Below, in pieces: positions 1 through 64,000 of a DNA stretch of 64,000 bases; the stretch's first letter is position 1, and each line of letters opens with the position of its first letter. Below the pieces are notes generated by a model that made no database searches, was not told where the DNA came from, and was given only the letters and a program-made list of their open reading frames with translations. The translations under genes and the position numbers were made by a program. This DNA is from Planctomycetia bacterium (GTDB taxonomy: Bacteria; Planctomycetota; Planctomycetia; Pirellulales; PNKZ01). The stretch is from assembly GCA_021413845.1 (NCBI GenBank), contig JAIOPP010000070.1, forward strand, positions 1 through 64,000, in the 5' to 3' direction.

Positions 1-529
1 CCGGCACGGCCTCGCGCTCTTCGCGACCTAGAGCATAGCGAACATCGCAGCGCAGGTTCGTCCCTTTCACTTGCGAGCGGTAGTCGGTCGTCGCTTCGAT
101 CTGCGGCGCACTCATCGCGGCGTGTCGGTACGGGAGGTGAAAGAACTTCCGCGCGCCCCAGACCGCGACCGGTTGATCGCAATCGAGCGAGTAGAACCAA
201 ACGCCCGGCCGGCCCAACGCGTCGTGCACGTAAGTTCGGACGTTGAGTTCCAGGAAATTCGACAACCACGGCAAGTAGGGCGACCACCACGGGCGAATAT
301 TCCGCATCAGAAACGGCACGATGCCGACATAGGCCGAGCCATCGTAGGTGTCGACGTGTAGCCCCGGCGGCAGCGTGCGCTGAATTCGTTCCGGCTCGAC
401 GCGCCAATGCGCGAACAACAGCGAGCGCCACGACTGCCGCATCGCCGCTCCGCGCCGCGGTCGTTCGCGGAAGCGGAGTCGGTCGTCACGGGTCGGTCGG
501 CGAAACTCGATGGGTGGCGAGTTACTCAT
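1..529 (-). CDS. DUF2071 (YqjF-like) protein, 3' part outside window
   Basis: The reading frame stays open from an ATG at 527-529 to the window edge, so about 176 residues are visible and the C-terminus is missing. Residues 31-50 contain the DUF2071 opening pattern RQSW..LLFAHWRVEPE, followed by TLPPGL, DGSAYVGIVPF and a Trp-rich stretch, as in YqjF-type proteins whose biochemical role is unknown. A second possible start is the ATG at 440-442, just before the domain. It lies 12 bp downstream of the cupin stop on the same strand, so the two probably form an operon. The family call is solid; the function is not known. Confidence 0.8.
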   Translation of the reverse strand, partial: MSNSPPIEFRRPTRDDRLRFRERPRRGAAMRQSWRSLLFAHWRVEPERIQRTLPPGLHVDTYDGSAYVGIVPFLMRNIRPWWSPYLPWLSNFLELNVRTYVHDALGRPGVWFYSLDCDQPVAVWGARKFFHLPYRHAAMSAPQIEATTDYRSQVKGTNLRCDVRYALGREEREAVP

Positions 530-541
530 GGCGGCAAAGAG

Positions 542-904
542 TTAGGGGTCGCGGTGAACGGTTCCCGGCGAGAACGCGGGCAAGCAGACGGCGACGTACT
601 CCGCGCCTTCGGCTCCCGGCGTGCTGTACTGAATCCACTCGCCGCCGTGAGTGATGATCGCTTGACCGGCCGCGACGTTGATCTCTCCCTCGCGCGTTTT
701 CACGTGCAAAGTTCCTTTGAGTACGAGCGTGTACTCGTCGAACTCCGGGGTCTGGCCCGGCTCGACCCAACCCGCAGGGCTCACCATCCGAGCAACGCTC
801 ACACTGGCGGTTCCGGAGTTGATGCGGCCGACGTATTCTTCGATCCGTTTCGGCTTGTTGCCGGCCGCCTCGACGATCTTCGGCCCTGGGATAAATGTCG
901 GCAT
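542..904 (-). CDS. Small cupin-domain protein
   Basis: A 120-residue single-domain cupin. I chose the ATG at 902-904 because a GAGGAG Shine-Dalgarno lies about 7 nt upstream and the protein then has the size of a lone cupin; the longer open frame upstream is not coding-like. The core reads EFDEYTLVLKGTLHV, then GEINVAAGQAIITHGGEWIQY, matching the two conserved cupin motifs, although the usual metal-binding histidines of motif 1 are not obvious. The ligand is unknown. It is the first gene of an operon with the DUF2071 gene and is divergent from the inositol-phosphate synthase gene. Confidence 0.75.
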   Translation of the reverse strand: MPTFIPGPKIVEAAGNKPKRIEEYVGRINSGTASVSVARMVSPAGWVEPGQTPEFDEYTLVLKGTLHVKTREGEINVAAGQAIITHGGEWIQYSTPGAEGAEYVAVCLPAFSPGTVHRDP

Positions 905-1219
905 GACGAATGTCTCCTCGATTCGAGCAAGGGCGGTCCACGACCTCGCGCCCAATCGTATCAGACGCCGCAAGCCGATGCGCTTCGCCGTTTCGAGCCT
1001 GCTCCGGAGCAAATTCTTCCGGGGTGAGCGGGGAGCCGTCAGGCCCGGGTTCTGCCGTTGTAGCGTTGATTCTCGCACGTGCCTCAGTCCTTGACGTCGC
1101 CCGCATGGTGGCGGAGAATCGTGAGTTCCGAAATCGGTCGCGGCGAGAAAGCGTCGCCCGGCGGCTGATTTCCCGCAGGCCCCACCCCACCGCAATCGCA
1201 CCCCAGAAGACGCACTCGC
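905..1219. other. Intergenic region between divergent genes (315 bp)
   Basis: No convincing gene is visible here. The region separates the leftward cupin operon from the rightward inositol-phosphate synthase gene, so it should carry both promoters. I could not assign -35/-10 boxes with confidence. Confidence 0.5.
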
Positions 1220-2434
1220 ATGGCTCGCAATCGTATCGGCATTTGGTTCATCGGCGCTAAGGGTGGGGTCGCTTCGACGGCCATCGTCGGCTTGCTGGCC
1301 CTCAAGAAGGGACTGACTCAAACCACGGCTCTCGTCAGCGCGCTGCCGCAGTTTCAAACGCTCGACCTGATCGATTGGAAAGATCTCGTCATCGGCGGTC
1401 ATGAGATTCGCGATCTCAAGAGTTACGAAGAAGCGATGCGGATGTGTACCGAGAGCCGCGCGATCGACGGCGAACTCATCGGCAAGCTCAAGGGGGAACT
1501 CGAGAAGCTCGACAAGGTGATCCGGCCGGGTACCGTGGCGAATTGCGGTTCGACGATCGAAGGGCTCGCCTCACCGACGGTGAAAGCAACGAGCAAAGAA
1601 ACGCCGCGAGAAACGATTGCGAGAATCCAGGCCGATCTGAAAAAATTCGCCGAAGAGAACAAACTGGCGCATGTGATCGTGATTAACGTCGCCTCGACCG
1701 AACCGCCGGTCGACCCAGCGCAGTTCCCGACGAAGTGGAGCGAACTCGACAAGCTGATCGACAAGCCGAAGAAGTGCGTGCTGCCGGCCAGCTCGCTCTA
1801 CGCGATCGCCACGCTCGACCTCGGCTACTCGCACCTGAACTTCACGCCGTCGCTCGGCACCAATCTGCCGGCGATCGACGAACTGGCTCGGGAACGTGGC
1901 AGCCGCCACATGGGATACGACGGCAAGACCGGCGAGACGCTGCTGAAGAGCACCCTCGCCCCGATGTTCGCCCGCCGCAATTTGAACGTCATGAGTTGGG
2001 TCGGTCACAACATCTTCGGCAACATGGACGGCAAAGTTCTCGACGACCCTTCGAACAAGAAAGCCAAGGTCACGAGCAAAGATCGGTTGCTCGGCAAGAT
2101 TCTCGGATACCCACCGCAGACGCTCGTCTCGATCGAGTACATCGCGAGCATGGGAGATTGGAAAACCGCGTGGGATCACGTCCACTTCAAAGGTTTTCTC
2201 GGCACGCCGATGACGTTTCAATTCATCTGGCAAGGCTGCGACTCGCTACTCGCCGCGCCGCTCGTGATCGACTTGGTCCGCTTCACCGAACGTGCTTGGC
2301 GCAACGGCGACACCGGCATCCTCACGTTTCTCTCGAGCTTCTTCAAGAGCCCGATGGGGAGCGACGAACACGACTTTACGGTGGCGTTTCAATTACTCGA
2401 AACTTGGGCGCGCGAGACGGTTGCGAAGAAGTAG
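1220..2434 (+). CDS. ino1: Inositol-3-phosphate synthase
   Basis: This 404-residue protein converts glucose-6-phosphate to 1L-myo-inositol-3-phosphate with NAD, the first step to inositol lipids and compatible solutes. The N-terminal Rossmann stretch (residues 6-30, IGIWFIGAKGGVAS...) binds NAD. Later family blocks are clear: DLVIGGHEI near residue 60, NVASTEPPVDP near 155, LDLGYSHLNFTPSLGTN near 200 and SWVGHNIFGNMDG near 265. Length fits the short bacterial/archaeal branch, not the long eukaryotic one. The ATG at 1220 follows a weak AGAAGA. It stands alone and converges with the HEAT-like gene. Confidence 0.88.
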   Translation: MARNRIGIWFIGAKGGVASTAIVGLLALKKGLTQTTALVSALPQFQTLDLIDWKDLVIGGHEIRDLKSYEEAMRMCTESRAIDGELIGKLKGELEKLDKVIRPGTVANCGSTIEGLASPTVKATSKETPRETIARIQADLKKFAEENKLAHVIVINVASTEPPVDPAQFPTKWSELDKLIDKPKKCVLPASSLYAIATLDLGYSHLNFTPSLGTNLPAIDELARERGSRHMGYDGKTGETLLKSTLAPMFARRNLNVMSWVGHNIFGNMDGKVLDDPSNKKAKVTSKDRLLGKILGYPPQTLVSIEYIASMGDWKTAWDHVHFKGFLGTPMTFQFIWQGCDSLLAAPLVIDLVRFTERAWRNGDTGILTFLSSFFKSPMGSDEHDFTVAFQLLETWARETVAKK

Positions 2435-2454
2435 GGCTCAGTCCGGCCGACCGG

Positions 2455-2496
2455 CATCCAGCTGGATGACTCACACCGATCGCTTACTTAAAGCGA
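2455..2496. repeat. Perfect 14-bp palindrome and small hairpin between convergent genes
   Basis: CATCCAGCTGGATG at 2455-2468 is a perfect palindrome. It is followed by TCGCTT/AAGCGA (2480-2485 and 2491-2496). The pair sits between convergent stop codons and may slow or end transcription, but there is no T-tract. Confidence 0.4.
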
Positions 2497-2520
2497 AGGC
2501 GTAGACGATGCCCGACCGGT

Positions 2521-4086
2521 TTATTCCGCCTCTTTATTAAACGTCTTCAACAGCTTTCGCCCTTTGAAGATCGCGTAAGCTTCGCGAGGCCCGAAGCCGC
2601 GGGTCGTCGGGAGAGAGAACCATTCGCTATGGTCGTCGGCGACGACGATCACGCCGCGCCGTCCGCCGTGCGAAGCCGTCGCCACGGCATGCTGCTCCTC
2701 GAAGAAGTGCCCCCAGATCGAAAGTTCGAGATCGGCGTATCCTTGCGCTTCGAGCGCACGGCCGACTTGCCCCCAGGCCTGTTCTTGGTCGGGAGATAGC
2801 TCTCCGATCGGAGTTTCGTAAATCTCGGCGTGCTCCGAATCGAGGCCGGCGTACAGGGCATAAATGTCGGGTGCCGGCAAATCCTGTAAGTCGATTTGCA
2901 AGGCATTGGTCGTCGGACCTACCAAGCCGACGCCGGCCACGGTGTTCTGGCCTCGCTGATATTCATACACGAACAAAAAGCATTCGACTCGGTCGACGTA
3001 GCCCGGCCAGTATTGCGTCAGGCGATCGATCAGTTCCAACGTGTCGGGAGCGACTCCGAACCGCGTCGGCTGCGCCATCCAGGCCGCCAAGTCTCCCTCG
3101 GCACGGGCCTCGGGCGACCGGAGTGCGGCGTCGACCTTTTCCGTTGCGCGAAGTTCTTCCAAGTAATAGAGCACGCGCGTCCGGACGACAGGCTCTTTCG
3201 CGAGCGTCTTGAGTCGTTCGAGCCCCTCTTCGTCGCCCAATCGAGCGAGTGCGGCAGCCGCCTCCGTCTGCATGTGGCGATGCTTTAAGTCGAGAACTTG
3301 TCGTAGTTTAGCGGTTGCCGAGGCATCGCCGCAAAGGGCCAGGGCATCGCACAGCGAGACCATCAGCGTCACGGCGTCGTTGACGATCTTACTGAGCTCT
3401 TGCGGCGTCGCGGCATACTCACGCGGCTGCTCTTCGATCCGCCCGAGTCGCTTCGCCAGTTCGCCGAGCAAGTGCGCCAACTCGCCGACGCGCCCCTTGG
3501 CCGGATGCTCGGGCAACACACGCCGCCGAGTTAGGAAGTTCCCGAGGTCAAGAACGATCGGCGCGAGCGTCGGCCGGCCGACGGCGTCCAATAATTTCGG
3601 GAAGAGTGCGGCGGCTCCCGGAAGTTTTTCCGTACGAGGTTGGAAGAGGGGAACGAGCGCCATCGTGGCTTGTCGTTCATCGGTCGGCGGAGCTTCCACG
3701 ACGAGGTCGGCGAGCGAGGCCAGCGCGGGTGCATAGCCGTCGATCGCCAGGGTTCGCAAGATCGGAAATCTAACGATCGTTTCACAGCCCGCAGCGCGAT
3801 ACCAATCGACGAGCTTACGCACCGAGGTGGGCAATAGCGCATGGGCTTCATCACGCAGCAGCCAAGGTTGCACGGAATGCTGTAAAAATAGGGCTAAAAG
3901 CTGTTCGCTGCCGTCGGCCGCAGGCCTCGTGGCGGCTAGAAATTCATCGACTGCGAGGGCGTCGTCGAGTTCCGTTTCGCGCAGCGTTTCGCCGATCGCT
4001 GCGCGGCGCTCGGCATCGAGCTCGCCGTAGCGCGCAACGTCGATTAAAAGTTCGTCCCACATCCGATTGAGTTCGTCGTTATTCAT
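2521..4086 (-). CDS. HEAT-like repeat protein of unknown function
   Basis: A 521-residue cytoplasmic protein starting at the ATG 4084-4086 (MNNDELNRMWDEL). The open frame extends further upstream, but that part is Arg-rich and non-coding in character. The body is helical and Leu/Ala-rich; around residues 260-310 there are HEAT-like units such as LRQVLDLKHRHMQTEAAAAL and LGDEEGLERLKTLAKEP. The C-terminal 150 residues form a different, mixed domain. No signal peptide or catalytic motif is visible. It is encoded alone and divergent from the small basic peptide gene. HEAT repeats usually mediate protein contacts; nothing more specific can be said. Confidence 0.65.
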   Translation of the reverse strand: MNNDELNRMWDELLIDVARYGELDAERRAAIGETLRETELDDALAVDEFLAATRPAADGSEQLLALFLQHSVQPWLLRDEAHALLPTSVRKLVDWYRAAGCETIVRFPILRTLAIDGYAPALASLADLVVEAPPTDERQATMALVPLFQPRTEKLPGAAALFPKLLDAVGRPTLAPIVLDLGNFLTRRRVLPEHPAKGRVGELAHLLGELAKRLGRIEEQPREYAATPQELSKIVNDAVTLMVSLCDALALCGDASATAKLRQVLDLKHRHMQTEAAAALARLGDEEGLERLKTLAKEPVVRTRVLYYLEELRATEKVDAALRSPEARAEGDLAAWMAQPTRFGVAPDTLELIDRLTQYWPGYVDRVECFLFVYEYQRGQNTVAGVGLVGPTTNALQIDLQDLPAPDIYALYAGLDSEHAEIYETPIGELSPDQEQAWGQVGRALEAQGYADLELSIWGHFFEEQHAVATASHGGRRGVIVVADDHSEWFSLPTTRGFGPREAYAIFKGRKLLKTFNKEAE

Positions 4087-4481
4087 TCGATTATTTATAA
4101 CGATGCGCGCTCGCGTGCGACATCGCTCGCCGCGCGCTCGTGCGTGAAAAATCTTGGCGCGATCTGCGAAGAATTGCCAAGTTCTCTTGACGCGCTCCCG
4201 ATAAACTTGCTTAGATGACGAAGTTGCGTCGCTCAACGCGTCGTAGCGCATCCGCAAGGGTGTTCGCAGCGCTCGGAATTTTCGGTGCATCGTGCGACAC
4301 TTGCGGTGGATCGGGGAGACGACAAGGACGTCGTGCCGCATTCGCCGCGCGTCGTCGTGCCGTCCGCCGATCCTCCGAACTCTGCATGTCTTGAAAGCGG
4401 TTCCTTACCGTCGGGTACCCCGAGGGGCCGCTTATTACCGAACGCTTGGGGACCCGTACTGTTACTGAAGGAGCCACGGAA
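4087..4481. other. Divergent intergenic region (395 bp)
   Basis: Long frames cross this region in several directions but none has a coding character or a ribosome site. It probably holds the promoters of the leftward HEAT-like gene and the rightward small peptide gene. Confidence 0.45.
4468..4473 (+). promoter_or_regulatory. Shine-Dalgarno of the small basic peptide gene
   Basis: AAGGAG, 8 nt upstream of the ATG at 4482. Many genes in this window lack a clear ribosome site, so this one supports the reality of the tiny gene. Confidence 0.7.
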
Positions 4482-4583
4482 ATGGCCGCTGCCAAGAAGC
4501 CTGCTGCTAAGACTGCCCCTGCCGCCAAGAAGCCAGCCCCCTCGGCCAAGACCAAGGGTCCGGCTAAGAAGGGCAAGAAGTAG
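4482..4583 (+). CDS. 33-residue Lys/Ala/Pro-rich basic peptide
   Basis: A very small gene: ATG 4482, TAG 4581-4583. The ribosome site AAGGAG at 4468-4473 lies 8 nt before the ATG, and a strong rho-independent terminator follows about 110 bp after the stop. The peptide consists of Lys, Ala, Pro and a few Thr, Ser and Gly, with repeated AAKKPA/PAKK-type units and a GKK end. This composition is like the C-terminal tail of histone H1 or of tailed HU proteins, so nucleic-acid binding is a reasonable inference. No aromatic or acidic residue is present. It is transcribed alone, just upstream of a DEAD-box helicase gene. Confidence 0.7.
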   Translation: MAAAKKPAAKTAPAAKKPAPSAKTKGPAKKGKK

Positions 4584-4693
4584 TCCGCACGCGCGGCTCT
4601 TCTGAGCGCCTCTTCTGGAGGAGCGTTTCGGCGTCGAACGGTCGCTTCTGCGAATTCGCTCGACTCCGAACGTGACGGGACACAACGAGAGAT

Positions 4694-4740
4694 AGGCCGT
4701 CGGGTGGTGCGTCGAGCACCGTCCGACGGCCTGTATTTTT
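4694..4740 (+). terminator. Rho-independent terminator after the basic peptide gene
   Basis: AGGCCGTCGG (4694-4703) pairs with CCGACGGCCT (4723-4732). An inner GGTGC/GCACC pair closes on a five-base loop, and the stem is followed by GTATTTTT. It is placed to end the small basic peptide transcript. Confidence 0.85.
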
Positions 4741-4957
4741 GCGCCTGAGGGATCGAACTGTTTATTGTGATTGCCGATGCCGAGTGCTGTTGGTTTGACG
4801 AAAACCGTTCCACCTGATAGGGTTGTGTTGCGGATTCTTGAGAGCCGGCACGGCAAATGAAGGTCGGGGCGAGCACTTCTTCTATAGACGCTGCTCGCGG
4901 CGTTCTTCGGGCGGCTCTCAGCCGGCCCCCATTGACCCACTCGCGATCTTCACGACT

Positions 4958-6475
4958 TTGACACCCAACGGCCCTGACCGAAACTCTGGTCGGCGACGTC
5001 CGCCGAATCGCAACGCCGCGTCACAAAGCGATTACTCGCGCTACGATTTAAGCTCCGCCGAATCCGAGCGGTTCGAAAGCGATGCCGATGATGCCGCTGC
5101 CGATGCGCGCGACGAAGCGCGCCGCGCCTCGGCCGAACCGAAGCACGAAGACCTGCAGCGCACTCCGATCGACGAAAACGCCACGGGCTTTCGCAAGTTC
5201 GGCTTGTCGCAAATCATGGTTGCCGCGCTCGACGCCGCCGGATACGAAGAGCCGACACCGATTCAAGCCGGACTGATCCCGCGGGCGCTCAAGGGAGTCG
5301 ACGTGCTCGGCCAAGCGCGGACGGGTACAGGCAAGACGGCGTCGTTCGTGATCCCGATTCTCGAGAAGCTCGACGCGCATCACGCCCACGCTCATCCGCA
5401 AGCCTTGGCCCTCGTGCCGACGCGCGAGCTCGCAGTGCAAGTGAAAGACGAATTCGAAAAGCTCGCCAAGGGACGCAAAGCGCAGATCCTCGCGATCTAC
5501 GGCGGCAAACCGATTCGTCAACAGGTGGAGAAGTTGAAGCGGGGGGCCGAGGTCGTCGTCGGAACTCCAGGCCGGATCCTCGATCACATGGCTCGCGGAA
5601 CGCTTAGCTTCGAGAATATCCGCTTGGTAGTGCTCGACGAAGCCGACCGGATGCTCGACATCGGTTTCCGACCTGACATCGAGAAGATTCTTCGCAAGTG
5701 TCCGCAATCGCGGCAGACGTTGTTGCTCAGCGCGACCGTGCCGCCGCCGGTCGAAAAACTAGCTCGCCGCTACATGCACGAGCCGGAGTCGATGAACTTT
5801 TCGCCGACGGATGTTTCGGCCGATACTATCGACCAGTATTACTTCACGGTCGACGCCGAAAAGAAGGGAGAGCTTCTCATGCGCTTGGTCAAGCGCGAGA
5901 ACCCTCGCCAGTCGATCATCTTCTGCCGCACGAAACGGGGCACCGAGAAAGTGCAGCACAGTCTGCAAAGAAAAGTTCCCGGCTCGGCCTGCATTCACGG
6001 CGATCTCACGCAAAGCGCTCGCGATCGGGTCATGGCGGATTTCCGCGCCGGCAAAGTGCAGCATCTCGTAGCGACCGACGTCGTCGGACGCGGCATCGAC
6101 GTCAGTAATATCTCGCATATCATCAACTACGACGTGCCGGCCTTCTGCGACGACTACGTGCATCGCGTCGGCCGAACCGGACGCATGGGCCGAGAAGGGG
6201 TGGCCTATACGTTCGTCACGCCGGAAGAGGGTGGCGAGCTGACTCGCATCGAAATCCGCATCGACAAGTTGCTCAAGCGCGACGAGATCGAAGGCTTCGA
6301 GGCGACCAGCAAACGGCAAGGGATGGCTCCGGAAGCCGCTGCGGCGGCCGCAGCTGCCGGCTCGACGAAATACATCACGAACGACACCGGCATGGCCGCT
6401 CCGCCGCCGGCTGCCGCCGAAGGAGAAGGCCCTGCGAAGCCGCCCGCGAAAAAGAAGTATCGTCGGGCATTGTAA
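4958..6475 (+). CDS. DEAD-box ATP-dependent RNA helicase
   Basis: Two RecA-like domains unwind or remodel RNA using ATP. Motifs in order: a Q motif with FRKFGL and EEPTPIQ, motif I ARTGTGKT, PTRELA, TPGR, DEAD, SAT, then VATDVVGRGID and HRVGRTGR. The tail has a run of alanines and ends with a basic KPPAKKKYRR segment that may hold RNA. The start is unresolved: no ATG exists before the Q motif. TTG 4958 gives 505 residues with a charged N-terminal extension; TTG 4823 gives 550 residues but adds non-coding-like sequence. It follows a terminator, so a leader of up to about 200 nt is possible, as in cold-shock helicases. Confidence 0.85.
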   Translation: MTPNGPDRNSGRRRPPNRNAASQSDYSRYDLSSAESERFESDADDAAADARDEARRASAEPKHEDLQRTPIDENATGFRKFGLSQIMVAALDAAGYEEPTPIQAGLIPRALKGVDVLGQARTGTGKTASFVIPILEKLDAHHAHAHPQALALVPTRELAVQVKDEFEKLAKGRKAQILAIYGGKPIRQQVEKLKRGAEVVVGTPGRILDHMARGTLSFENIRLVVLDEADRMLDIGFRPDIEKILRKCPQSRQTLLLSATVPPPVEKLARRYMHEPESMNFSPTDVSADTIDQYYFTVDAEKKGELLMRLVKRENPRQSIIFCRTKRGTEKVQHSLQRKVPGSACIHGDLTQSARDRVMADFRAGKVQHLVATDVVGRGIDVSNISHIINYDVPAFCDDYVHRVGRTGRMGREGVAYTFVTPEEGGELTRIEIRIDKLLKRDEIEGFEATSKRQGMAPEAAAAAAAAGSTKYITNDTGMAAPPPAAAEGEGPAKPPAKKKYRRAL

Positions 6476-6540
6476 GGCAATCGGCTAGAGATCGATGTCT
6501 CGGCGATAAGAACGGTTGAGACGAAATAAAGCCCGCGGTC

Positions 6541-7896
6541 ATGAAGCCAATCTTTGCGATCGTTGCGTGCGGCTTCTCTCTGGCGTCGATCAGTAGCCTG
6601 GTTGCGCAATCGACCACGAAGACCGCCGAGCAAGCGACCTTCACCAAGCCGATGCCGCTCGATGCCGAGCGGATCCGCGCTGCCGGCCTTCGTGAAATCG
6701 TCGGGAAGCATCTCACACTTTACACCGACCTTCCTGCGACACCCGCCGTCGAGGAATTGCCGCGAGTGTTCGATGCCGCCGTGCCGCAATGGGCGAAGTA
6801 TTTCCAAGTCGATCCGGGTCGTATCGCCCAGTGGCGGATGCACGGGTTTCTGATCAAAGACATAGCCCGGTTTCGCGCCGCCGGCGTCGTTCCTAATACG
6901 CTGCCGGACTTCAAGAACGGTTTCGCGATCGGCGCCGACCTCTGGTTCTACGAGCAACCTAGCGATTACTATCGGCGACACCTGCTCTTGCATGAAGGGA
7001 CGCACGGGTTCATGAACACGCTGCTCGGCGATTGCGGCCCTTCATGGTTTATGGAAGGGGTCGCCGAACTCGAAGCAACGCATCGCTGGAATCCGGCCGC
7101 TCCGAGCGGCGAGCAACTTCTGCTCGGTTACGTCCCCCGCAATCGGGAAGAGGTTCCGGCGCTCGGACGAATCGCGACGATCAAAGTCGATCTCCAAGCG
7201 GGCCGCTTTCGCAGGATCGGTGATCTCGTTAATGATTCGGTGCGCGGCTTTACCGATGTCGAATCGTATGCGTGGTGTTGGGCCTTGGCGATGTTTTTAG
7301 ATCGGCATCCTCGCTACCAAGGTCGCTTCCGCACTCTCCAAGCCGAGTTGCTTGGCTCGCACGACCGGTTTAACGCCGAATTTCGTAAGCGGTTCGCCGG
7401 CGAGGCCGCGGATCTGAATCGTGAATGGTCCGTATTCGCTCACGAATTGGAATACGGTGTCGATGTGCCGCGCTCGGCGATCGATTTTCGTTCCGGAAGT
7501 CCGCTTGCAGCCACCGGAGCGAAAGTGAGCGTCGCGGCCGACCGCGGCTGGCAGTCTGCGGACGTGAAGCTCGAAGCCGGCAAAAAATACCAAGTACGAG
7601 CCTCGGGCCGATACCAGATCGCCGCGGCCGACGGCAAGCCGTGGCCGTGCGAACCGGCGGGGATCACGATTCGGTACTTTCGCGGCCGGCCGCTTGGAAT
7701 GCTCCTCGGTGCGGTCGAGCCCGACGCGTTCGATGCGGCGCGAGAGCCGGCGATGCTTCGGCCGATCGAGATCGGCTTGGAGACGACGCTCGTTCCTTCG
7801 GCTTCAGGAACGCTCTATCTTCGGGTCAACGACTCTAACGGCGAACTCCAAGACAACTCCGGGTCGCTGAGCGTTGAAATCTCGCCGATCCCGTAA
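6541..7896 (+). CDS. Secreted putative zinc metallopeptidase (HEGTH)
   Basis: A 451-residue protein with a signal peptide (residues 1-22, cleavage near VAQ). HEGTH at 151-155 fits the HExxH zinc motif, and MEGVAELEATH about 20 residues later supplies a glutamate that could be the third ligand, as in gluzincins and DUF1570-type proteins. The C-terminal 150 residues look like a beta-rich accessory domain (KVSVAADRGWQSADVKL and after). It is encoded between the helicase and rarA on the same strand but with its own spacing. The substrate is unknown; the peptidase role is inferred from the motif only. Confidence 0.6.
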   Translation: MKPIFAIVACGFSLASISSLVAQSTTKTAEQATFTKPMPLDAERIRAAGLREIVGKHLTLYTDLPATPAVEELPRVFDAAVPQWAKYFQVDPGRIAQWRMHGFLIKDIARFRAAGVVPNTLPDFKNGFAIGADLWFYEQPSDYYRRHLLLHEGTHGFMNTLLGDCGPSWFMEGVAELEATHRWNPAAPSGEQLLLGYVPRNREEVPALGRIATIKVDLQAGRFRRIGDLVNDSVRGFTDVESYAWCWALAMFLDRHPRYQGRFRTLQAELLGSHDRFNAEFRKRFAGEAADLNREWSVFAHELEYGVDVPRSAIDFRSGSPLAATGAKVSVAADRGWQSADVKLEAGKKYQVRASGRYQIAAADGKPWPCEPAGITIRYFRGRPLGMLLGAVEPDAFDAAREPAMLRPIEIGLETTLVPSASGTLYLRVNDSNGELQDNSGSLSVEISPIP

Positions 7897-8037
7897 GTCG
7901 CGAACTTCGAGTCGGAAACTTCTCAGTCGTTCGCCGATTCGACCGGCTTGCGGTTTCGCGAGGCCGGCCGTAGCCGTAGACAAGGGGTATAATTCCGCTC
8001 GACTCAAAAAGAGCTTTCGCATTGGAGCGGTTCGGCA

Positions 8038-9405
8038 ATGGCAATCAAACGAAGCGAAGAGTCCGGTTCGTTGTTCGCCGCCGCCGAGGCAGTCAATAAG
8101 CAGAAGGCTCAGCCGCTCGCCGCCCGGATGCGTCCGAGAACGCTGGCCGAGTTTTCCGGACAGCGGCACTTTCTCGGAGAAGGAAAGTTGCTCCGCCGCT
8201 TAATGAAGGCCGATCGACTCGGCTCGGTGATCTTCTACGGTCCGCCGGGGACCGGTAAGACCACGCTCGCACGACTGCTTGCCAACGAGACGAAGTGCCG
8301 CTTTCAGCAAGTCAACGCGGTGACGGCCGGCGTGAAAGAGTTGCGCGAGATATTAGACACGGCACGCGACCGCCTGGCCGCCGATGGACATCGGACGTTG
8401 CTGTTCGTCGATGAAATCCATCGCTTCAATAAGGCTCAACAAGACGTACTGCTGCCGGACGTCGAGGATGGGGGGATCGTGCTCGTCGGAGCGACGACGC
8501 AAAATCCGTTCTTTGCGCTGACGAGCGCGCTGGTCAGCCGCAGTCGGGTTTTTGAGTTCAAAGCGCTTTCCATCGAAGACATTCGCGACTTGCTCCAGCG
8601 TGCCGCGGCCGACAACGAGCGAGGGCTCGGCCGTTACGACGTGCATCTACATGCCGACGCGGTCGACTTTCTCGCCGAGGTGAGCGACGGCGATGCGCGG
8701 CGAGCGCTATCGGCGCTTGAGGTCGGCGTGCTCTCTTGCACGGAGCGGCCCGTCGAGTTTACGCGGGGGCTTGCCGAGGAGTCGATTCAAAAGAAGGCTA
8801 TCGAATACGACCGCGACGGTGATGGACATTACGACGCCGCGAGCGCACTGATCAAAAGCATTCGCGGTAGCGATCCGGATGCCGCGCTCTACTGGCTCGC
8901 GCGCATGCTGGAAGCCGGGGAAGAGGTTCGGTTCCTCGCGCGGCGGATCGTGATCGCAGCGAGCGAAGACATCGGGAATGCCGATCCTCACGCCTTGCCG
9001 CTAGCGGTGGCTGCGATGCAGGCATGCGAGTTCGTCGGCCTGCCCGAGTGCCAATTGCCGCTCGCGCAAGCGGTGACATATCTGGCTTGCGCGCCGAAGT
9101 CGAACGCCGCGACGTTGGCGATCGGCGAAGCACGGCGCGATGTGGTCGAAGGGCGATTGATTCCGGTGCCGGTGCATTTGCGAGATCGGCATTACGGTGG
9201 TGCGAAACGGATGGGGCATGGCGAAGGGTATCAGTACGCTCACGACGCCGAAGGAGGCGTTGCCGCTCAAGACTATCTCGGAGTCGAGAAGACTTATTAT
9301 CGCCCGGTGCCGCGCGGCTTCGAAGCGGAGCTAGCGAAGCGGTTGGAGGCGATTCGTGCCCGGCTGCGCGAAGCACGCTCGACCGCCGAAGAAGGTGCGA
9401 AGTGA
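8038..9405 (+). CDS. rarA: Replication-associated recombination protein A (AAA+ ATPase)
   Basis: RarA/MgsA/WRNIP1 family clamp-loader-like ATPase acting at stalled replication forks. Walker A GPPGTGKT lies at residues 68-75, Walker B LLFVDEIHRF at 121-130, and sensor 1 GATTQNP at 151-157. The C-terminal half has the family blocks AIEYDRDGDGHYDAASALIKS and EDIGNADPHALPLAV. The 455-residue length is normal. The ATG at 8038 is the natural start. It is probably transcribed alone. Confidence 0.92.
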   Translation: MAIKRSEESGSLFAAAEAVNKQKAQPLAARMRPRTLAEFSGQRHFLGEGKLLRRLMKADRLGSVIFYGPPGTGKTTLARLLANETKCRFQQVNAVTAGVKELREILDTARDRLAADGHRTLLFVDEIHRFNKAQQDVLLPDVEDGGIVLVGATTQNPFFALTSALVSRSRVFEFKALSIEDIRDLLQRAAADNERGLGRYDVHLHADAVDFLAEVSDGDARRALSALEVGVLSCTERPVEFTRGLAEESIQKKAIEYDRDGDGHYDAASALIKSIRGSDPDAALYWLARMLEAGEEVRFLARRIVIAASEDIGNADPHALPLAVAAMQACEFVGLPECQLPLAQAVTYLACAPKSNAATLAIGEARRDVVEGRLIPVPVHLRDRHYGGAKRMGHGEGYQYAHDAEGGVAAQDYLGVEKTYYRPVPRGFEAELAKRLEAIRARLREARSTAEEGAK

Positions 9406-9561
9406 CCGGCGAGCTGCCGTAGCGGCGTCGGAGGGCTTTCGCTATGATCCGCGCTTCTCTCAGGATAGCGTTTGAACTAAAGGATTCGGTCGGCGGCCGA
9501 TTTTCGACCGACGCGCCATCCGACGACGTGCAGGGAATGCAAAACGTCGTCGAGTTTCGTC

Positions 9562-9568
9562 AAGGAGG
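9562..9568 (+). promoter_or_regulatory. Strong Shine-Dalgarno AAGGAGG
   Basis: A full AAGGAGG stands 6 nt before the ATG at 9575. It is one of the best ribosome sites in the window and suggests strong translation of the LysM protein. Confidence 0.75.
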
Positions 9569-9574
9569 ACGAAC

Positions 9575-10735
9575 ATGCAGTTCATCAAAACGATTTGTGT
9601 CGTCGTCGTATTAGGGGCCTTAGCCTACGGCGCTTATACCACGCTCACCGGTAAGCCGAAGGTCGAGCCGCCGGTCGAGACGGTCAATTGGGATAGCCCA
9701 CCGCGCATCGAACTTCCCGGCGGCGGCGAGCTGAAGCTGGATAGCAACGTCGCCTTGCCTACGGGGCCCGCAGGAGGCGCGGCACCGAAATACGGTACGT
9801 CGACCGAAGCTTCGGGCACCGCACGCATCGCTCCGGGCGGCCCTCTCACCGGCCCCGCTCTAACACCAACGGCAGCGAATCCACCTGCCGCCGCTCCCGC
9901 CGGAACTGCGGCGGCTGTTGTGCCGGCTTCTTATCCATCGACCAATGCCGTGCCTGGGCCGTTCGACGGTGGTGGAGCGGTGCATTTGGTTTCCGCTCCC
10001 TCTATCTCTGGCGCTGCAACGCCGGCCGCTTCGCACGGCATGCCGAACGCCCTGCAGCCGTCGAGCGCAACGCCGACCCTAACTACTACGAATCCCGCGG
10101 AGTCGATCGCGAAGGGGCAAGCGTTCCTCGCCCAAAACAATTATCTGCAAGCGCTCGATGAGTTCAGCAAGTGCTTCGATCATGCCGCTTTGTCGCCCGA
10201 AGATGCGCGCCGCGTGCAAGAGTTGCTCGATCAATTGGCGGGCACAGTTATCTATTCCCGCGAGCATCTGATCGAGCCGGCTTACGTCGTCGCTCAAGGA
10301 GAATCGCTGCAAGCGATCGCCGAAAAACATCAAGTGCCGATGGGATTGTTGGCGAAGATCAACGGCATCACCGATCCGTTGTATTTACCGGCCGGCACCC
10401 AATTGAAAATGGTCAAAGGACCGTTCGACGCCGTGGTCGATAAAGGTCATCAACGTCTTTCGTTGTTCGTCGACGGTATGTATGCGGGGAGCTTTCCGGC
10501 CGGCGTTGCTCAGGACCTGCCCGAAGGAAATTGCGTCGTCGATAAGGTCGCCAAGAACGCCGTCGCCCCGTCCGGAGCGAGTAGCCCTGCGATTAGTTTG
10601 AGCGGCGGCATCGTGATGGCCGGCACGAACGAAGTAGGAGCACCCGGGAGCGGTCTCGTCGCGCTTTCCGCGCGCGATGCCGACGATCTATGCGATATTC
10701 TTTCCGTCGGCTCGAAGGTCGTAGTCCGAAAGTAG
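9575..10735 (+). CDS. Membrane-anchored LysM protein with degenerate L,D-transpeptidase (YkuD) domain
   Basis: A 386-residue envelope protein: N-terminal membrane anchor (4-20), a long Pro/Ala/Thr linker (30-170), a short helical TPR-like segment (175-225), a LysM domain (about 236-280, VVAQGESLQAIAEKHQV...) that should bind peptidoglycan, and a YkuD-like domain (282-386). The YkuD frame is clear: RLSLFVDGMYAGSFPAGV at its start and LSARDADDLCDILSVGSKVVV at its end. The catalytic residues are gone: the HGT motif reads AGT (349-351), and the SxGCIRL motif reads GLVAL, with no Cys, His or Arg. It is probably a non-catalytic peptidoglycan-binding or scaffold protein. It is followed by pyrE. Confidence 0.75.
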   Translation: MQFIKTICVVVVLGALAYGAYTTLTGKPKVEPPVETVNWDSPPRIELPGGGELKLDSNVALPTGPAGGAAPKYGTSTEASGTARIAPGGPLTGPALTPTAANPPAAAPAGTAAAVVPASYPSTNAVPGPFDGGGAVHLVSAPSISGAATPAASHGMPNALQPSSATPTLTTTNPAESIAKGQAFLAQNNYLQALDEFSKCFDHAALSPEDARRVQELLDQLAGTVIYSREHLIEPAYVVAQGESLQAIAEKHQVPMGLLAKINGITDPLYLPAGTQLKMVKGPFDAVVDKGHQRLSLFVDGMYAGSFPAGVAQDLPEGNCVVDKVAKNAVAPSGASSPAISLSGGIVMAGTNEVGAPGSGLVALSARDADDLCDILSVGSKVVVRK

Positions 10736-10866
10736 TTGGCGGCGAACGTGTGAGATCGCGTCGGCGCGATCGTTCGCACTCCGCCCGCTAGTCGAAATTC
10801 GACCGCGCTGTTATACCGGTGCATCGTCGTTTTTCGGCCCCTCGACCTCAGCCCCCGGCCACAGCC

Positions 10867-11430
10867 ATGTACGACCGCTCCGCGCTCCACGCTCTCATCG
10901 AAACCAAAGCTCTCAAGCGAGGCGATTTCACGCTCGCGTCCGGCAAGAAGTCGAGCTACTTCCTGAATTGCAAGCAGGTCACGCTCGATGCGCAAGGGGC
11001 GAAGCTGATCGGCGAAGGGATCTTGGAGATGCTCGTCGGCGATGGGCCGCTTCCGGTGGCGGTCGGTGGGATGGCGATCGGCGCCGATCCGATCACCGCG
11101 TCGGTCGTCGTGGTCGCCGGTTATCAAAACCTGCCGATGCTCGGCTTCCTAGTTCGCAAAGAGACGAAGGATCACGGCGCGACGGCGAATAAGTTCATCG
11201 AAGGCCCGGTCGCAGCCGGCGACGAAGTCGTGATCGTCGAAGACGTCGTCACGACCGGCGGCTCGTCGATCTTGGCGATCGATCGTTGTCTCGCGTATGG
11301 CCTTAAGGTGCGCGGCGTGATCGCGATCGTCGATCGCATGGAAGGGGGCACCGAAGCCTTCGCAGCGCGAGGGTATTGGTGCAAGAGCTTGTTTACCATT
11401 CGCGACTTCGGGATCGAGCCGCCGAAATAG
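10867..11430 (+). CDS. pyrE: Orotate phosphoribosyltransferase
   Basis: It transfers the ribose-phosphate of PRPP to orotate, the fifth step of UMP synthesis. The PRPP-binding motif VVIVEDVVTTGGSS lies near residues 120-133, and the Lys-rich loop LVRKETKDHG near 95-104. The 187-residue length fits. I chose ATG 10867 (MYDRSALHALI), because the frame upstream to 10819 is Pro/Arg-rich and unlike the family. No other pyrimidine gene is nearby. Confidence 0.88.
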   Translation: MYDRSALHALIETKALKRGDFTLASGKKSSYFLNCKQVTLDAQGAKLIGEGILEMLVGDGPLPVAVGGMAIGADPITASVVVVAGYQNLPMLGFLVRKETKDHGATANKFIEGPVAAGDEVVIVEDVVTTGGSSILAIDRCLAYGLKVRGVIAIVDRMEGGTEAFAARGYWCKSLFTIRDFGIEPPK

Positions 11431-11469
11431 CCGCTCGCTCGAAGTTCCTTTTCCGATAGTCGCCGTTCT

Positions 11470-12198
11470 ATGGAAACATCGCTCCATCGCGATCTCAAAC
11501 GCTTCTACGCCGGCGACCATTCGCCGATCGAAGTCCGATTGGGCCGCTATCGGATCGACGTGGTGCGAGGCTCAGAGCTGATCGAGATTCAGCACGGCTC
11601 GCTCGCGGCGCTGCGCGATAAGATCCGCACGCTCACGGCCGAGCACGACGTACGCGTCGTGAAGCCGATCGTCGTACGCAAGACGCTCATCAAGCAAACG
11701 CGCCGGGCAGGGAAAGTCGTCGAGCGACGGAGCAGCCCTAAGCGGGGAAAGTTGCTCGACGTGTTCGACGAATTGATTTACTTCCGCACCTTGTTCCCCC
11801 ACCCACGGCTGACGCTCGAAGTCGTGCTGGTCGAAGTCGAGGAATGGCGCTATCCGGGCCAAGGCCGTCGTCGCCGCCGGCATGCCAATGCTTTCCAAGT
11901 CGAAGATCAGAAGCTCGTAGCCGTCCATGAGACGCATGTCTTTCGTGGCGGCGCGGACCTCGTCGCGTTGCTGCCGCAGTCGATGCCCGCCCCGTTTCAT
12001 ACGGGCCACGTAGCCGAAGGGTTGGGGCTTCGGCGCGGCGTCGCGCAGAAGATCGTCTACTGTCTGCGTGAAATGAGCCTGTTGCGGCAGGTCGGCAAGG
12101 AGCGAAACGCGCACCTTTACGAGTTGTCGCCGCCGCCGGCTGCAATCGCGCCTCCTGCGATTCGCACTGTCCGAAAACGCCGCCGCAAGGCCGCATAA
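11470..12198 (+). CDS. Hypothetical protein with nuclease-like N-terminus and winged-helix-like C-terminus
   Basis: A 242-residue protein I cannot assign to a named family. Residues 18-50 read as a possible PD-(D/E)XK nuclease core: YRIDVV, then ELIEIQHGSLAALRDKI, i.e. an Asp, an ExQ strand and a helix with Lys. A basic stretch (67-92) and a helical middle part follow. Residues 170-220 (LGLRRGVAQKIVYCLREM, then Arg and His) resemble a winged-helix DNA-binding fold. The end is very basic (VRKRRRKAA). It lies 39 bp after pyrE. DNA binding is likely; nuclease activity is only an inference. Confidence 0.6.
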   Translation: METSLHRDLKRFYAGDHSPIEVRLGRYRIDVVRGSELIEIQHGSLAALRDKIRTLTAEHDVRVVKPIVVRKTLIKQTRRAGKVVERRSSPKRGKLLDVFDELIYFRTLFPHPRLTLEVVLVEVEEWRYPGQGRRRRRHANAFQVEDQKLVAVHETHVFRGGADLVALLPQSMPAPFHTGHVAEGLGLRRGVAQKIVYCLREMSLLRQVGKERNAHLYELSPPPAAIAPPAIRTVRKRRRKAA

Positions 12199-12394
12199 AC
12201 GCGTTCTGCGAAGGGCAAACTCGTCGTCGTGCGAAAGGCCGAGGGCCTTGTGAATGCCGCACGAAACGAATAACCTGACGAAAAATGCAAAACCCGGAAT
12301 GCGCAAGGTAAAGCGTTCGAGCATGCCTTTCGTCGTTCGTTTCGGTTTTGCGGAGCGTCGTCGGTTACTCCTTGTTCCTTTTGCGTTTTAACTT

Positions 12395-13498
12395 ATGTCT
12401 CCCGTTCGAATCGGCATCATCGGCTCCGGCGCAGTCAGCGACTATCATCACGTACCCGGGATTCGCCTCGACTCGCGCGCAAAGCTCGTAGCGGCATGCG
12501 ATGCGGATCCTGCGTTGCTCGAGCGCCGTAAAAGCGAGTGGGGCATTACGAAAGTCACGACCGACGCTCTGGCGTTGTGCGCCGACCCGGAAGTGGATGC
12601 CGTCGTCATCGCTACGCCGAACTTCACGCACAAGGAAATCGCCGTCGCCGCGGCTAAACACGGCAAGCACATCATGTGCGAGAAGCCGCTTGGTTTGAAC
12701 GGCGGCGAAGTACGCGAGATGTATGAGGCCGCGCGGGATAACAAGGTGGTCCACATGACCGCCTTCACCTATCGCTTCGCTCCCTCGATGCGATACATGA
12801 AGCACCTCGTGTCGACCGGTGCGCTCGGCGAGCCTCGTCACTTTCGCTCGCAGCGCTTTCTCGATTGGCCGGAAACGAGTTGGGGTTGGCGGCAATACAA
12901 AGATAAAGCGGGCGCGGGGGATCTCTTCGATATGACGATCCACCGGATCGACTTCGCCGCCGATCTGCTCGGCCCGATCGCGCGCATCTGCGGCAGCATC
13001 GCTCGATTTACGCCGCGCGATCGGACGGTCGACGGTAAGCCTTGTGCGCCGTCCGAGGTCGACGATTGGTCGGCCCTGATCGGCGACTTCAAGAGCGGAG
13101 CCGTCGGCGTGTGGGAAGGAACGACTCTCGCCAAGGGGTACCATCTCGACGGCTTCGGCCACGAATGGGCCGAGATCAACGGCTCGGAAGGATCGGCCGT
13201 ATATCGAATGCACGAGCCGAACGTGATTCTGCTCGGCAAGACCGGCAGCGACTTGAAGCCGGTCGAAGTGCCGGCGGAATTTTTGAAGCCGGCCGGCAGC
13301 CCACGCGACCCCGGCCAAGGCAAGCCGGCGACGGTGTTCCGCTACGATTTGATGTGGGAATTCGTTTCGGCGATCGTCGAAGGGCGCCAAGCGGTGCCGA
13401 GTTTTTACGATGGCTTAAATGCTCAACTCGTCGCCGATGCCTGCCTCGAATCGCATCGCGATCGCCGCTGGATCGATACGCCGGAAGCCGCGAAGTAA
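12395..13498 (+). CDS. Gfo/Idh/MocA family NAD(P)-dependent oxidoreductase
   Basis: A 367-residue sugar or polyol oxidoreductase. The N-terminal Rossmann fold has GIIGSGAVSDYHH at residues 6-18, and the family hallmark CEKPLG lies near residue 90, with Lys as the usual catalytic residue. The C-terminal half is the substrate-binding alpha/beta domain (GDLFDMTIHRIDFAADLLGP). No signal peptide is seen, so it should be cytoplasmic. The family is abundant in planctomycetes; the substrate cannot be told from sequence. The start is ATG 12395, preceded by a T-rich stretch in place of a ribosome site. Confidence 0.85.
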   Translation: MSPVRIGIIGSGAVSDYHHVPGIRLDSRAKLVAACDADPALLERRKSEWGITKVTTDALALCADPEVDAVVIATPNFTHKEIAVAAAKHGKHIMCEKPLGLNGGEVREMYEAARDNKVVHMTAFTYRFAPSMRYMKHLVSTGALGEPRHFRSQRFLDWPETSWGWRQYKDKAGAGDLFDMTIHRIDFAADLLGPIARICGSIARFTPRDRTVDGKPCAPSEVDDWSALIGDFKSGAVGVWEGTTLAKGYHLDGFGHEWAEINGSEGSAVYRMHEPNVILLGKTGSDLKPVEVPAEFLKPAGSPRDPGQGKPATVFRYDLMWEFVSAIVEGRQAVPSFYDGLNAQLVADACLESHRDRRWIDTPEAAK

Positions 13499-13524
13499 GA
13501 AAAAGCGCCGCAACGCGCAGAAAC

Positions 13525-13544
13525 GGGGGCATTACTGCCCCCGC
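13525..13544. repeat. Perfect 8-bp stem-loop after the oxidoreductase gene
   Basis: CGGGGGCA and TGCCCCCG flank a TTAC loop. There is no T-tract, so it may stabilise the 3' end of the mRNA or act as a weak terminator before fabH. Confidence 0.55.
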
Positions 13545-13555
13545 TCGCCTCAGGC

Positions 13556-13587
13556 AACTGACCTACGACTACTGACCACCGACCACA
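13556..13587. repeat. Short CTGACCAC-type heptad repeat in front of fabH
   Basis: Degenerate heptads of the ACTGACC/ACCGACC type end 7 bp before the fabH ATG, where a Shine-Dalgarno would normally stand. The same word recurs at 45883-45912, 56050-56080 and 56219-56248. Confidence 0.5.
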
Positions 13588-13594
13588 GCTCCCT

Positions 13595-14611
13595 ATGTCC
13601 GAAGCCGTTTCGTCGCAACAGTATCCGATTCGCCGCCTGATGGGTGTTGCGATTGCGGCTACCGGCGCATCGGTGCCCGATCAGGTCGTCACGAACGAAG
13701 ACCTGCGGCGGACGCACGGCTTCGATCCCGATTGGATCGTGCAACGGACGGGGATCCGCGAGCGTCGGTATGTCGCTGCCGACGAAGCAACGAGTGATCT
13801 GGCCGTGCGCGCCGCGGCGCAATGCTTAGAGCGGGCAGGCGTGGCCGCGAGCGAGGTCGACATGCTGTTGGTCGGCACGTTCACGCCCGACTATCTTTGC
13901 CCCTCGACTGCCGCGCTCGTGCAACACAAGCTCGGGCTGCGGTGCGGAGCCGTCGACCTGCAAGCGGCGTGTGCGGGCTTCATGTATACGCTGATCACCG
14001 GCATGCAATTCATCGCCGCGGGAACGAGCAAGCGTTGTCTGGTCATCGGTGCCGATTGTAATTCGCGAATCCTGAACCCTCGCGATACGAAAGTGTATCC
14101 GCTCTTCGGCGATGGTGCGGGAGCCGTGCTGCTTACTCCCGGCACGGCGGAGCAGGGGATGCTCGCCTATTCGCTCGGGGCCGACGGCGGCGGTTGTGAC
14201 TTTCTCATCCGACGGATGGGAGGTTCCCGAATTCCCTACGATGCCGCTGCGGATGCAGAGAGCCATTTCCTGCACATGGACGGCAAGCCGGTCTTCAAAT
14301 GGGCCGTGCGATTGGTCGAAGAAAACATGCGCGACGTCGTTCGCGCGGCCGACCTATCGCTCGAGCAACTCGATCTCGTGCTGCTGCATCAGGCCAACGT
14401 GCGCATCATCGACGGCATCGCCGACGCGCTTGGCTTGGCGAAATCGAAAGTCGCGATCCAACTCGACCGCTACGGCAATACCTCGGCCGCGAGTATTCCG
14501 CTGGTCCTCGATGAATGCGTGCGGCAAGGGCGCGTAGCACGGGGCAACCATTTGCTGATGAGCGGCTTCGGTGCGGGATTGGCCTGGGGAACCGGTGTTT
14601 GGAAGTGGTAA
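13595..14611 (+). CDS. fabH: 3-oxoacyl-ACP synthase III
   Basis: It condenses acetyl-CoA with malonyl-ACP to start fatty-acid synthesis. The catalytic triad is complete: Cys126 in QAACAGF, His265 in LLHQANVRI and Asn295 in YGNTSAAS. FGDGAGAVLL and the final GFGAGLAWG are also conserved. The 338-residue length is normal. The ATG at 13595 has no Shine-Dalgarno and is preceded by a heptad repeat. No other fab genes lie beside it, so a FabH-like enzyme of secondary metabolism cannot be fully excluded. Confidence 0.9.
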   Translation: MSEAVSSQQYPIRRLMGVAIAATGASVPDQVVTNEDLRRTHGFDPDWIVQRTGIRERRYVAADEATSDLAVRAAAQCLERAGVAASEVDMLLVGTFTPDYLCPSTAALVQHKLGLRCGAVDLQAACAGFMYTLITGMQFIAAGTSKRCLVIGADCNSRILNPRDTKVYPLFGDGAGAVLLTPGTAEQGMLAYSLGADGGGCDFLIRRMGGSRIPYDAAADAESHFLHMDGKPVFKWAVRLVEENMRDVVRAADLSLEQLDLVLLHQANVRIIDGIADALGLAKSKVAIQLDRYGNTSAASIPLVLDECVRQGRVARGNHLLMSGFGAGLAWGTGVWKW

Positions 14612-14714
14612 TCGTCGATGTCGCGCCGGCGATCGGTTCGGTGCATCCTTGGAAGTAAACTTGTGTTTCGACGCTTGAGGCGTCGCTTTCTTTTTTCGGA
14701 TCTCGTTGCTCGCT

Positions 14715-16517
14715 ATGGCAAAACAAAAAGCTCTTCCGAAACGTAGCCAAGTCAAAACCTCCGACACGTGGGATCTTGCGACGTTATTCGCAAGCGACGA
14801 TGCTTGGGAGACGGCGTTTAAGAAGTACGAGAAACAGACCACCGGTTACGAAAAGTTTCGCGGCAAGCTCGGCGACGATGCCAAGACGCTGGCCGCTTGT
14901 TTGAAGTTCGACGACGAACTCGATCGGCTCGGCGATAATCTCGGCAGCTACGCCTATCTTAAGACGGCGGAAGACACGTCGAACAGCGTTTACCAGCGGA
15001 TGCTCGGTCGGTTCCGCAACGTCGCCTCGAAGGCCGGCCAAGCGGCGAGTTATATTCGGCCCGAGATCATGAGCATCTCGGCGGCGACGATGAAGAAGTA
15101 CCTCGCGGCCAAGGAAATCGCGCCGTACAAGCTCGTGCTCGAGCGCGTCTTGCGCTATAAGCCGCACACGCTTTCGCAATCGGAAGAGAACTTGCTGGCG
15201 ATGCAGGCCGAAATGGCCGATGCTTCGAATCAAGTGTTTCGTCAATTGAACAACGCCGATCTCAAATTCGGCTTCGTCAAGAACGAGCATGGCGAAGAAG
15301 TCGAGCTAAGCCACGCCTCGTTCTCTTCGTTCCTGCACTCACCGGTGCGCAAGGTGCGACAAGCGGCGTTCGGTCAATACTACGCGCAATTCAAGTCGCA
15401 CGAGAACACGCTGGCGGCCATGCTCGCCGGTTCGATCCAGCGCGACTGTTATTACGCCAAGGCGCGGAACTATCCGAGCGCGCTCGAAGCTTCGCTGTTT
15501 CCCGACAACGTGCCGAAGTCGGTATACGACAATCTCTGTGCGGCGGTGCGCAAGAATTTGCCGGCCGTGCATCGCTACTACGAACTCCGTCGCCGCAAGA
15601 TGAAGCTTAAGGACATTCACCACTACGATACTTACGTGCCGATTCTCAGCGAACGGGAGATGAAGCACACTTGGAATCAAGCGGTGAAGACGGTGGTTGA
15701 GTCGCTCGCGCCGCTCGGAAGCGAATACTGCGGCGTGCTTGAAGAAGGCTTGATGGGGCGCTGGTGCGATCGCTACGAAAACCAAGGCAAACAAAGCGGC
15801 GCGTTCTCCAGCGGCACGTACGACAGCATCCCGTACATCTTGATGAACTATCAGCCGACCGTGCTCGATCATGTCTTCACGCTGACGCACGAAGCCGGGC
15901 ATTCGATGCACTCGTACAATTCGGCCCGCAACCAACCGCACATCTACTACGGCTACACGATATTCGTGGCCGAAGTGGCGAGCACGTTTAACGAGCAGTT
16001 GTTGAGCAAGCACCTGATGTCGCAAGCGCGTGACGATAACGAACGCGCCTACCTGATCAATCGCGAAATCGATGCGATCCGCGGCACCGTGATCCGGCAG
16101 ACGATGTTCGCCGAGTTCGAGAAGCGGACGCACGAGTTGGTCGAACAAGGAGAACCCCTCACGACCGATCGCTTCAAGCAAGTCTATCGCGAGTTGCTCG
16201 CCGCTTATTTCGGGCCCGACTTCACGCTCGACGACGAGCTTGCGCTCGAATGTTTCCGCATTCCGCACTTCTACCGTGCGTTCTACGTCTACAAATACGC
16301 CACCGGTCTCTCGGCGGCGATCGCTCTTTCGGAACGCGTCGTCAACGGCGGCAAAAAGGAACTGGGGGACTATCTGAACTTCCTCAAGGGAGGTTGTTCT
16401 AAGGATCCGCTCGATCTGCTCCGCGACGCCGGAGTCGACATGGAAAAGCCCGCGGCCGTGGATACGGCGTTGTCTCATTTCGGAAAATTAGTCGACGAGC
16501 TCGATTCGCTGCTCTAA
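14715..16517 (+). CDS. pepF: Oligoendopeptidase F (M3 family)
   Basis: A cytoplasmic zinc peptidase that cuts short peptides. The motif HEAGH at residues 392-396 is the M3 HExxH site, and EVASTFNE about 25 residues later gives the third zinc ligand. The long helical N-terminus (LGSYAYLKTAEDTSN, then LNNADLKFGFV) and the end YKYATGLSAAIALSERV match PepF. I chose ATG 14715, giving 600 residues, the usual size; the frame also allows TTG 14706. It is probably transcribed alone. Confidence 0.9.
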   Translation: MAKQKALPKRSQVKTSDTWDLATLFASDDAWETAFKKYEKQTTGYEKFRGKLGDDAKTLAACLKFDDELDRLGDNLGSYAYLKTAEDTSNSVYQRMLGRFRNVASKAGQAASYIRPEIMSISAATMKKYLAAKEIAPYKLVLERVLRYKPHTLSQSEENLLAMQAEMADASNQVFRQLNNADLKFGFVKNEHGEEVELSHASFSSFLHSPVRKVRQAAFGQYYAQFKSHENTLAAMLAGSIQRDCYYAKARNYPSALEASLFPDNVPKSVYDNLCAAVRKNLPAVHRYYELRRRKMKLKDIHHYDTYVPILSEREMKHTWNQAVKTVVESLAPLGSEYCGVLEEGLMGRWCDRYENQGKQSGAFSSGTYDSIPYILMNYQPTVLDHVFTLTHEAGHSMHSYNSARNQPHIYYGYTIFVAEVASTFNEQLLSKHLMSQARDDNERAYLINREIDAIRGTVIRQTMFAEFEKRTHELVEQGEPLTTDRFKQVYRELLAAYFGPDFTLDDELALECFRIPHFYRAFYVYKYATGLSAAIALSERVVNGGKKELGDYLNFLKGGCSKDPLDLLRDAGVDMEKPAAVDTALSHFGKLVDELDSLL

Positions 16518-16625
16518 GTTATCGGTTCGTTCGCAGTGCGCCATCGCAGCGCCGGCGAATGCCTCGCCTGGGTTCCAGCACCCAAGCTTCCCGCCCACGT
16601 TCTCGCCGCACTAAGGACCAAGCCC

Positions 16626-17390
16626 ATGCCCATGCACCTCGGACTCGTCACCTACAACTGGGGCAAAGATTGGGATCTGCCGACCGTCTTGAAGAACCTC
16701 AAGCTGGCCGGTTGGGAGGGGGTCGAGTTGCGAAGCACGCATAAACACGGCGTCGAGCCGAGCTTAAACGCGACCGAGCGCAAGGACGTCGCCAAGCAAT
16801 TCGAAGATGCCGGGCTCGTGCTCGTCGGGCTCGGCAGCGCTTGCGAGTATCACTCTACTGACCCGGCCGTCGTGAAGAAGAATATCGATGAGACGAAAGC
16901 CTTCATCGAGCTCTCGCACGATTGCGGCGGCAAAGGAGTGAAGGTTCGTCCCAATGGATTGCCCAAAGAAGTGCCGGTGCAAAAGACGCTGGAACAAATC
17001 GGCCGCTCGTTGAACGAAGTCGCGGCGTTCGGGTCGGGATACGGACAGCAGATCCGAGTCGAGATCCACGGCGTAGGGACGCAAGAGCTGCCGCACATGA
17101 AGACGATCATGGATGTTGCCGACAACCCGAACGCGACCGTCTGTTGGAACTGCAACCCGACGGATCTCAACGGCGCGGGGCTCGAAGCGAACTTCGCGAT
17201 GGTCTCGAAGCGAATCGGCACCGTGCATATTCACGACTTGATTTCGACCTACCCTTGGCAACAGCTCTTCGACTTGCTGAAAGCCGCGAACTTCACCGGC
17301 TATACGCTCGTCGAAGAAGGAGCCGCGACGGCCGATCCGATCCGCGTGATGAAATATTATCGGCTGCTTTGGGAACGGATGACGAAGTAA
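16626..17390 (+). CDS. Sugar phosphate isomerase/epimerase (AP endonuclease 2-like TIM barrel)
   Basis: A 254-residue xylose-isomerase-like TIM barrel. Family signs are LGLVTYNWGKDWDLPTVLKN at the N-terminus, a VELRSTH strand, VRVEIHG-like IRVEIHGVGT near residue 145 and VHIHDL near 205, which provide metal ligands (Glu, His, Asp). I chose ATG 16626, since the longer frame from 16536 has non-coding character. The family is abundant in planctomycetes and the substrate is unknown. Confidence 0.8.
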   Translation: MPMHLGLVTYNWGKDWDLPTVLKNLKLAGWEGVELRSTHKHGVEPSLNATERKDVAKQFEDAGLVLVGLGSACEYHSTDPAVVKKNIDETKAFIELSHDCGGKGVKVRPNGLPKEVPVQKTLEQIGRSLNEVAAFGSGYGQQIRVEIHGVGTQELPHMKTIMDVADNPNATVCWNCNPTDLNGAGLEANFAMVSKRIGTVHIHDLISTYPWQQLFDLLKAANFTGYTLVEEGAATADPIRVMKYYRLLWERMTK

Positions 17391-17405
17391 GCGGCGAGGC
17401 TTTGC

Positions 17406-18200
17406 TTAAAGCCCGTCGATAAAGGCCGACACGAGCCGATTAAACTCCGCCGGATTCTCCATCGGCGACATGTGCCCAGCGTTTTCGATCACTTGAAACT
17501 GCGCGCCGGGAATCGCCGCGGCGATCGCTTGCATTTCTTCCACCGGCGAGATCACGTCTTCGCGGCCGACGACGACGAGCGTCGGCACCGTGATCTTCGG
17601 CAGGTAATCGCGCATGTCTTCACGCTCGGCCATGCCGAGCTGCGCCGCGGCCAGCCCTAGAGCGTTCGTCGATTCGATGGTGTTCCGTATTCCGGCGACG
17701 ATTTCGGGATGCGAGCGATGCGTTTCGGCCGCGAATAACTTCGCAGGCATCGCTTCGGCCACGGCTCCGGTGCCGTACTTCAGCACATGGTCCGCCATCT
17801 TGCGGCGCGTCTCCGCGGCTTCGGTGGTATCGGCTGCCGCTTTCGTATCGCACAGTACGAGCGCGCGAAGTTTGTCGGCATGCTGCTTGGCGAATTGCCA
17901 AGCGACATAGCCCCCCATCGAAAGGCCGCAAAAGACGACCGGTTCACGGACGGCGAGCTCGTCGAGAACCGCGGCGCAGTCGTCGGCAAGACGCCGCATC
18001 GTCGTTTTGCCGGGCACGACCTCGCTCGCACCGAAACCCCGCAAGTCGGGAGCGATCACCCGATAGCGCTCGGCAAACGGCTTGAGCTGAGCGTTCCACA
18101 TCGCGTGCGACAGTGGAAAACCATGCGCGAAGAATACCGGCGTGCCTCGGCCTTCGTCGAATACTGCGAGGCGCACGCCGTCGACCGTGATAGGTTTCAT
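17406..18200 (-). CDS. Alpha/beta hydrolase
   Basis: A 264-residue single-domain hydrolase. The nucleophile elbow is CGLSMGGYVAW near residue 95. The oxyanion HG motif is FFAHGFPLSHAMW near residue 25, the acid is in VVGREDVISP near 215 and the His in ENAGHMSPMENP near 243. The pattern resembles 3-oxoadipate enol-lactonase and related esterases, but no aromatic-degradation genes are near. It lies 37 bp downstream of another hydrolase gene on the same strand, so the two may be co-transcribed. Confidence 0.82.
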   Translation of the reverse strand: MKPITVDGVRLAVFDEGRGTPVFFAHGFPLSHAMWNAQLKPFAERYRVIAPDLRGFGASEVVPGKTTMRRLADDCAAVLDELAVREPVVFCGLSMGGYVAWQFAKQHADKLRALVLCDTKAAADTTEAAETRRKMADHVLKYGTGAVAEAMPAKLFAAETHRSHPEIVAGIRNTIESTNALGLAAAQLGMAEREDMRDYLPKITVPTLVVVGREDVISPVEEMQAIAAAIPGAQFQVIENAGHMSPMENPAEFNRLVSAFIDGL

Positions 18201-18237
18201 GCATCGTTCCCGGATTCTCAGAAGCAGCTCATCGAGC

Positions 18238-19164
18238 TCAGCCGTGCAGATGCTTGGCGAACGTCGCCTTGGTACGGCGCCACATTTCAGGGCTCAGCAC
18301 ATGGCCGGTGCCCGCTTCGATGTAGGAAGTGAACTTATCCTCGGCATGCACGGCTTCATATGCGCGGCGAATCGTTTCGATCCCTTGTTTCGCTTCGGCG
18401 ATCGGCGTGCCGAAATCGAGTTCTCCCAGGTTCAGATGCAACGCTCGGGGCGCGATCAGCGCTGCGATGTCGGGAGTGTCGCCGAATTCGAACAAGCCCG
18501 GAATGAAATTCGGGAAGCAGTGCAGCATCTCGACGCGATGGATTGCAGCATACGTCGGCAAGCAGCAATTTCCGACGAGGACTTTCAGCCGTGGTTCCCA
18601 AGGACCGACGAGCCAGGTGTGCGTGGAGCCCATCGAGTGGCCGTAGCAACCGAGGCGATCGGCTTGCACCTCCGGCCGGCAGGCGAGATAGTCGACTGCT
18701 CGACGCATGTCGAGAATGTTTTTCCACGCCAAGCATTTGCCGCCGACGACATAGCGCAAGAACAGAAATCGCTCCAGCTGCGCCCCTTTGAGCTTGCCCG
18801 TTTGCCGTTCGCCGAAGCCGAGCGTATCCGGGCAGACGACGACATAGCCCTCGCGTGCCAGAGCGACGCCCGTGTGGTGCATCTCCGAGCCTTTGAGGCC
18901 GGCCGGTTCGGTCATGCCGATGTCGTAGGCGCCGTTGTGCTGATGCCAAAGGCAAATACCCGGCGCAGGCTTCGACGACGTCGCACCCTCGGGCACTAAG
19001 ACATACGCCGCAACGCTCTCTCCCGGCTCGACCTCGTAACGGACCTTTTCCAGGCGATAGCCGTCGTGTTGCGTCGTTTCGATGGTCGAGGCGTTCAAAG
19101 GCCCGGCGTCGGGCCAAGGGCCGCCGAGGCAATCTAAGAGCTTTTCGCGAAAGTCGGATCGCAT
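18238..19164 (-). CDS. Dienelactone hydrolase/acetyl-xylan-esterase-like protein
   Basis: A 308-residue alpha/beta hydrolase without signal peptide. CYGHSMGSTHTWL holds the Ser nucleophile near residue 180, and GTGHVLSPEMW near the end supplies the His. WHQHNGAYDIGMTEPAG and YVVVCPDTLGFGERQ are typical of the ABHD22/DLH-like esterases common in planctomycetes. The substrate is unknown; an ester is likely. It is the upstream gene of the two-hydrolase pair. Confidence 0.78.
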   Translation of the reverse strand: MRSDFREKLLDCLGGPWPDAGPLNASTIETTQHDGYRLEKVRYEVEPGESVAAYVLVPEGATSSKPAPGICLWHQHNGAYDIGMTEPAGLKGSEMHHTGVALAREGYVVVCPDTLGFGERQTGKLKGAQLERFLFLRYVVGGKCLAWKNILDMRRAVDYLACRPEVQADRLGCYGHSMGSTHTWLVGPWEPRLKVLVGNCCLPTYAAIHRVEMLHCFPNFIPGLFEFGDTPDIAALIAPRALHLNLGELDFGTPIAEAKQGIETIRRAYEAVHAEDKFTSYIEAGTGHVLSPEMWRRTKATFAKHLHG

Positions 19165-19218
19165 GAGAAAGAGCCGGGGTCGGAGATTGGGATCGGATTT
19201 ATTAGTGCGAGGCGAGGC

Positions 19219-21033
19219 TTAGGAGCTCGGGGCCGCTTTCTTTTTCGCCTGGGCGTCTTGAAACAGTTTCAGTTGGCGGCGCATTTGCTGCGAGTGCGGT
19301 TCGAGCTCGATCGCGCGCGATTGCGTCTTCACCGCATTGTCTAAGTCGCCAACGGCGTAATAGCAACGGCCGAGCGTATCAAGGTGCCCCGCGTTCTCCG
19401 GGCGAATCTCTAGCGATTTCTGCGAGGCCTTCAGCGCTTCCTGAAAATCCCCTTCGGTATTGCTGAGCAACCACGCGAGTTGGTTGTAAGGCGTATCGGA
19501 GTTCGGAGTTTCCTGAATCTGCCGCCGATAAATCTCGGCCGATTCGCGAATCAACTTCCGAATTCGATCGCGCAGCGAAGCATCGAGGTCGGGGATTTGA
19601 AACAGGGCAATGAGTATCTCGGCGTCGTATTGATCTTCGCCGAGTCCTTCGAGCAGATGTTTCAACGCGGTTTTCGAGTCCTTGGCGTCGAGGTGGTGCA
19701 ATGCGTAGAAGTAGTGCGCTCGTGCCCGATTGGCTTCGAGCGTTCGATCTGCCTCGGAGAAATCGAGCCCTTGGGCCATCGCCGCTTCCATGCCGGTCGT
19801 GGCGGCGTCGAGAACTTTTCCGGCTTCTTGATCCGCTTTCCGATCATGGAGCGATTCGCTCAGCAGAAACTGAGCCGTTAGCGTTAAGACTTGGCCCGGC
19901 GTACCCATGCCGACGGCATCGCGGTATTCTCCTTCCGACCATTCGATGAGGCCTCGCTTGTGGAGCTCGAGTCCGATAATCAAGTGTCGTCGCTGATCTT
20001 CGGGATTGAGTTTCCGAGCTTGCGCCACGATCTCGTTCGCCTCGGGAATCTTCCCTTGCGCCTTACGAGCGTGAGCCAAGGAGTACAGCAAGAGCGGGTC
20101 TTGATCGAAACGTCCCGAGAAGCGCGTCGCGAGTTCGTCGATCTCGGCCCAGGCTTGGTTTTCCACGAGCCATTGCAAGACTTCGTTCAAGACGGAAGTG
20201 CCCGACTGCTCGAGCGCGACCATTTGCATCATCGCCGCGACTGCCTCCTTGCGGCGATCCAATTGCTTGAGCAGTTCGGCTTGCCGTCGCCATAAGCTCA
20301 TCACGATTTCCGGGCTGCTTCGCTGCGGATACTGCCGGAGGATTTGCATTTCGGCATTCGTTAACGTCCGGAGCGTTTCGACGGCTTTCGCCGGATCGTG
20401 CTTCGTCAATAAATAGGTGCGGACCCATTCCGCGGCCGGGCGCGGACTGGAGCCGAGGCCGGCTTGCAATGCTTTTTCTCTCTCGCTCCAATTTTCATCG
20501 GCTGCCGATTTTCGATCGATCAAGCGTACGGCGGCTCGTTTCGAGAGAGCTTGCGAACGCTCGAAGCGGATGATGCGGCAGAGGGCAGCGAGTGGTTTTA
20601 CATCGGGCAATTGCGCCAGTTGGTCGATCACCGTCTTGCGCGCATCCTCGTCCATCCCTTCGTAGTTTTGCGTGAGTTTTCTGACTTCGATCGCATCGTT
20701 CTTGTCGTTCCATTCGACTTTGATGAGATGCAAAAGGTAAGCGGCTCGTCCGAGAATCTCGACGTCCCGTTCGGTGTCGAGCGCCTCACTGAGAGAGTCG
20801 AAGGCTTGCGCGCCGGCTGTCGTGAGCTCCGCCTGAGCTTTTTCACGATCGAAATAGTTTTCGGCTCCGAGTTGCGCGATCAACGCGACGATCCGCTTCT
20901 GATCGATCGGCTCTTGCTTGGCGACCACCGCGTCGGCGGCGACCGCAAGCGTCGACGACATTTCGATCGCTGCTTGGCAAACGACGCAAATCTGGAATGC
21001 CGCCAGCCGGACGATGCGTTGGGATAAAAACAT
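19219..21033 (-). CDS. Secreted or periplasmic TPR protein
   Basis: A 604-residue protein starting at ATG 21031-21033; the frame upstream is not coding-like. The first 35 residues (MFLSQRIVRLAAFQICVVCQ..., then SSTLAVAADA) look like a signal sequence. The N-terminal region has a helical unit similar to those in planctomycete exported proteins (YFDREKAQAELTTAGAQA). The rest is TPR-like; the last repeats are clearest (YNQLAWLLSNTEGDFQEAL, then IRPENAGHLDTLGRCYYA). TPRs serve as protein-binding scaffolds, and the partners are unknown. The gene is divergent from the glycosyltransferase gene. Confidence 0.75.
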   Translation of the reverse strand: MFLSQRIVRLAAFQICVVCQAAIEMSSTLAVAADAVVAKQEPIDQKRIVALIAQLGAENYFDREKAQAELTTAGAQAFDSLSEALDTERDVEILGRAAYLLHLIKVEWNDKNDAIEVRKLTQNYEGMDEDARKTVIDQLAQLPDVKPLAALCRIIRFERSQALSKRAAVRLIDRKSAADENWSEREKALQAGLGSSPRPAAEWVRTYLLTKHDPAKAVETLRTLTNAEMQILRQYPQRSSPEIVMSLWRRQAELLKQLDRRKEAVAAMMQMVALEQSGTSVLNEVLQWLVENQAWAEIDELATRFSGRFDQDPLLLYSLAHARKAQGKIPEANEIVAQARKLNPEDQRRHLIIGLELHKRGLIEWSEGEYRDAVGMGTPGQVLTLTAQFLLSESLHDRKADQEAGKVLDAATTGMEAAMAQGLDFSEADRTLEANRARAHYFYALHHLDAKDSKTALKHLLEGLGEDQYDAEILIALFQIPDLDASLRDRIRKLIRESAEIYRRQIQETPNSDTPYNQLAWLLSNTEGDFQEALKASQKSLEIRPENAGHLDTLGRCYYAVGDLDNAVKTQSRAIELEPHSQQMRRQLKLFQDAQAKKKAAPSS

Positions 21034-21321
21034 TGCAAACGCCTTTAAGCGGCGTCTCCTGACGGAAGCGAAAGCCGACGAACTTTTAAGGAAACTACAT
21101 AGGCCTGAATCGGCGATAAGAACAGCATAGCCGCGCGGAAACGGATGCAGCAAGCATAGTAGCAGCGAGAATGCTATCGACGCCGGTTTTCAGGTCGAGC
21201 TATATTCTCCACTTCGCGGTTTTGAGCGGAGAGTGAGAGTCTCTCCTCAGGCGATCGAAGAACCGCTCGGCCAAGTCTTTTGCGGCCGATCCTCAGGGTT
21301 GAGAACGATTCGCAGGCTAGG

Positions 21322-23109
21322 ATGCCGCCCATGGATTTCGGAAAACAAGACGCCGGCGACTGCGGCGATCGTCCCGAGGCGACTCTTGCCGACAAGTCGC
21401 AAAATAACTTCCGACTATCGCTACGCGATTTCGTTTTGATCGCGTCGTTCGGGCTCTCCATGCTGCTGATCAATCTGGGCAGCGTGCGCGTCCTGACGTT
21501 TCACGAGACGGTCTTCGCACAACCGGCGAAAGAGATGCTCCGCACCGGCCGCTGGATCGTGCCGACGATCGCCGGAGAACCGTTTTTCGATCGAACTCCG
21601 CTAACCGCCTGGTCGATCGCGCTGTCGATGAAAATCTTCGGCAGCGACGCCGAATGGGTCGTACGGCTTCCGTCGGTCTTGTTCGGAGTCGGGACCGCGA
21701 TCTTGATCGGGATGATGGCCGCACGTTGGTTCGGCCGGCGCATCGGCTTGCTCGCCGCCTTGATCGAGTTGACGACGGTGCAGACGCTGACGTTCGCGCG
21801 ACTTGCCGAGGCCGACACGTTGCTCTGTTTCACCGTCACCGCGGCGATGTATTTCTTCGCGCTCGGCAACGTCGCTAGTCCGCGAAGACGAATCGAATCA
21901 CGCTGGTTGCCGGTCGCGTTCTCGGTCGCGCTGGCCGCATCGTTCATGGTGAAATGGTTGTTCGGGCCGGCTTTCATCGGGCTCGGCTGCCTCGCATTTT
22001 GCGTTCTCTCGCGCGACCGCAAGGCCTGGAAGTTCCTCTTCGATCCCTTCGGCATCGTCGTCGCGGCGCTGCTGACGATTCCCTGGCTCGTCGCCGCGTA
22101 TCGGGAACAGCCGACCATCGTCGATGCGTTCGTCAGCAATCATTTCCATCGCTTCGGTGGCGACATGGGGAGTCGCGAACCTTGGTTCGCTTATTTCTAC
22201 TTGATTCCGTTCTTGCTGATGCCGTGGATTCCGTTTGCTGGGCCGGTCCTCGCGTCGCGACTTCGCAATTCGAAAACGCGAGAGTCGTTTTGGCTATTCG
22301 GCGTCTGCTGGTTCGTGTCGGGCATGGTGTTGTTGAGTTGGAGCACCTTTAAGGCGAAGCATTACGCGATCCCTCTCTTGCCGCCGCTCGTCGTCGCGGC
22401 GGCAGTCGGGCTCCACGAGTATCTGCAACGACGAAGAATCGAAACCAGTCGGCTATTGCCTGGGTTCATCGGAGCCGCTTTGGCGACAGGCTCGGCCATC
22501 GTCGCATTCTTAGAATGGAAACGACCGACCGATGCTCACGCGCTGGCGGTTATCGTAACCATGATCACGCTCGGCGGCACGGCGGCGCTTTGCTTCGAGC
22601 GACGGCGCCGAGTCAACCTGCAACTGGTCGCGACTTTCGCGACGCTTTGGATCGCGTCTGTCGCCGTGCAAACGTGGATCATGCCGACGCACGACTCATT
22701 TCGTCCGCTGGCCGAACTGGGGCGGCGTACTTCGAACTTCGTGCCCCCGGGGACCGTTGTACACTTGGTGAAACTTCCCGAAGTACAGATTCCGTTCTAC
22801 ATCGATCGGCCGCAACGACGTTGGGATGTAATAGAGAAGTTCACGCCGGAAGAAGCCGCACTTGCTTCCGAAAAAGTTTCCGACACAGCTTCCGATACGG
22901 CCGTCTCGCCGAGCGCCGTGTATGTCGTTACCTCGCGCGACTACGTCGAGCATCTGAGTAAATTATCGCACCAGGTCGAAGTGCTCGATTCCGGCACTCG
23001 CAGCGCGCACTTCACCAGCGATCGGGATCGGCTGGTGCTGCTGCGCATGGGCCTCGCTGCGGATTCGCGCCCGGCCGCAGCTCGACCGAACGGCGCTACG
23101 GTGAGATGA
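21322..23109 (+). CDS. GT39/ArnT-type membrane glycosyltransferase
   Basis: A 595-residue polytopic membrane protein with about ten hydrophobic segments. It has the GT-C fold features of the PMT/ArnT group: after the first membrane helix, FHETVFAQPAKEMLRTGRW resembles the family's first-loop DExxY-like region, with a Glu in place of the usual Asp-Glu pair, followed by EPFFDRTPLTAW. It should move a sugar from a polyprenyl-phosphate donor to lipid or protein on the outer face. I chose ATG 21322; ATG 21331 and the TTG 21280 frame are alternatives. It ends 15 bp from the stop of the opposite DUF1570 gene. Confidence 0.8.
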   Translation: MPPMDFGKQDAGDCGDRPEATLADKSQNNFRLSLRDFVLIASFGLSMLLINLGSVRVLTFHETVFAQPAKEMLRTGRWIVPTIAGEPFFDRTPLTAWSIALSMKIFGSDAEWVVRLPSVLFGVGTAILIGMMAARWFGRRIGLLAALIELTTVQTLTFARLAEADTLLCFTVTAAMYFFALGNVASPRRRIESRWLPVAFSVALAASFMVKWLFGPAFIGLGCLAFCVLSRDRKAWKFLFDPFGIVVAALLTIPWLVAAYREQPTIVDAFVSNHFHRFGGDMGSREPWFAYFYLIPFLLMPWIPFAGPVLASRLRNSKTRESFWLFGVCWFVSGMVLLSWSTFKAKHYAIPLLPPLVVAAAVGLHEYLQRRRIETSRLLPGFIGAALATGSAIVAFLEWKRPTDAHALAVIVTMITLGGTAALCFERRRRVNLQLVATFATLWIASVAVQTWIMPTHDSFRPLAELGRRTSNFVPPGTVVHLVKLPEVQIPFYIDRPQRRWDVIEKFTPEEAALASEKVSDTASDTAVSPSAVYVVTSRDYVEHLSKLSHQVEVLDSGTRSAHFTSDRDRLVLLRMGLAADSRPAAARPNGATVR

Positions 23110-23124
23110 ACCGGGGCTCCCGAG

Positions 23125-24216
23125 CTACTTGAGCTCGTCCATGAAGCGCAGGTATTGCGACTCGATCAGCTTCAGGTCGCTGCCGAAAATCGAAGTGAAG
23201 TCTTTCATCCGTTCGCTGGCCGGATAGTGTTGAAAGATCGGTCGCTTTGCGGTCAGGGCGAGATATTCGGCGTATTTCCTCGACATCTTTTCGCCGAGAT
23301 AGAACGAAAACGCCCACGCTTCGCAGTACGCCGTCGATGTGTCGCTCTCGAACATGCGATCGGTCGAAATCAATTCCGCGATGAGGCCCGCCGGTCGGGC
23401 CGAGCGACGGCTTTTGAATTCGCCGAGCCTGCCGCGGTTGATGCGGTCGTCGAGTTTCGGGAACTTCCTCGCGTTCCATACTCCTTGCGGCTCGAACATC
23501 GTGCCGAGCCCTTCGACGAGCCAGCGCGGGGTTTCGGCGAAGCGGCGATGCACGCCCGTGTTGTAAGCCGTCTGATGCGTGACTTCGTGAATGACCGTGT
23601 CGATGTTGGCGGCGGAATCGCCACCGCCGCTCTGCTGGTCGTAGAGCGTCACCCGATTCGACCGCGCGGAATAGTAGCCGAGGTATCCCGGGCCCATTGA
23701 GGAACCTTCCGAGGCAGCGTAACGCTGAAAGTCTTGCTGCGTCGGCCAGATAATGGCGACCAACGGAAACTCCGGCTCTTGAAGCGCGAAACCGCGAACC
23801 GTGAAGTAATGCACGAACTGGCGATACATTTCTTCGAAGCGCGGAGCCCAGTCTTTCTTTTGGCCGCGCGGATGGGCGACGAGGTAGTGGCCCGTGTGCG
23901 TGACTTCGAATCCCCGGCCGAGTTCCTTGGAGAGCCGTTCGCGCATTTCAGCGGCCGAGTAGCCTTGAAACGTCGCCGACGACTTACGCGATTCTTTCGC
24001 GGCGGCCGGCTTGAAGTCGTGTAGGCGCCCTTCGCGCGACAGCAGAAAGACATTGCTCTCGTCCCAGGAGAGAGGCGTTCCTTCGAGAAATCGTCCGTCG
24101 ACCTTCATCGACAACGTCCAGCGGGCAGGCTCGACCGCGTCGGCATTTTCTCCGAGAGAATGGAAGCCGCAAGCGACGGCGATGAGCATCGTAGCGAGCG
24201 CAAAATGTCGCGACAT
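23125..24216 (-). CDS. DUF1570 secreted putative metallopeptidase
   Basis: A 363-residue protein with a signal peptide (MSRHFALATMLIAVACGF...). It has HEVTH at residues 210-214 and a downstream Glu in RWLVEGLGTMF (235), the gluzincin pattern of DUF1570. The strand IIWPTQQDFQRYA and the loop GPGYLGYYSARSNRVTLYD come before it, as is usual in this family. The ATG at 24214-24216 is preferred over 24252 because it starts a clean signal peptide. It resembles the HEGTH protein at 6541-7896 in the active-site region. The function is probably extracytoplasmic proteolysis; the substrate is unknown. Confidence 0.78.
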   Translation of the reverse strand: MSRHFALATMLIAVACGFHSLGENADAVEPARWTLSMKVDGRFLEGTPLSWDESNVFLLSREGRLHDFKPAAAKESRKSSATFQGYSAAEMRERLSKELGRGFEVTHTGHYLVAHPRGQKKDWAPRFEEMYRQFVHYFTVRGFALQEPEFPLVAIIWPTQQDFQRYAASEGSSMGPGYLGYYSARSNRVTLYDQQSGGGDSAANIDTVIHEVTHQTAYNTGVHRRFAETPRWLVEGLGTMFEPQGVWNARKFPKLDDRINRGRLGEFKSRRSARPAGLIAELISTDRMFESDTSTAYCEAWAFSFYLGEKMSRKYAEYLALTAKRPIFQHYPASERMKDFTSIFGSDLKLIESQYLRFMDELK

Positions 24217-24377
24217 AAGAACCGTCGGGCACGGAAAGAGAATCGTCATCAAGGCGTCCGACGAAACTCTACGTCACCCCACACGACCGGGAGTGCGCTG
24301 GATCCGGATGTAACGGATGTGCGGATTCGCACAAGGAATTCTCGTGGAAACTCCCTCGCTTCGATTTCACCGGCGAC

Positions 24378-25769
24378 TTATCCGATCAACTCGTGAATCG
24401 GCTGCTGGTGTTCGAGCAGATATTGCGGCCGGCCTGCCGGGTCGACGATCGTGGTCTTGCTCACATCGATGCCGACGTTGTGATAGAGTGTCGCCATCAC
24501 TTCCTGAAAGTGGACGGGACGATCTTCCACGGCTTCGCCGAGGCGATTCGTGCTGCCGATCGCTTGCCCAGTTCGCATGCCGCCGCCGGCCAAGATCGCA
24601 CAACTAACCGCCGGCCAATGGTCGCGGCCTCCCTTGTCGTTGATTCGCGGGCTTCTTCCGAACTCTCCCCAGGCGACGATCGTGACGTCGTCGAGAATGC
24701 CGCGCTCATCAAGATCCTGCACCAAAGCGGTGAGGCATTGATCGAGCTTGCCGCCGTGGTCGCGAACGACCGCTCCGTTGTCGCTGTGAGCATCCCAACG
24801 ACCGTAGCTCAGCGTAACGCAGCGAACACCGGCCTCGACGAGCCGACGGGCCATGAGCAGATGGTCGTTGCAGGTCGGTGCCCCGTCGTATCGGTGTTGA
24901 TATGGCAGTCCGGAACCGTAGCGCTCTAAGATCCGCGGCTCTTCTTTCGTCAGGTCCAACGCCTCGACGAGTTTGCTCGACGTCAAGACATCGAACGCGC
25001 GCCGGCTATATTCGTCGACCGCGTCCATCGTTCCGTTCGTGTCGACGATTGATCGCATCTTGTCGAACTTGCTCAACAATTCACGCCGATTCGACAGCCG
25101 GTCGAGCGATATCGAACCGAGCTTCATATCCTGCATGCCGGGGCCATCGGGCTTGAAGGCCTTATACGATGGGCCGAGGAAGCCGGGGCGACCGCTGTCG
25201 GACCACGCCTGATGGCCGGCGGTTTCCGCTAGCCCGACGAATGCCGGCACGGACGGATCCACAGGGCCTCGCAGCTTTGCCAGCGCCGAGCCGAGGCTCG
25301 GGCGGCCTCCCAGGAACGAGAGCGAATCCTTGGGCCAGCCGGTTAGACATTGTTCGGCATCGTGAGGCCCTTTGGCACCCACGATCGACCGGATCACGGC
25401 GAACTTGTCCATCATGCCGGCGATGTTCGGGAAGCATTCCCCGATCTGCAAGCCGGGAACTCGGGTATCGATCGGGCGGAACTCGCCGCGAATCTCAGAG
25501 GGGGCTTGGGTCTTGATATCCCAAAGGTCTTGGTGCGGCGGCCCACCGCAGAGGAAGATGTTGATCACGGCCTTGTGCCCGAGACCACGCTTCATAGGAA
25601 GCTTCGGGCCTTCGATGGTCACGGCTCGAGCCTCGGCCCGAAACAGGTCCGATAGGGTTAGGGCACCGGCACCTAGACCGAGAGCGCCGATCGCGAGAAA
25701 GTTGCGTCGCGAAAGACCATCGCAGAGCTTATGGTTTCGATCCTTGCGGGAGTCGAATAGTGTGAGCAT
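24378..25769 (-). CDS. DUF1501 protein with TAT signal
   Basis: A 463-residue exported protein of the planctomycete-rich DUF1501 family (alkaline-phosphatase-like fold). Its TAT signal has SRRNFLAIGAL at residues 20-30 followed by a GLGAGALTL hydrophobic part. Conserved blocks are INIFLCGGPPHQDLWD, the FPNIAGMMDKFAVIRSI region, HGGKLDQCLTALVQDLDERG, and WGEFGRSPRINDKGGRDHWP. GGAG-type ribosome spacing (GGAG, 7 nt before the ATG) supports the start. DUF1501 genes usually follow a DUF1549/DUF1553 gene; here that partner is missing and an 820-bp gap lies upstream. Confidence 0.92.
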   Translation of the reverse strand: MLTLFDSRKDRNHKLCDGLSRRNFLAIGALGLGAGALTLSDLFRAEARAVTIEGPKLPMKRGLGHKAVINIFLCGGPPHQDLWDIKTQAPSEIRGEFRPIDTRVPGLQIGECFPNIAGMMDKFAVIRSIVGAKGPHDAEQCLTGWPKDSLSFLGGRPSLGSALAKLRGPVDPSVPAFVGLAETAGHQAWSDSGRPGFLGPSYKAFKPDGPGMQDMKLGSISLDRLSNRRELLSKFDKMRSIVDTNGTMDAVDEYSRRAFDVLTSSKLVEALDLTKEEPRILERYGSGLPYQHRYDGAPTCNDHLLMARRLVEAGVRCVTLSYGRWDAHSDNGAVVRDHGGKLDQCLTALVQDLDERGILDDVTIVAWGEFGRSPRINDKGGRDHWPAVSCAILAGGGMRTGQAIGSTNRLGEAVEDRPVHFQEVMATLYHNVGIDVSKTTIVDPAGRPQYLLEHQQPIHELIG

Positions 25770-26589
25770 GGCACATCTCCATCACGGGAACATCGATCGC
25801 AAGCAGGTGGGAGCAGTTCATGAGGCGGGTCGTTGAGGGAGCGGGAAGGTAAAGAAAGTCTCGGAATGAGAAAACCTCAGTCCCGGTCGAGTTATCTTGC
25901 TGAATGGTGGATAGGGATGGGTGCGATAGACAGAGAACTAAGGAAAAGTGAGTGCTGATGGCGAGCTGTGCGAAAAGTGTCAAACTAGAGCACTGTTAGG
26001 CAGAAAATTACGATTGTGATAATCAATTCGGGTTATCTTTGAAAAGCATCGACTGCTATTAGACTTAGATCGGTTTTTGAGGTCCTTGCTTCACAGTTTT
26101 ATTGTAGCTAGCAAAACTATGGCGGACCAACAAATAAAGTATTCCCTATGAAACGGCGGGCGAAGAATATTTCTTGGATTTCCGATCGGAATTGGATAGG
26201 GCGGGACATTCCGCCGGAAACATCTTGTAAGCAGCTGGTATTTATCGAGCAGCCTTGCCCATAAGACCTCCGCTAAGAAGCGAAGTATTTCCGAACTTGT
26301 TACGGCTTAAAGGATTCGGAATCGATGCCGAGCATGCCGGAACTCCGAAGCCCTGCCGCTTCAGCCGAGGTCGAGATATACGGAGAGGTCGGCAAAAGGC
26401 CATCCCCGCAGCGGTGAGAAAAATCGCTCGCTCAAGCGGCGAGCGGCGACACTTAGGAGCCGCCGGCACTTTTAGAAGTGCGCATGAATATCGACGAGGG
26501 GCGTGGAAGCCTTGTCGCCGGCTCGCCCGCAATGAAAGGAGCGTAAGCCCAGAGGGAGGTAGGAGGTATTCGAGCTAGCTAGGCCTCGG
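25770..26589. other. 820-bp gap with lower GC and several hairpins, no gene
   Basis: The part from about 25850 to 26250 is visibly richer in A and T than its surroundings. Small inverted repeats are present: TCCGATCGGA (26181-26190), GGCGG/CCGCC (26200-26204 and 26211-26215) and GCACTT/AAGTGC (26466-26471 and 26476-26481). Frames of about 100 codons run on both strands at 26242-26578 but look like non-coding sequence. It must carry the end of the alanine dehydrogenase transcript and the promoter of the DUF1501 gene. It may also hold an RNA gene or the remains of a mobile element. Confidence 0.45.
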
Positions 26590-27699
26590 TCAAACTTCGA
26601 ATCGGGGGTCGAACGGCAGGCCGAACGTTTCGGCGACGGCCCGATAGGTGATCATGCCGGCATGGACGTTGATCGCCCGAGCGACCGGCTTGAAGGCCTG
26701 GGCCGCGCCGACGATCCCCCGCTCGGCGATCCGCAACACCCAAGGAAGCGTGACGTTGCAGAGGGCATAGGTGCTCGTCCGGCCGACTGCGCCGGGCATG
26801 TTCGTCACGCAGTAGTGCAGCACTTGGTCGACGACGTAAACCGGTTCGCTATGCGTCGTCGGGCGGCTTGTCGCCACGCAGCCTCCTTGATCGATCGCGA
26901 CGTCGATGATCACGCTTCCCGGCTTCATCAATTTCAAGTCTTCGACTTCGATGAGCCGCGGCGCTTTCGCCCCGGGAATGAGTACCGCACCGATCACAAG
27001 GTCGGCGTTGCGCAATTGCTCGCGGATCGTATGGCGATCGCTGAATAGGCAATTGACGTTTGCCGGCATAACGTCGTCGAGATAGCGGAGGCGGTCCATA
27101 TTCACGTCGAGCAGCCCGACGTTGGCTCCGAACCCCGCCGCCACCTTCGCGGCATTCGCACCGACGATCCCGCCGCCGAGCACCGCGATGTTCGCCGGTG
27201 CCACGCCCGGCACTCCGCCGAGCAAGATGCCGCGCCCCATTTGCGGTCGCTCGAGGTATTTCGCACCTTCTTGGATGCTCATGCGCCCGGCGACTTCGCT
27301 CATCGGCGTCAACAGCGGCAGCCGGCCTTGGTCGTCGCGCAAAGTTTCATACGCCACGGCCGTGCAACCGGAAGCAAGCACCGCTTCGGTCAGCTTGCGG
27401 TCAGCGGCGAAATGCAGATAAGTAAAAAGAACCTGTCCCGGCCGAAGTCGGGGCCATTCATCGGCCAACGGCTCCTTAACCTTCACGATCATCTCGGCTT
27501 CGGCAAACAGTTCGTCGGGCCCTGCGACGAGCTGCGCGCCATGTGCCTCGTATTGCTCGTCGGGGATTCCCGAACCGACTCCGGCTCCCTTCTCGAACAA
27601 CACTCGATGTCCGGCGCGGGTCAATTCTTCCACGCCGACGGGAAGCATCGCCACGCGATACTCATCGCGTTTGATCTCTTTCGGGACGCCGATAATCAC
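26590..27699 (-). CDS. ald: Alanine dehydrogenase
   Basis: It interconverts L-alanine and pyruvate with NAD and ammonia. I chose the GTG at 27697-27699 (VIIGVPKEIKRDEYRVAML), because AAGGAG stands at the right distance and this is the family start; the product is 369 residues, the usual length. The active-site block EKGAGVGSGIPD, the substrate Lys in IVKVKEP, the NAD site GGGIVGANAAKVAAGFGANV and the motif NMPGAVGRTSTYAL are all present. It follows der on the same strand with 56 bp between. Confidence 0.92.
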   Translation of the reverse strand: MIIGVPKEIKRDEYRVAMLPVGVEELTRAGHRVLFEKGAGVGSGIPDEQYEAHGAQLVAGPDELFAEAEMIVKVKEPLADEWPRLRPGQVLFTYLHFAADRKLTEAVLASGCTAVAYETLRDDQGRLPLLTPMSEVAGRMSIQEGAKYLERPQMGRGILLGGVPGVAPANIAVLGGGIVGANAAKVAAGFGANVGLLDVNMDRLRYLDDVMPANVNCLFSDRHTIREQLRNADLVIGAVLIPGAKAPRLIEVEDLKLMKPGSVIIDVAIDQGGCVATSRPTTHSEPVYVVDQVLHYCVTNMPGAVGRTSTYALCNVTLPWVLRIAERGIVGAAQAFKPVARAINVHAGMITYRAVAETFGLPFDPRFEV

Positions 27700-27755
27700 A
27701 GGGAACTCCTTTTCGTCGTGAAAGTCGTGGGCGCGAAGTCGGGTGCCTAGTCGGT

Positions 27756-29273
27756 TTATTCTTCGTCTGCGTCGAGTCCCGTCCATTCGGCGTCGAACGT
27801 GCCTGCTTCGCCGCGACTGGCGGCATCGGCTTCCATCAAGTCTTTTTCGTCGAAGCCGTCTTCTTCGTCGTCGAAAGGAGTGCCCGCTTCCTTTTCCTGC
27901 ACGCCGATGTCGGGCCGTTCCGCCGCGCGTCCACCCCGCGCCGCGTCCCGTTTGGGGTCGCCATGCGATGCGCGGAGATAGAGCTTGATCGGCACTTCGG
28001 AGAAGGGGAGATGGTCGCGAAACGCGGTGAGCAGATAACGCTTATAGTCGGCCGTAATCGCCGCCGGCTCGCTGCAGAACAACACGATCGTCGGCGGCTG
28101 AATGCCGACTTGCGTGGCATAGAAGATCTTCGGCCGGCGATTCTGATACACGGCCGGCGCATTCTTCGCGAGCGCCCAACGGAGAAGCCGATTCAACTCG
28201 CCGGTTCCGATGCGCCCCGTCGACTGTTTGAAGAGCATCTGCGAATGGTTCAGCAGCGCCTTCATGTTCTTGCCGGTTTGGCCGGTGATGAACGCGATCG
28301 GCACGTATTTCATCGAGCGGAACGTATCGTGCAAGTACGTGACCCATTCGTCGGTCGTCACCTTACCGGCATAGAGATCCCACTTGTTGACGACGAAGAC
28401 GCACGGCTTGTAGTTCTCGCTGACGTAATCGGCAAGTTGTTTATCGACCTTGCTGATCGGGTCGGCGCAATCGTAGAAGATCAGCACGACGTCGGCTCGG
28501 CGGATGCTGCGCTGGGCGCGATGGAAGCTGTAGTACTCCATGTCGTTCGCAATCGCTTTGCCCCGTTTCAGGCCGGGCGTGTCGATGGCGATGAACGGCT
28601 TGCCGTCGAGCTCGAACCGCACATCGACGCTGTCGCGCGTCGTGCCCGGCACTTCGCTGACGATCATCCGCTCGGCCTGCGCCAGCGTATTGACGAACGT
28701 GCTCTTGCCGACGTTGCGGCGACCGACGATCGCGATCTTCATCGTTGCGTCGGCCGGCGGTGCTTCGCCCGTGTCGGCCGGCAGTAAAGCGACGATCGCT
28801 TCCAGCAGCTCTTCACGACCCCGATTTTGATGCACGCTCGTCGGCACGACCGGCTGATAGTGGAGTTCATGAAACTCGCCGGTCAGGTTTTCCAGCGTCA
28901 TCGCGTCGGTCTTGTTGGCGACGAGAATCACCGGAGCCGTGGCGGTGCGCAAGCGGCGAGCGACTTCTTGGTCGAGCGGCGTCAGGCCGTCGCGCGTGTC
29001 GACGACGAACAAGATCACGGCGGCCGAATCGATCGCCGCTTCGATTTGCGACTCGATGTGTTCGGTGAGATTATCTTCGTCGTCGATCCCCATCCCGCCG
29101 GTATCGACCATCTCGAAGTAGCGATCGTTCTCCTGCAATAAGAAGGTAATTCGGTCGCGCGTTACGCCGGCCCGGTCGTCGACGATCGCGATGCGCTTAT
29201 GAACGAGCCAATTGAAGAGGCTGCTTTTGCCGACGTTCGGCCGACCGACGATGACTACCTGGGGAACGCCCAT
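27756..29273 (-). CDS. der: GTPase Der (EngA), ribosome assembly
   Basis: A double-GTPase that matures the 50S subunit. The first G domain has GRPNVGKS (residues 10-17), DTGG and NKTD; the second has GRRNVGKS (near 184), DTPGLKRGK and NKWD. The KH-like C-terminal domain follows (RRPKIFYATQVGIQPPTIVLF). Length is 505, longer than the usual 440-490, because of an acidic Asp/Glu-rich tail of about 50 residues (DDEEDGFDEKD onwards). The start ATG at 29273 fits the family. It is upstream of ald. Confidence 0.95.
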   Translation of the reverse strand: MGVPQVVIVGRPNVGKSSLFNWLVHKRIAIVDDRAGVTRDRITFLLQENDRYFEMVDTGGMGIDDEDNLTEHIESQIEAAIDSAAVILFVVDTRDGLTPLDQEVARRLRTATAPVILVANKTDAMTLENLTGEFHELHYQPVVPTSVHQNRGREELLEAIVALLPADTGEAPPADATMKIAIVGRRNVGKSTFVNTLAQAERMIVSEVPGTTRDSVDVRFELDGKPFIAIDTPGLKRGKAIANDMEYYSFHRAQRSIRRADVVLIFYDCADPISKVDKQLADYVSENYKPCVFVVNKWDLYAGKVTTDEWVTYLHDTFRSMKYVPIAFITGQTGKNMKALLNHSQMLFKQSTGRIGTGELNRLLRWALAKNAPAVYQNRRPKIFYATQVGIQPPTIVLFCSEPAAITADYKRYLLTAFRDHLPFSEVPIKLYLRASHGDPKRDAARGGRAAERPDIGVQEKEAGTPFDDEEDGFDEKDLMEADAASRGEAGTFDAEWTGLDADEE

Positions 29274-29585
29274 ACGAATGCCGTTGATTTGAAAGAAAGA
29301 GAGTGAGCGACGCTTTGCAGCACGCTCCTAGTCGAGTTCGAAAAAAGACGCAGTCCCTCGCGAGACGCAGTCCCTCACGGGAAGAGGCCCCGGGGCGAGC
29401 ATCGATAGAGGTTTCCTATTCTACTTCGTAAGGCGTCGGCGAACCAGGAGCGATTCGCGTTCTGGTCAATCGACCGACCGATGCCGTATACTTCTCCGAC
29501 TTAGCGACCGTTTGTCACCCAATCCCTTGTCCCTGTCTCTCAAGAAATTCCGGCGTAATCCCTCGCGCCGGTGGAGATCGTCCCG
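29274..29585. other. Divergent intergenic region (312 bp) with a tandem repeat
   Basis: No gene is seen. It separates der from the glycosylase gene and should carry both promoters. It contains a 17-bp tandem repeat at 29346-29379, annotated separately. Confidence 0.5.
29346..29379. repeat. 17-bp tandem repeat (two copies)
   Basis: AGACGCAGTCCCTCGCG (29346-29362) is followed directly by AGACGCAGTCCCTCACG (29363-29379), with one difference. Six A residues end at 29346, which read as a T-tract on the minus strand. Confidence 0.7.
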
Positions 29586-30416
29586 ATGGCCGATGCACGA
29601 CGGATCGCACGTCAACGACTGGAAAGTCTGAAACGGGCCGGAGTGACGAATGTAAAACGAGGGCGCAAAGCGCTGTCCGGCGAGGCGGCTGCTCAAGCTA
29701 ACGATGCCGAGCCGGCGAGCCGAAAACAGGTTGCCGCCACAGCCAAACCGGAAGCGGTGAAGCCAAGCACGGCAGCGAGACCGGCCACGGCGGCGAAGTC
29801 GACTGCTGCGGCTGCCGCACCGGCGCCGTTATTGAAGACCCGCCCGCAACGTGAGGCGGCCCTCGATATCATTCGCAACAAAGTCGCGGGCTGCGTCCGT
29901 TGCGAAGAGCTTTGCTCGACGCGGACTCAGACCGTCTTCGGGGTCGGTAATCCGCTGACGAAGCTATGCTTCCTCGGCGAAGCGCCGGGAGCCGACGAGG
30001 ACAAGCAAGGCGAACCGTTCGTCGGCAGAGCAGGGCAGTTGCTCACGAAGATCATCGAGGCCTGCACGCTCCGTCGCGAAGATATCTATATTCTCAACGT
30101 GCTCAAGTGCCGCCCGCCGAATAACCGCCCGCCGAATCCGAACGAAGTCGCTAACTGTCGGGAATATCTCGACGGCCAGCTCGATATCATCCGGCCGGAG
30201 TTTCTCTGCTGCCTCGGTTCGACCGCCGCGAAGACTCTCTTGCAAACCGAAGTCTCGATCAGCAAGCTACGGGGCAAATTTCAGGAGTATCGCGGCATTC
30301 GGGTCATGTGTACCTACCATCCCGCCTACCTGCTGCGCAACCCGGACGCCAAGAAGGAAGTCTGGGCGGACATGAAGACGCTGATGCGCGAGATGGGAGT
30401 GGAGCTAGGAAAGTAA
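29586..30416 (+). CDS. Family 4 uracil-DNA glycosylase (Fe-S)
   Basis: It removes uracil from DNA to start base-excision repair. The 4Fe-4S cysteines are at 103, 106, 175 and 191; their spacing matches the thermophilic family 4 enzymes. Motif GEAPGADED at 131-139 is the active-site loop and HPAYLLR at 245-251 the DNA-binding motif. The first 85 residues are an added Ala/Pro/Lys-rich, probably disordered extension beginning with a short basic helix. I chose ATG 29586, with GGAG 9 nt upstream. The gene is convergent with a small helical-protein gene. Confidence 0.93.
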
Positions 30417-30429
30417 AAAGTCAGAATGC

Positions 30430-30490
30430 AAAATGCAAAACGTCGAAGATTCAATTTCGCTGACGGAATCCGTCTTCAGTTTTGCATTTT
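30430..30490. terminator. Bidirectional stem-loop between convergent genes
   Basis: AAAATGCAAAAC (30430-30441) pairs perfectly with GTTTTGCATTTT (30479-30490); the inner loop has a GACGG/CCGTC hairpin. T-rich sequence follows on the plus strand and A-rich sequence precedes, so it can end both the glycosylase and the leftward small gene transcripts. Confidence 0.65.
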
Positions 30491-30512
30491 GACTTTTGCC
30501 TTTTAACCTTTC

Positions 30513-30797
30513 TTAAACTTCCCCTTCCAACTGTTGCTTGTAGCCGTCTCGTTCGCGGCGGGTTGCTTCGAGATCGAACAGCAGATACTTCATGTCGAGA
30601 CGCAACTGCGAGAGGGCGTCTTGAACGAGGTTCATGATCCGGCGGCGACGCTTCGTGCTCTCGGCTACGCGACCGAGCAGCGGCTCGACACGGTTGCGAT
30701 ATTCGGCAGGTAGTTCACCTACCACCTTCATGAGGTCCATCAGATCGGCCGGCAATTCTTCGGTGGTGGGCTTGATCACGCGAGTCGACTCGTTCAT
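30513..30797 (-). CDS. Small helical protein of unknown function (94 aa)
   Basis: A 94-residue, charged, all-helical protein with no signal peptide. The C-terminal half (RLDMKYLLFDLEATRRERDGY) looks like a coiled coil. The ATG at 30797 has AAGGAGA about 8 nt upstream, which supports a real gene in a window where such sites are rare. I do not recognise the family. It is divergent from the 914-residue exported protein and faces the glycosylase gene across a shared terminator. Confidence 0.7.
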   Translation of the reverse strand: MNESTRVIKPTTEELPADLMDLMKVVGELPAEYRNRVEPLLGRVAESTKRRRRIMNLVQDALSQLRLDMKYLLFDLEATRRERDGYKQQLEGEV

Positions 30798-31025
30798 CTA
30801 GGTGTCTCCTTGGTTGGTGAGTCGGACTTAATGCAGAGACCATGCCGGCACGGGCGACGACGATCGATTAGAAATCGTAACCAACGCCCCTGCAATCACT
30901 TGCGGTCTGAAATGCCGACGTGTGCGGAAAGGCGTCCCTGTTGCATAACGGCGACGCTTGATCTGTCGGCAACTCGCAAAGCCTGATACAAGATCGCTTT
31001 ACGTCGAGAGAACTGCGCGCGTCGC

Positions 31026-31047
31026 GATGTTGCCGGAGTGCAACATC
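31026..31047. promoter_or_regulatory. Perfect 8-bp inverted repeat upstream of the large exported protein
   Basis: GATGTTGC and GCAACATC flank CGGAGT, ending 43 bp before the ATG at 31091. The position and symmetry suit an operator or a leader hairpin. No regulator is known for it. Confidence 0.4.
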
Positions 31048-31090
31048 GGGCGCGGTTTCATTGTTTCGGGGAGGATGGATCCGAACCCGC

Positions 31091-33835
31091 ATGCGGCAAG
31101 AGGCGAATCGTTACACCGGCCGACTTCTCGGTTGGGCACTGTGCGTCTCGGCGATGGTCTTCACGACCGCCGCTCGCGGTGCGCTGCGCGACGACTTCGA
31201 ATCCATCGAGCCGACATGGCGCGACGTCGGCGGCGATGCCCGCTATCAAGTCGAACAGCGTCGGCGCGTCGGCGACGAGCCGCACTCCGGGCGAGGCTGC
31301 GAGCTGTGGCAGATCCAAAGCGGCGACGGCACCGCGATCTATCTCAGCTACGACGTCGGGCGTGCGCCGGTCATCGATGAACTCACGGCCGGCGTTTGGC
31401 TCCGTAGCGAACGGCCGGGCATTCAGGTTCTGGCACGCGTCGTGTTCCCGCGCACATTGGAGCCTCGCTCGCAGCAGCCGGTGACGGCGTTGATCGCCGG
31501 CACCAGCTACGGCAAGCCGGGCGAGTGGGAACGACTCACCGTTACCGACCTCGGCCGACAAGTGGAACAGCAAGCGCGCGTGCTTCGCGCGCAGCTGCGT
31601 CTTCCGGTCGACACGGGCCAAGCCTACGTCGACCGCTTGTTGCTCAACGTTTACGTCGGCGCAGGTAGACATCGCGTTTGGCTCGACGATCTCGAAGTGA
31701 CCGGCGTAACGAATCCTGCGCAAGCCCGCCCGCTCGGCGACCCTGCGATTCCACCCGATGAGGCGAACTCCGCATTTTCCTCCGTAAGTCGACGTTCGGC
31801 GAGCGATGCCGGCGCGGCTCCCGAAGTGAGCAACTCGCAAGTGGAGCTGAAAGGGCAATCGCTGCTGGTGCGAGGGAAGCAGTTTTTTCCGCGCATGATC
31901 GAATACCAAGGAGAGCCGCTGTCGTTTTTGCAGCAGACGGGTTTCAATACCGTGCGCATGCGAACGACCCCTTCGCGCGCAGTGCTTGAAGAAGCGGCTA
32001 AGCTCGGGCTCTGGATCGTTTGCCCACCGCCGCAACCGCCCGACTTGCAGAATCCGTACGGCACTGCGATGCCGGAATCCGAGGCTGAATTCGGACCCTG
32101 GTTCACACCGGTCTTGGCCTGGACCTTGGGAGACGGCCTCACGACCGATTCGCTCGACGTGCTGAAGCGTTGGGCCGAGTATGTGCGCCGTTCCGACCTG
32201 CCGCGACCGCGCCCTTTGGTATGCAACGCGGCGGCGGATCTTCGGGCCCTGAGCCGTCAGGTCGACATCGTTTCGACGCGACGGTTTCCTTTAGGCACTA
32301 GTTTCGAACTCGCGGAATACGGCAACTGGCTGCGCGAGCGCTCGCGCTTGGCTCGGCCGGGCACGCCGCTTTGGACGGTCGTGCAGACGCAGCCCGTGCG
32401 GGAGATCATGCAACAGTCGCAGTTGCTCGCGGTGAGCTCGCCGCCGGTGACTCCGATCATCGAAGCCGAGCAGATTCGGCTCATGGTATTCGAGGCGCTC
32501 TCGGCCGGCTCGCGCGGCTTGCATTTCGATTCGCAATCGCCGCTCAACGGCACCGATCAAGCGTCGCGCATTCGAGCCGCATCGTTGCAATTGATCAATC
32601 TTGAACTCGAGTTGATCGACGTGTGGGCTTCGTCGGGAGTTTTCGTCTCGCGCGTCGCCGGGAGCGAGCCCGACATTTCCGGCGCGCTGATGCAAATCGA
32701 TCGTGGGCACTTGCTCTTGCCGATGTGGACCGGCAGCGCAGCGCAGTTCGTACCTGGACAATCGGCCGGAGCGGGCATCACGTTCGTCGTGCCGGGCGTT
32801 CCGGAGACCGTGGAAGTGTTCGAGATTTCTCCCGGCGGCATGCGGCCGCTGCGGCGACAACGGGTCACCGGCGGAGTCCGCATCACGCTCGACGAGTTCA
32901 GCCTGACGTCGATTATTCTGTTGACACAAGATCCGCAAGTGGTCGGCGCGGTCGGCGGACGGTTGAATCTCGTCGGTCGCCGCGCCGTGCAATTGCAGCG
33001 CGAAGTTTCGGAAGCGAAGCTGCAAATGGCCGAACGTTTGCAGGGCGAACTCTTCTCGCTCGCTCCCCCGGTGCCGAAGGCTCCCGAGTGGCTGCGGTTG
33101 GCGCGGCAGTCGTTGCAATCCGCCGATGCCCACTTGGTACAGGGGAGCTTACGCGACGGATATTTAGAGACGCGCCGCGTGCTCCGCCCGCTTGCTTTAT
33201 TGGAGCGAGCGCATTGGCAAAATGCCGTGGCCGCCGCCGGTTCGCCGACCGCGACACCGTTCACTTCCTCGTTCGCTACCTTAGCCGAACATTGGCGAAT
33301 GCTCGGTCGGTTGCGCTCGATTCGCGAATGGGGCAATGTGCTTCCCGGCGGCGAGTTCGAGAGTTTGGACCTGATCTTGCAGACCGGTTGGCGACACGTG
33401 CAACATCCGCAAGAAGGAGTACGTGCGGCCGCCGATCTCTCACTGTCGGATCGTCCGCGCGATCAACCGAGCGCCGGCCAGTATTGCCTGCGCCTCGCTG
33501 CTTATCCGCTCACGGAGGCGACCGTCGGTGCGCTGGTCGAGTCGGCGCCGGTTTGGCTCACATCTCCGGCGGTGAATGTCGGCGCGGGACAAGTGCTGCG
33601 GATCAGCGGTTGGGTGAAAGTGCCGAAGACGATCGTGGGAAACCGCGACGGCTTACTCTTCTTCGACTCGATCGGCGGCGATGCGACTGCCCAGCGTTTC
33701 CCCATGACGAAAGGCTGGCAAAAGTTTACTTACTACCGCATGGTCCCGCTGGACGGAACCTTCTCCGTCACCGCGGCCCTAACCGGTTTCGGCGATGCCC
33801 TGGTCGACGACGTGATGATCGAGGTCGCGCGCTAG
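31091..33835 (+). CDS. Large exported protein with probable TIM-barrel middle (914 aa)
   Basis: A 914-residue protein with a signal peptide (YTGRLLGWALCVSAMVFTTA, cleavage near ARG). Residues 30-210 are a beta-sandwich like those of carbohydrate-binding proteins (LYVDRLLLNVYVGAGRHRVWLDDLEVTG-type strand pattern). Residues 250-520 contain FFPRMIEYQGEPLSFLQQTGFNTVRMR, typical of barrels of glycoside hydrolase clans such as GH2/GH5, but I cannot place the two catalytic acids. The last 150 residues are a second sandwich (LRISGWVKVPK). It is probably a surface glycan-acting or binding protein. It starts at ATG 31091, and its stop touches the next gene's stop. Confidence 0.65.
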   Translation: MRQEANRYTGRLLGWALCVSAMVFTTAARGALRDDFESIEPTWRDVGGDARYQVEQRRRVGDEPHSGRGCELWQIQSGDGTAIYLSYDVGRAPVIDELTAGVWLRSERPGIQVLARVVFPRTLEPRSQQPVTALIAGTSYGKPGEWERLTVTDLGRQVEQQARVLRAQLRLPVDTGQAYVDRLLLNVYVGAGRHRVWLDDLEVTGVTNPAQARPLGDPAIPPDEANSAFSSVSRRSASDAGAAPEVSNSQVELKGQSLLVRGKQFFPRMIEYQGEPLSFLQQTGFNTVRMRTTPSRAVLEEAAKLGLWIVCPPPQPPDLQNPYGTAMPESEAEFGPWFTPVLAWTLGDGLTTDSLDVLKRWAEYVRRSDLPRPRPLVCNAAADLRALSRQVDIVSTRRFPLGTSFELAEYGNWLRERSRLARPGTPLWTVVQTQPVREIMQQSQLLAVSSPPVTPIIEAEQIRLMVFEALSAGSRGLHFDSQSPLNGTDQASRIRAASLQLINLELELIDVWASSGVFVSRVAGSEPDISGALMQIDRGHLLLPMWTGSAAQFVPGQSAGAGITFVVPGVPETVEVFEISPGGMRPLRRQRVTGGVRITLDEFSLTSIILLTQDPQVVGAVGGRLNLVGRRAVQLQREVSEAKLQMAERLQGELFSLAPPVPKAPEWLRLARQSLQSADAHLVQGSLRDGYLETRRVLRPLALLERAHWQNAVAAAGSPTATPFTSSFATLAEHWRMLGRLRSIREWGNVLPGGEFESLDLILQTGWRHVQHPQEGVRAAADLSLSDRPRDQPSAGQYCLRLAAYPLTEATVGALVESAPVWLTSPAVNVGAGQVLRISGWVKVPKTIVGNRDGLLFFDSIGGDATAQRFPMTKGWQKFTYYRMVPLDGTFSVTAALTGFGDALVDDVMIEVAR

Positions 33836-34846
33836 CTAAGAAACGGGCACGGCGTCTTTCTTCTTCACGCCGATCTTCGGCGACGGCGTTCCGATCGGTC
33901 GCGTCCACTGCGCCCCGACGCGCGGATCGCCGAGCGAGCGGAACATGTCCCACACCGCGTGCCAGTAGGTCGGAAAGAGCGGTTCGTGCGGTGTTTGACC
34001 GTCGTAGACGTGCGGCGTCGCTTCCGGCAAATAGTAGTACGGCACCTTCGCGTAGCGATGGTGGGTGCCATGGTAGTCGATCCGCAGCATCGAGGCCGAG
34101 ATCGCATCGCCGACCGGATGCTCGTCGACGACGGTTCGCGTGGTCGTCAAAATCGTGCTGCCGAAGAGGCCGACATGCTCGGTGAATTTGCGGATCGATT
34201 GCAAGTTGCCGGCGATCAAAGCCTGCACGAAGTAGCCAACGAAAAAACCTTCCCACCAACCATTGAGGTTGATCGTCGTCAGCACGATGCCCCACGTGAC
34301 GAAGCACAATGCGTATTCCCAAATGATGCGGCGCAGTTGGGCCGGCGGAATGCGCCGCGCCACCAACACCCCATGCAGAAACGTGATCGGCGTGTAGAAG
34401 AACCCGAAGACGAGCTCGCCGATCGCCGCAAGAATGCGCATCGAGCGCGAGACGTTCGTATTAACGAACGGCCACAGCTCGAGATCGTTTTCGGTGCCGA
34501 TGTAGGCGTGGTGCTGACCATGCACGAAACGATAGACGCTCAGCGGGACGAGAATCGTCGTGCCGAGCAGAATGCCTTGCGCTTCATTGATGCGCCAGCG
34601 CGGGTTCAGCGTGCCGTGCGAGGCTTCATGAAAGGCAATCAGCTTCGAGTGGCCGATGTGTGCGCAGAGAGCCCAGAAGACGATCGTCAGGGGCCACAGG
34701 CCGGCGTTCCAAGTGTAAACGGCGCCGATCATGCAGCCGATGTGCGAGAAGGTCGACAACGGATGCACGATGTGGTTGCCGCCGTCGTTGCGGTGCCACT
34801 TCTTAACAAGCTCGCGAAGATCTAACGGCGATGAAACGGAACTCAC
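33836..34846 (-). CDS. Membrane fatty-acid desaturase
   Basis: A 336-residue di-iron membrane enzyme that introduces double bonds into acyl chains. The three histidine boxes are HEASH (73-77), HGQHH (109-113) and HGTHH (259-263), and there are about four to six membrane segments. Its TAG stop at 33836-33838 lies directly against the stop of the opposite gene, within TAGCTA. The product may tune membrane fluidity or modify carotenoids; the acyl position cannot be read from sequence. Confidence 0.88.
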   Translation of the reverse strand: MSSVSSPLDLRELVKKWHRNDGGNHIVHPLSTFSHIGCMIGAVYTWNAGLWPLTIVFWALCAHIGHSKLIAFHEASHGTLNPRWRINEAQGILLGTTILVPLSVYRFVHGQHHAYIGTENDLELWPFVNTNVSRSMRILAAIGELVFGFFYTPITFLHGVLVARRIPPAQLRRIIWEYALCFVTWGIVLTTINLNGWWEGFFVGYFVQALIAGNLQSIRKFTEHVGLFGSTILTTTRTVVDEHPVGDAISASMLRIDYHGTHHRYAKVPYYYLPEATPHVYDGQTPHEPLFPTYWHAVWDMFRSLGDPRVGAQWTRPIGTPSPKIGVKKKDAVPVS

Positions 34847-35043
34847 GCACGCACGCTCCTAAGGCCCTGGCGGGATCATCTCACAGTAGCACAACGCTGC
34901 CGCGGCGACAATTTATCGGTGTTTCCTCGGGGGGAAGAATGCAGGTTCGCCTGATCTGGTTTTCGTAGCGAGTGTTTACCGCCGTCGGTGCCAAACGGGA
35001 AAATCTTCGACGAACCATTCATTTCGCAATTCGTAGGTTACAA

Positions 35044-35283
35044 TTAGTTATCGGGTTGCAGCTTTCCCGGCGGCGGCAAGTTTTTTCGGAAGTTTGCCGT
35101 TCCGCCGGGGCCTTTATGCCGATAACCTAAGGACACTTCGGTGTCCGGACTTTGACAAGATATTTCGAGACAAACCTCTCCGTCAGTATTCCGTCGGAGG
35201 TGCCAACCCAATAGCGTGGATTCGGACCAAATTTCGCTTGTGCCTAGCATAAGCCGGTCCCAGTCTTCTCGCAGCGACTCCAC
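35044..35283 (-). CDS. Possible small protein, uncertain
   Basis: A 79-codon frame starting with GTG at 35281-35283. The central stretch (GWHLRRNTDGEVCLEISC) looks protein-like and the frame is not a shadow of another gene. Codon use is less GC-rich than that of its neighbours, and no Shine-Dalgarno is visible. The tail is Gly/Pro-rich. The family is unknown. It may be a real small gene or a decayed fragment. Confidence 0.3.
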   Translation of the reverse strand: MESLREDWDRLMLGTSEIWSESTLLGWHLRRNTDGEVCLEISCQSPDTEVSLGYRHKGPGGTANFRKNLPPPGKLQPDN

Positions 35284-35313
35284 CGTCGCAGTCGACGGGA
35301 GGTTTGATTAACG

Positions 35314-35353
35314 AAGGCCGCGTGCTCCGTAAAACGGGTGCGCGGCCTTTTTT
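35314..35353 (+). terminator. Rho-independent terminator without an obvious upstream gene
   Basis: AAGGCCGCG (35314-35322) pairs with CGCGGCCTT (35341-35349), followed by a T-run to 35353. It is oriented rightward, but the nearest rightward gene ends at 33835, behind an opposing gene. It implies an unseen rightward transcript in the gap. Confidence 0.75.
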
Positions 35354-35359
35354 CGTGCG

Positions 35360-35404
35360 CACATGGGTTTTCTTGTACACATGGGTTTTCTTGCACACAT
35401 GGGA
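35360..35404. repeat. 18-bp tandem repeat, 2.5 copies
   Basis: The unit CACATGGGTTTTCTTGTA (35360-35377) is repeated at 35378-35395 with one change and partly at 35396-35404. It lies just after the terminator and ahead of the aminotransferase gene. Confidence 0.7.
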
Positions 35405-35515
35405 ACGCGACCGTTCCCCCGCCCCCTTGACGACGGCCGGCGAACAGCGATTCTGGATAGCTTGCGTCCTATTCCCGTTTCAACCGCTTTTGCATCGTTC
35501 GGAGACGTCGGTCCC

Positions 35516-36706
35516 ATGGCAGCCACCATCTCGAAGCTCGTTCAAGCCCTGGAACCCTCGGCGACGTTGGCGATGGCCGCCAAAGCCCGCGAGTTGAAAG
35601 CGGCCGGCAAAACGGTGTACGACTTCAGCGTGGGCGAGCCCGACTTCACGACCCCCAAGCACATTTGCGAAGCCGCCGAAAAAGCGATCGCCGCCGGCCA
35701 CACGCACTACACCAACTCAGGTGGAATTCCGGAGTTGCGGGCCGCGGTAGCCAAGCAATATCGCGAACGCCACGGCTTGGAATACGGACCGCAGCAGGTG
35801 GTCGTGTCGAACGGCGCGAAACACTCGCTGCACAACACCTTTACCGTACTTTGCAATCCCGGCGATGAAGTCATCATTCCGGCCCCTTATTGGGTGAGCT
35901 ATGCCGAGCTCGTGAAGCTCACGGGTGCGAAGCCGGTGATCGTGCCGACGGAAGAAGCGAACGACTTCAAGCTCACTCCCGAAAAGCTGCGCGCCGCCAT
36001 CACTCCTAAGACGAAGGTGCTGCTCCTTTGCTCGCCGTCGAACCCGACCGGTTCGATGTATTCGCCGGCCGATCTGGCGGCGCTGGCCGACGTCGTCATC
36101 GAAAAAGACTTGGTCGTGATCTCCGATGAGATCTACGAGCGGCTCATCTACGGCGACAATAAGTTCGCCAGCTTCGCCACCGTTCGGCCGGGGCTGGTCG
36201 ATCGCACGATCACGATCAACGGTGTAAGCAAAGCCTACGCCATGACCGGTTGGCGCATCGGGTGGACTCTTGCCCCGTTGGCGATCTCCAAGGCGATGGA
36301 CTCGCTACAAAGCCAAGAGACCTCGAACCCATCGAGCATCAGCCAGTATGCGGCGCTCGCGGCCGTCAGCGGGCCGCAAGAGTGCGTCGACGAGATGCTC
36401 GTGCATTTCGCCGCGCGGCGTGAATATGTACGTGGTCGAATCGCGGCGATCCCGAAGCTTTCGTGCCCGAATATGGGTGGCGCGTTCTACGCGTTCATCA
36501 ACATTCAGGCGTATCTCGGTCGGAACTACGGAAACGTTGCGGTCAACAACTCGGCCGACTGGTGTTTGCAACTCTTGGAGCAGAAGGGAGTGGCGACCGT
36601 GATGGGCTCGGCCTTCGGGGCCGAAGGTTACGCCCGCATCTCCTTCGCAACCGCCATCGAGACGCTGGAAAAAGGCTTCGACGCCATTGCCGACTTCTTG
36701 AAATAA
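35516..36706 (+). CDS. Class I PLP aminotransferase (aspartate aminotransferase type)
   Basis: A 396-residue PLP enzyme. The Schiff-base Lys is in GVSKAYAMTGWRIGW (near residue 235), and the PLP contacts are SPSNPTGSMY and SDEIYERL. The carboxylate Arg is in YARISFA near the end. YDFSVGEPDFTTPKHI near the N-terminus is typical of aspartate aminotransferases of the I-gamma group. I chose ATG 35516, because the frame upstream includes the tandem repeat. The exact substrate is inferred. A second, different class I aminotransferase is at 54921-56036. Confidence 0.88.
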   Translation: MAATISKLVQALEPSATLAMAAKARELKAAGKTVYDFSVGEPDFTTPKHICEAAEKAIAAGHTHYTNSGGIPELRAAVAKQYRERHGLEYGPQQVVVSNGAKHSLHNTFTVLCNPGDEVIIPAPYWVSYAELVKLTGAKPVIVPTEEANDFKLTPEKLRAAITPKTKVLLLCSPSNPTGSMYSPADLAALADVVIEKDLVVISDEIYERLIYGDNKFASFATVRPGLVDRTITINGVSKAYAMTGWRIGWTLAPLAISKAMDSLQSQETSNPSSISQYAALAAVSGPQECVDEMLVHFAARREYVRGRIAAIPKLSCPNMGGAFYAFINIQAYLGRNYGNVAVNNSADWCLQLLEQKGVATVMGSAFGAEGYARISFATAIETLEKGFDAIADFLK

Positions 36707-36761
36707 CGTCGTACGCATCGGCGCAGCCGGTGTCAGACGTCGTCCTAAGTATGGGGCCGCG

Positions 36762-37808
36762 ATGGCGGAAGTTCGTCGAGATCCGATCGTCGGTCGTTCC
36801 GTAATCATCGCACCCGAGCGGGCCGGTCGACCGCAAGAGTTCGTCGACAAGCCGCTCGTGTCGCGCGAGACGTACTGCCCGTTTTGCGAAAGGAACGAAG
36901 CGGAGACGCCGGGCGAGATCGCGGCGATTCGCAATCTCGGAACGTCGGCGAACGACCCCGGTTGGCAAGTTCGCGTCATCCCGAACAAGTACCCGGCGCT
37001 GAACGGGCTTTCGTCGGCGGATCTTGAAGCCGCGGATGATTCGCCGCCGATCGCTGCCGCCGAGAGCGATCGGTTTTGCTCTTCGCAGCCCGCCATCGGC
37101 CGGCATGAAGTCATTATCGAATCGCCGCACCATCTTCTGCGAACCGGTTCGCTCACCGAATCGCAACTGGCCGATGTGCTCCGCGTCTATCGCGACAGGA
37201 TGCGAGCGCACCGCGCCGCCGGCCGGTTGCGCTACGTGCAAATCTTTAAGAACGTGGGAGAAGCCGCCGGAGCGTCGATCGAGCATCTCCACAGCCAGTT
37301 GATGGCGCTCGATTTCGTGCCCGGCGCGATCGTCGATGAATTGACGGGCAGCCGCGAATACTTCTCGCGCACCGGCAGCTGCATCTTCTGCGATCTCATC
37401 GAGCGAGAGTCGACGGCCGACGTTCGTGTCGTAGAAACGACCGCCGAGTTCACGGCGATCTGTCCTTACGCGAGTCGGTTTCCTTACGAGGTCTGGTTGT
37501 TGCCGCGGCGACATTCCCAGCGCTTCGAAGACGCCGACGACCAGCTCCTAACGGCCGCCGCAGCCGGCCTGTTGCGGGTGCTTAAAGGAGTCGAAAAACT
37601 CCTTGACTCTGTCGGCAGCGGTTCGACCGGCTACAATTACGTCCTGCATTCGGCTCCGTTTGACAGTTCCGAAGCCGACCACTATCACTGGCATATCGAG
37701 GTGATCCCCCGCGCGGTGAAGCAAGCCGGCTTCGAATGGGCCACGGGCGTGCATATCAATCCCGTACCTCCGGAAGAAGCGGCGGCGACATTGAAGCGGC
37801 TGATTTAA
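36762..37808 (+). CDS. galT: Galactose-1-phosphate uridylyltransferase family protein
   Basis: A 348-residue HIT-superfamily protein of the GalT branch, in which UMP passes through a catalytic His. The zinc Cys39 and Cys42 are in CPFC; HLHSQ at 175-179 holds the nucleophilic His177; HYHWHIE near 305 gives further metal-site His. Length fits the family. The motif HLHSQ differs from the usual HPHSQ, so a related nucleotidyltransferase (for example DUF4921-like or ADP-glucose type) is also possible. It lies 273 bp upstream of a GH57 gene, which suggests a shared role in glycan or glycogen turnover. Confidence 0.75.
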   Translation: MAEVRRDPIVGRSVIIAPERAGRPQEFVDKPLVSRETYCPFCERNEAETPGEIAAIRNLGTSANDPGWQVRVIPNKYPALNGLSSADLEAADDSPPIAAAESDRFCSSQPAIGRHEVIIESPHHLLRTGSLTESQLADVLRVYRDRMRAHRAAGRLRYVQIFKNVGEAAGASIEHLHSQLMALDFVPGAIVDELTGSREYFSRTGSCIFCDLIERESTADVRVVETTAEFTAICPYASRFPYEVWLLPRRHSQRFEDADDQLLTAAAAGLLRVLKGVEKLLDSVGSGSTGYNYVLHSAPFDSSEADHYHWHIEVIPRAVKQAGFEWATGVHINPVPPEEAAATLKRLI

Positions 37809-37935
37809 GCATTGCCGGCAGTGCAGCATGCATCCTCCAATCGATTTGGTCGGCTCGGAACACAAGGCGGAGTAATCGTTACACGAGTTACGGTCGATAA
37901 GAAAATGCGAAGGTTCGGTGAGCAAACATGCAGTA

Positions 37936-37951
37936 GCGGCAAAGTTGCCGC
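37936..37951. repeat. Perfect 7-bp stem-loop upstream of the GH57 gene
   Basis: GCGGCAA and TTGCCGC flank AG, between galT and the GH57 gene. It has no T-tract. It could be part of a leader structure. Confidence 0.4.
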
Positions 37952-38080
37952 AGAACGCGCAGTTTGACAGTCCGAAACTTCGGTTTGCGGATCGCCTACG
38001 AAATCTCGGCCCACGAGTTGCTCCGGATCGGTTTGCCGCCCTTCCGACGACTCTCAGACCTTACGCTGTGAAAGCTTGTT

Positions 38081-40264
38081 ATGTCGAATCCGATTCGTCT
38101 CGCGTTGGTTTTCCACAACCACCAACCGGTCGGCAACTTCGATGCCGTGATCGAGCAGGCGTATCAAGACAGCTATAAGCCGTTTCTCGATGTCTTTGCG
38201 CAGTATCCGTCGACCTTAAAGATGTCGCTGCACACCAGCGGCTGCCTGATGGAATGGCTCGCCGTTAAGCATCCCGAATACTTGGAGCGCCTCGCCGAAC
38301 TGGCCGCCGCCGGGCGCATCGAAATCATCGGCGGCGCGTTCTACGAAGCCATTCTGCCGATGATCCCGCGGCGCGATCGGGTCGGCCAGATTCGCACTTA
38401 CACCGACTGGCTGCAACGCAAGCTCGGCTGCAAGGTACGCGGCATGTGGATGCCGGAACGCGTCTGGGAACAGTCGCTCGTCAGCGACATCGCCGAGGCG
38501 GGCATCGAGTACACCGTGCTCGACGACTTCCATTTCAAGAACGCCGGCCTGCAACAGCACCAACTCCACGGCTCGTATGTGACCGAAGACGACGGCCGAA
38601 TCTTGGCCGTGTATCCCGGCAGCGAACGGCTGCGCTACCTGATCCCGTTTGCGCAGCCCTATGAAACGATCGACTATTTGCGCGGCATCGCGGCCGAGCA
38701 TCCGAATTCGGTCTGCGTTTTCGGCGACGACGGTGAAAAATTCGGTACTTGGCCCGACACCTATCGCCACGTCTATACCGATGGCTGGCTGCGCAACTTC
38801 TTCGACGCGCTGATGGCGAACTCCGGTTGGATCAACACGACGACGCTCGGCGAAGCGATCGACGCCGTGCCGCCGGTCGGGAAGATCTATCTGCCCGACG
38901 CCAGCTATCGAGAAATGACCGAATGGGCTCTCCCTTCCGAACGCCTGTTGGAATACGAACACCTCACGCACGAATTCGAGCACGATCCTCGCTTCCCACA
39001 GTTGAAGCAGTTTCTCCGCGGCGGTTTCTGGCGCAACTTCAAAGTGAAGTATCCTGAGACCGACGAGATGTATTCGCGGATGCTGATGATCAGCCAGCAA
39101 TTGCAACAAGCTCTCGACGAAGGACACGATCCGGAGTTGATCGAGCAGGCGCGCACGGAACTCTATCGTGGGCAATGCAATTGCAGCTATTGGCACGGCG
39201 CATTCGGCGGCATCTATCTGCCGCACTTGCGCAACGCGATCTACACGCACTTGATCGCCGCCGATAACATCTTGAACCGAATCGGCGAGTCGGCCGACCG
39301 TAACGAGTCGTGGATCGAAGCGATGCACGGCGACTTCAATTGCGATGCGCGTCAAGAAATCTATCTCGCCAATGACAAGCTCGCGGCGCTCATCTCGCCG
39401 CATCGAGGCGGGCAGCTGTATGAACTCGATGTCCGGAGCATCTGCCTGAATCTCCTCTCGACGCTCGCGCGCCGTCCGGAAGCGTATCACCGCAAGGTGC
39501 TGGCCGGAGCGGGTGCCCCGGGCGTCGGTGCGATTTCGAGCATTCACGATCGGGTCGTGTTCAAGCAGCCCGACTTGGATCAACGCATTCGCTACGACTC
39601 CTATCAACGCAAAGGCTTCCAAGACCACTTCTTCGACAACGAAGCGACGCTCGCCGCCGTGTCGTCGAATCAGGCGATGGAACGGGGCGACTTTCTCCAC
39701 GGCGGTTACGAAGCCAAATTGCTTCGCAACCCGCATCGGATTCAAGCTCGCCTGACCCGCGAAGGGAACGCTTGGGGCGTGCCGCTCAAGATCACGAAGG
39801 GTTTCACCTTAGAAGCCGGCAGCAACGTGATCGACATTGCGTACCTGATCGAAGGCTTGCCGCAAGATCGGGCGTTTCATTTCGGCGTCGAGTTCAATAT
39901 CGCAGGCCTGCCGGCGAACTGCGAAGATCGCTATTTCCACGACGGTAAGCACACGCGCCTCGGCCATCTCGGCTCGCAGCTCGATCTCGCGTCGGGCCGC
40001 GCCATCAATCTCGTCGATGAATATCTCGGGATCGACGTCGGCTTCCGCTTCTCGGAGGCCAGCCGCATCTGGACTTTTCCGATCGAGACGGTGTCGCAAT
40101 CGGAAGGAGGCTTCGAGCTCGTGCATCAATCGACCGTCGTGATGCCGCATTGGATCATCACCGGCGACGTCGCCGGCCGCTGGTCGATCACGATGCAAAT
40201 CGCGATCGACACGTCGCAAGCCGAAAGCCGGATGGAGAAGGCATCGGCCGTGGCGACGGCGTAG
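38081..40264 (+). CDS. GH57 alpha-amylase/4-alpha-glucanotransferase
   Basis: A 727-residue cytoplasmic GH57 enzyme acting on alpha-1,4-glucans. The N-terminal FHNHQPVGNF (11-20) starts the (beta/alpha)7 barrel; the nucleophile Glu126 is in GMWMPERVWE (121-130), and the acid/base Asp is in FGDDGEKFG (214-222). The domain order matches the Thermococcus glucanotransferase type, including the beta-sandwich C-terminal half with RGGQLYELDVRS. It starts at ATG 38081. Together with the galT-like gene, it points to glycogen or oligosaccharide recycling. Amylase versus transferase activity cannot be decided. Confidence 0.88.
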   Translation: MSNPIRLALVFHNHQPVGNFDAVIEQAYQDSYKPFLDVFAQYPSTLKMSLHTSGCLMEWLAVKHPEYLERLAELAAAGRIEIIGGAFYEAILPMIPRRDRVGQIRTYTDWLQRKLGCKVRGMWMPERVWEQSLVSDIAEAGIEYTVLDDFHFKNAGLQQHQLHGSYVTEDDGRILAVYPGSERLRYLIPFAQPYETIDYLRGIAAEHPNSVCVFGDDGEKFGTWPDTYRHVYTDGWLRNFFDALMANSGWINTTTLGEAIDAVPPVGKIYLPDASYREMTEWALPSERLLEYEHLTHEFEHDPRFPQLKQFLRGGFWRNFKVKYPETDEMYSRMLMISQQLQQALDEGHDPELIEQARTELYRGQCNCSYWHGAFGGIYLPHLRNAIYTHLIAADNILNRIGESADRNESWIEAMHGDFNCDARQEIYLANDKLAALISPHRGGQLYELDVRSICLNLLSTLARRPEAYHRKVLAGAGAPGVGAISSIHDRVVFKQPDLDQRIRYDSYQRKGFQDHFFDNEATLAAVSSNQAMERGDFLHGGYEAKLLRNPHRIQARLTREGNAWGVPLKITKGFTLEAGSNVIDIAYLIEGLPQDRAFHFGVEFNIAGLPANCEDRYFHDGKHTRLGHLGSQLDLASGRAINLVDEYLGIDVGFRFSEASRIWTFPIETVSQSEGGFELVHQSTVVMPHWIITGDVAGRWSITMQIAIDTSQAESRMEKASAVATA

Positions 40265-40271
40265 TCTGATG

Positions 40272-40356
40272 AGCCGGAGGGCGTTAGCCCCCGGTCGGGA
40301 GCGGGAATCGATTTCGGGGCGCAACGCATGGAACCGGACGCTAACGCGTTCCGGCT
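40272..40356. repeat. Inverted pair of REP-like elements with GTTA loop
   Basis: Copy A at 40272-40295 reads AGCCGGAGGGCGTTAGCC plus CCCGGT. Copy B at 40332-40356, read on the minus strand, starts AGCCGGAACGCGTTAGC and ends GTCCGGTT. Both fold into a stem with a bulged A and a GTTA loop. The GG/CC pairs of copy A are replaced by AC/GT in copy B, so the stem is kept. The pair lies between convergent GH57 and bioD genes. Confidence 0.8.
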
Positions 40357-40415
40357 AATAAGCCGACTCGTTCTTAGGCGATCACCTAACTGCGAACGCA
40401 ACGCCGCGCGGGTCT

Positions 40416-41177
40416 TCAGCTCTGCTTATAGTTTGAGAGCAGCATCCAATCGATCGCCGGTGAAAAGTCTTTCGCACTTCGTCTCACTTGGGTAAACCAA
40501 GGAACGTTGCAGACGCTATTGAAATACTTGAGCGATCTGAGATTGCTGCCGTTGTGTTCGCGACTGAGGTCGTCGGGGTCGTGGGGAAACGCATCGTTGA
40601 GTACGATGGCCGTCGGTCGCCGAAAGACCCCGTCGAGTTTGTAGCCCAGGAGCGCCGTGCAGAGTGTCAAAGTTGCGTTGATTACTCCCAGTCGATTCGC
40701 CGCGACCACGACGATCGGGAAGCCGAGATCGATTGCGAGATCGATGTTCAATTCGTCGTCGGTGAGCGGCGAGAAGAGTCCGCCGGCCCCTTCGACGACG
40801 ACCACGTCGCAGCGCTCGCGCCAGTAGTCGAGCCCCCAGCGGAGCTTCTCGGCGTCGACTTTTTTCCCTTCGGCACGTGCCGCGACGTTCGGCGCCAGCG
40901 GCGCGGCGAACTTCTGCGGGCAAACCCGATCGAGTTCCCCCGGCCGGCCGGCGGCGTCCCAGAGAAGTTGAGCGTCGTCGCTTGTGAGATTTCCGTGAGC
41001 GTCGCGCGTGCAACCGCTCGTGACCGGCTTGTAGACGCCGACGTCGCGGCCCTCGTCCCTCAGCGCTTTGGCGATCATCGCCGCCACGTGTGTCTTGCCG
41101 ACTCCCGTATCGGTTCCGGTGACGAAAAGTCCGGTGGTTCGGTGGGGGAATAGTCGCTCGTTCGGCTTGCGGTTCAT
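40416..41177 (-). CDS. bioD: Dethiobiotin synthetase
   Basis: It closes the ureido ring of dethiobiotin from diaminopelargonate, CO2 and ATP. The P-loop is GTDTGVGKTHVA near residue 20, followed by the substrate Lys/Thr region VYKPVTSG and the EGAGGLFSPL block near 115. I chose ATG 41175-41177, giving 253 residues, slightly above the usual 225-240. The frame upstream to 41540 is not coding-like. No other biotin genes are nearby, so the pathway is scattered. It is divergent from aguB. Confidence 0.9.
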   Translation of the reverse strand: MNRKPNERLFPHRTTGLFVTGTDTGVGKTHVAAMIAKALRDEGRDVGVYKPVTSGCTRDAHGNLTSDDAQLLWDAAGRPGELDRVCPQKFAAPLAPNVAARAEGKKVDAEKLRWGLDYWRERCDVVVVEGAGGLFSPLTDDELNIDLAIDLGFPIVVVAANRLGVINATLTLCTALLGYKLDGVFRRPTAIVLNDAFPHDPDDLSREHNGSNLRSLKYFNSVCNVPWFTQVRRSAKDFSPAIDWMLLSNYKQS

Positions 41178-41313
41178 GGCCCTCAGGGTAACATCACGGG
41201 CGTGTAGTGCGAAGCGCCGCGAACCAAGCTTGCCGCGCTCCGTATCATAAGATTCGGGTCTTGGATTTACGATTGCGCCATAGGGCGCGTTCCTCGAACG
41301 AGGGTTGCCGAGA

Positions 41314-42192
41314 GTGAATCGAGCGTTGGAAGAAAAAGTAAACGTCGCCCTCGTGCAGATGAGTTGCACGGCGGAAAAAGGTCCGAACGTGGCGAAGGCC
41401 GTGGCCCGGATCGGCGAGGCCGCCGCGGCCGGTGCGCAGATCGTCTGCCTGCAGGAACTTTTCCCCGGGCAGTACCCTTGCCAGAGCGAAGAGCACGTCC
41501 GCTTCGGTGAAGCGGAGCCGATTCCCGGCCCGGCGACCACAGCGATCGCCGCCGCGGCGAAGCAGCACCAAGTCGTCGTGGTCGGTTCGTTCTTCGAGCG
41601 CCGCGCGGCCGGCTTATATCACAACACGGCCGTCGTGTTCGATGCCGACGGCTCGCAGGTCGGGATGTATCGCAAGATGCACATCCCGGATGATCCGCTC
41701 TTTTACGAGAAGTTTTACTTCACCCCCGGCGATCTCGGCTTCAAAGCGTTCGACACGAAGTATGGCCGGATCGGCGTCTGCGTCTGTTGGGACCAATGGT
41801 ATCCCGAAGCCGCGCGGCTCACGGCATTGGCCGGCGCGCAGATTCTCTTCTATCCGACGGCCATCGGCTGGCAGGCACCGGAGAAAGCCACCTACGGTGC
41901 GAGCCAGCACAATGCGTGGGAAACGATGATGCGTTCGCATGCGATCGCCAACGGCGTCTTCGTGTGCGCGGTGAATCGGGTCGGCACGGAAGCGGCCATC
42001 GAATTTTGGGGCGCTTCATTCGTCGCCGATCCCTACGGCAACTTGCTGCATCGGGCCGATCACGGCAAAGAAGAAACGCCGATCGTCGAGTGCGATCTCG
42101 CGCTCATCGACACGGCTCGTACGCATTGGCCGTTTTTGCGCGATCGCCGCATCGACGCTTACGGCGACATCACGAAACGCTTCATCGACTAG
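41314..42192 (+). CDS. aguB: N-carbamoylputrescine amidase
   Basis: A 292-residue nitrilase-family enzyme that converts N-carbamoylputrescine to putrescine, CO2 and ammonia. The triad is complete: Glu48 in LQELFPGQY, Lys121 in MYRKMHIPDD and Cys158 in VCVCWDQWYPEAAR. I chose GTG 41314 with GAGGG 9 nt upstream; TTG 41305 is an alternative. It is followed 61 bp later by agmatine deiminase, so the two steps from agmatine to putrescine are encoded together. Confidence 0.92.
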   Translation: MNRALEEKVNVALVQMSCTAEKGPNVAKAVARIGEAAAAGAQIVCLQELFPGQYPCQSEEHVRFGEAEPIPGPATTAIAAAAKQHQVVVVGSFFERRAAGLYHNTAVVFDADGSQVGMYRKMHIPDDPLFYEKFYFTPGDLGFKAFDTKYGRIGVCVCWDQWYPEAARLTALAGAQILFYPTAIGWQAPEKATYGASQHNAWETMMRSHAIANGVFVCAVNRVGTEAAIEFWGASFVADPYGNLLHRADHGKEETPIVECDLALIDTARTHWPFLRDRRIDAYGDITKRFID

Positions 42193-42219
42193 CCGGCGTG
42201 ATCGCTCGCCGATTTGGAG

Positions 42220-42253
42220 CCCGCCACGAACCACGAACCGTGAACTACGAACT
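42220..42253. repeat. ACGAACC heptad repeats in front of aguA
   Basis: Consecutive heptads of the CACGAAC/CGTGAAC/TACGAAC type run up to the TTG start of aguA. They resemble, in period and position, the ACTGACC heptads found near other gene starts in this window. Confidence 0.45.
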
Positions 42254-43300
42254 TTGACTCCCACCACTTCGAACCCGACTCCCCGCTCGCTCGGCTACCG
42301 CATGCCTGCCGAATGGGAACCGCATGCCGCCACCTGGCTCTCGTGGCCGCGCAACCGCAACAGTTGGCCCGGCCATTTCGAGCCGGTCCCGGCCATCTGG
42401 GCCGAGTTGGCAACGACGCTCGCCGCGCATGAACAAGTCCATATCTGCGCCGGCGGCGAAGAGATCATGGCGGAAGCGCGGCGGCTCGTCGGGCACATCC
42501 CGAACGTCACGTTGCACGACATTCCGACCAACGATGCGTGGATGCGCGATCATGGTCCGATGTTCCTCGTCGGCCCGGCCGGCAGCAAGCCGGTGATGGT
42601 CGATTGGGGATACAACGCCTGGGGCGGCAAGTACCCGCCGTTCGACAATGACGATGTCGTGCCGCGACGGATCAACGAGACCTTAAAATATCAACGGTTC
42701 GAGCCGGGCATCATCCTCGAAGGAGGCGCGGTCGATTTCAACGGGGCGGGCACCGTGCTCACGACCGAGCAATGCCTGTTGAACGAGAACCGCAACCCGA
42801 CGCTCGACCGCGCCGACATGGAGCGATATCTGCTCGACTATTGCAACGCCCCGAACGTCGTCTGGCTAGGCGAAGGGATCGTCGGCGATGATACCGACGG
42901 GCACATCGACGAATTGGCGCGTTTCGTCGGTCCACGCACCGTGGTCTGCGTCGTCGAAGACGATCCGGCCGATGAAAACTACGCGCCGCTCCAAGATAAC
43001 CTTCGTCGCTTGAAGCTCGCGAAAGACGAGCAGGGGAGGGGGCTAGAGGTCGTCCCTCTGCCGATGCCGAAGGCGCTGTTCTGCGAAGACCAACGGCTTC
43101 CGGCGAGCTACTGCAACTTCTATATCGCCAACGGAGTCGTCGTCGCGGCGCAATTCGATTGCCCTGCCGATGCGATCGTCCTTGCGACGCTGACGAAGCT
43201 GTTCCCCGATCGCAAGATCGTCGGGCAGCGAGCCGTCGAGTTGGTTTGGGGCTTGGGCGCCTTTCACTGCATTACGCAGCAACAACCGAAGCAAGAGTAA
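42254..43300 (+). CDS. aguA: Agmatine deiminase
   Basis: It converts agmatine to N-carbamoylputrescine. The family start GYRMPAEWEPHAATWLSWP, the guanidine-binding WMRDHGPMF near 95, EGGAVDFNGAGTVLTTEQC near 155, DTDGHIDELARF near 215 and the catalytic Cys339 in GAFHCITQQ are present. The conserved GYRMPAEW block lies after residue 14, so an upstream start is needed; I chose TTG 42254, as no ATG is available. The 348-residue length is normal. It forms an operon with aguB for putrescine synthesis. Confidence 0.92.
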   Translation: MTPTTSNPTPRSLGYRMPAEWEPHAATWLSWPRNRNSWPGHFEPVPAIWAELATTLAAHEQVHICAGGEEIMAEARRLVGHIPNVTLHDIPTNDAWMRDHGPMFLVGPAGSKPVMVDWGYNAWGGKYPPFDNDDVVPRRINETLKYQRFEPGIILEGGAVDFNGAGTVLTTEQCLLNENRNPTLDRADMERYLLDYCNAPNVVWLGEGIVGDDTDGHIDELARFVGPRTVVCVVEDDPADENYAPLQDNLRRLKLAKDEQGRGLEVVPLPMPKALFCEDQRLPASYCNFYIANGVVVAAQFDCPADAIVLATLTKLFPDRKIVGQRAVELVWGLGAFHCITQQQPKQE

Positions 43301-43324
43301 AGTAAAAACGAATAAGTCAAAAGG

Positions 43325-43358
43325 CAAAACAAGCGAACGAATCATGTTCGCGGTTTTG
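43325..43358. terminator. Bidirectional stem-loop between aguA and aroE
   Basis: CAAAAC..GCGAAC (43325-43338) pairs with GTTCGC..TTTTG (43346-43358) around a seven-base loop. A/T-rich flanks on both sides make it a likely terminator for both convergent genes. Confidence 0.65.
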
Positions 43359-43379
43359 TCTTCTTACTTCCTACTTTTC

Positions 43380-44228
43380 TTACGCTTCGAGATATTCTTC
43401 CACGGCATCGCGCATGACCGTGGTGTCCGGTTCGACTCCGGTCCACTGCTTGAACGCGATCGCTCCTTGATTGACGAGCATTCCGAGTCCGTCGAGAGCC
43501 CGGCATCCGCGCGCTTTCGCGGCCCGCAGAAATTGCGTTTCGGCCGGGTTGAACACGACATCGGCCACGACGCACGTGGTCGGCACGGTTGAAAAATCCA
43601 CCGGCACGCGCCCGCTCGGATCGTTCAAGCCGATCGACGTGCAATTGATCAGCACTTCGGTATCGGCGGGAACGGCATAGTCTCCTGGCCACGGCGTGAA
43701 CGTCGTGGGGACGTTCGTCTTTTCCTGAATCAGTTTGGCGAGTGTTTCGCCACGTTCGACGTTACGATTCACGACCGTGAACTGTGCGGCACCGGCTAAG
43801 GCGGTCTCGATGCCGACGGCCCGCGCCGCTCCCCCTGCGCCGAGCAACACGATTTTCTTCCCCGTCGGGTCGAGCAATTCGCGCAGCGATTGAACGAAAC
43901 CTTTGCCGTCGGTGTTTTCGCCGACCAGTTCGTTTCCTGCTCGAATCAGGCAGTTCACCGCTCCCATCATCGCCGCGGCCGGCGTCAGCCGATCGAGCAA
44001 CGGGATCACGGCGACTTTGTGCGGGATGGTGAGGTTGCCGCCGCGAAAGCCCATCGCTCGCAGGCCGCGCACGGCGTCGACGAGCCCTTCCGGCGGAACT
44101 TCCAAGGTTAGGTAGCGCCAATCGAGGTTCGCTTGAACGAACGCCTTCTCCATCATGTACTGCGTAGGATTTCCCGCGACGGGCTGACCGAAACAACACA
44201 CGATCTGCTGCAATTCGTCGAGCGGCAC
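43380..44228 (-). CDS. aroE: Shikimate dehydrogenase
   Basis: A 282-residue NADP-dependent enzyme of the shikimate pathway. The catalytic Lys71 is in NLTIPHK, Asp107 in GENTDGKGF, and the dinucleotide site is LLGAGGAARAV near 130. NCTSIGLN and the final QGAIAFKQWTG are typical. One difference matters: the N-terminal shikimate-binding motif usually reads HSxSP, but here it reads GQPVAGNPTQYMMEKAF (residues 14-30), lacking both serines. The activity is still likely. It is divergent from the DksA-like gene. Confidence 0.88.
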   Translation of the reverse strand: MPLDELQQIVCCFGQPVAGNPTQYMMEKAFVQANLDWRYLTLEVPPEGLVDAVRGLRAMGFRGGNLTIPHKVAVIPLLDRLTPAAAMMGAVNCLIRAGNELVGENTDGKGFVQSLRELLDPTGKKIVLLGAGGAARAVGIETALAGAAQFTVVNRNVERGETLAKLIQEKTNVPTTFTPWPGDYAVPADTEVLINCTSIGLNDPSGRVPVDFSTVPTTCVVADVVFNPAETQFLRAAKARGCRALDGLGMLVNQGAIAFKQWTGVEPDTTVMRDAVEEYLEA

Positions 44229-44465
44229 AAGCAGGACCTTTCCGAAGCGAAAGCCTTATCGGTAAGCAGGTGTGCGGCGAAGCGCACGCGTGAACGTATC
44301 TTCCACCGCCGCGAGGACTTTAGCAAGCCGAGAGCCGGCGCGAAACTCTCCGGCGGGGAATCGATCGAGGCGGCGCGAATCTTGCACTATCCCGAGCCGG
44401 TTCGAGAATGAGCGGGTGGTGGAAGCCGCCCGCCGATATCATCCTTCGAGGGGGAGTACACAGTA

Positions 44466-45047
44466 ATGGATACGCGCGAGCTAACGAAATATCGCCTTCA
44501 ACTTCAGCAAATCATGGCGCGTGTTCGACCCGACGTCGAGGCGGTGATCGGCCAGGTGATGGGAGGGAGCGGCGGCCAAGCCGGCGGACAATTGAGCAAC
44601 GCGCCGCTGCACATGGGAGATTCCGGCACCGACGAGTTCCTGCATGAGATGAACGCCACGTTGCTCGAAAACGAACAGTTCCTCAGCGAAGAATCGAACC
44701 TCGCGCTGCTGCGCATCGACGACGGCACGTTCGGGCACTGCGAAGAGTGCGCGGTAGAGATCGGCCAAGAACGACTGGAAGCGATTCCCTATGTCCGGCT
44801 TTGCATTAGCTGCGCGTCAGCTAGCCCGGATATGAGCCCGAACTTAAACGTCGGTCGCCCGCGAAGTTCGACTGATACGATGGCTTCGCCCGCAGGCCGC
44901 TCGAAGCGCAAGAGCAAGTCGCAACGAATCGCGGCTGCGAATGCCGACGTTGCCGAAGCTACCGCGGACGCCGAAGCCGATACGTTTGCCGCTGAGAATG
45001 GGATAGGCGGACTTGCCGATGCGCCGGCGCGCAAGCGGGCAAAGTAA
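44466..45047 (+). CDS. DksA/TraR-type C4 zinc-finger protein
   Basis: A 193-residue protein. An N-terminal coiled-coil region (residues 1-90, with a Gly-rich break at 33-42) is followed by a zinc finger with Cys92, Cys95, Cys113 and Cys116 (CEECAVEIGQERLEAIPY, then CISC). The DksA/TraR family binds the secondary channel of RNA polymerase and modulates stringent control. Here a long Ala/Lys-rich tail (130-193) with SKRKSKSQR and PARKRAK ends is added and may bind nucleic acid. A GGGGGAG stretch lies 12 nt upstream of the ATG. It converges with the methyltransferase gene 7 bp away. Confidence 0.85.
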   Translation: MDTRELTKYRLQLQQIMARVRPDVEAVIGQVMGGSGGQAGGQLSNAPLHMGDSGTDEFLHEMNATLLENEQFLSEESNLALLRIDDGTFGHCEECAVEIGQERLEAIPYVRLCISCASASPDMSPNLNVGRPRSSTDTMASPAGRSKRKSKSQRIAAANADVAEATADAEADTFAAENGIGGLADAPARKRAK

Positions 45048-45054
45048 CGCAGCC

Positions 45055-45864
45055 TTACGGTATCCAAACTCGCGACTTTTGTGAGTCCGAGTTGTTCACG
45101 ACGGCACCCGTTCGGCGCGCTTTGATCCGTACATAGGGAGCGATAAACGCGGCCCGATGCCCGAACTCTCCCGGCGCGGAATCCGCTTTGGCGTGGAGCG
45201 GCTCTAGTAGATCTTCAATGACGAACCCGGCCCGGCATATGCCGCCGACGAGATCTTCCCAGCGATGCAGAAACTCCAGCGTTCCCTCTTCCCGTAGTTT
45301 GCTGCCGACGACCGGCGGCAGAGGGCCCGAGCGGTAGTACGGTTCCAGCAATTCATAACTACCCCCGCGCGGACGTTGCGCCGCTTGCAGACTTTGCGGC
45401 GTCTTATGTTGGCTGACGTACAAGCCTCCGGCAACGGTAACGCGTGCCGCCTCTTGAAACACCGGCTTCACGTCGGGAACGTAACAAGTGCTTACCGGAT
45501 GAATGACGATGTCGAACGAGGCATCGCGTAGCGCCGAGAGATCGTCCATCGAGGCTTCGACCGTGCGCACTTGCAATCCTCGCTCGGCCGCCACTTGTCG
45601 ATCGAGCACCAGTTGCTCAGGACTGATGTCGACTACGGTCACCTCGGCGCCGGCGGCGGCATAGAGCACGCTCTGGCTTCCCCCACCGGCGGCAAGGCAC
45701 AGGACACGCTTGCCCGCGATATCGCCGCCGAGCCAACCGGCCTTATCGACCGTGCCGAGCGGATCGTGCAATTGCTCATCGGGAGCGGGCCGTGTAAAGA
45801 CTTGTTGCTTGCGGACGAGCGCATCCCAAGCGTTGCGATTATGCTGTTGAATCGGGTCGTACAT
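45055..45864 (-). CDS. SAM-dependent methyltransferase (class I)
   Basis: A 269-residue cytoplasmic class I methyltransferase. Motif I is VLCLAAGGGSQSVLYAAAG near residues 54-72, followed by EVTVVDIS as the acidic SAM contact. The post-motif block FDIVIHPVSTCYVPDV holds motif II. Family resembles UbiE-like small-molecule methyltransferases. No Shine-Dalgarno is seen; a heptad repeat lies about 20 bp upstream. The substrate is unknown. Confidence 0.82.
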   Translation of the reverse strand: MYDPIQQHNRNAWDALVRKQQVFTRPAPDEQLHDPLGTVDKAGWLGGDIAGKRVLCLAAGGGSQSVLYAAAGAEVTVVDISPEQLVLDRQVAAERGLQVRTVEASMDDLSALRDASFDIVIHPVSTCYVPDVKPVFQEAARVTVAGGLYVSQHKTPQSLQAAQRPRGGSYELLEPYYRSGPLPPVVGSKLREEGTLEFLHRWEDLVGGICRAGFVIEDLLEPLHAKADSAPGEFGHRAAFIAPYVRIKARRTGAVVNNSDSQKSRVWIP

Positions 45865-45882
45865 TGAGAGGGGAAGTGGTCA

Positions 45883-45912
45883 GTGGTCGGTTGTCGGTGG
45901 TCAGTCAATTCA
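45883..45912. repeat. GTGGTCAG-type heptad repeat upstream of methyltransferase
   Basis: Consecutive copies of GTGGTCA/GTGGTCG/GTTGTCG run toward the methyltransferase start on the minus strand, reading ACTGACCAC in that direction. It belongs to the same family as the fabH leader repeat. Confidence 0.5.
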
Positions 45913-46009
45913 GAAGCAGCAGAAGAAGAAGAAGAAAGCAATAACATCGAGAGCTCGCTGCAATGTCGTTCTTCGCTTGCGGTTTCGCGATCTCCCATCA
46001 ATCGCCACG

Positions 46010-48085
46010 CTACTTCTTGGCGTGCGCCGCCAACCACGCAATTGCCGCGGCATCGAGTCGTTCGTGTCCTCCTTCGAACAACGTCACGCGGCACAGGTCG
46101 GATGTGCGGCGGAAGTAGATCGTGCGATCGTAAGTCGAGTCGAGTTGTTCGCCCGTCACGGTCGGCGCGTTCAGTCGCCAAGGTGCGGCGCTCAGATTCT
46201 CGATCGTCGCCTCGTCGATCGGGCCTTCGCGCTTCATCGCAGCTTCGGCAGCGGATCGCTGGGGAGCTTGCAGGTTGGCGCGGGCCACGACGTTGAACGC
46301 TTCGAGCGAATGTCGCACAGGGACCGAGCCCGCGTGGCCGTCGTAGATGCCGGCGGCGATGTCGAGCGGCACGTTACGCCCGTTCGCAAGTTTTGTGTTC
46401 GGCGAACGGGCCCGGTATTCCGCGTCGATCTCTGTCGAATCGCCCGGGGCGCCGCCGCAACATTTGCGCAACATCGCGCCGTACTTGTCGTCGGCATGCA
46501 GTTTATGCCACGCGGCCAAGTCGCCGATGCCGACCCAGGCCGAGGCGGCTGCCCAAATCTCGGGATGGTTACCGACCATTTGCATCGTCATGTGCCCGCC
46601 GCCCGATTGGCCGGTGAGGTAGATGCGGTTTCGATCGACGTTGTGATGCGAGGCGGCCCATTCGACCGCGTCGAGAATGTCTTGTTGCGCGAGTTTGGAA
46701 GCGCAGGCCTCGGGCGTTTGATTCACGCCGCGAAAGTTCGGAGCGATCGTGATCCAACCGCGGGCGAAAGCTTCGGATTCGAGCTCCGGCGCAAGTTGCT
46801 CCAGATCACCGCTCCAGCTATGCAGCGAAACCAGCAGCGGCACTTTATCCGTCGTCGTCGCCGGAGGGATCGTGATGTAGCACGGCTGCTCCGACTTATC
46901 GGCAGTGCTGGTGAACTTGAAGAGAGTACGCGTTCCTGCGATCGGCACCGGCATACTGGTCGTCGGCTTGTGCCCGAGTGCGGCATCGAGGAACGTATAA
47001 GCTTCGCGCCGTTGCGGATTCGGGAAATCATGAACGCAATCGGGATAACGGGACTGCAAAGCCATCGGTGACCCGAGCAACTCGTAGATCGCGCGAGCTT
47101 CGACCGTGGCTTTCTTCACGCCGCGATAATCGAAGTTCGAATCGCGTAGCGGCGCGTTCGAGTAGAACGGCCGCGGCGCCATCGCTGCGGCAAGTTCGTA
47201 GAAATCGAACGGCATCGCGTCGGGAGCAGCGTTGTACTTTTCCACCACGAACGGCATGTAGCGCTGCTGCGCCCAATTCGCCAGCTTCTTGCCTTCGTAG
47301 TAGTCGTGGAACGGACACCAGCCGCAACTGGAGACGATCGCCTTGATGCGCCGGTCGAACGCCGCGACGAACAGCGCGTTGTGGCCGCCGAGAGAGTGCC
47401 CGATCACGCCGATTCGTTCGGGATCGACATCGGCTCGCGATTGCAGCAGATCGACCGAGCGCATGTGGTCGACGATCCCTTTCATCGTGCCGCTGACGTA
47501 GTCGTCTTTCGCAAAGTCGTGCGCCTTTTGATCGCCGAACGAAACATAGTCGGGTGCGATCACGATGTAGCCGCGCTTGGCGAGCTCGAAGCCGTATTCA
47601 CGGTTTGCTTTCCCATCACCCGCGACGATCGCTTTGCCGATCTCGCCCGTCGGATGCAAGGCTAAGATCGCCGCGCGGCGTTCGCCCGGCTGAATGTCTT
47701 TGGGTATGTAGAGATAAGCGGTAACACGTTCGCCGTTGCGAGCAGCGAAGGAGATCGTTTGCCGCGGAATGCCGGCTTGATCGGTTGTCGCAAGCACTTG
47801 AACATCGAGCGGTCGCTTCGTGTGTACTTCGGCCGGCAACGGACCCATCACGGCTTCCATTCCGGCGAGGATCTGCACGCGTCGCCGCTCCCAATCGGCT
47901 GGAGTTTTAACCGGCTGTTCGGCACCGTTGGCGTCGAGATAGTAATCGAGGCGCTGGTGCGCCGGTTTCGCTCCGTTCGATGGCGGGGCCTGGGCCGCGA
48001 GTTGGTTCGATACGCAGGCTTGCGCAACGGCGAAGACCCTGAACAAGACGACGATGGCGGTGTTAATGAAACGATGTCGGAGCAT
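46010..48085 (-). CDS. Exported protein with two fused alpha/beta hydrolase domains
   Basis: A 691-residue protein with an N-terminal signal peptide (FINTAIVVLFRVFAVAQA). The first domain (about 60-370) is an acetyl-xylan-esterase/DLH-type hydrolase with GHSLGGH at 229-235. The second (380-691) is a polyhydroxybutyrate-depolymerase/prolyl-oligopeptidase-like hydrolase with GQSGGGH at 492-498 and a His near 674 in FEGGHERL. Both nucleophile elbows are intact, so both may be active. I chose ATG 48083-48085; the longer frame is basic and non-coding-like. The role may be degradation of complex esterified glycans outside the cell. Confidence 0.75.
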   Translation of the reverse strand: MLRHRFINTAIVVLFRVFAVAQACVSNQLAAQAPPSNGAKPAHQRLDYYLDANGAEQPVKTPADWERRRVQILAGMEAVMGPLPAEVHTKRPLDVQVLATTDQAGIPRQTISFAARNGERVTAYLYIPKDIQPGERRAAILALHPTGEIGKAIVAGDGKANREYGFELAKRGYIVIAPDYVSFGDQKAHDFAKDDYVSGTMKGIVDHMRSVDLLQSRADVDPERIGVIGHSLGGHNALFVAAFDRRIKAIVSSCGWCPFHDYYEGKKLANWAQQRYMPFVVEKYNAAPDAMPFDFYELAAAMAPRPFYSNAPLRDSNFDYRGVKKATVEARAIYELLGSPMALQSRYPDCVHDFPNPQRREAYTFLDAALGHKPTTSMPVPIAGTRTLFKFTSTADKSEQPCYITIPPATTTDKVPLLVSLHSWSGDLEQLAPELESEAFARGWITIAPNFRGVNQTPEACASKLAQQDILDAVEWAASHHNVDRNRIYLTGQSGGGHMTMQMVGNHPEIWAAASAWVGIGDLAAWHKLHADDKYGAMLRKCCGGAPGDSTEIDAEYRARSPNTKLANGRNVPLDIAAGIYDGHAGSVPVRHSLEAFNVVARANLQAPQRSAAEAAMKREGPIDEATIENLSAAPWRLNAPTVTGEQLDSTYDRTIYFRRTSDLCRVTLFEGGHERLDAAAIAWLAAHAKK

Positions 48086-48325
48086 CGAAGCGTTCCGTGT
48101 GAAGAGGATGTAGGGGAGGGGCATTCCATGCGGGAGTCGTGCGGCAGAGGGCTTTAGACTACGCACCATAGCGGCTGCTCGCAATCGGCGGCGTGGCTTG
48201 AATGTCTTCATTTGCATTCACCGCTTTCCGGCCGCCGGCATGCGGAACGTATTTTGCAGTGTCGGGACAATGCCGTTATGCTGAGTCGCCGCAGTTGTCG
48301 TGACCCTCGATCAAGCAGGTTTCGT

Positions 48326-49822
48326 ATGCCCATCGCTCGTTTACTCGCCGTTGTCGGATTGCTCTCGCTCGCGGTCGCCGCACACGCGGATTCCGGCACG
48401 GATTGGCCGCAATGGCGCGGTCCGCATCGCGACGGCGCGGCTCCGTCGTCCCCCGCCTTGATCGCATCGCTGCCGGAGGATGGCCTGAAGCCGGTTTGGC
48501 AAACGGAGCAGTTGCCGGCCGGCGGCTGGGGAAGCCCGATCGTGGCGGATGGAAAGGCTTACCTTTTCATCCATTTTAGAAACCCCAAGACTCCCGAAGC
48601 GTTGCCGAAAAAGAAGTATCCTTATCTTGCCGAAGGCAAGCGCGGAGGCATGTCGGCGGCCGAATATGTCGAGTACGAAAAAAATCGACGGGCGGAGGAG
48701 ATCGAATTCGCGAAGCTGTACGAGTTCAAAGAATTCGTGTTTTGTTTCGATGCCGCTAGTGGAAAGACGCTTTGGAAAAACGAGAAGCTAAGCGTTTACT
48801 CTCAGTTCGTGCAGTCGGGAACGCTCACGCTCGCCGACGGAAAGCTCTACATCCTCGGCGCCGGACGCCATGCGCGGTGCCTCGATGCCGCGACCGGACA
48901 AGACGTCTGGGATGTGCTCGTGCCGGGAGTCCATGTCGATGAGTTTTACGCTTCGAGTTTCGCGGTGATCGATGGTGCGGCGATCGCCTTCGCGGGAACC
49001 TTGTTCGGCCTGGATGCTCGAACCGGCGCTTTGTTATGGCAAGGTGATGCCAAGCGCAGGGGAGAACATTCGAGCGCCGTTGCTTGGCGAGCCGACGGGC
49101 GAGAGTTGGCGATCGCCAACGTCGCGAGCGGGGAAACGATTTGCTTCGAGCCGAAGAGCGGCAAGGAGCTGTGGCGCGTCCGATCGGAAGCGAATAACTC
49201 GACGCCGGTTATTGTGGGAGATCTGTTGATCACTTACGGCTCCAGCAGACGAAGCGGTTTGCGCGCTTATCGAATTACGCCGAGCGAAGCGAAGGAAGCG
49301 TGGACCTATCAGCGACTCTCCGACAAAGGAAGCAGCCCGGTCGTCGTCGGCAACCACCTCTATGCTCAAGGCGAAAAGCGAATCGCTTGTCTCGACTTAG
49401 CGACCGGTGAGGAGTCGTGGAGTACGACGCTTGATCTAGCTTCGCCGCAATACACTTCGCTCGTCGCGGCCGACGGCAAGCTGTTCTACGCCTTCGATGG
49501 GCTCCTTTGTTTCGCCGCCGATGCGAAGGAATTCCGTACGTTGTTCGAGACGAAGTTCGACAAGCAAGGTCTGATGGCGACCGACGCAACCTTGCGAAAA
49601 CGCTTAAAGCTCGACGAGGTCGAGAAGAAACCCAACGGCCTGGAAGAGTCGACCCGGATCTACAAGCGAGAGGTCGGCGATCAGGGACCCGTGGCTTGCA
49701 CCTCGCCGGCGATCGTCGATGGTCGGCTCATCCTGCGCTTGCGAAATTCGCTGGCCTGCTACGACCTGCGTGCCGGCAAAGCGGTGGAGAGTTCGACAGC
49801 CGCGGCGGCTGCGCAACGCTAG
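48326..49822 (+). CDS. Exported PQQ-like beta-propeller protein
   Basis: A 498-residue protein with signal peptide 1-22 (ending VAAHA). It contains about seven to eight beta-propeller repeats of the PQQ_2 type, seen as FDAASGKTLWKN, LDAATGQDVWDV, LDARTGALLWQ, FEPKSGKELWRV and LDLATGEESWST. The start DWPQWRGPHRDG is the common planctomycete signature. It is probably a periplasmic scaffold, not a PQQ-dependent dehydrogenase, since no catalytic Asp/PQQ site is seen. The ATG at 48326 replaces a longer frame that begins at 48212. Confidence 0.85.
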   Translation: MPIARLLAVVGLLSLAVAAHADSGTDWPQWRGPHRDGAAPSSPALIASLPEDGLKPVWQTEQLPAGGWGSPIVADGKAYLFIHFRNPKTPEALPKKKYPYLAEGKRGGMSAAEYVEYEKNRRAEEIEFAKLYEFKEFVFCFDAASGKTLWKNEKLSVYSQFVQSGTLTLADGKLYILGAGRHARCLDAATGQDVWDVLVPGVHVDEFYASSFAVIDGAAIAFAGTLFGLDARTGALLWQGDAKRRGEHSSAVAWRADGRELAIANVASGETICFEPKSGKELWRVRSEANNSTPVIVGDLLITYGSSRRSGLRAYRITPSEAKEAWTYQRLSDKGSSPVVVGNHLYAQGEKRIACLDLATGEESWSTTLDLASPQYTSLVAADGKLFYAFDGLLCFAADAKEFRTLFETKFDKQGLMATDATLRKRLKLDEVEKKPNGLEESTRIYKREVGDQGPVACTSPAIVDGRLILRLRNSLACYDLRAGKAVESSTAAAAAQR

Positions 49823-49982
49823 CTCCCGCATTCGAATTTCCTTCGCGTCTCTTGTTTCGCTCCTGCGGCGCCGCGGCCATCCTGTGTTGGATGGGATGAT
49901 CGCAACGATCGTATCGCGCCACCGGTTGATCGACGCGCCTTAGGCAGCGTCGATCCCTAAGCAAAACGTAGGAGTGAGGTTT

Positions 49983-50864
49983 ATGCGAGAAGTTTTCGCT
50001 CGGTTGTGCGAGACGGTGCGGCGTGCGGCTTGTTTCCTCGTCGCGGCGTCGATGGGTCTCGGCGACGGGATCGATCGGGTCGACTTGCTTGCGGCAGCTC
50101 CCCCGGAAGCCACGAATGCCGGGTGTCTATTCGAGGCGATAGAGCAAGGGAATGTCGAAGTGCGCGTCGTCGCTCGCGATGCGAATCACTTGCGGGTGTT
50201 CATTAAGAACGCTACCCAGCAGCCCATCTCAGTCAAACTGCCCGACGTGTTGGCTGCTCGCCCGGTGTTGGCACAGCAAGGCTTCTTCAATCAAGGCCAA
50301 GGGCCTATCTTCGGAAACAACCCGAACCGCAACGGGCAGCAAGCGTCGCAAGCCGTCGCAGGGCCGACCAACGGAACCGCGCGAGCTAACATCTTCAATA
50401 TTCCGCCCGAAAGCGTGCGGGAATTTCGCGTCGATACCGTTTGCCTCGAGCACGGCAAGCCGGACCCTCGCAGTGCGGTGCCGTATGAACTGGCGAAGCT
50501 GGAAGACGTTTGCCGAGAACCGGCCGTCGAGTCGCTCTTGGTCCGCTACGGACAAGAAGAGCTCGATCGCGAGGTGGTGCAGGCCGCCGCTTGGAACCTG
50601 GCGAATGGAATGACGTGGAACGAGTTGGAGAAGATGTCGGTGCCGGTCGCGGTCAATGCGACCAAGCCGCAGTATTCCACCCAACAACTACTTCTCGCTC
50701 GTCGCCTTTCGGAAGCCGCGCTGAAGCAAACGGCTGCCGCCGAAAAGGCGAAGCCGGGCCTCGCGTCGTCCAAGGCAACGGCGACCCCGCCGGCAGTTGC
50801 AGCCCCTCGCGATGCGACACCGACGAAGCTACGTGCCTTGGAAACGATCAATGCCCGCAAATAG
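49983..50864 (+). CDS. Exported protein of unknown function (293 aa)
   Basis: A 293-residue protein with a likely signal peptide (VRRAACFLVAASMGL). An AGGAG site stands 8 nt before ATG 49983, so this start is preferred over the GTG at 49974. The middle (VRVVARDANHLRVFIKNATQQPISVKLPDV) looks like a beta-domain, followed by a Gln/Asn/Gly-rich linker and a helical region with Cys residues (VDTVCLEHGKPDPR). I do not recognise the family. It is convergent with the GGDEF gene. Confidence 0.6.
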   Translation: MREVFARLCETVRRAACFLVAASMGLGDGIDRVDLLAAAPPEATNAGCLFEAIEQGNVEVRVVARDANHLRVFIKNATQQPISVKLPDVLAARPVLAQQGFFNQGQGPIFGNNPNRNGQQASQAVAGPTNGTARANIFNIPPESVREFRVDTVCLEHGKPDPRSAVPYELAKLEDVCREPAVESLLVRYGQEELDREVVQAAAWNLANGMTWNELEKMSVPVAVNATKPQYSTQQLLLARRLSEAALKQTAAAEKAKPGLASSKATATPPAVAAPRDATPTKLRALETINARK

Positions 50865-50890
50865 CGTGCGAAGAGGAACGAGACGCGAGG

Positions 50891-52423
50891 TTATCGTGTT
50901 TCGCAAAGCTGCTGAGCATCGGTAACCACGTGAATGCTGTTCCCGTTCTTCGCGGCGGTTTCGTAGGCTGCGGCACCCCGGACCATCAACCCGTCGGCAT
51001 CGTCTTGGGCTTCGATGTCCGTCAGGCCGAAGCTCGCGGTGAATCGCAGGTCGTCCAGGCCGTCGAGCGGAATGCGGCATTTCTCGATCGCTTGTCGGAT
51101 CCGTTCGATCTTGCTCTTGGCATCGCTTGCGGTCACACCGGCCATCGTGATTCCGAAGCGATCTTCGGCGACGCGGGCCAGCATTTCTTGATCGCGTAAC
51201 ACGGCCTTCAAGAACTGTGCGACCGCTCGCAGCACGACGTTTCCGGCTTCGCGACCGAATCGCTCGACGATCGTCGGGAAGTTGTCGACCCCGCAATAAA
51301 GCACGGTCACCGGGGCTTGGTACTTGTGGTGCTGCTCCACACGACGGCGAACGTCTTCCCCAAACGCATCCCGGTTAGGGAGCGAATTCAACGGGTCTTT
51401 CACTTCGCCGGCCGGTTCGTTCTTCGGCTTCTCTTCGACGACCGGCTCTTTGACGGCCGGTTCCGCCTTGCCGTTTTTCAGCAAGTTCTTGCCGTCGTGC
51501 AGGTGTACGCAATTGCGTCCGGCCTTCTTCGAGGCGTAGAGCCCTTGATCGGTGCGAGCGACCAACGCGTCGAGATCTTCGTTCGGCATCACTTCGGCGA
51601 CGCCGCCGCTGATCGTGACTTTCAAGAGCTGACCCGACGACTCGACCACCATCCGTTCGATCGCGGTTCGAGCCCGTTCGGCGGCGAGCAAAGCCCCCTT
51701 GGCGTCGGTTGCCGGAAGAATGATGGCGAACTCTTCGCCGCCGTAGCGGCAGACGAGATCGACGTCGCGCATCACCATCGACAGCGTGCAAGCGACATGG
51801 CACAGCACATCGTCGCCGGTCTGGTGGCCGTAGGTGTCGTTGAACTTCTTGAAATGATCGATATCGAATAGCAGCAACGATACCGGCGTGCGATAGCGTT
51901 GGTATTCCGAGACGCGGCGTTGCATCTCGTCGTCGAAGGCCCGACGATTGAGCGCTCCGGTCAGGGCGTCGGTCCGAGCCATTTCCATTTGGCTTTGCAG
52001 CGCGGCCGATTGCTCGGCGAGCTTGGCTTCGGCGGAGCGGAGTTCGCCTTGCAGCTTCTCGTTCGCTTCGGTGACCTTCGCCACGGCGGCCAGGATCGTT
52101 GCTTCGAGATCTTCACCCGTCCCTTGCGCGGCTCCGGTGATTTCTTCGTTGATTTGCTTCACGCGAGCGCTGTGCTCGCCGACGTCGTGGCCGATCCGTC
52201 CGGTGAGCCGGAAGACCTGCTGCATCGCTTCTTCGATCTTCGCCGAATCTTCCCGTTGCTTTTGACGCAATTGCTCGATCTCGGTCGAGCCGGGCTCCGC
52301 GGTTGCTGCAGCTGCGGCGTGATTGCCTCCGGAGAAGAGCCACACGGCGACCGCTCCGAATAAGAACTGCACTACGGCGACGATCGCGAGGATATCGATT
52401 CCGAATTGATAACTAGTGCCCAT
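50891..52423 (-). CDS. Membrane diguanylate cyclase with two GGDEF domains
   Basis: A 510-residue protein. One membrane helix (10-30) anchors it, followed by a coiled coil (45-150) and a first GGDEF domain with intact GGEEF at 228-232, which can make cyclic di-GMP. A Lys/Glu-rich linker (about 310-345) leads to a second GGDEF-like domain in which the signature reads AEDRF, so it is probably inactive and may be regulatory. No inhibitory RxxD site before the first GGEEF is obvious. I chose ATG 52421-52423; the frame extends to TTG 52522 without a good start. No Shine-Dalgarno is seen. Confidence 0.87.
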   Translation of the reverse strand: MGTSYQFGIDILAIVAVVQFLFGAVAVWLFSGGNHAAAAATAEPGSTEIEQLRQKQREDSAKIEEAMQQVFRLTGRIGHDVGEHSARVKQINEEITGAAQGTGEDLEATILAAVAKVTEANEKLQGELRSAEAKLAEQSAALQSQMEMARTDALTGALNRRAFDDEMQRRVSEYQRYRTPVSLLLFDIDHFKKFNDTYGHQTGDDVLCHVACTLSMVMRDVDLVCRYGGEEFAIILPATDAKGALLAAERARTAIERMVVESSGQLLKVTISGGVAEVMPNEDLDALVARTDQGLYASKKAGRNCVHLHDGKNLLKNGKAEPAVKEPVVEEKPKNEPAGEVKDPLNSLPNRDAFGEDVRRRVEQHHKYQAPVTVLYCGVDNFPTIVERFGREAGNVVLRAVAQFLKAVLRDQEMLARVAEDRFGITMAGVTASDAKSKIERIRQAIEKCRIPLDGLDDLRFTASFGLTDIEAQDDADGLMVRGAAAYETAAKNGNSIHVVTDAQQLCETR

Positions 52424-52831
52424 ATTCGTTCGGCTTTCGGGATTGGTGAATGCGGCGGATCGTCGGACCGCAACGGTTCCGACAGGCGGCGATTCTCTGT
52501 CTACGGTCGCTTGGTTACTCAAGATGCGGTTAGAAACATTTAGGTTAGAACTAGCGAATCGCCAAAATTTGCGGCTAATTTATTCTCAGGCGCCTGCTCG
52601 AACCCCGTGTCGTGACGATGTTTCCGTTTGAACGGGGGGTAGAACTACTCCGTATTGACCGGTTTAGGCTAGGGAAAACCACCACCTGTCGGCGCAGTTC
52701 AGCGACCTTCACGGAATCATTTGCTGGACGACGCCCGACGAGCCCGCCATAATTAACGGCGTTTCGCGCACATTACGCCGGGCCGAACGATCTTGCGGCT
52801 TGCTACGGCCAATCCGTTTCCAGCGATTCCG
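52424..52831. other. Divergent intergenic region (408 bp)
   Basis: No gene is supported. It separates the leftward GGDEF gene from the rightward SHOCT gene and should hold their promoters. The part at 52520-52600 is relatively A/T-rich. Confidence 0.45.
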
Positions 52832-53125
52832 ATGATTCTAGGTTTAGTGCCGAATAGCTCGGCAACGAATTCGACTACGACGCTCGTGCTGTGGCTCGCG
52901 GGTTTGGCGATTATGACGCTGGTGGGCGTGTACGTCGTGGGTAAGCTTCGCGGCAGTTTCCGAGGATCCGACTTCGAGGCCAGCAATTTGATCACCAACT
53001 TCCGAGAATTGCATTCGCAGGGTGAGCTATCCGACGAGGAATACCGAAACATAAAGTCGAAGCTAGCGATGCAGTTGCAAGAGAGCATCGAGAAAGCCAA
53101 AAGTAAAGATTCGGCCGATTCTTAA
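52832..53125 (+). CDS. Small membrane protein with SHOCT-like domain
   Basis: A 97-residue protein: one membrane helix (about 16-38, LVLWLAGLAIMTLVGVYVVG) followed by a charged cytoplasmic tail with GELSDEEYRNIKSKL, the SHOCT pattern. ATG 52832 is preferred; the frame to TTG 52793 adds nothing protein-like. SHOCT domains are short oligomerisation modules. It lies 282 bp upstream of clpX, but that gap makes co-transcription uncertain. Confidence 0.65.
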   Translation: MILGLVPNSSATNSTTTLVLWLAGLAIMTLVGVYVVGKLRGSFRGSDFEASNLITNFRELHSQGELSDEEYRNIKSKLAMQLQESIEKAKSKDSADS

Positions 53126-53407
53126 AGCCGGCACGAATATGCCGGCTATGACGTTCGAGACTGGAATGCGCGGCAGGCGGAATTTTCGGACATTCCGAAA
53201 ACCGTTGCGCGGCGAAAGCGTAGTAGAAGCGACAACTGTTTTAGAAACGACAACATAGTGAATCCGTAGCTCGGTTGGTTTCGGACAGGGATGCCGTGCC
53301 GGACGACGCGTGTCGGCCGCTCGAGCGACGGAACGTGAGATGGAATTCCAGCAGGACGAGTGCGACCGGTAAGGTCGGCCGATTCCTGACAGGCGAAAGG
53401 ATTAGGC

Positions 53408-54706
53408 ATGCCCTCGGGTCGGGACATCAGTGGTGGCCGTCGTAGTGCGGGCCCTACTAAGAAAAATGCGTTCTGTTCATTCTGTCGCAAGAGCTATCGC
53501 GACGTCGGGCCTCTCGTCGAAGGCCCCGGCGACGTGTATATCTGCGGCGAGTGCATCGAGCTCTGCCAGTCCATTCTCGACCAAGAGCGCAAGCGTCGAG
53601 GGAGCGGCAAGCCGCTGTTCAATCGCATTCCCGCCCCGCGCGAGATCATGACGAAGCTCGAAGAGTACGTCGTCGGTCAGGAACAAGCGAAGAAGGTTCT
53701 CTCGGTCGCCGTTCACACGCACTACAAGCGTCTGCAACTCGCCGCCGAAGGCGTCGGCGATGTCGATATCGACAAGTCGAACATCTTGCTCATCGGCCCG
53801 ACCGGCAGCGGCAAGACGTTGCTCGCTCGCACCTTGGCCCGGCTGTTAAACGTGCCGTTCGCGATCGGCGATGCGACGACCCTCACCGAAGCCGGCTATG
53901 TCGGCGAAGACGTCGAGAACTTGCTGCTGAAGCTGTTGCATGCCGCGGATTTCGACTTAGAGCAAGCCCAACGCGGAATTCTCTACATCGACGAAATCGA
54001 CAAGATCGGCAAAACGAGCAACAACGTCTCGATCACGCGTGACGTATCGGGCGAAGGAGTCCAACAAGCGCTCCTTAAGATGCTCGAAGGTACGGTTGCC
54101 AACGTGCCGCCGCAGGGAGGCCGCAAGCATCCCGAGCAGCAGTACATCCAGATGGACACTTCGAACATCCTCTTCATCTGCGGTGGGACGTTCTCCGGGC
54201 TCGAGAAGATCATCAGCAAACGGCTCGGCAAGAAGACGATCGGCTTCTCCCAAGAAGCGATCAAGGCCGATGCGGTCGAAGATCACGAAGTCGGTCGGCT
54301 CTTGGCGCAAGTCACGAGCGACGACCTCGTCGAGTTCGGCATGATTCCCGAACTCTGCGGCCGGCTACCGGTGCTCGCTCCGCTTCGTCCGCTCGACGTC
54401 GACGCGCTGATGAAGGTTCTCAGCGAGCCCCGCAACGCGATCGTCCGTCAGTACCAGAAGCTCTTCGAGATGGAAAGCGCCGAGCTCGAGTTCACCGAGG
54501 ACGCCGTTCGTGCGATTGCCAAGAAAGCGCACGAAAAAGTTACCGGTGCACGTGGTCTTCGGACGATCATCGAAGGGTTGATGCTCGACATCATGTTCGA
54601 TCTTCCCGAAAACGGGGCCGGACGTCGCTACGTGGTCACTCCCGAAGTGGTCATGGGACACACGAAGCTCTTCCCGGTCAGCGAAACGAAACATAAGTCG
54701 GCGTAA
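53408..54706 (+). CDS. clpX: ATP-dependent Clp protease ATP-binding subunit ClpX
   Basis: A 432-residue AAA+ unfoldase that feeds substrates to ClpP. The N-terminal zinc finger has Cys23, Cys26, Cys46 and Cys49; Walker A GPTGSGKT is at 130-137, the pore loop GYVG at 163-166, Walker [11 protein letters not shown] at 191-200, and the IGF loop, which contacts ClpP, at 277-279. Sensor and arginine-finger regions are also present ([10 protein letters not shown]). AAAGGA lies about 8 nt upstream of the ATG. It is encoded without clpP or tig beside it. Confidence 0.96.
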
Positions 54707-54776
54707 CGTTCAAGCCCGGGGCCGCGCAGCATTCACTTGTTGCGGTCGAACCGCCGGGGGTTAAGTTACGCCAGAC

Positions 54777-54825
54777 AAAACGAGCCCGAGTCGGTAACCA
54801 TTCCGACCGGGCTCGTTTTATTTTT
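54777..54825 (+). terminator. Rho-independent terminator after clpX
   Basis: AAAACGAGCCCG (54777-54788) pairs with CGGGCTCGTTTT (54808-54819); the inner TCGG/CCGA pair and the TTTATTTTT tract complete it. It is placed 71 bp after the clpX stop. Confidence 0.9.
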
Positions 54826-54920
54826 GCGCCGTGCATCTCCGGCAACGAGGTTTCGGGGCTACCCGAAGAAACGGCCGGTTCACACCGGCCGCTCGCCTCG
54901 GATGATGATGATGCGCTCGA

Positions 54921-56036
54921 CTACTTCCCCTTCGCGATCGATCTCAGCACTTCGATCCCGCGATCGATCACCGCGTCGGCTGCCGCATAGGAGATGCGGA
55001 AGTGCGTGTCGCGGGCGCTGAAGATGCCGCCGGGGATGATGAGCAGTTCGCGCTCGATGGCCGCGGCGACGAACTCCGTGCCGGTTCCCCAAGGTGCTTT
55101 CGGGAACGCGTAGAACGCTCCGTTCGGCGTGGCGACTTCGTAGAGATCGCCGATGCCTTTCACGATCCGGTCGCGCTTCCGGCGGTAGTCGTCGATGTGC
55201 GGCGTCATGTCGACGTCGAGCGCCGCCGAGCCGGCCCATTGAAACGGCTGCGGCGCGCAGACGAACGTATATTGCTGGAGTTTCGCCATCTCTTGGATCA
55301 CGGCCTTCGGACCATGTGCGTAGCCGAGCCGCCAACCGGTCATGCCGTAGCCCTTGCTGAACCCATCGATCACGATCGTCTGTGGATTGTACTTCGCTGG
55401 CGAGACGAACGCGTGGTCGTAGCAGAAGGCTCGATAGATTTCGTCGCTTACGAGAGCCACGTTCTTCTCGGCGGCCAAGAGCGCCAAGTCGCGCACCTCG
55501 GCTTCCGTCGCCGTGACGCCGGTCGGGTTCGCCGGGCTATTGAACAAGATCGCCTTCGTCTTCGGGGTGATCGCCGCGCGCACCTTGTCGATGTCGATTC
55601 GGAAGTCGGGATACGTGTCGATCGGCACCAACACGGCTCCCGCGAGCTTCGCCAGCGACGGATACATCACGAAAAACGGATCGAAGACGATCACCTCGTC
55701 GCCCGGGTTCGCTAAGGCGAGCATCGCCAATACCAACCCGCCGCTGGTGCCGCTCGTAATGAAGAGGTCGCGATCCGCGTGGCCGAAATCCTTCGCGATC
55801 TGCGCCGCGAGCTTGTCGCGCAGCGGCGCGATGCCTTGGGTCTGCGAGTAGCCGTTTTTGTTGTCGTTGATCGCGTCGATCGCAGCCGTCTTGATCGCCG
55901 GCGGCACGGCGAAATCCGGCTGGCCGATCGAGAGATTGATCGGGTTCTTCATCTTGGCCGCGAGATCGAACACCTTGCGGATGCCCGAGCTATCGAAGTG
56001 GGCCATGCGGTCAGCGATCCAAGGATGGCGAGACAT
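54921..56036 (-). CDS. Class I PLP aminotransferase
   Basis: A 371-residue PLP enzyme. The Lys that binds PLP is in DGFSKGYGMTGWRLGY near residue 230; SPANPTGVT, SDEIYRAFCYD and the final HFRISYA with the carboxylate Arg are present. NPINLSIGQPDFAVP near the N-terminus resembles the aspartate and LL-diaminopimelate type group. It is distinct from the enzyme at 35516-36706. Upstream there is a heptad-repeat region with an inverted copy 140 bp away. The substrate is unresolved. Confidence 0.85.
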   Translation of the reverse strand: MSRHPWIADRMAHFDSSGIRKVFDLAAKMKNPINLSIGQPDFAVPPAIKTAAIDAINDNKNGYSQTQGIAPLRDKLAAQIAKDFGHADRDLFITSGTSGGLVLAMLALANPGDEVIVFDPFFVMYPSLAKLAGAVLVPIDTYPDFRIDIDKVRAAITPKTKAILFNSPANPTGVTATEAEVRDLALLAAEKNVALVSDEIYRAFCYDHAFVSPAKYNPQTIVIDGFSKGYGMTGWRLGYAHGPKAVIQEMAKLQQYTFVCAPQPFQWAGSAALDVDMTPHIDDYRRKRDRIVKGIGDLYEVATPNGAFYAFPKAPWGTGTEFVAAAIERELLIIPGGIFSARDTHFRISYAAADAVIDRGIEVLRSIAKGK

Positions 56037-56049
56037 AGAGTTGGAGATA

Positions 56050-56248
56050 GTGGTCAGTGGTCAGGGGTCGGTGATCAGTTGCAGAGGGGAAGCGAAGATG
56101 CTTCTGCGCCTAGAAAAGTGGCGGCGCAGCCAACGAATGAGGGCGTATCGGAAGGATCTAGTGTATCGCAGAGTAGCAGATTTTGAAGGAGACAAAGCGC
56201 AGCGCTAAGTTCCCGCAAGTACTGACCACCGACCACTGACCACCGGTC
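56050..56248. repeat. Inverted pair of ACTGACC/GTGGTCA heptad arrays
   Basis: GTGGTCA-type heptads at 56050-56080 and ACTGACC-type heptads at 56219-56248 are inverse complements, enclosing about 140 bp. Transcribed through, they could form a long stem of about 30 bp. A 36-codon frame (56098-56208) inside is not convincing. The pair lies between two leftward genes. Confidence 0.55.
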
Positions 56249-56257
56249 ACTGTCCGA

Positions 56258-57523
56258 TTACCGCACCTTGCACTTAAATCGCACGAGGCCCCCTTCGCCC
56301 GGCTTGATCGGCTCGTCGATCTCCCAGCGAAGTTCGAGCGACTCGGCCGAGTTCTCGGCGGCGTTGAAGTGGGCCTGACGGCTCGATTGAGCACTGTCGG
56401 GCACGTAGGCCAGCCGCGTCGTCAGGCTATCGAGAATGACGACGTTCCCCACGGTTTGATCGCCGATGTTGTCGTAGCGAATCGTGAAGTCGACGATGTC
56501 GCCGGGCTGAGCCGCGGGGGTCGAAGCGATCTTGCAAATCCGCAGACGAGCGTCGGTCGGACCTTTCACGATGTAGATCGCTTGGGCCCGCTTGTCGCCG
56601 GTCGAGACCACGGCTTGCTGCTTCTCGACGAAGACCTTCACGCCGTCGGCCTTCGACCAAGCAATCGCACTTTCGCTTCGTTCGGCGAGGCGTGCTTTTT
56701 CGGATCCGAGCATCGTGCCCGAGCGAATCACCGAGAGGTTTTCGTAAGCGTAGAACGCTTGTTGGTAGTTGTGCGGCATGAGCGCCGTCGACGCGATGCC
56801 GGAGCCTTGCTCGCGGCGATAAGTTCCGAGCTTCAAGTTCGCGGTCTGTCCGATCGGTTGCTGTTGTTCCAGCTTCGTACCGACGCGAGCCCGTTCGTTG
56901 AAGTAAGAGACCCGTTCGCGCTCGACGATGTTCGTCGGCCCGTCGACCATTTCGCTGGAGACGACGTTCGTCACTCCGCGCACGGAGCTGAAGCGGGGGG
57001 CGTAGATATACGCGCAGTTCGACGATTCGACGAGCGTGCGGCCATCCATCGTGTCGTAATGGGCGACGGTGTCTTCGACGTTCAAACCTTGCACGCGCCA
57101 CTCGGGACTCACGGCCACCGGTTCTTCGGCGTCGCCGCCGTCGTGAAGGTATTCATCTTGCGGCCAAGGGCCTTTAATGCCCGGCGGCGCCCAGGGAGTG
57201 ACGACGCCGTAAGGAATCGGCGGAGCGCAGTTCGCTTCCCCATCGTAGTCGCGCTGAATCGCAGGCAGCTTCGTGCCGACGATCGCTTTGGCCGGTTTGC
57301 CTGCGATCGACTTGGCATGGTTGACCGGAAGCGGGGCAGGGGGCTCTGCGATCGGTTGCTCATCGCTGACGACGCGCACATTCGGATCGTTCGACGACAG
57401 GTCCGAGGCGCTTTCCTTCGACAAGCTCTTCGTAAAAGTGCGGCACGACGGCAAGACGGCCAACATGACCATGACCGCAACCGTGCGATGCGCGATCTGA
57501 AGAGTGCGAGGGCGTGATGTCAT
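56258..57523 (-). CDS. DUF11-domain lipoprotein
   Basis: A 421-residue exported protein with a lipobox LPSC (Cys27) after MVMLAV, so it should be a lipoprotein. The last 120 residues form a DUF11/SdrD-type repeat (DIVDFTIRYDNIGDQTVGNVVILDSLTTRLAYVPDSA), which occurs in large surface proteins. The N-terminal part has no recognised domain. I chose ATG 57521-57523; the frame extends to 57682 but that part is Arg-rich. It is the last of three consecutive leftward envelope-protein genes. Confidence 0.75.
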   Translation of the reverse strand: MTSRPRTLQIAHRTVAVMVMLAVLPSCRTFTKSLSKESASDLSSNDPNVRVVSDEQPIAEPPAPLPVNHAKSIAGKPAKAIVGTKLPAIQRDYDGEANCAPPIPYGVVTPWAPPGIKGPWPQDEYLHDGGDAEEPVAVSPEWRVQGLNVEDTVAHYDTMDGRTLVESSNCAYIYAPRFSSVRGVTNVVSSEMVDGPTNIVERERVSYFNERARVGTKLEQQQPIGQTANLKLGTYRREQGSGIASTALMPHNYQQAFYAYENLSVIRSGTMLGSEKARLAERSESAIAWSKADGVKVFVEKQQAVVSTGDKRAQAIYIVKGPTDARLRICKIASTPAAQPGDIVDFTIRYDNIGDQTVGNVVILDSLTTRLAYVPDSAQSSRQAHFNAAENSAESLELRWEIDEPIKPGEGGLVRFKCKVR

Positions 57524-57545
57524 GATGGGCGTTCTCGGAGAGGCT

Positions 57546-58352
57546 TTAGCGAACGGCGGTCGCTCGACGCGACGATCCGTTCGTGATCGGCTGCGGAGCC
57601 GGCGTGGGGATAGGCATAGTGGTCGGCACCGCCTGAGCGAGAGCCGGCAGCGGCACGATTCGGAGCCACTTCGGGCATCCATAGATGAAGTGCATGTCGG
57701 GGCCCGCGCTTTCGTCGGGCGTTCGGCCTCCGAGGCGAACGATCGCCACGGGACGTCCTAACCGATCGGCGACTTCCAGCGGATTCGCTTTCGCTCCCGC
57801 ATCGTGCCACAGTTGCTCGCCCGGCTGCTGCGTGCCGGGCAAGGCTTGCTTCGGATCTTCGATGTAGACGACTCGGGTTACGAGCAAGCCGTCGGTCGCG
57901 AGGCGAAGATCATCTTCATTGAAGATGACCGGAATCGGAAAGCGACGTTCCATGCCGACCGGGGCATAAGTGCGATCGATGATCTCGATCGTCGGATAGC
58001 ATTCGAGATTGCGAAACTGCTCGGGCAGGTTCGAGAGCTTGATTCGATACGGTGTGCCGATTTGCATTCCGGCGAACACGGCTCCTTCGGTCGGCTCGGT
58101 CCAGCCACCTTGATCGGCCAACGAAATAAGAACCCCTTTAGGCCCGGTCATCTCGACTGGTTGAAAGTAGCCGACAACCGGTCCGCCGCGTTGCAGCCGA
58201 GCCGCGGCGACGGCACCCGGCGGGTTCTGCGTCTGAAACTGATAGTGAGCCGCAGGTTGCTGGGCCTGCGCCACACTTGCCGCCACGACGACGATGCACG
58301 CCGGCGCGACAAGCCCGATGAGGCGGCGGATATGCACGATAGATGAAGGCAT
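57546..58352 (-). CDS. Exported protein, paralogue of 58569-59525
   Basis: A 268-residue protein with a signal peptide (GLVAPACIVVVAASVAQAQ). Its middle (about 60-180) shares with the next gene the blocks GPKGVLISLADQGG, YRIKLSNLPEQ, CYPTIEIIDRTY, FPIPVIFNEDDL and VVYIEDPKQ. These correspond to GPEGATVAWSVGQPG, YRLKLTDLPGRPG, LYPTIEIGPSV, IPIQFTEEDL and VIFLPDPEF, so the two are paralogues. Function is unknown. It lies 22 bp upstream of the DUF11 lipoprotein gene. Confidence 0.75.
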   Translation of the reverse strand: MPSSIVHIRRLIGLVAPACIVVVAASVAQAQQPAAHYQFQTQNPPGAVAAARLQRGGPVVGYFQPVEMTGPKGVLISLADQGGWTEPTEGAVFAGMQIGTPYRIKLSNLPEQFRNLECYPTIEIIDRTYAPVGMERRFPIPVIFNEDDLRLATDGLLVTRVVYIEDPKQALPGTQQPGEQLWHDAGAKANPLEVADRLGRPVAIVRLGGRTPDESAGPDMHFIYGCPKWLRIVPLPALAQAVPTTMPIPTPAPQPITNGSSRRATAVR

Positions 58353-58435
58353 ACGACGACGCTACCAAAGTGGACGCTACGGAACGCGAACGAGACTTGA
58401 TGCGATGAGCCCCGCGAGAGGACTCGAAGCGATGT

Positions 58436-58472
58436 GCGGAGCGCCGCCGTGTGTGGTGCGGCGGCGCTCCGC
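58436..58472. repeat. 13-bp perfect stem-loop between the two paralogous genes
   Basis: GCGGAGCGCCGCC (58436-58448) pairs with GGCGGCGCTCCGC (58460-58472) around an 11-base loop. There is no T-tract. It may be an mRNA stabiliser or processing site between cistrons. Confidence 0.65.
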
Positions 58473-58568
58473 ATCGTGAGAGCACGACGAGTTGCTAAGC
58501 AACCCGCGGATGAAGCTCTGGAAGATGCGCAGTCGGGTTCTTATTTCCGACTTCTTACTCGACGAAAA

Positions 58569-59525
58569 CTACTGGTTGCTCGGCAAGAGCGGTTGACGAG
58601 CGTTCTCGTGAATATAGGCGTGGTTTGCAGCCTTCGGATAGCTCATGCCCGGAGTCTGCTTCACATGCAGACTGACCTTCTTCGAGGGGTCCGGATAGTG
58701 CTGGAACGTGTGGTTGCGGACCACATGCTTCTGCACGCCGGCAGGCCCACCTAGCGGGATGTGCGGAGGTCCGGGGAGACCGATCGGCGTCCCGGTGATC
58801 GGAATCCCAAATTGGGCTCCGACCGCACCTTGATAGAGCGAGCTCCCTTCGATGCCGCCGTCGACGAGTTCGCCGTTGGCACCCGGCACTTCCAAATCCT
58901 TATTACCGATCCGAATGATCGCCATGATCGCACCTTGACGATCGGCTTCGACGATCGGATCTTGGCCCGGATCCAGACGCGTGCTGACGAGTTCTTGCAC
59001 GCCGGCGACGGCCAATTCTTGGAACTCCGGATCAGGCAAGAAGATGACCTTGGTGACGAAGTTGCCCGAAAGCACTTGGTCGAGGTCTTCTTCCGTGAAC
59101 TGAATCGGAATCGCGTTGTGCGAGAGATAGGCTTCCGTGCGATTGACGGACGGACCGATTTCGATCGTCGGATAAAGCTCGACGCCCGGGCGGCCCGGCA
59201 GGTCGGTCAGCTTCAAACGATAGACGGCCCCTTGCGGGAAGTTGGATCGCGCCGGAGCGACGAGCGGTTCGGAATCGAACAGGCCCGGCTGGCCGACGCT
59301 CCAAGCCACGGTCGCCCCTTCAGGGCCGAGAAACGCGACTTGAGAATTCTGTAATGGCATTCCCATCGCCGGATCGCCGAGCGTCATCACGCCGGGGCCG
59401 GGGCCATCGACGCCCGGTCCGGGATGCTGCATCATCGTCGCCGGTGGAAGCGTATGCGGCACGAACGGAATACGGCATCCACCGCAGGCCGCCAGCCCGA
59501 ACATCAAGGCAAATCGGTACTTCAT
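58569..59525 (-). CDS. Lipoprotein, paralogue of 57546-58352
   Basis: A 318-residue lipoprotein with a lipobox ending LAAC (Cys14). It has a Gly/Pro/Met-rich linker (35-70), then the shared domain described for the next gene (about 70-230), and a final part with LHVKQTPGMSYP. The ATG 59523-59525 follows AGGGGG. The frame upstream has no coding character. Function is unknown; the extracytoplasmic location is clear. It is the first gene of the three-gene envelope cluster. Confidence 0.75.
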   Translation of the reverse strand: MKYRFALMFGLAACGGCRIPFVPHTLPPATMMQHPGPGVDGPGPGVMTLGDPAMGMPLQNSQVAFLGPEGATVAWSVGQPGLFDSEPLVAPARSNFPQGAVYRLKLTDLPGRPGVELYPTIEIGPSVNRTEAYLSHNAIPIQFTEEDLDQVLSGNFVTKVIFLPDPEFQELAVAGVQELVSTRLDPGQDPIVEADRQGAIMAIIRIGNKDLEVPGANGELVDGGIEGSSLYQGAVGAQFGIPITGTPIGLPGPPHIPLGGPAGVQKHVVRNHTFQHYPDPSKKVSLHVKQTPGMSYPKAANHAYIHENARQPLLPSNQ

Positions 59526-59812
59526 CGGTTCCCCCTTGGATCCATCCCTGTTGAGTCGGGGCGGTATGTTTCCGAGTCCCGGCTTATGAACTGCGTGATC
59601 GAGCGTGTCGAACGGCTGCCGCACGGTGCTTTCACCGGCTAGAACCGGCATGGACCCTTGGAAGGCCCCCCGAATACAATGCGACCCCTTCGACTCGGAT
59701 TTCGCACCTCGATCTGCGTCGTCGCCGACTCGGACCCGAAGAGCGAACTCCCATGTGAGTATCCTCGGCGTCGTACAATGCGATTCTTTGGTAAATCCGT
59801 TAGAACCCGTCC

Positions 59813-60817
59813 ATGAATCACAGCAGATACAACTTACCTAGTCGAAGCGCGGCGTTTTTCGTCGCATGGTTTTGCTGCTTCCAGACGGTAATAGGGCAGG
59901 GGATCGCGCCCGAGCAAGCTCCTGCCGGCAGTGCCGCGCCCGCCGGTTCTGCGCAACCCGTCGCTCGGCCGGTTGCCGGCAAAGCGGCGCTTCCCGATCC
60001 ACAGCAGTTGCTGGCCGGATCGAACCGGATGTTGTCGCGACAGAAATCGATCGTGGCGAAGGTTCGGCATCGCGCGACGATTTACGGGCGCGAGCTGATC
60101 GGATCGGGCGAATACGCGCAAGGGCCGGAGCTCGCAAGGCTGTTGCGATACGAGCTCCGTATGCAGGTCGATAATCGGGTCGTGAACTTATTGCAGGTTG
60201 CCGATGGGAGGCATCTTTGGATTTCGTATCTGCTCAAGGACGAACCGGAAATTCAGCGGGTCGATATCGACCGCGTCTTGGCGGCTCCAAATCCGAATGC
60301 GGCGACGGAGCCCGGCGGCGATCCGCATCGTCAGCTCGGCCTCGGCGGACTTTCTCAGTTACTCGCCGCGCTAGGAAAAGACTTTGAATTCAACGGCGTG
60401 TTCCGATCCGAATTAGGCGCGTTGCCGGTTTACGGCATCGAAGGTCGCTGGAAAACACCCGCCTTGACCGTCTTCAATCCCAAGATCCCGGCCGATACGC
60501 AAGCGGGACGCCGAACCAGCACCGACAGCCTGCGGCCTCACGTGCCCGATCGGGTAGTCATCTATCTCGGAGCCGATGATTTGTTTCCGTATCGCTTCGA
60601 GTTTCGACGTTCGGCTAAGTCGGTAGAGCAGGGGGCTGCGAAAGCCGACACCGGACTGAAAGGAGACGACGCCTCGAAGCCGCTGCTGGTCTTAGAGTTC
60701 TTCGAAGTGCAGTTCGACGTGCCGATCGAAGAGCGGCTTTTCCAATTCTCCCCCGGCTCGCGACGGTTTGCCGACATCACCGACAAATTTCTTAACGCTC
60801 GGACGGCAGTCCCTTAA
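59813..60817 (+). CDS. Exported LolA-like protein
   Basis: A 334-residue protein with a signal peptide (SRSAAFFVAWFCCFQTVIG). The N-terminal Ala/Pro-rich linker is followed by a region with LolA/LolB-like strands (KSIVAKVRHRATIYGRELIGSGEYAQG, DGRHLWISYLL, LPVYGIEGRWKTPAL), as in outer-membrane lipoprotein-sorting-type proteins common in planctomycetes. No catalytic motif is seen. Its TAA stop shares TTAA with the opposite pdxA stop. The call rests on fold-like pattern, so it is moderate. Confidence 0.6.
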   Translation: MNHSRYNLPSRSAAFFVAWFCCFQTVIGQGIAPEQAPAGSAAPAGSAQPVARPVAGKAALPDPQQLLAGSNRMLSRQKSIVAKVRHRATIYGRELIGSGEYAQGPELARLLRYELRMQVDNRVVNLLQVADGRHLWISYLLKDEPEIQRVDIDRVLAAPNPNAATEPGGDPHRQLGLGGLSQLLAALGKDFEFNGVFRSELGALPVYGIEGRWKTPALTVFNPKIPADTQAGRRTSTDSLRPHVPDRVVIYLGADDLFPYRFEFRRSAKSVEQGAAKADTGLKGDDASKPLLVLEFFEVQFDVPIEERLFQFSPGSRRFADITDKFLNARTAVP

Positions 60818-61848
60818 GCCGTTGCAAGGCCTCGTCGGTCTACCAGCAGCGCTGCTACCCGCAGCGCTTCGACCATGCTGCTGGTCTCCGCCTTGCATTG
60901 CCAAGCCAGATCGAAGGCGGTGCCGTGCGCCACGCTCGTCCGCACGATCGGAAGCCCGAGCGTGACGTTGACGGCCCGATGCATCCCGAGCAATTTAAGC
61001 GCGATGTGGCCTTGGTCGTGATACATCGCGACGACGGCATCGAACTCCCCGTCGCGTGCTCGGACCATCAGCGTATCGGTCGGATAGGGGCCTGCGACGT
61101 AGAGTCCTTCACCCTTCGTTTGAGCGACGGCCGGGGCGATGATCCGTCCTTCTTCGTCGCCGAATAATTCCGATTCGCCGGCGTGAGGGTTCAGCGCCGC
61201 GACTCCGATGCGCGGTGCCGAGCCTTTGATGTGGCGCATCACGTCGTGCGCCAAGCGAATCTTTTCGTTCACGGCCATGGTCGTGAGGTTGGCGAAGACA
61301 TCGCGGAGCGCCATGTGCAACGTAACGTGAATCACTCCCAGGCCCGACGTTCCGCGAATCGACGCTTGCGGGCCGAGATAGAGCATCATTGCGAAGTCGT
61401 CGACGCCGCAGAGTTCGGCGAGCAATTCCGTGTGGCCGGGATAGTGATGGCCCGCGGCGTGAAGAGCCGCTTTATGCAACGGCGCGGTCGTAACCGCGGC
61501 GACACGATCCGCAAGCGCGAGGCGCGCCGCGGTGACGAGGCAATCGTAAGCGGCCCGGCCGTGGCGCGCGTCGACCAGGCAGCGCGGCGCCGCGAGCACG
61601 TCGTCGGAACAGGCTTGCAAGACCGGAATCAGCGTGCGGGTCGGATGGGCATCTTCCGGCGCTGCGATCGTGCGCACTTCGATCGGCAGCTTCCAAAGCT
61701 CGACGGCGCGACGAATAATCTCGGGATGCCCGACGACGAACGGTCGGCAGAGATCGTGGACTTCGCTGCTCGGCCAGCAACCGGCGATCACCTCGGGGCC
61801 GACACCGGCCGCGTCGCCCATCGTAACGGCAATGAGTGGCTTGTTCAT
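60814..61848 (-). CDS. pdxA: 4-hydroxythreonine-4-phosphate dehydrogenase
   Basis: A 344-residue enzyme of pyridoxal-5'-phosphate synthesis, oxidising 4-phosphohydroxy-threonine. The start MGDAAGVGPEVI (residues 10-21), the zinc/substrate His in HYPGHTELLAEL and the later MYHDQGHIALK and NVTLGLPIVRTSVAHGTAFDLA are canonical. Length is normal. The stop overlaps the opposite gene by 4 bp. No other pdx genes lie nearby. Confidence 0.93.
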   Translation of the reverse strand: MNKPLIAVTMGDAAGVGPEVIAGCWPSSEVHDLCRPFVVGHPEIIRRAVELWKLPIEVRTIAAPEDAHPTRTLIPVLQACSDDVLAAPRCLVDARHGRAAYDCLVTAARLALADRVAAVTTAPLHKAALHAAGHHYPGHTELLAELCGVDDFAMMLYLGPQASIRGTSGLGVIHVTLHMALRDVFANLTTMAVNEKIRLAHDVMRHIKGSAPRIGVAALNPHAGESELFGDEEGRIIAPAVAQTKGEGLYVAGPYPTDTLMVRARDGEFDAVVAMYHDQGHIALKLLGMHRAVNVTLGLPIVRTSVAHGTAFDLAWQCKAETSSMVEALRVAALLVDRRGLATA

Positions 61849-61975
61849 GTCCGCTATTTTAAGCCGGCGGCGAACGCCGGGGCAGGGGAGGGCGGCCCTA
61901 GTGAGGCGGCGGTGATTCCCGTAGAACTAATCGCCGGCGCTTCCCCTTTCATTCGGCTTGCGACGCGAGAACACC

Positions 61976-62548
61976 GTGAACCGTATCTTTTATCCCCTGG
62001 CGCTCTTGGGTGCCGTGGCGTTGTCGTCGGTCATGGTTCTGGGGCTCTATCTGCACTCGTACGACATTCGCAACCCGCGCGACATCGAGGCCCAACGCTT
62101 GGCGACGGTTCATCGGCTCTCGGGCATCGCCGCCGGAGTGCTCGTGCTGTTGGTCGAGAGCGTTGTCGTGACCTATTTCGTCGGCACGAACCGATGGTGC
62201 AAAGAGGTTTCGGAAACGTATCGCTTGGGCGATCGCTTCGTTTCCGAAAGCACTCGGTTGAAACGGAAAGCGTTTCCGATTTCCTTCGTCGGGATGTTGA
62301 TCGTCGTCGGTATCGCCGCCTTGGGCGGAGCTGCCGATCCCGGCTCCAGCCTGTCTCGCGACTTATTGCTTCGCTTCGGCGGCGACGTCGCTTGGGCCGA
62401 CTTTCATCTCCTCGCTTCGCTCTTGGGAATCACGCTGATCGTCGGGGGCTTCTTTCTACAGTCGAACTACATCCGCTCCAATCACGCCGTGATCGAAGGG
62501 GTGATGGCCGAGGTCAAAAGAATTCGCAGCGAACGAGGACTCGATTAA
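61976..62548 (+). CDS. Four-helix membrane protein of unknown function
   Basis: A 190-residue integral membrane protein with four predicted helices (near 5-27, 50-70, 105-123 and 145-165). The loop between helices two and three is charged. I chose GTG 61976; TTG 61958 is an alternative, and neither has a clear ribosome site. There is no recognised motif. It lies between pdxA and the Pro-rich exported protein and is transcribed rightward. Confidence 0.6.
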   Translation: MNRIFYPLALLGAVALSSVMVLGLYLHSYDIRNPRDIEAQRLATVHRLSGIAAGVLVLLVESVVVTYFVGTNRWCKEVSETYRLGDRFVSESTRLKRKAFPISFVGMLIVVGIAALGGAADPGSSLSRDLLLRFGGDVAWADFHLLASLLGITLIVGGFFLQSNYIRSNHAVIEGVMAEVKRIRSERGLD

Positions 62549-62611
62549 GACAATCGAGCCCCCGCTGCTGCGAAAAAGCTGCGGCATGTTCGAGCGATCG
62601 CGGTGAAGGCT

Positions 62612-63658
62612 TTATTCCGCTACCACGGCGAGCGGCGGACGGCAGGGAATAATCATGCGGCGTTGGATCGGATAGCAACCGAGACCGAGCGCGTCGGCGA
62701 CCCATTCGTGCGTCACGCTCGAGTCGACTCGGCCGCTGCGAATGAGAATGCCGGCGAGATACTGGCTGGCGTCGAAGCCGTGGTTGCGCAGTTCGTCGTA
62801 GTTGGAACGGCGCGACAGGCCATCTAGGTCCGTGACGGCGTGGATGCAGTTCGAGATGTAAGTCGAACGTGGACCATGATCCGGATCGACCGCTTTATAA
62901 AGCACGCAGCCGCTATTGAGCCGCGAGATTTGCCGTAAGGACTTGTCGTAGATCTGCGGTGCGACGATCGGATCGAGCTCATACGGCCCCCACATCGCGA
63001 GGCACTCGTTGTTGCAGAGCGCGAACTTGAGTGTCTGATGGAGAGAAAGATTGACTCCCGGCTCGCCGCGCAAGGTAAGGATACGCACGTTGAGCGTACG
63101 CGGGAGCCAAGAGATGGTGTGCGAAGTGAGATCGTATTTCGCCGCATTTTCGACGCCGGGCACGGCCTTCACGATCGTCATCCAAGTGTGCGTGTATTTA
63201 GCTCGCTTCGGAGAAGATTGCGACCCGAACACGAGCATGAAGTAGCGCTCTTTCGGAGCGGTCGGCCTTGCTGCCGGGGAGTTCGGCGCAGGAGCCGCCG
63301 GCGGCGGGCTCGATAACGTGCCGGGTGCTGCGATCGGCGAAGGGCCGGGCGCAACCGTTTCCGTGCCGTTCGGTTGCACCTTGCTGGTGCTGGGCGCCGT
63401 CGGCGATGTGACATCCGGGGTGGGCTTCGTTGCCGGCGTGGGCTGCACCGTCACGGGCTTATCTTGCGTGACCTTTTCGATCGGCTTCGGAGGCGTTTCG
63501 ATCGCCTTGGGGGCCTCGACCGGCTTCGGAGCCTCGGTCGGCTTTGGAACGTCGGTGGGTTTTGCGGGCGCTTGTTGCGCTGCGACCATCGCAGGTGAAA
63601 GCAGCGCCGCGGTCCAAATGAAAATCGCTCTGAGCCGATAGCTGTGGTTGTTTGTCAT
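62612..63658 (-). CDS. Exported Pro-rich protein with possible permuted papain-like domain
   Basis: A 348-residue protein with a signal peptide (AIFIWTAALLSPAMVAAQ). Residues 30-135 are a Pro/Thr/Ala/Lys linker with repeated KPxEAPKP units. The folded part starts at YFMLVFGSQ. It has His157 in THTWMTIVKA and Cys271 in YISNCIHAV; the order His then NC and the NCxH pattern are those of circularly permuted papain-like hydrolases (LRAT/YiiX-type). This is an inference from pattern alone. The start ATG 63656-63658 gives a clean signal. It is the last rightmost gene on the minus strand. Confidence 0.6.
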   Translation of the reverse strand: MTNNHSYRLRAIFIWTAALLSPAMVAAQQAPAKPTDVPKPTEAPKPVEAPKAIETPPKPIEKVTQDKPVTVQPTPATKPTPDVTSPTAPSTSKVQPNGTETVAPGPSPIAAPGTLSSPPPAAPAPNSPAARPTAPKERYFMLVFGSQSSPKRAKYTHTWMTIVKAVPGVENAAKYDLTSHTISWLPRTLNVRILTLRGEPGVNLSLHQTLKFALCNNECLAMWGPYELDPIVAPQIYDKSLRQISRLNSGCVLYKAVDPDHGPRSTYISNCIHAVTDLDGLSRRSNYDELRNHGFDASQYLAGILIRSGRVDSSVTHEWVADALGLGCYPIQRRMIIPCRPPLAVVAE

Positions 63659-64000
63659 CGGTGTCCTCAAGTTTAGAAATGCGCTTCAGCCCGCTATCCG
63701 ACCAGCTACGGCAAAGGAATTCTCATGTCCGATGTCGTGCAAAGCTGCGTCGGCTGCGATGCTGAGTCAAAGTTGTCGGCGAGTCGTGGCAATGATACGA
63801 GTCGCAAGAAAATCGACGCGATGAGAGCGCATAACAGGCAGCAACAGGGGCTTACGGAACCGTTATCTCTTAAGCCAAGCGCAAGCACGCTTGGTCGGCT
63901 AAAAACCACACGCCGAAGTTTGGCGTAAAAGATCGTGATCGCTTTTCATCCGACTTGTACGCTTACGAACCGATTCATGAGATGGCGTTTAGTCGTCAAC
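63659..64000. other. Terminal intergenic region (342 bp)
   Basis: No gene is supported; a 67-codon frame at 63725-63928 looks non-coding. A CCAAGCG/CGCTTGG hairpin lies near 63873-63900. It probably includes the promoter of the leftward Pro-rich protein. Confidence 0.45.

Follow-up and report, generated by a model that had tools for sequence, protein, structure and literature searches.

A planctomycete LysM-YkuD protein without catalytic residues as a candidate envelope-binding pseudoenzyme

Introduction

What use does a bacterium make of a wall enzyme whose active site has been lost? The question is raised by a gene in the window, the whole 64,000-nucleotide stretch of a Planctomycetia genome analysed here, which encodes a LysM protein (P0001) ending in a domain of the YkuD type. 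It touches on the long-disputed peptidoglycan (PG) of such planctomycetes, for which sections of PMC4432640 report PG sugars and DAP in Rhodopirellula baltica and sections of PMC8567305 describe the PG-synthesis genes as missing from most of the old Planctomycetales, with reference to van Teeseling 2015, Mahajan 2020 and Wiegand 2020. Because PG chemistry is reported in R. baltica, missing canonical genes may not mean missing PG. Planctomyces is classed in a part of PMC8406291 as being without class A PBPs, and in Planctopirus limnophila, according to parts of PMC10632474, mraY1, mraY2, rodA, pbp2 and murJ are among the singly deletable genes, their deletion making no significant difference to the growth curves.

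Neither YkuD domains nor LysM-YkuD proteins are new, and the loss of PG genes from planctomycetes is already known. An order-wide family of dead LysM-YkuD proteins was not found described in the open-licence PMC literature, as judged by titles and the beginnings of abstracts, and an earlier description elsewhere is possible. In their main texts, PMC10632474 contains neither 'LysM' nor 'YkuD', PMC8567305 no 'LysM' and PMC4432640 no 'transpeptid'.

Results

Domain layout of P0001

The P0001 gene (9575..10735; this and all features below lie on the + strand) is an open reading frame of 386 aa plus stop, and a ribosome-binding-like site, AAGGAGG (9562..9568), lies 6 nt upstream of its ATG. Hydropathy (1.9 over 19 aa) marks a hydrophobic N-terminal helix at about aa 4-24 (9584..9646), which is probably an inner-membrane anchor, or possibly a cleaved signal peptide. 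A similar hydrophobic stretch occurs within the first 58 aa of 39 out of 84 relatives of at least 300 aa, a count made with a crude choice of start codons. The helix is followed by a linker rich in A, P, G and T at about aa 25-174 (9647..10096), recognised from the composition of aa 29-174, and by a helical segment at about aa 175-232 (10097..10270), in which the structure models predict three helices (approximately aa 176-225). The LysM domain comes next (aa 237-278; 10283..10408) and matches Pfam PF01476 with E 7e-9 and 35.9 bits, above the curated cut-off of 20.9.

The C-terminal part (aa 282-386; 10418..10732) was assigned by Pfam, models and alignment to a YkuD-fold domain without catalytic residues. 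The Pfam YkuD profile (PF03734) scores 13.0 bits on aa 286-384, under its cut-off of 23.4, and gives no match at E<=1 against the whole window genome; NCBIfam matches to P0001 are weak and far under cut-off. The domain includes YAGSF (aa 303-307; 10481..10495), which corresponds to a YAGxF-like element of the order and in which A304 and G305 do not vary across all 91 aligned order rows.

Loss of the active site and retention of the fold

Alignment with Cys-bearing relatives placed Ala349 (10619..10621) in the catalytic His column, Leu361 (10655..10657) in the catalytic Cys column and Ala363 (10661..10663) in the conserved Arg column. This bears out the initial annotation, which had read AGT in place of the YkuD HGT motif and GLVAL in place of SxGCIRL, with His, Cys and Arg all missing. 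The two remaining cysteines of the domain, C320 and C373, were considered as relocated catalytic residues and ruled out, since both columns are mostly Phe or Tyr in relatives. A hidden frameshift was ruled out as well because the two other forward frames of 10500-10740 carry stops and no YkuD motif. Sequencing error is unlikely since the three other genomes of the window's genus are also without the Cys, their residues in that column being Tyr, Met and Tyr. The window genome is alone among the four in having also lost the His, which its three sisters retain.

AlphaFold modelling of aa 175-386 with 79 homologues gave pLDDT 93.2 and pTM 0.88, and Foldseek of the model against the PDB returned Bacillus subtilis YkuD as the top match (E 2.3e-10). 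VIA-align superposed the two with Z 16.1-16.3 and rmsd 1.8-1.9, the alignment at Z 16.1 and rmsd 1.8 covering 102 residues. Because this model could have copied its fold from active homologues, a second one was built from the window protein plus 69 Cys-less rows only, and it reached pLDDT 92.8, pTM 0.87 and Z 16.1 to B. subtilis YkuD. When the P0001 sequence alone was compared with the PDB, matches were weak and fell mostly within the LysM part. A profile of twelve family members aligned with B. subtilis YkuD across both LysM and YkuD (E 1.3e-16); under its motif B. subtilis YkuD reads HGTN...SKGCIRM, and the catalytic columns of P0001 read A/L/A. Within the limits of modelling, P0001 keeps the YkuD fold. 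The proposal that P0001 is a pseudoenzyme is supported, with His, Cys and Arg gone, the fold kept and purifying selection acting in relatives.

Distribution and repeated loss across the order

With its own genome counted, 93 of the 97 genomes contain a P0001 homologue, and the family is order-wide, the order being probably Pirellulales. In the phylum sample the family profile matched 367 of 393 genomes, including 40 of 40 order members. Catalytic states were read in 91 of the 93 homologues, the contig-end rows L112 and L071 being left out and L094 and L099 included. The Cys is kept in 23 of these 91 rows and the His in 52; all three of His, Cys and Arg are kept in 17, and none of the three in 35. 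Since 29 rows have His without Cys and none has Cys without His, the alignment suggests that the Cys was apparently lost first and the His later. The survey thus contradicts the view of P0001 as a single oddity, and the motif has been lost repeatedly across the whole order. Among the best 80 of 199 relatives, which are the closest to the query and overlap the 97-genome set, 10 rows hold the Cys, P0001 being counted among the 80; the cultured relative Bythopirellula polymerisocia (L192) is Cys-less.

Thirty outgroup rows were chosen from the listed matches in other families and classes, and the His is present in all 30 of them and the Cys in 28. In the outgroup rows L215 (G406) and L217 (G194), from class-mates outside the order, the Cys is replaced by Thr and Ser, respectively, with His and Arg retained; Cys loss is therefore not confined to the order.

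The gene tree comprised 130 rows and 209 columns, with the motif columns omitted. The minimum number of Cys changes was 11 over the 130 rows (10 on a quick tree) and 8 among the 91 order rows, counts in which loss and gain are indistinguishable and which stand on a partly weak backbone with 24 of 127 inner branches open. Over 200 of 1000 bootstrap trees the 130-row count ranged from 8 to 12. The loss in the window's genus is well placed because its four members (L001-L004), all Cys-less, share a starred 5-row clade (100/96) with the Cys-bearing L005. By this clade, P0001 shares descent with Cys-bearing YkuD members.

A YkuD match over cut-off was obtained in 50 of the 97 genomes, and in 48 of the 50 it fell at the LysM-YkuD locus, coordinates being read by eye. 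In the remaining two, G081 and G091, the match is an unrelated Cys-bearing YkuD-type protein. Profile A3, made of 24 Cys-bearing planctomycete YkuD domains, matched in 90 of 97 genomes, always at the LysM-YkuD locus (coordinates again read by eye), and in the window genome matched P0001 only, with no second YkuD domain. Since the Pfam and A3 matches fall at this locus in all but G081 and G091, P0001 would be, as far as detected by these profiles, the sole YkuD domain of the window organism, and its counterparts those of most of the sampled order. The unrelated proteins of the two exceptions (L250, G091:C47; L251, G081:C208) belong to the YkuD family and read FAHL...PTAGC, and the LysM-YkuD proteins of the same genomes are dead.

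Eight genomes, all of family code f15, have a second, weaker match to P0001. One of these (L252, G077:C1:3995300-3997600) is by eye a paralogue with helix, linker and LysM-like part, a YkuD-like part that is even more degenerate, and a C-terminal extension.

Selection on the dead domains

Selection was estimated as Nei-Gojobori dN/dS in relatives, the window protein being without a partner close enough; the pairs were picked for closeness and some share a member. For the YkuD part dN/dS was 0.04-0.17 in 15 of 16 Cys-less pairs, the 16th being saturated, and 0.01-0.12 in 4 Cys-bearing pairs; single values are rough because dS exceeds 1 in several pairs. The helical/LysM part gave 0.03-0.24 where computable. 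In some pairs the constraint is looser at the short motif loop, with dN/dS up to 0.43.

Whether or not a row of the order has the Cys, G282, F284, A304 and G305 do not vary. A304 and G305 stand at 100% in the 23 Cys-bearing and the 68 Cys-less rows; among the 30 outgroup rows, 77% have Val at position 304 and 50% have Lys at 305. I375 is present in 100% and S380 in 99% of the Cys-less rows. The domain has no near-invariant Ser other than S380, which Cys-bearing members conserve to the same degree. Judged by these alignments, the non-catalytic residues A304, G305 and S380 outlast the active site, and the YkuD domain is constrained by something besides catalysis.

Wall-synthesis genes and gene neighbourhood

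PBP transpeptidase, GT51, SEDS, MraY and MurG were all without a match over cut-off in the window genome (G000, 99.6% complete) and in the three other genomes of its genus. The best MraY match of the window genome reached 70.7 bits, where the cut-off is 192, and the best MurG match was a 25.6-bit fragment. As a control, each wall family was found over cut-off in 9 or 10 of 14 control genomes (GT51 in 10 of 14). Of the 97 genomes, 29 contain both PBP transpeptidase and SEDS, and neither of the two occurs in any other; MraY exceeded its cut-off in 25 (89 at E<=0.001) and MurG in 14 (62 at E<=0.001), and GT51 was found in none. One SEDS gene (G047:C212:21264-22277) contains one in-frame TGA, which may mark the beginning of gene loss or be an error.

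Among the 68 genomes without SEDS, 66 keep LysM-YkuD, as do 27 of the 29 that have SEDS. In the phylum sample SEDS was found in 345 of 393 genomes; the 48 without it are, judged from the matches listed, 35 of the 40 in the order and all 13 of family codes f22 and f23, which we take to be, probably, Gemmatales and Isosphaerales. LysM-YkuD is present in 40 of 40 order genomes of this sample and absent from 13 of 13 f22 and f23 genomes, so after the loss of SEDS these families dropped the protein and the order kept it.

Wall loss as the driver of active-site loss was considered and found unsupported. The 91 rows divide into 51 without SEDS and Cys, 17 with SEDS and without Cys, 14 without SEDS and with Cys, and 9 with both (Fisher p 0.28); the Cys is thus present in 14 of 65 SEDS-less rows and gone from 17 of 26 SEDS-bearing ones. 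Independent comparisons of Cys with SEDS amounted to 5 starred pairs, a number unable to reach significance. For His against SEDS the Fisher test gave p 0.06, with uninformative independent pairs. Since Cys loss and SEDS absence are unassociated, the new role is probably not simply a result of wall loss.

A pyrE-like gene (10819-11430) lies on the same strand 3' of P0001, and pyrE follows immediately in 28 of the 66 loci whose downstream flank is long enough. RarA is upstream in 5 of 55 loci, and the other recurrent neighbour clusters are, by eye, antisense shadows or unrelated enzymes. Inspection by eye of the 14 neighbour clusters that recur most turned up no peptidoglycan gene, and no envelope-related operon partner was seen among the recurrent neighbours. 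An operon partner was therefore discarded as a clue to function, as pyrE, RarA and the others say nothing on the envelope.

Discussion

What is P0001 kept for?

Taken together, we consider it probable, though well short of certain, that P0001 is a maintained non-catalytic envelope-binding or tethering protein which descends from a planctomycete LysM L,D-transpeptidase that was catalytically active. In the window's order the YkuD domain would have been turned to binding without catalysis. Anchorage in the inner membrane would come from the N-terminal helix, given the topology predicted from hydropathy, and the linker, long and flexible, would reach across part of the periplasm. LysM and the catalysis-free YkuD fold could then hold an envelope polymer or a partner, P0001 acting as tether or scaffold and not as cross-linker, with the conserved GPF, YAGxF and IL..GS.V residues as the putative binding face. 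Helix, linker, LysM and catalysis-free YkuD suggest in combination that the tether or scaffold would lie between the inner membrane and an envelope polymer.

What that polymer is can be answered in two ways. Tentatively, the former L,D-transpeptidase may be a structural adaptor that links the inner membrane with a polymer replacing PG in the envelope, either another glycan or the protein wall, in planctomycetes without PG polymerases; we hold this possible and would not call it probable. It is rather unlikely that a sparse or unusual peptidoglycan is instead made by unrecognised enzymes and bound by P0001 through LysM and the dead YkuD groove. In favour of such residual PG are the PG sugars and DAP that sections of PMC4432640 report from R. 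baltica and other planctomycetes, the PG gene deletions of Planctopirus limnophila without growth difference, for which parts of PMC10632474 propose divergent synthesis, and the LysM domain retained in P0001 itself. It is opposed by the description of PG genes as missing from most Planctomycetales in parts of PMC8567305. Against it also stands that the window genome and its three congeners have no match over cut-off to SEDS, PBP transpeptidase, GT51, MraY or MurG. The initial annotation had P0001 binding peptidoglycan through LysM, and the window organism may not make the canonical polymer.

A role in regulating or scaffolding an active peptidoglycan enzyme, be it an L,D-transpeptidase or another, which is the function suggested by the initial annotation, is improbable. 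It is common for pseudoenzymes to regulate active relatives, 26 of the 91 rows have SEDS and PBP, and G081 and G091 carry a second, Cys-bearing YkuD-family protein beside their dead LysM-YkuD. This role nevertheless misfits the window genome, in which no candidate partner was detected, neither another YkuD nor a wall polymerase over cut-off, and the absence of a recognised peptidoglycan gene from the 14 most recurrent neighbour clusters also counts against it. The suggestion is thus unsupported for the window genome.

That P0001 is a decaying relic of an enzyme left jobless by wall loss is highly improbable. Its active site is indeed the most degraded of the four in its genus (A/L/A, with His kept in the three sisters), its motif loop is shorter, and the 13 sampled f22 and f23 genomes are without both SEDS and LysM-YkuD. 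However, the low dN/dS of 15 Cys-less pairs of relatives (0.04-0.17), the intact frame of P0001, the invariant non-catalytic residues and the presence of LysM-YkuD in 66 of 68 SEDS-less genomes all argue against decay. Catalysis by other residues, such as Ser for Cys, is hardly credible: 28 of 91 rows do have Ser where the Cys would be, 18 of them with His, but the His is gone in the other 10, P0001 has Leu for Cys and Ala for His, and S380, the only near-invariant Ser, is no less conserved where the Cys is present. A sequencing or assembly error, conceivable for a window from one draft assembly of 167 contigs, is negligible given the open frame, the other forward frames without motif, the three Cys-less sister genomes with two different residues and the order-wide loss.

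The family descends from a wall cross-linking enzyme, occurs throughout the order and stays under selection with its active site gone, often in genomes without recognised wall enzymes; it makes the PG dispute testable through the ligand of LysM and YkuD. The family also presents a change from enzyme to non-enzyme that occurred several times inside one order, with living intermediates present. If a replacement polymer is indeed what it holds, P0001 would offer a molecular handle on the replacement of PG in free-living bacteria.

Comparison with known systems

Bd1075 of Bdellovibrio, Csd6 of H. pylori and Pgp2 of C. jejuni differ from P0001 in domain architecture and are trimming enzymes with catalytic activity. 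Their structures (7o21, 4xzz and 6xj7, respectively) have the YkuD fold in common with the P0001 model at Z 11.7-13.8. B. subtilis YkuD (PDB 1y7m, 4a1i, 2mtz) has LysM followed by YkuD as in P0001, but reads HGT...SKGCIRM where P0001 reads AGT...GSGLVAL. Unlike it, P0001 has an added hydrophobic N-terminal helix, a long linker, a helical segment and the YAGxF element of its order. The Cys-bearing orthologues L005/G006, L010/G042, L014/G024 and L025/G073 from the same family and order share the domain order of P0001 and the invariant A-G of YAGxF, and they retain the His and Cys that P0001 does not.
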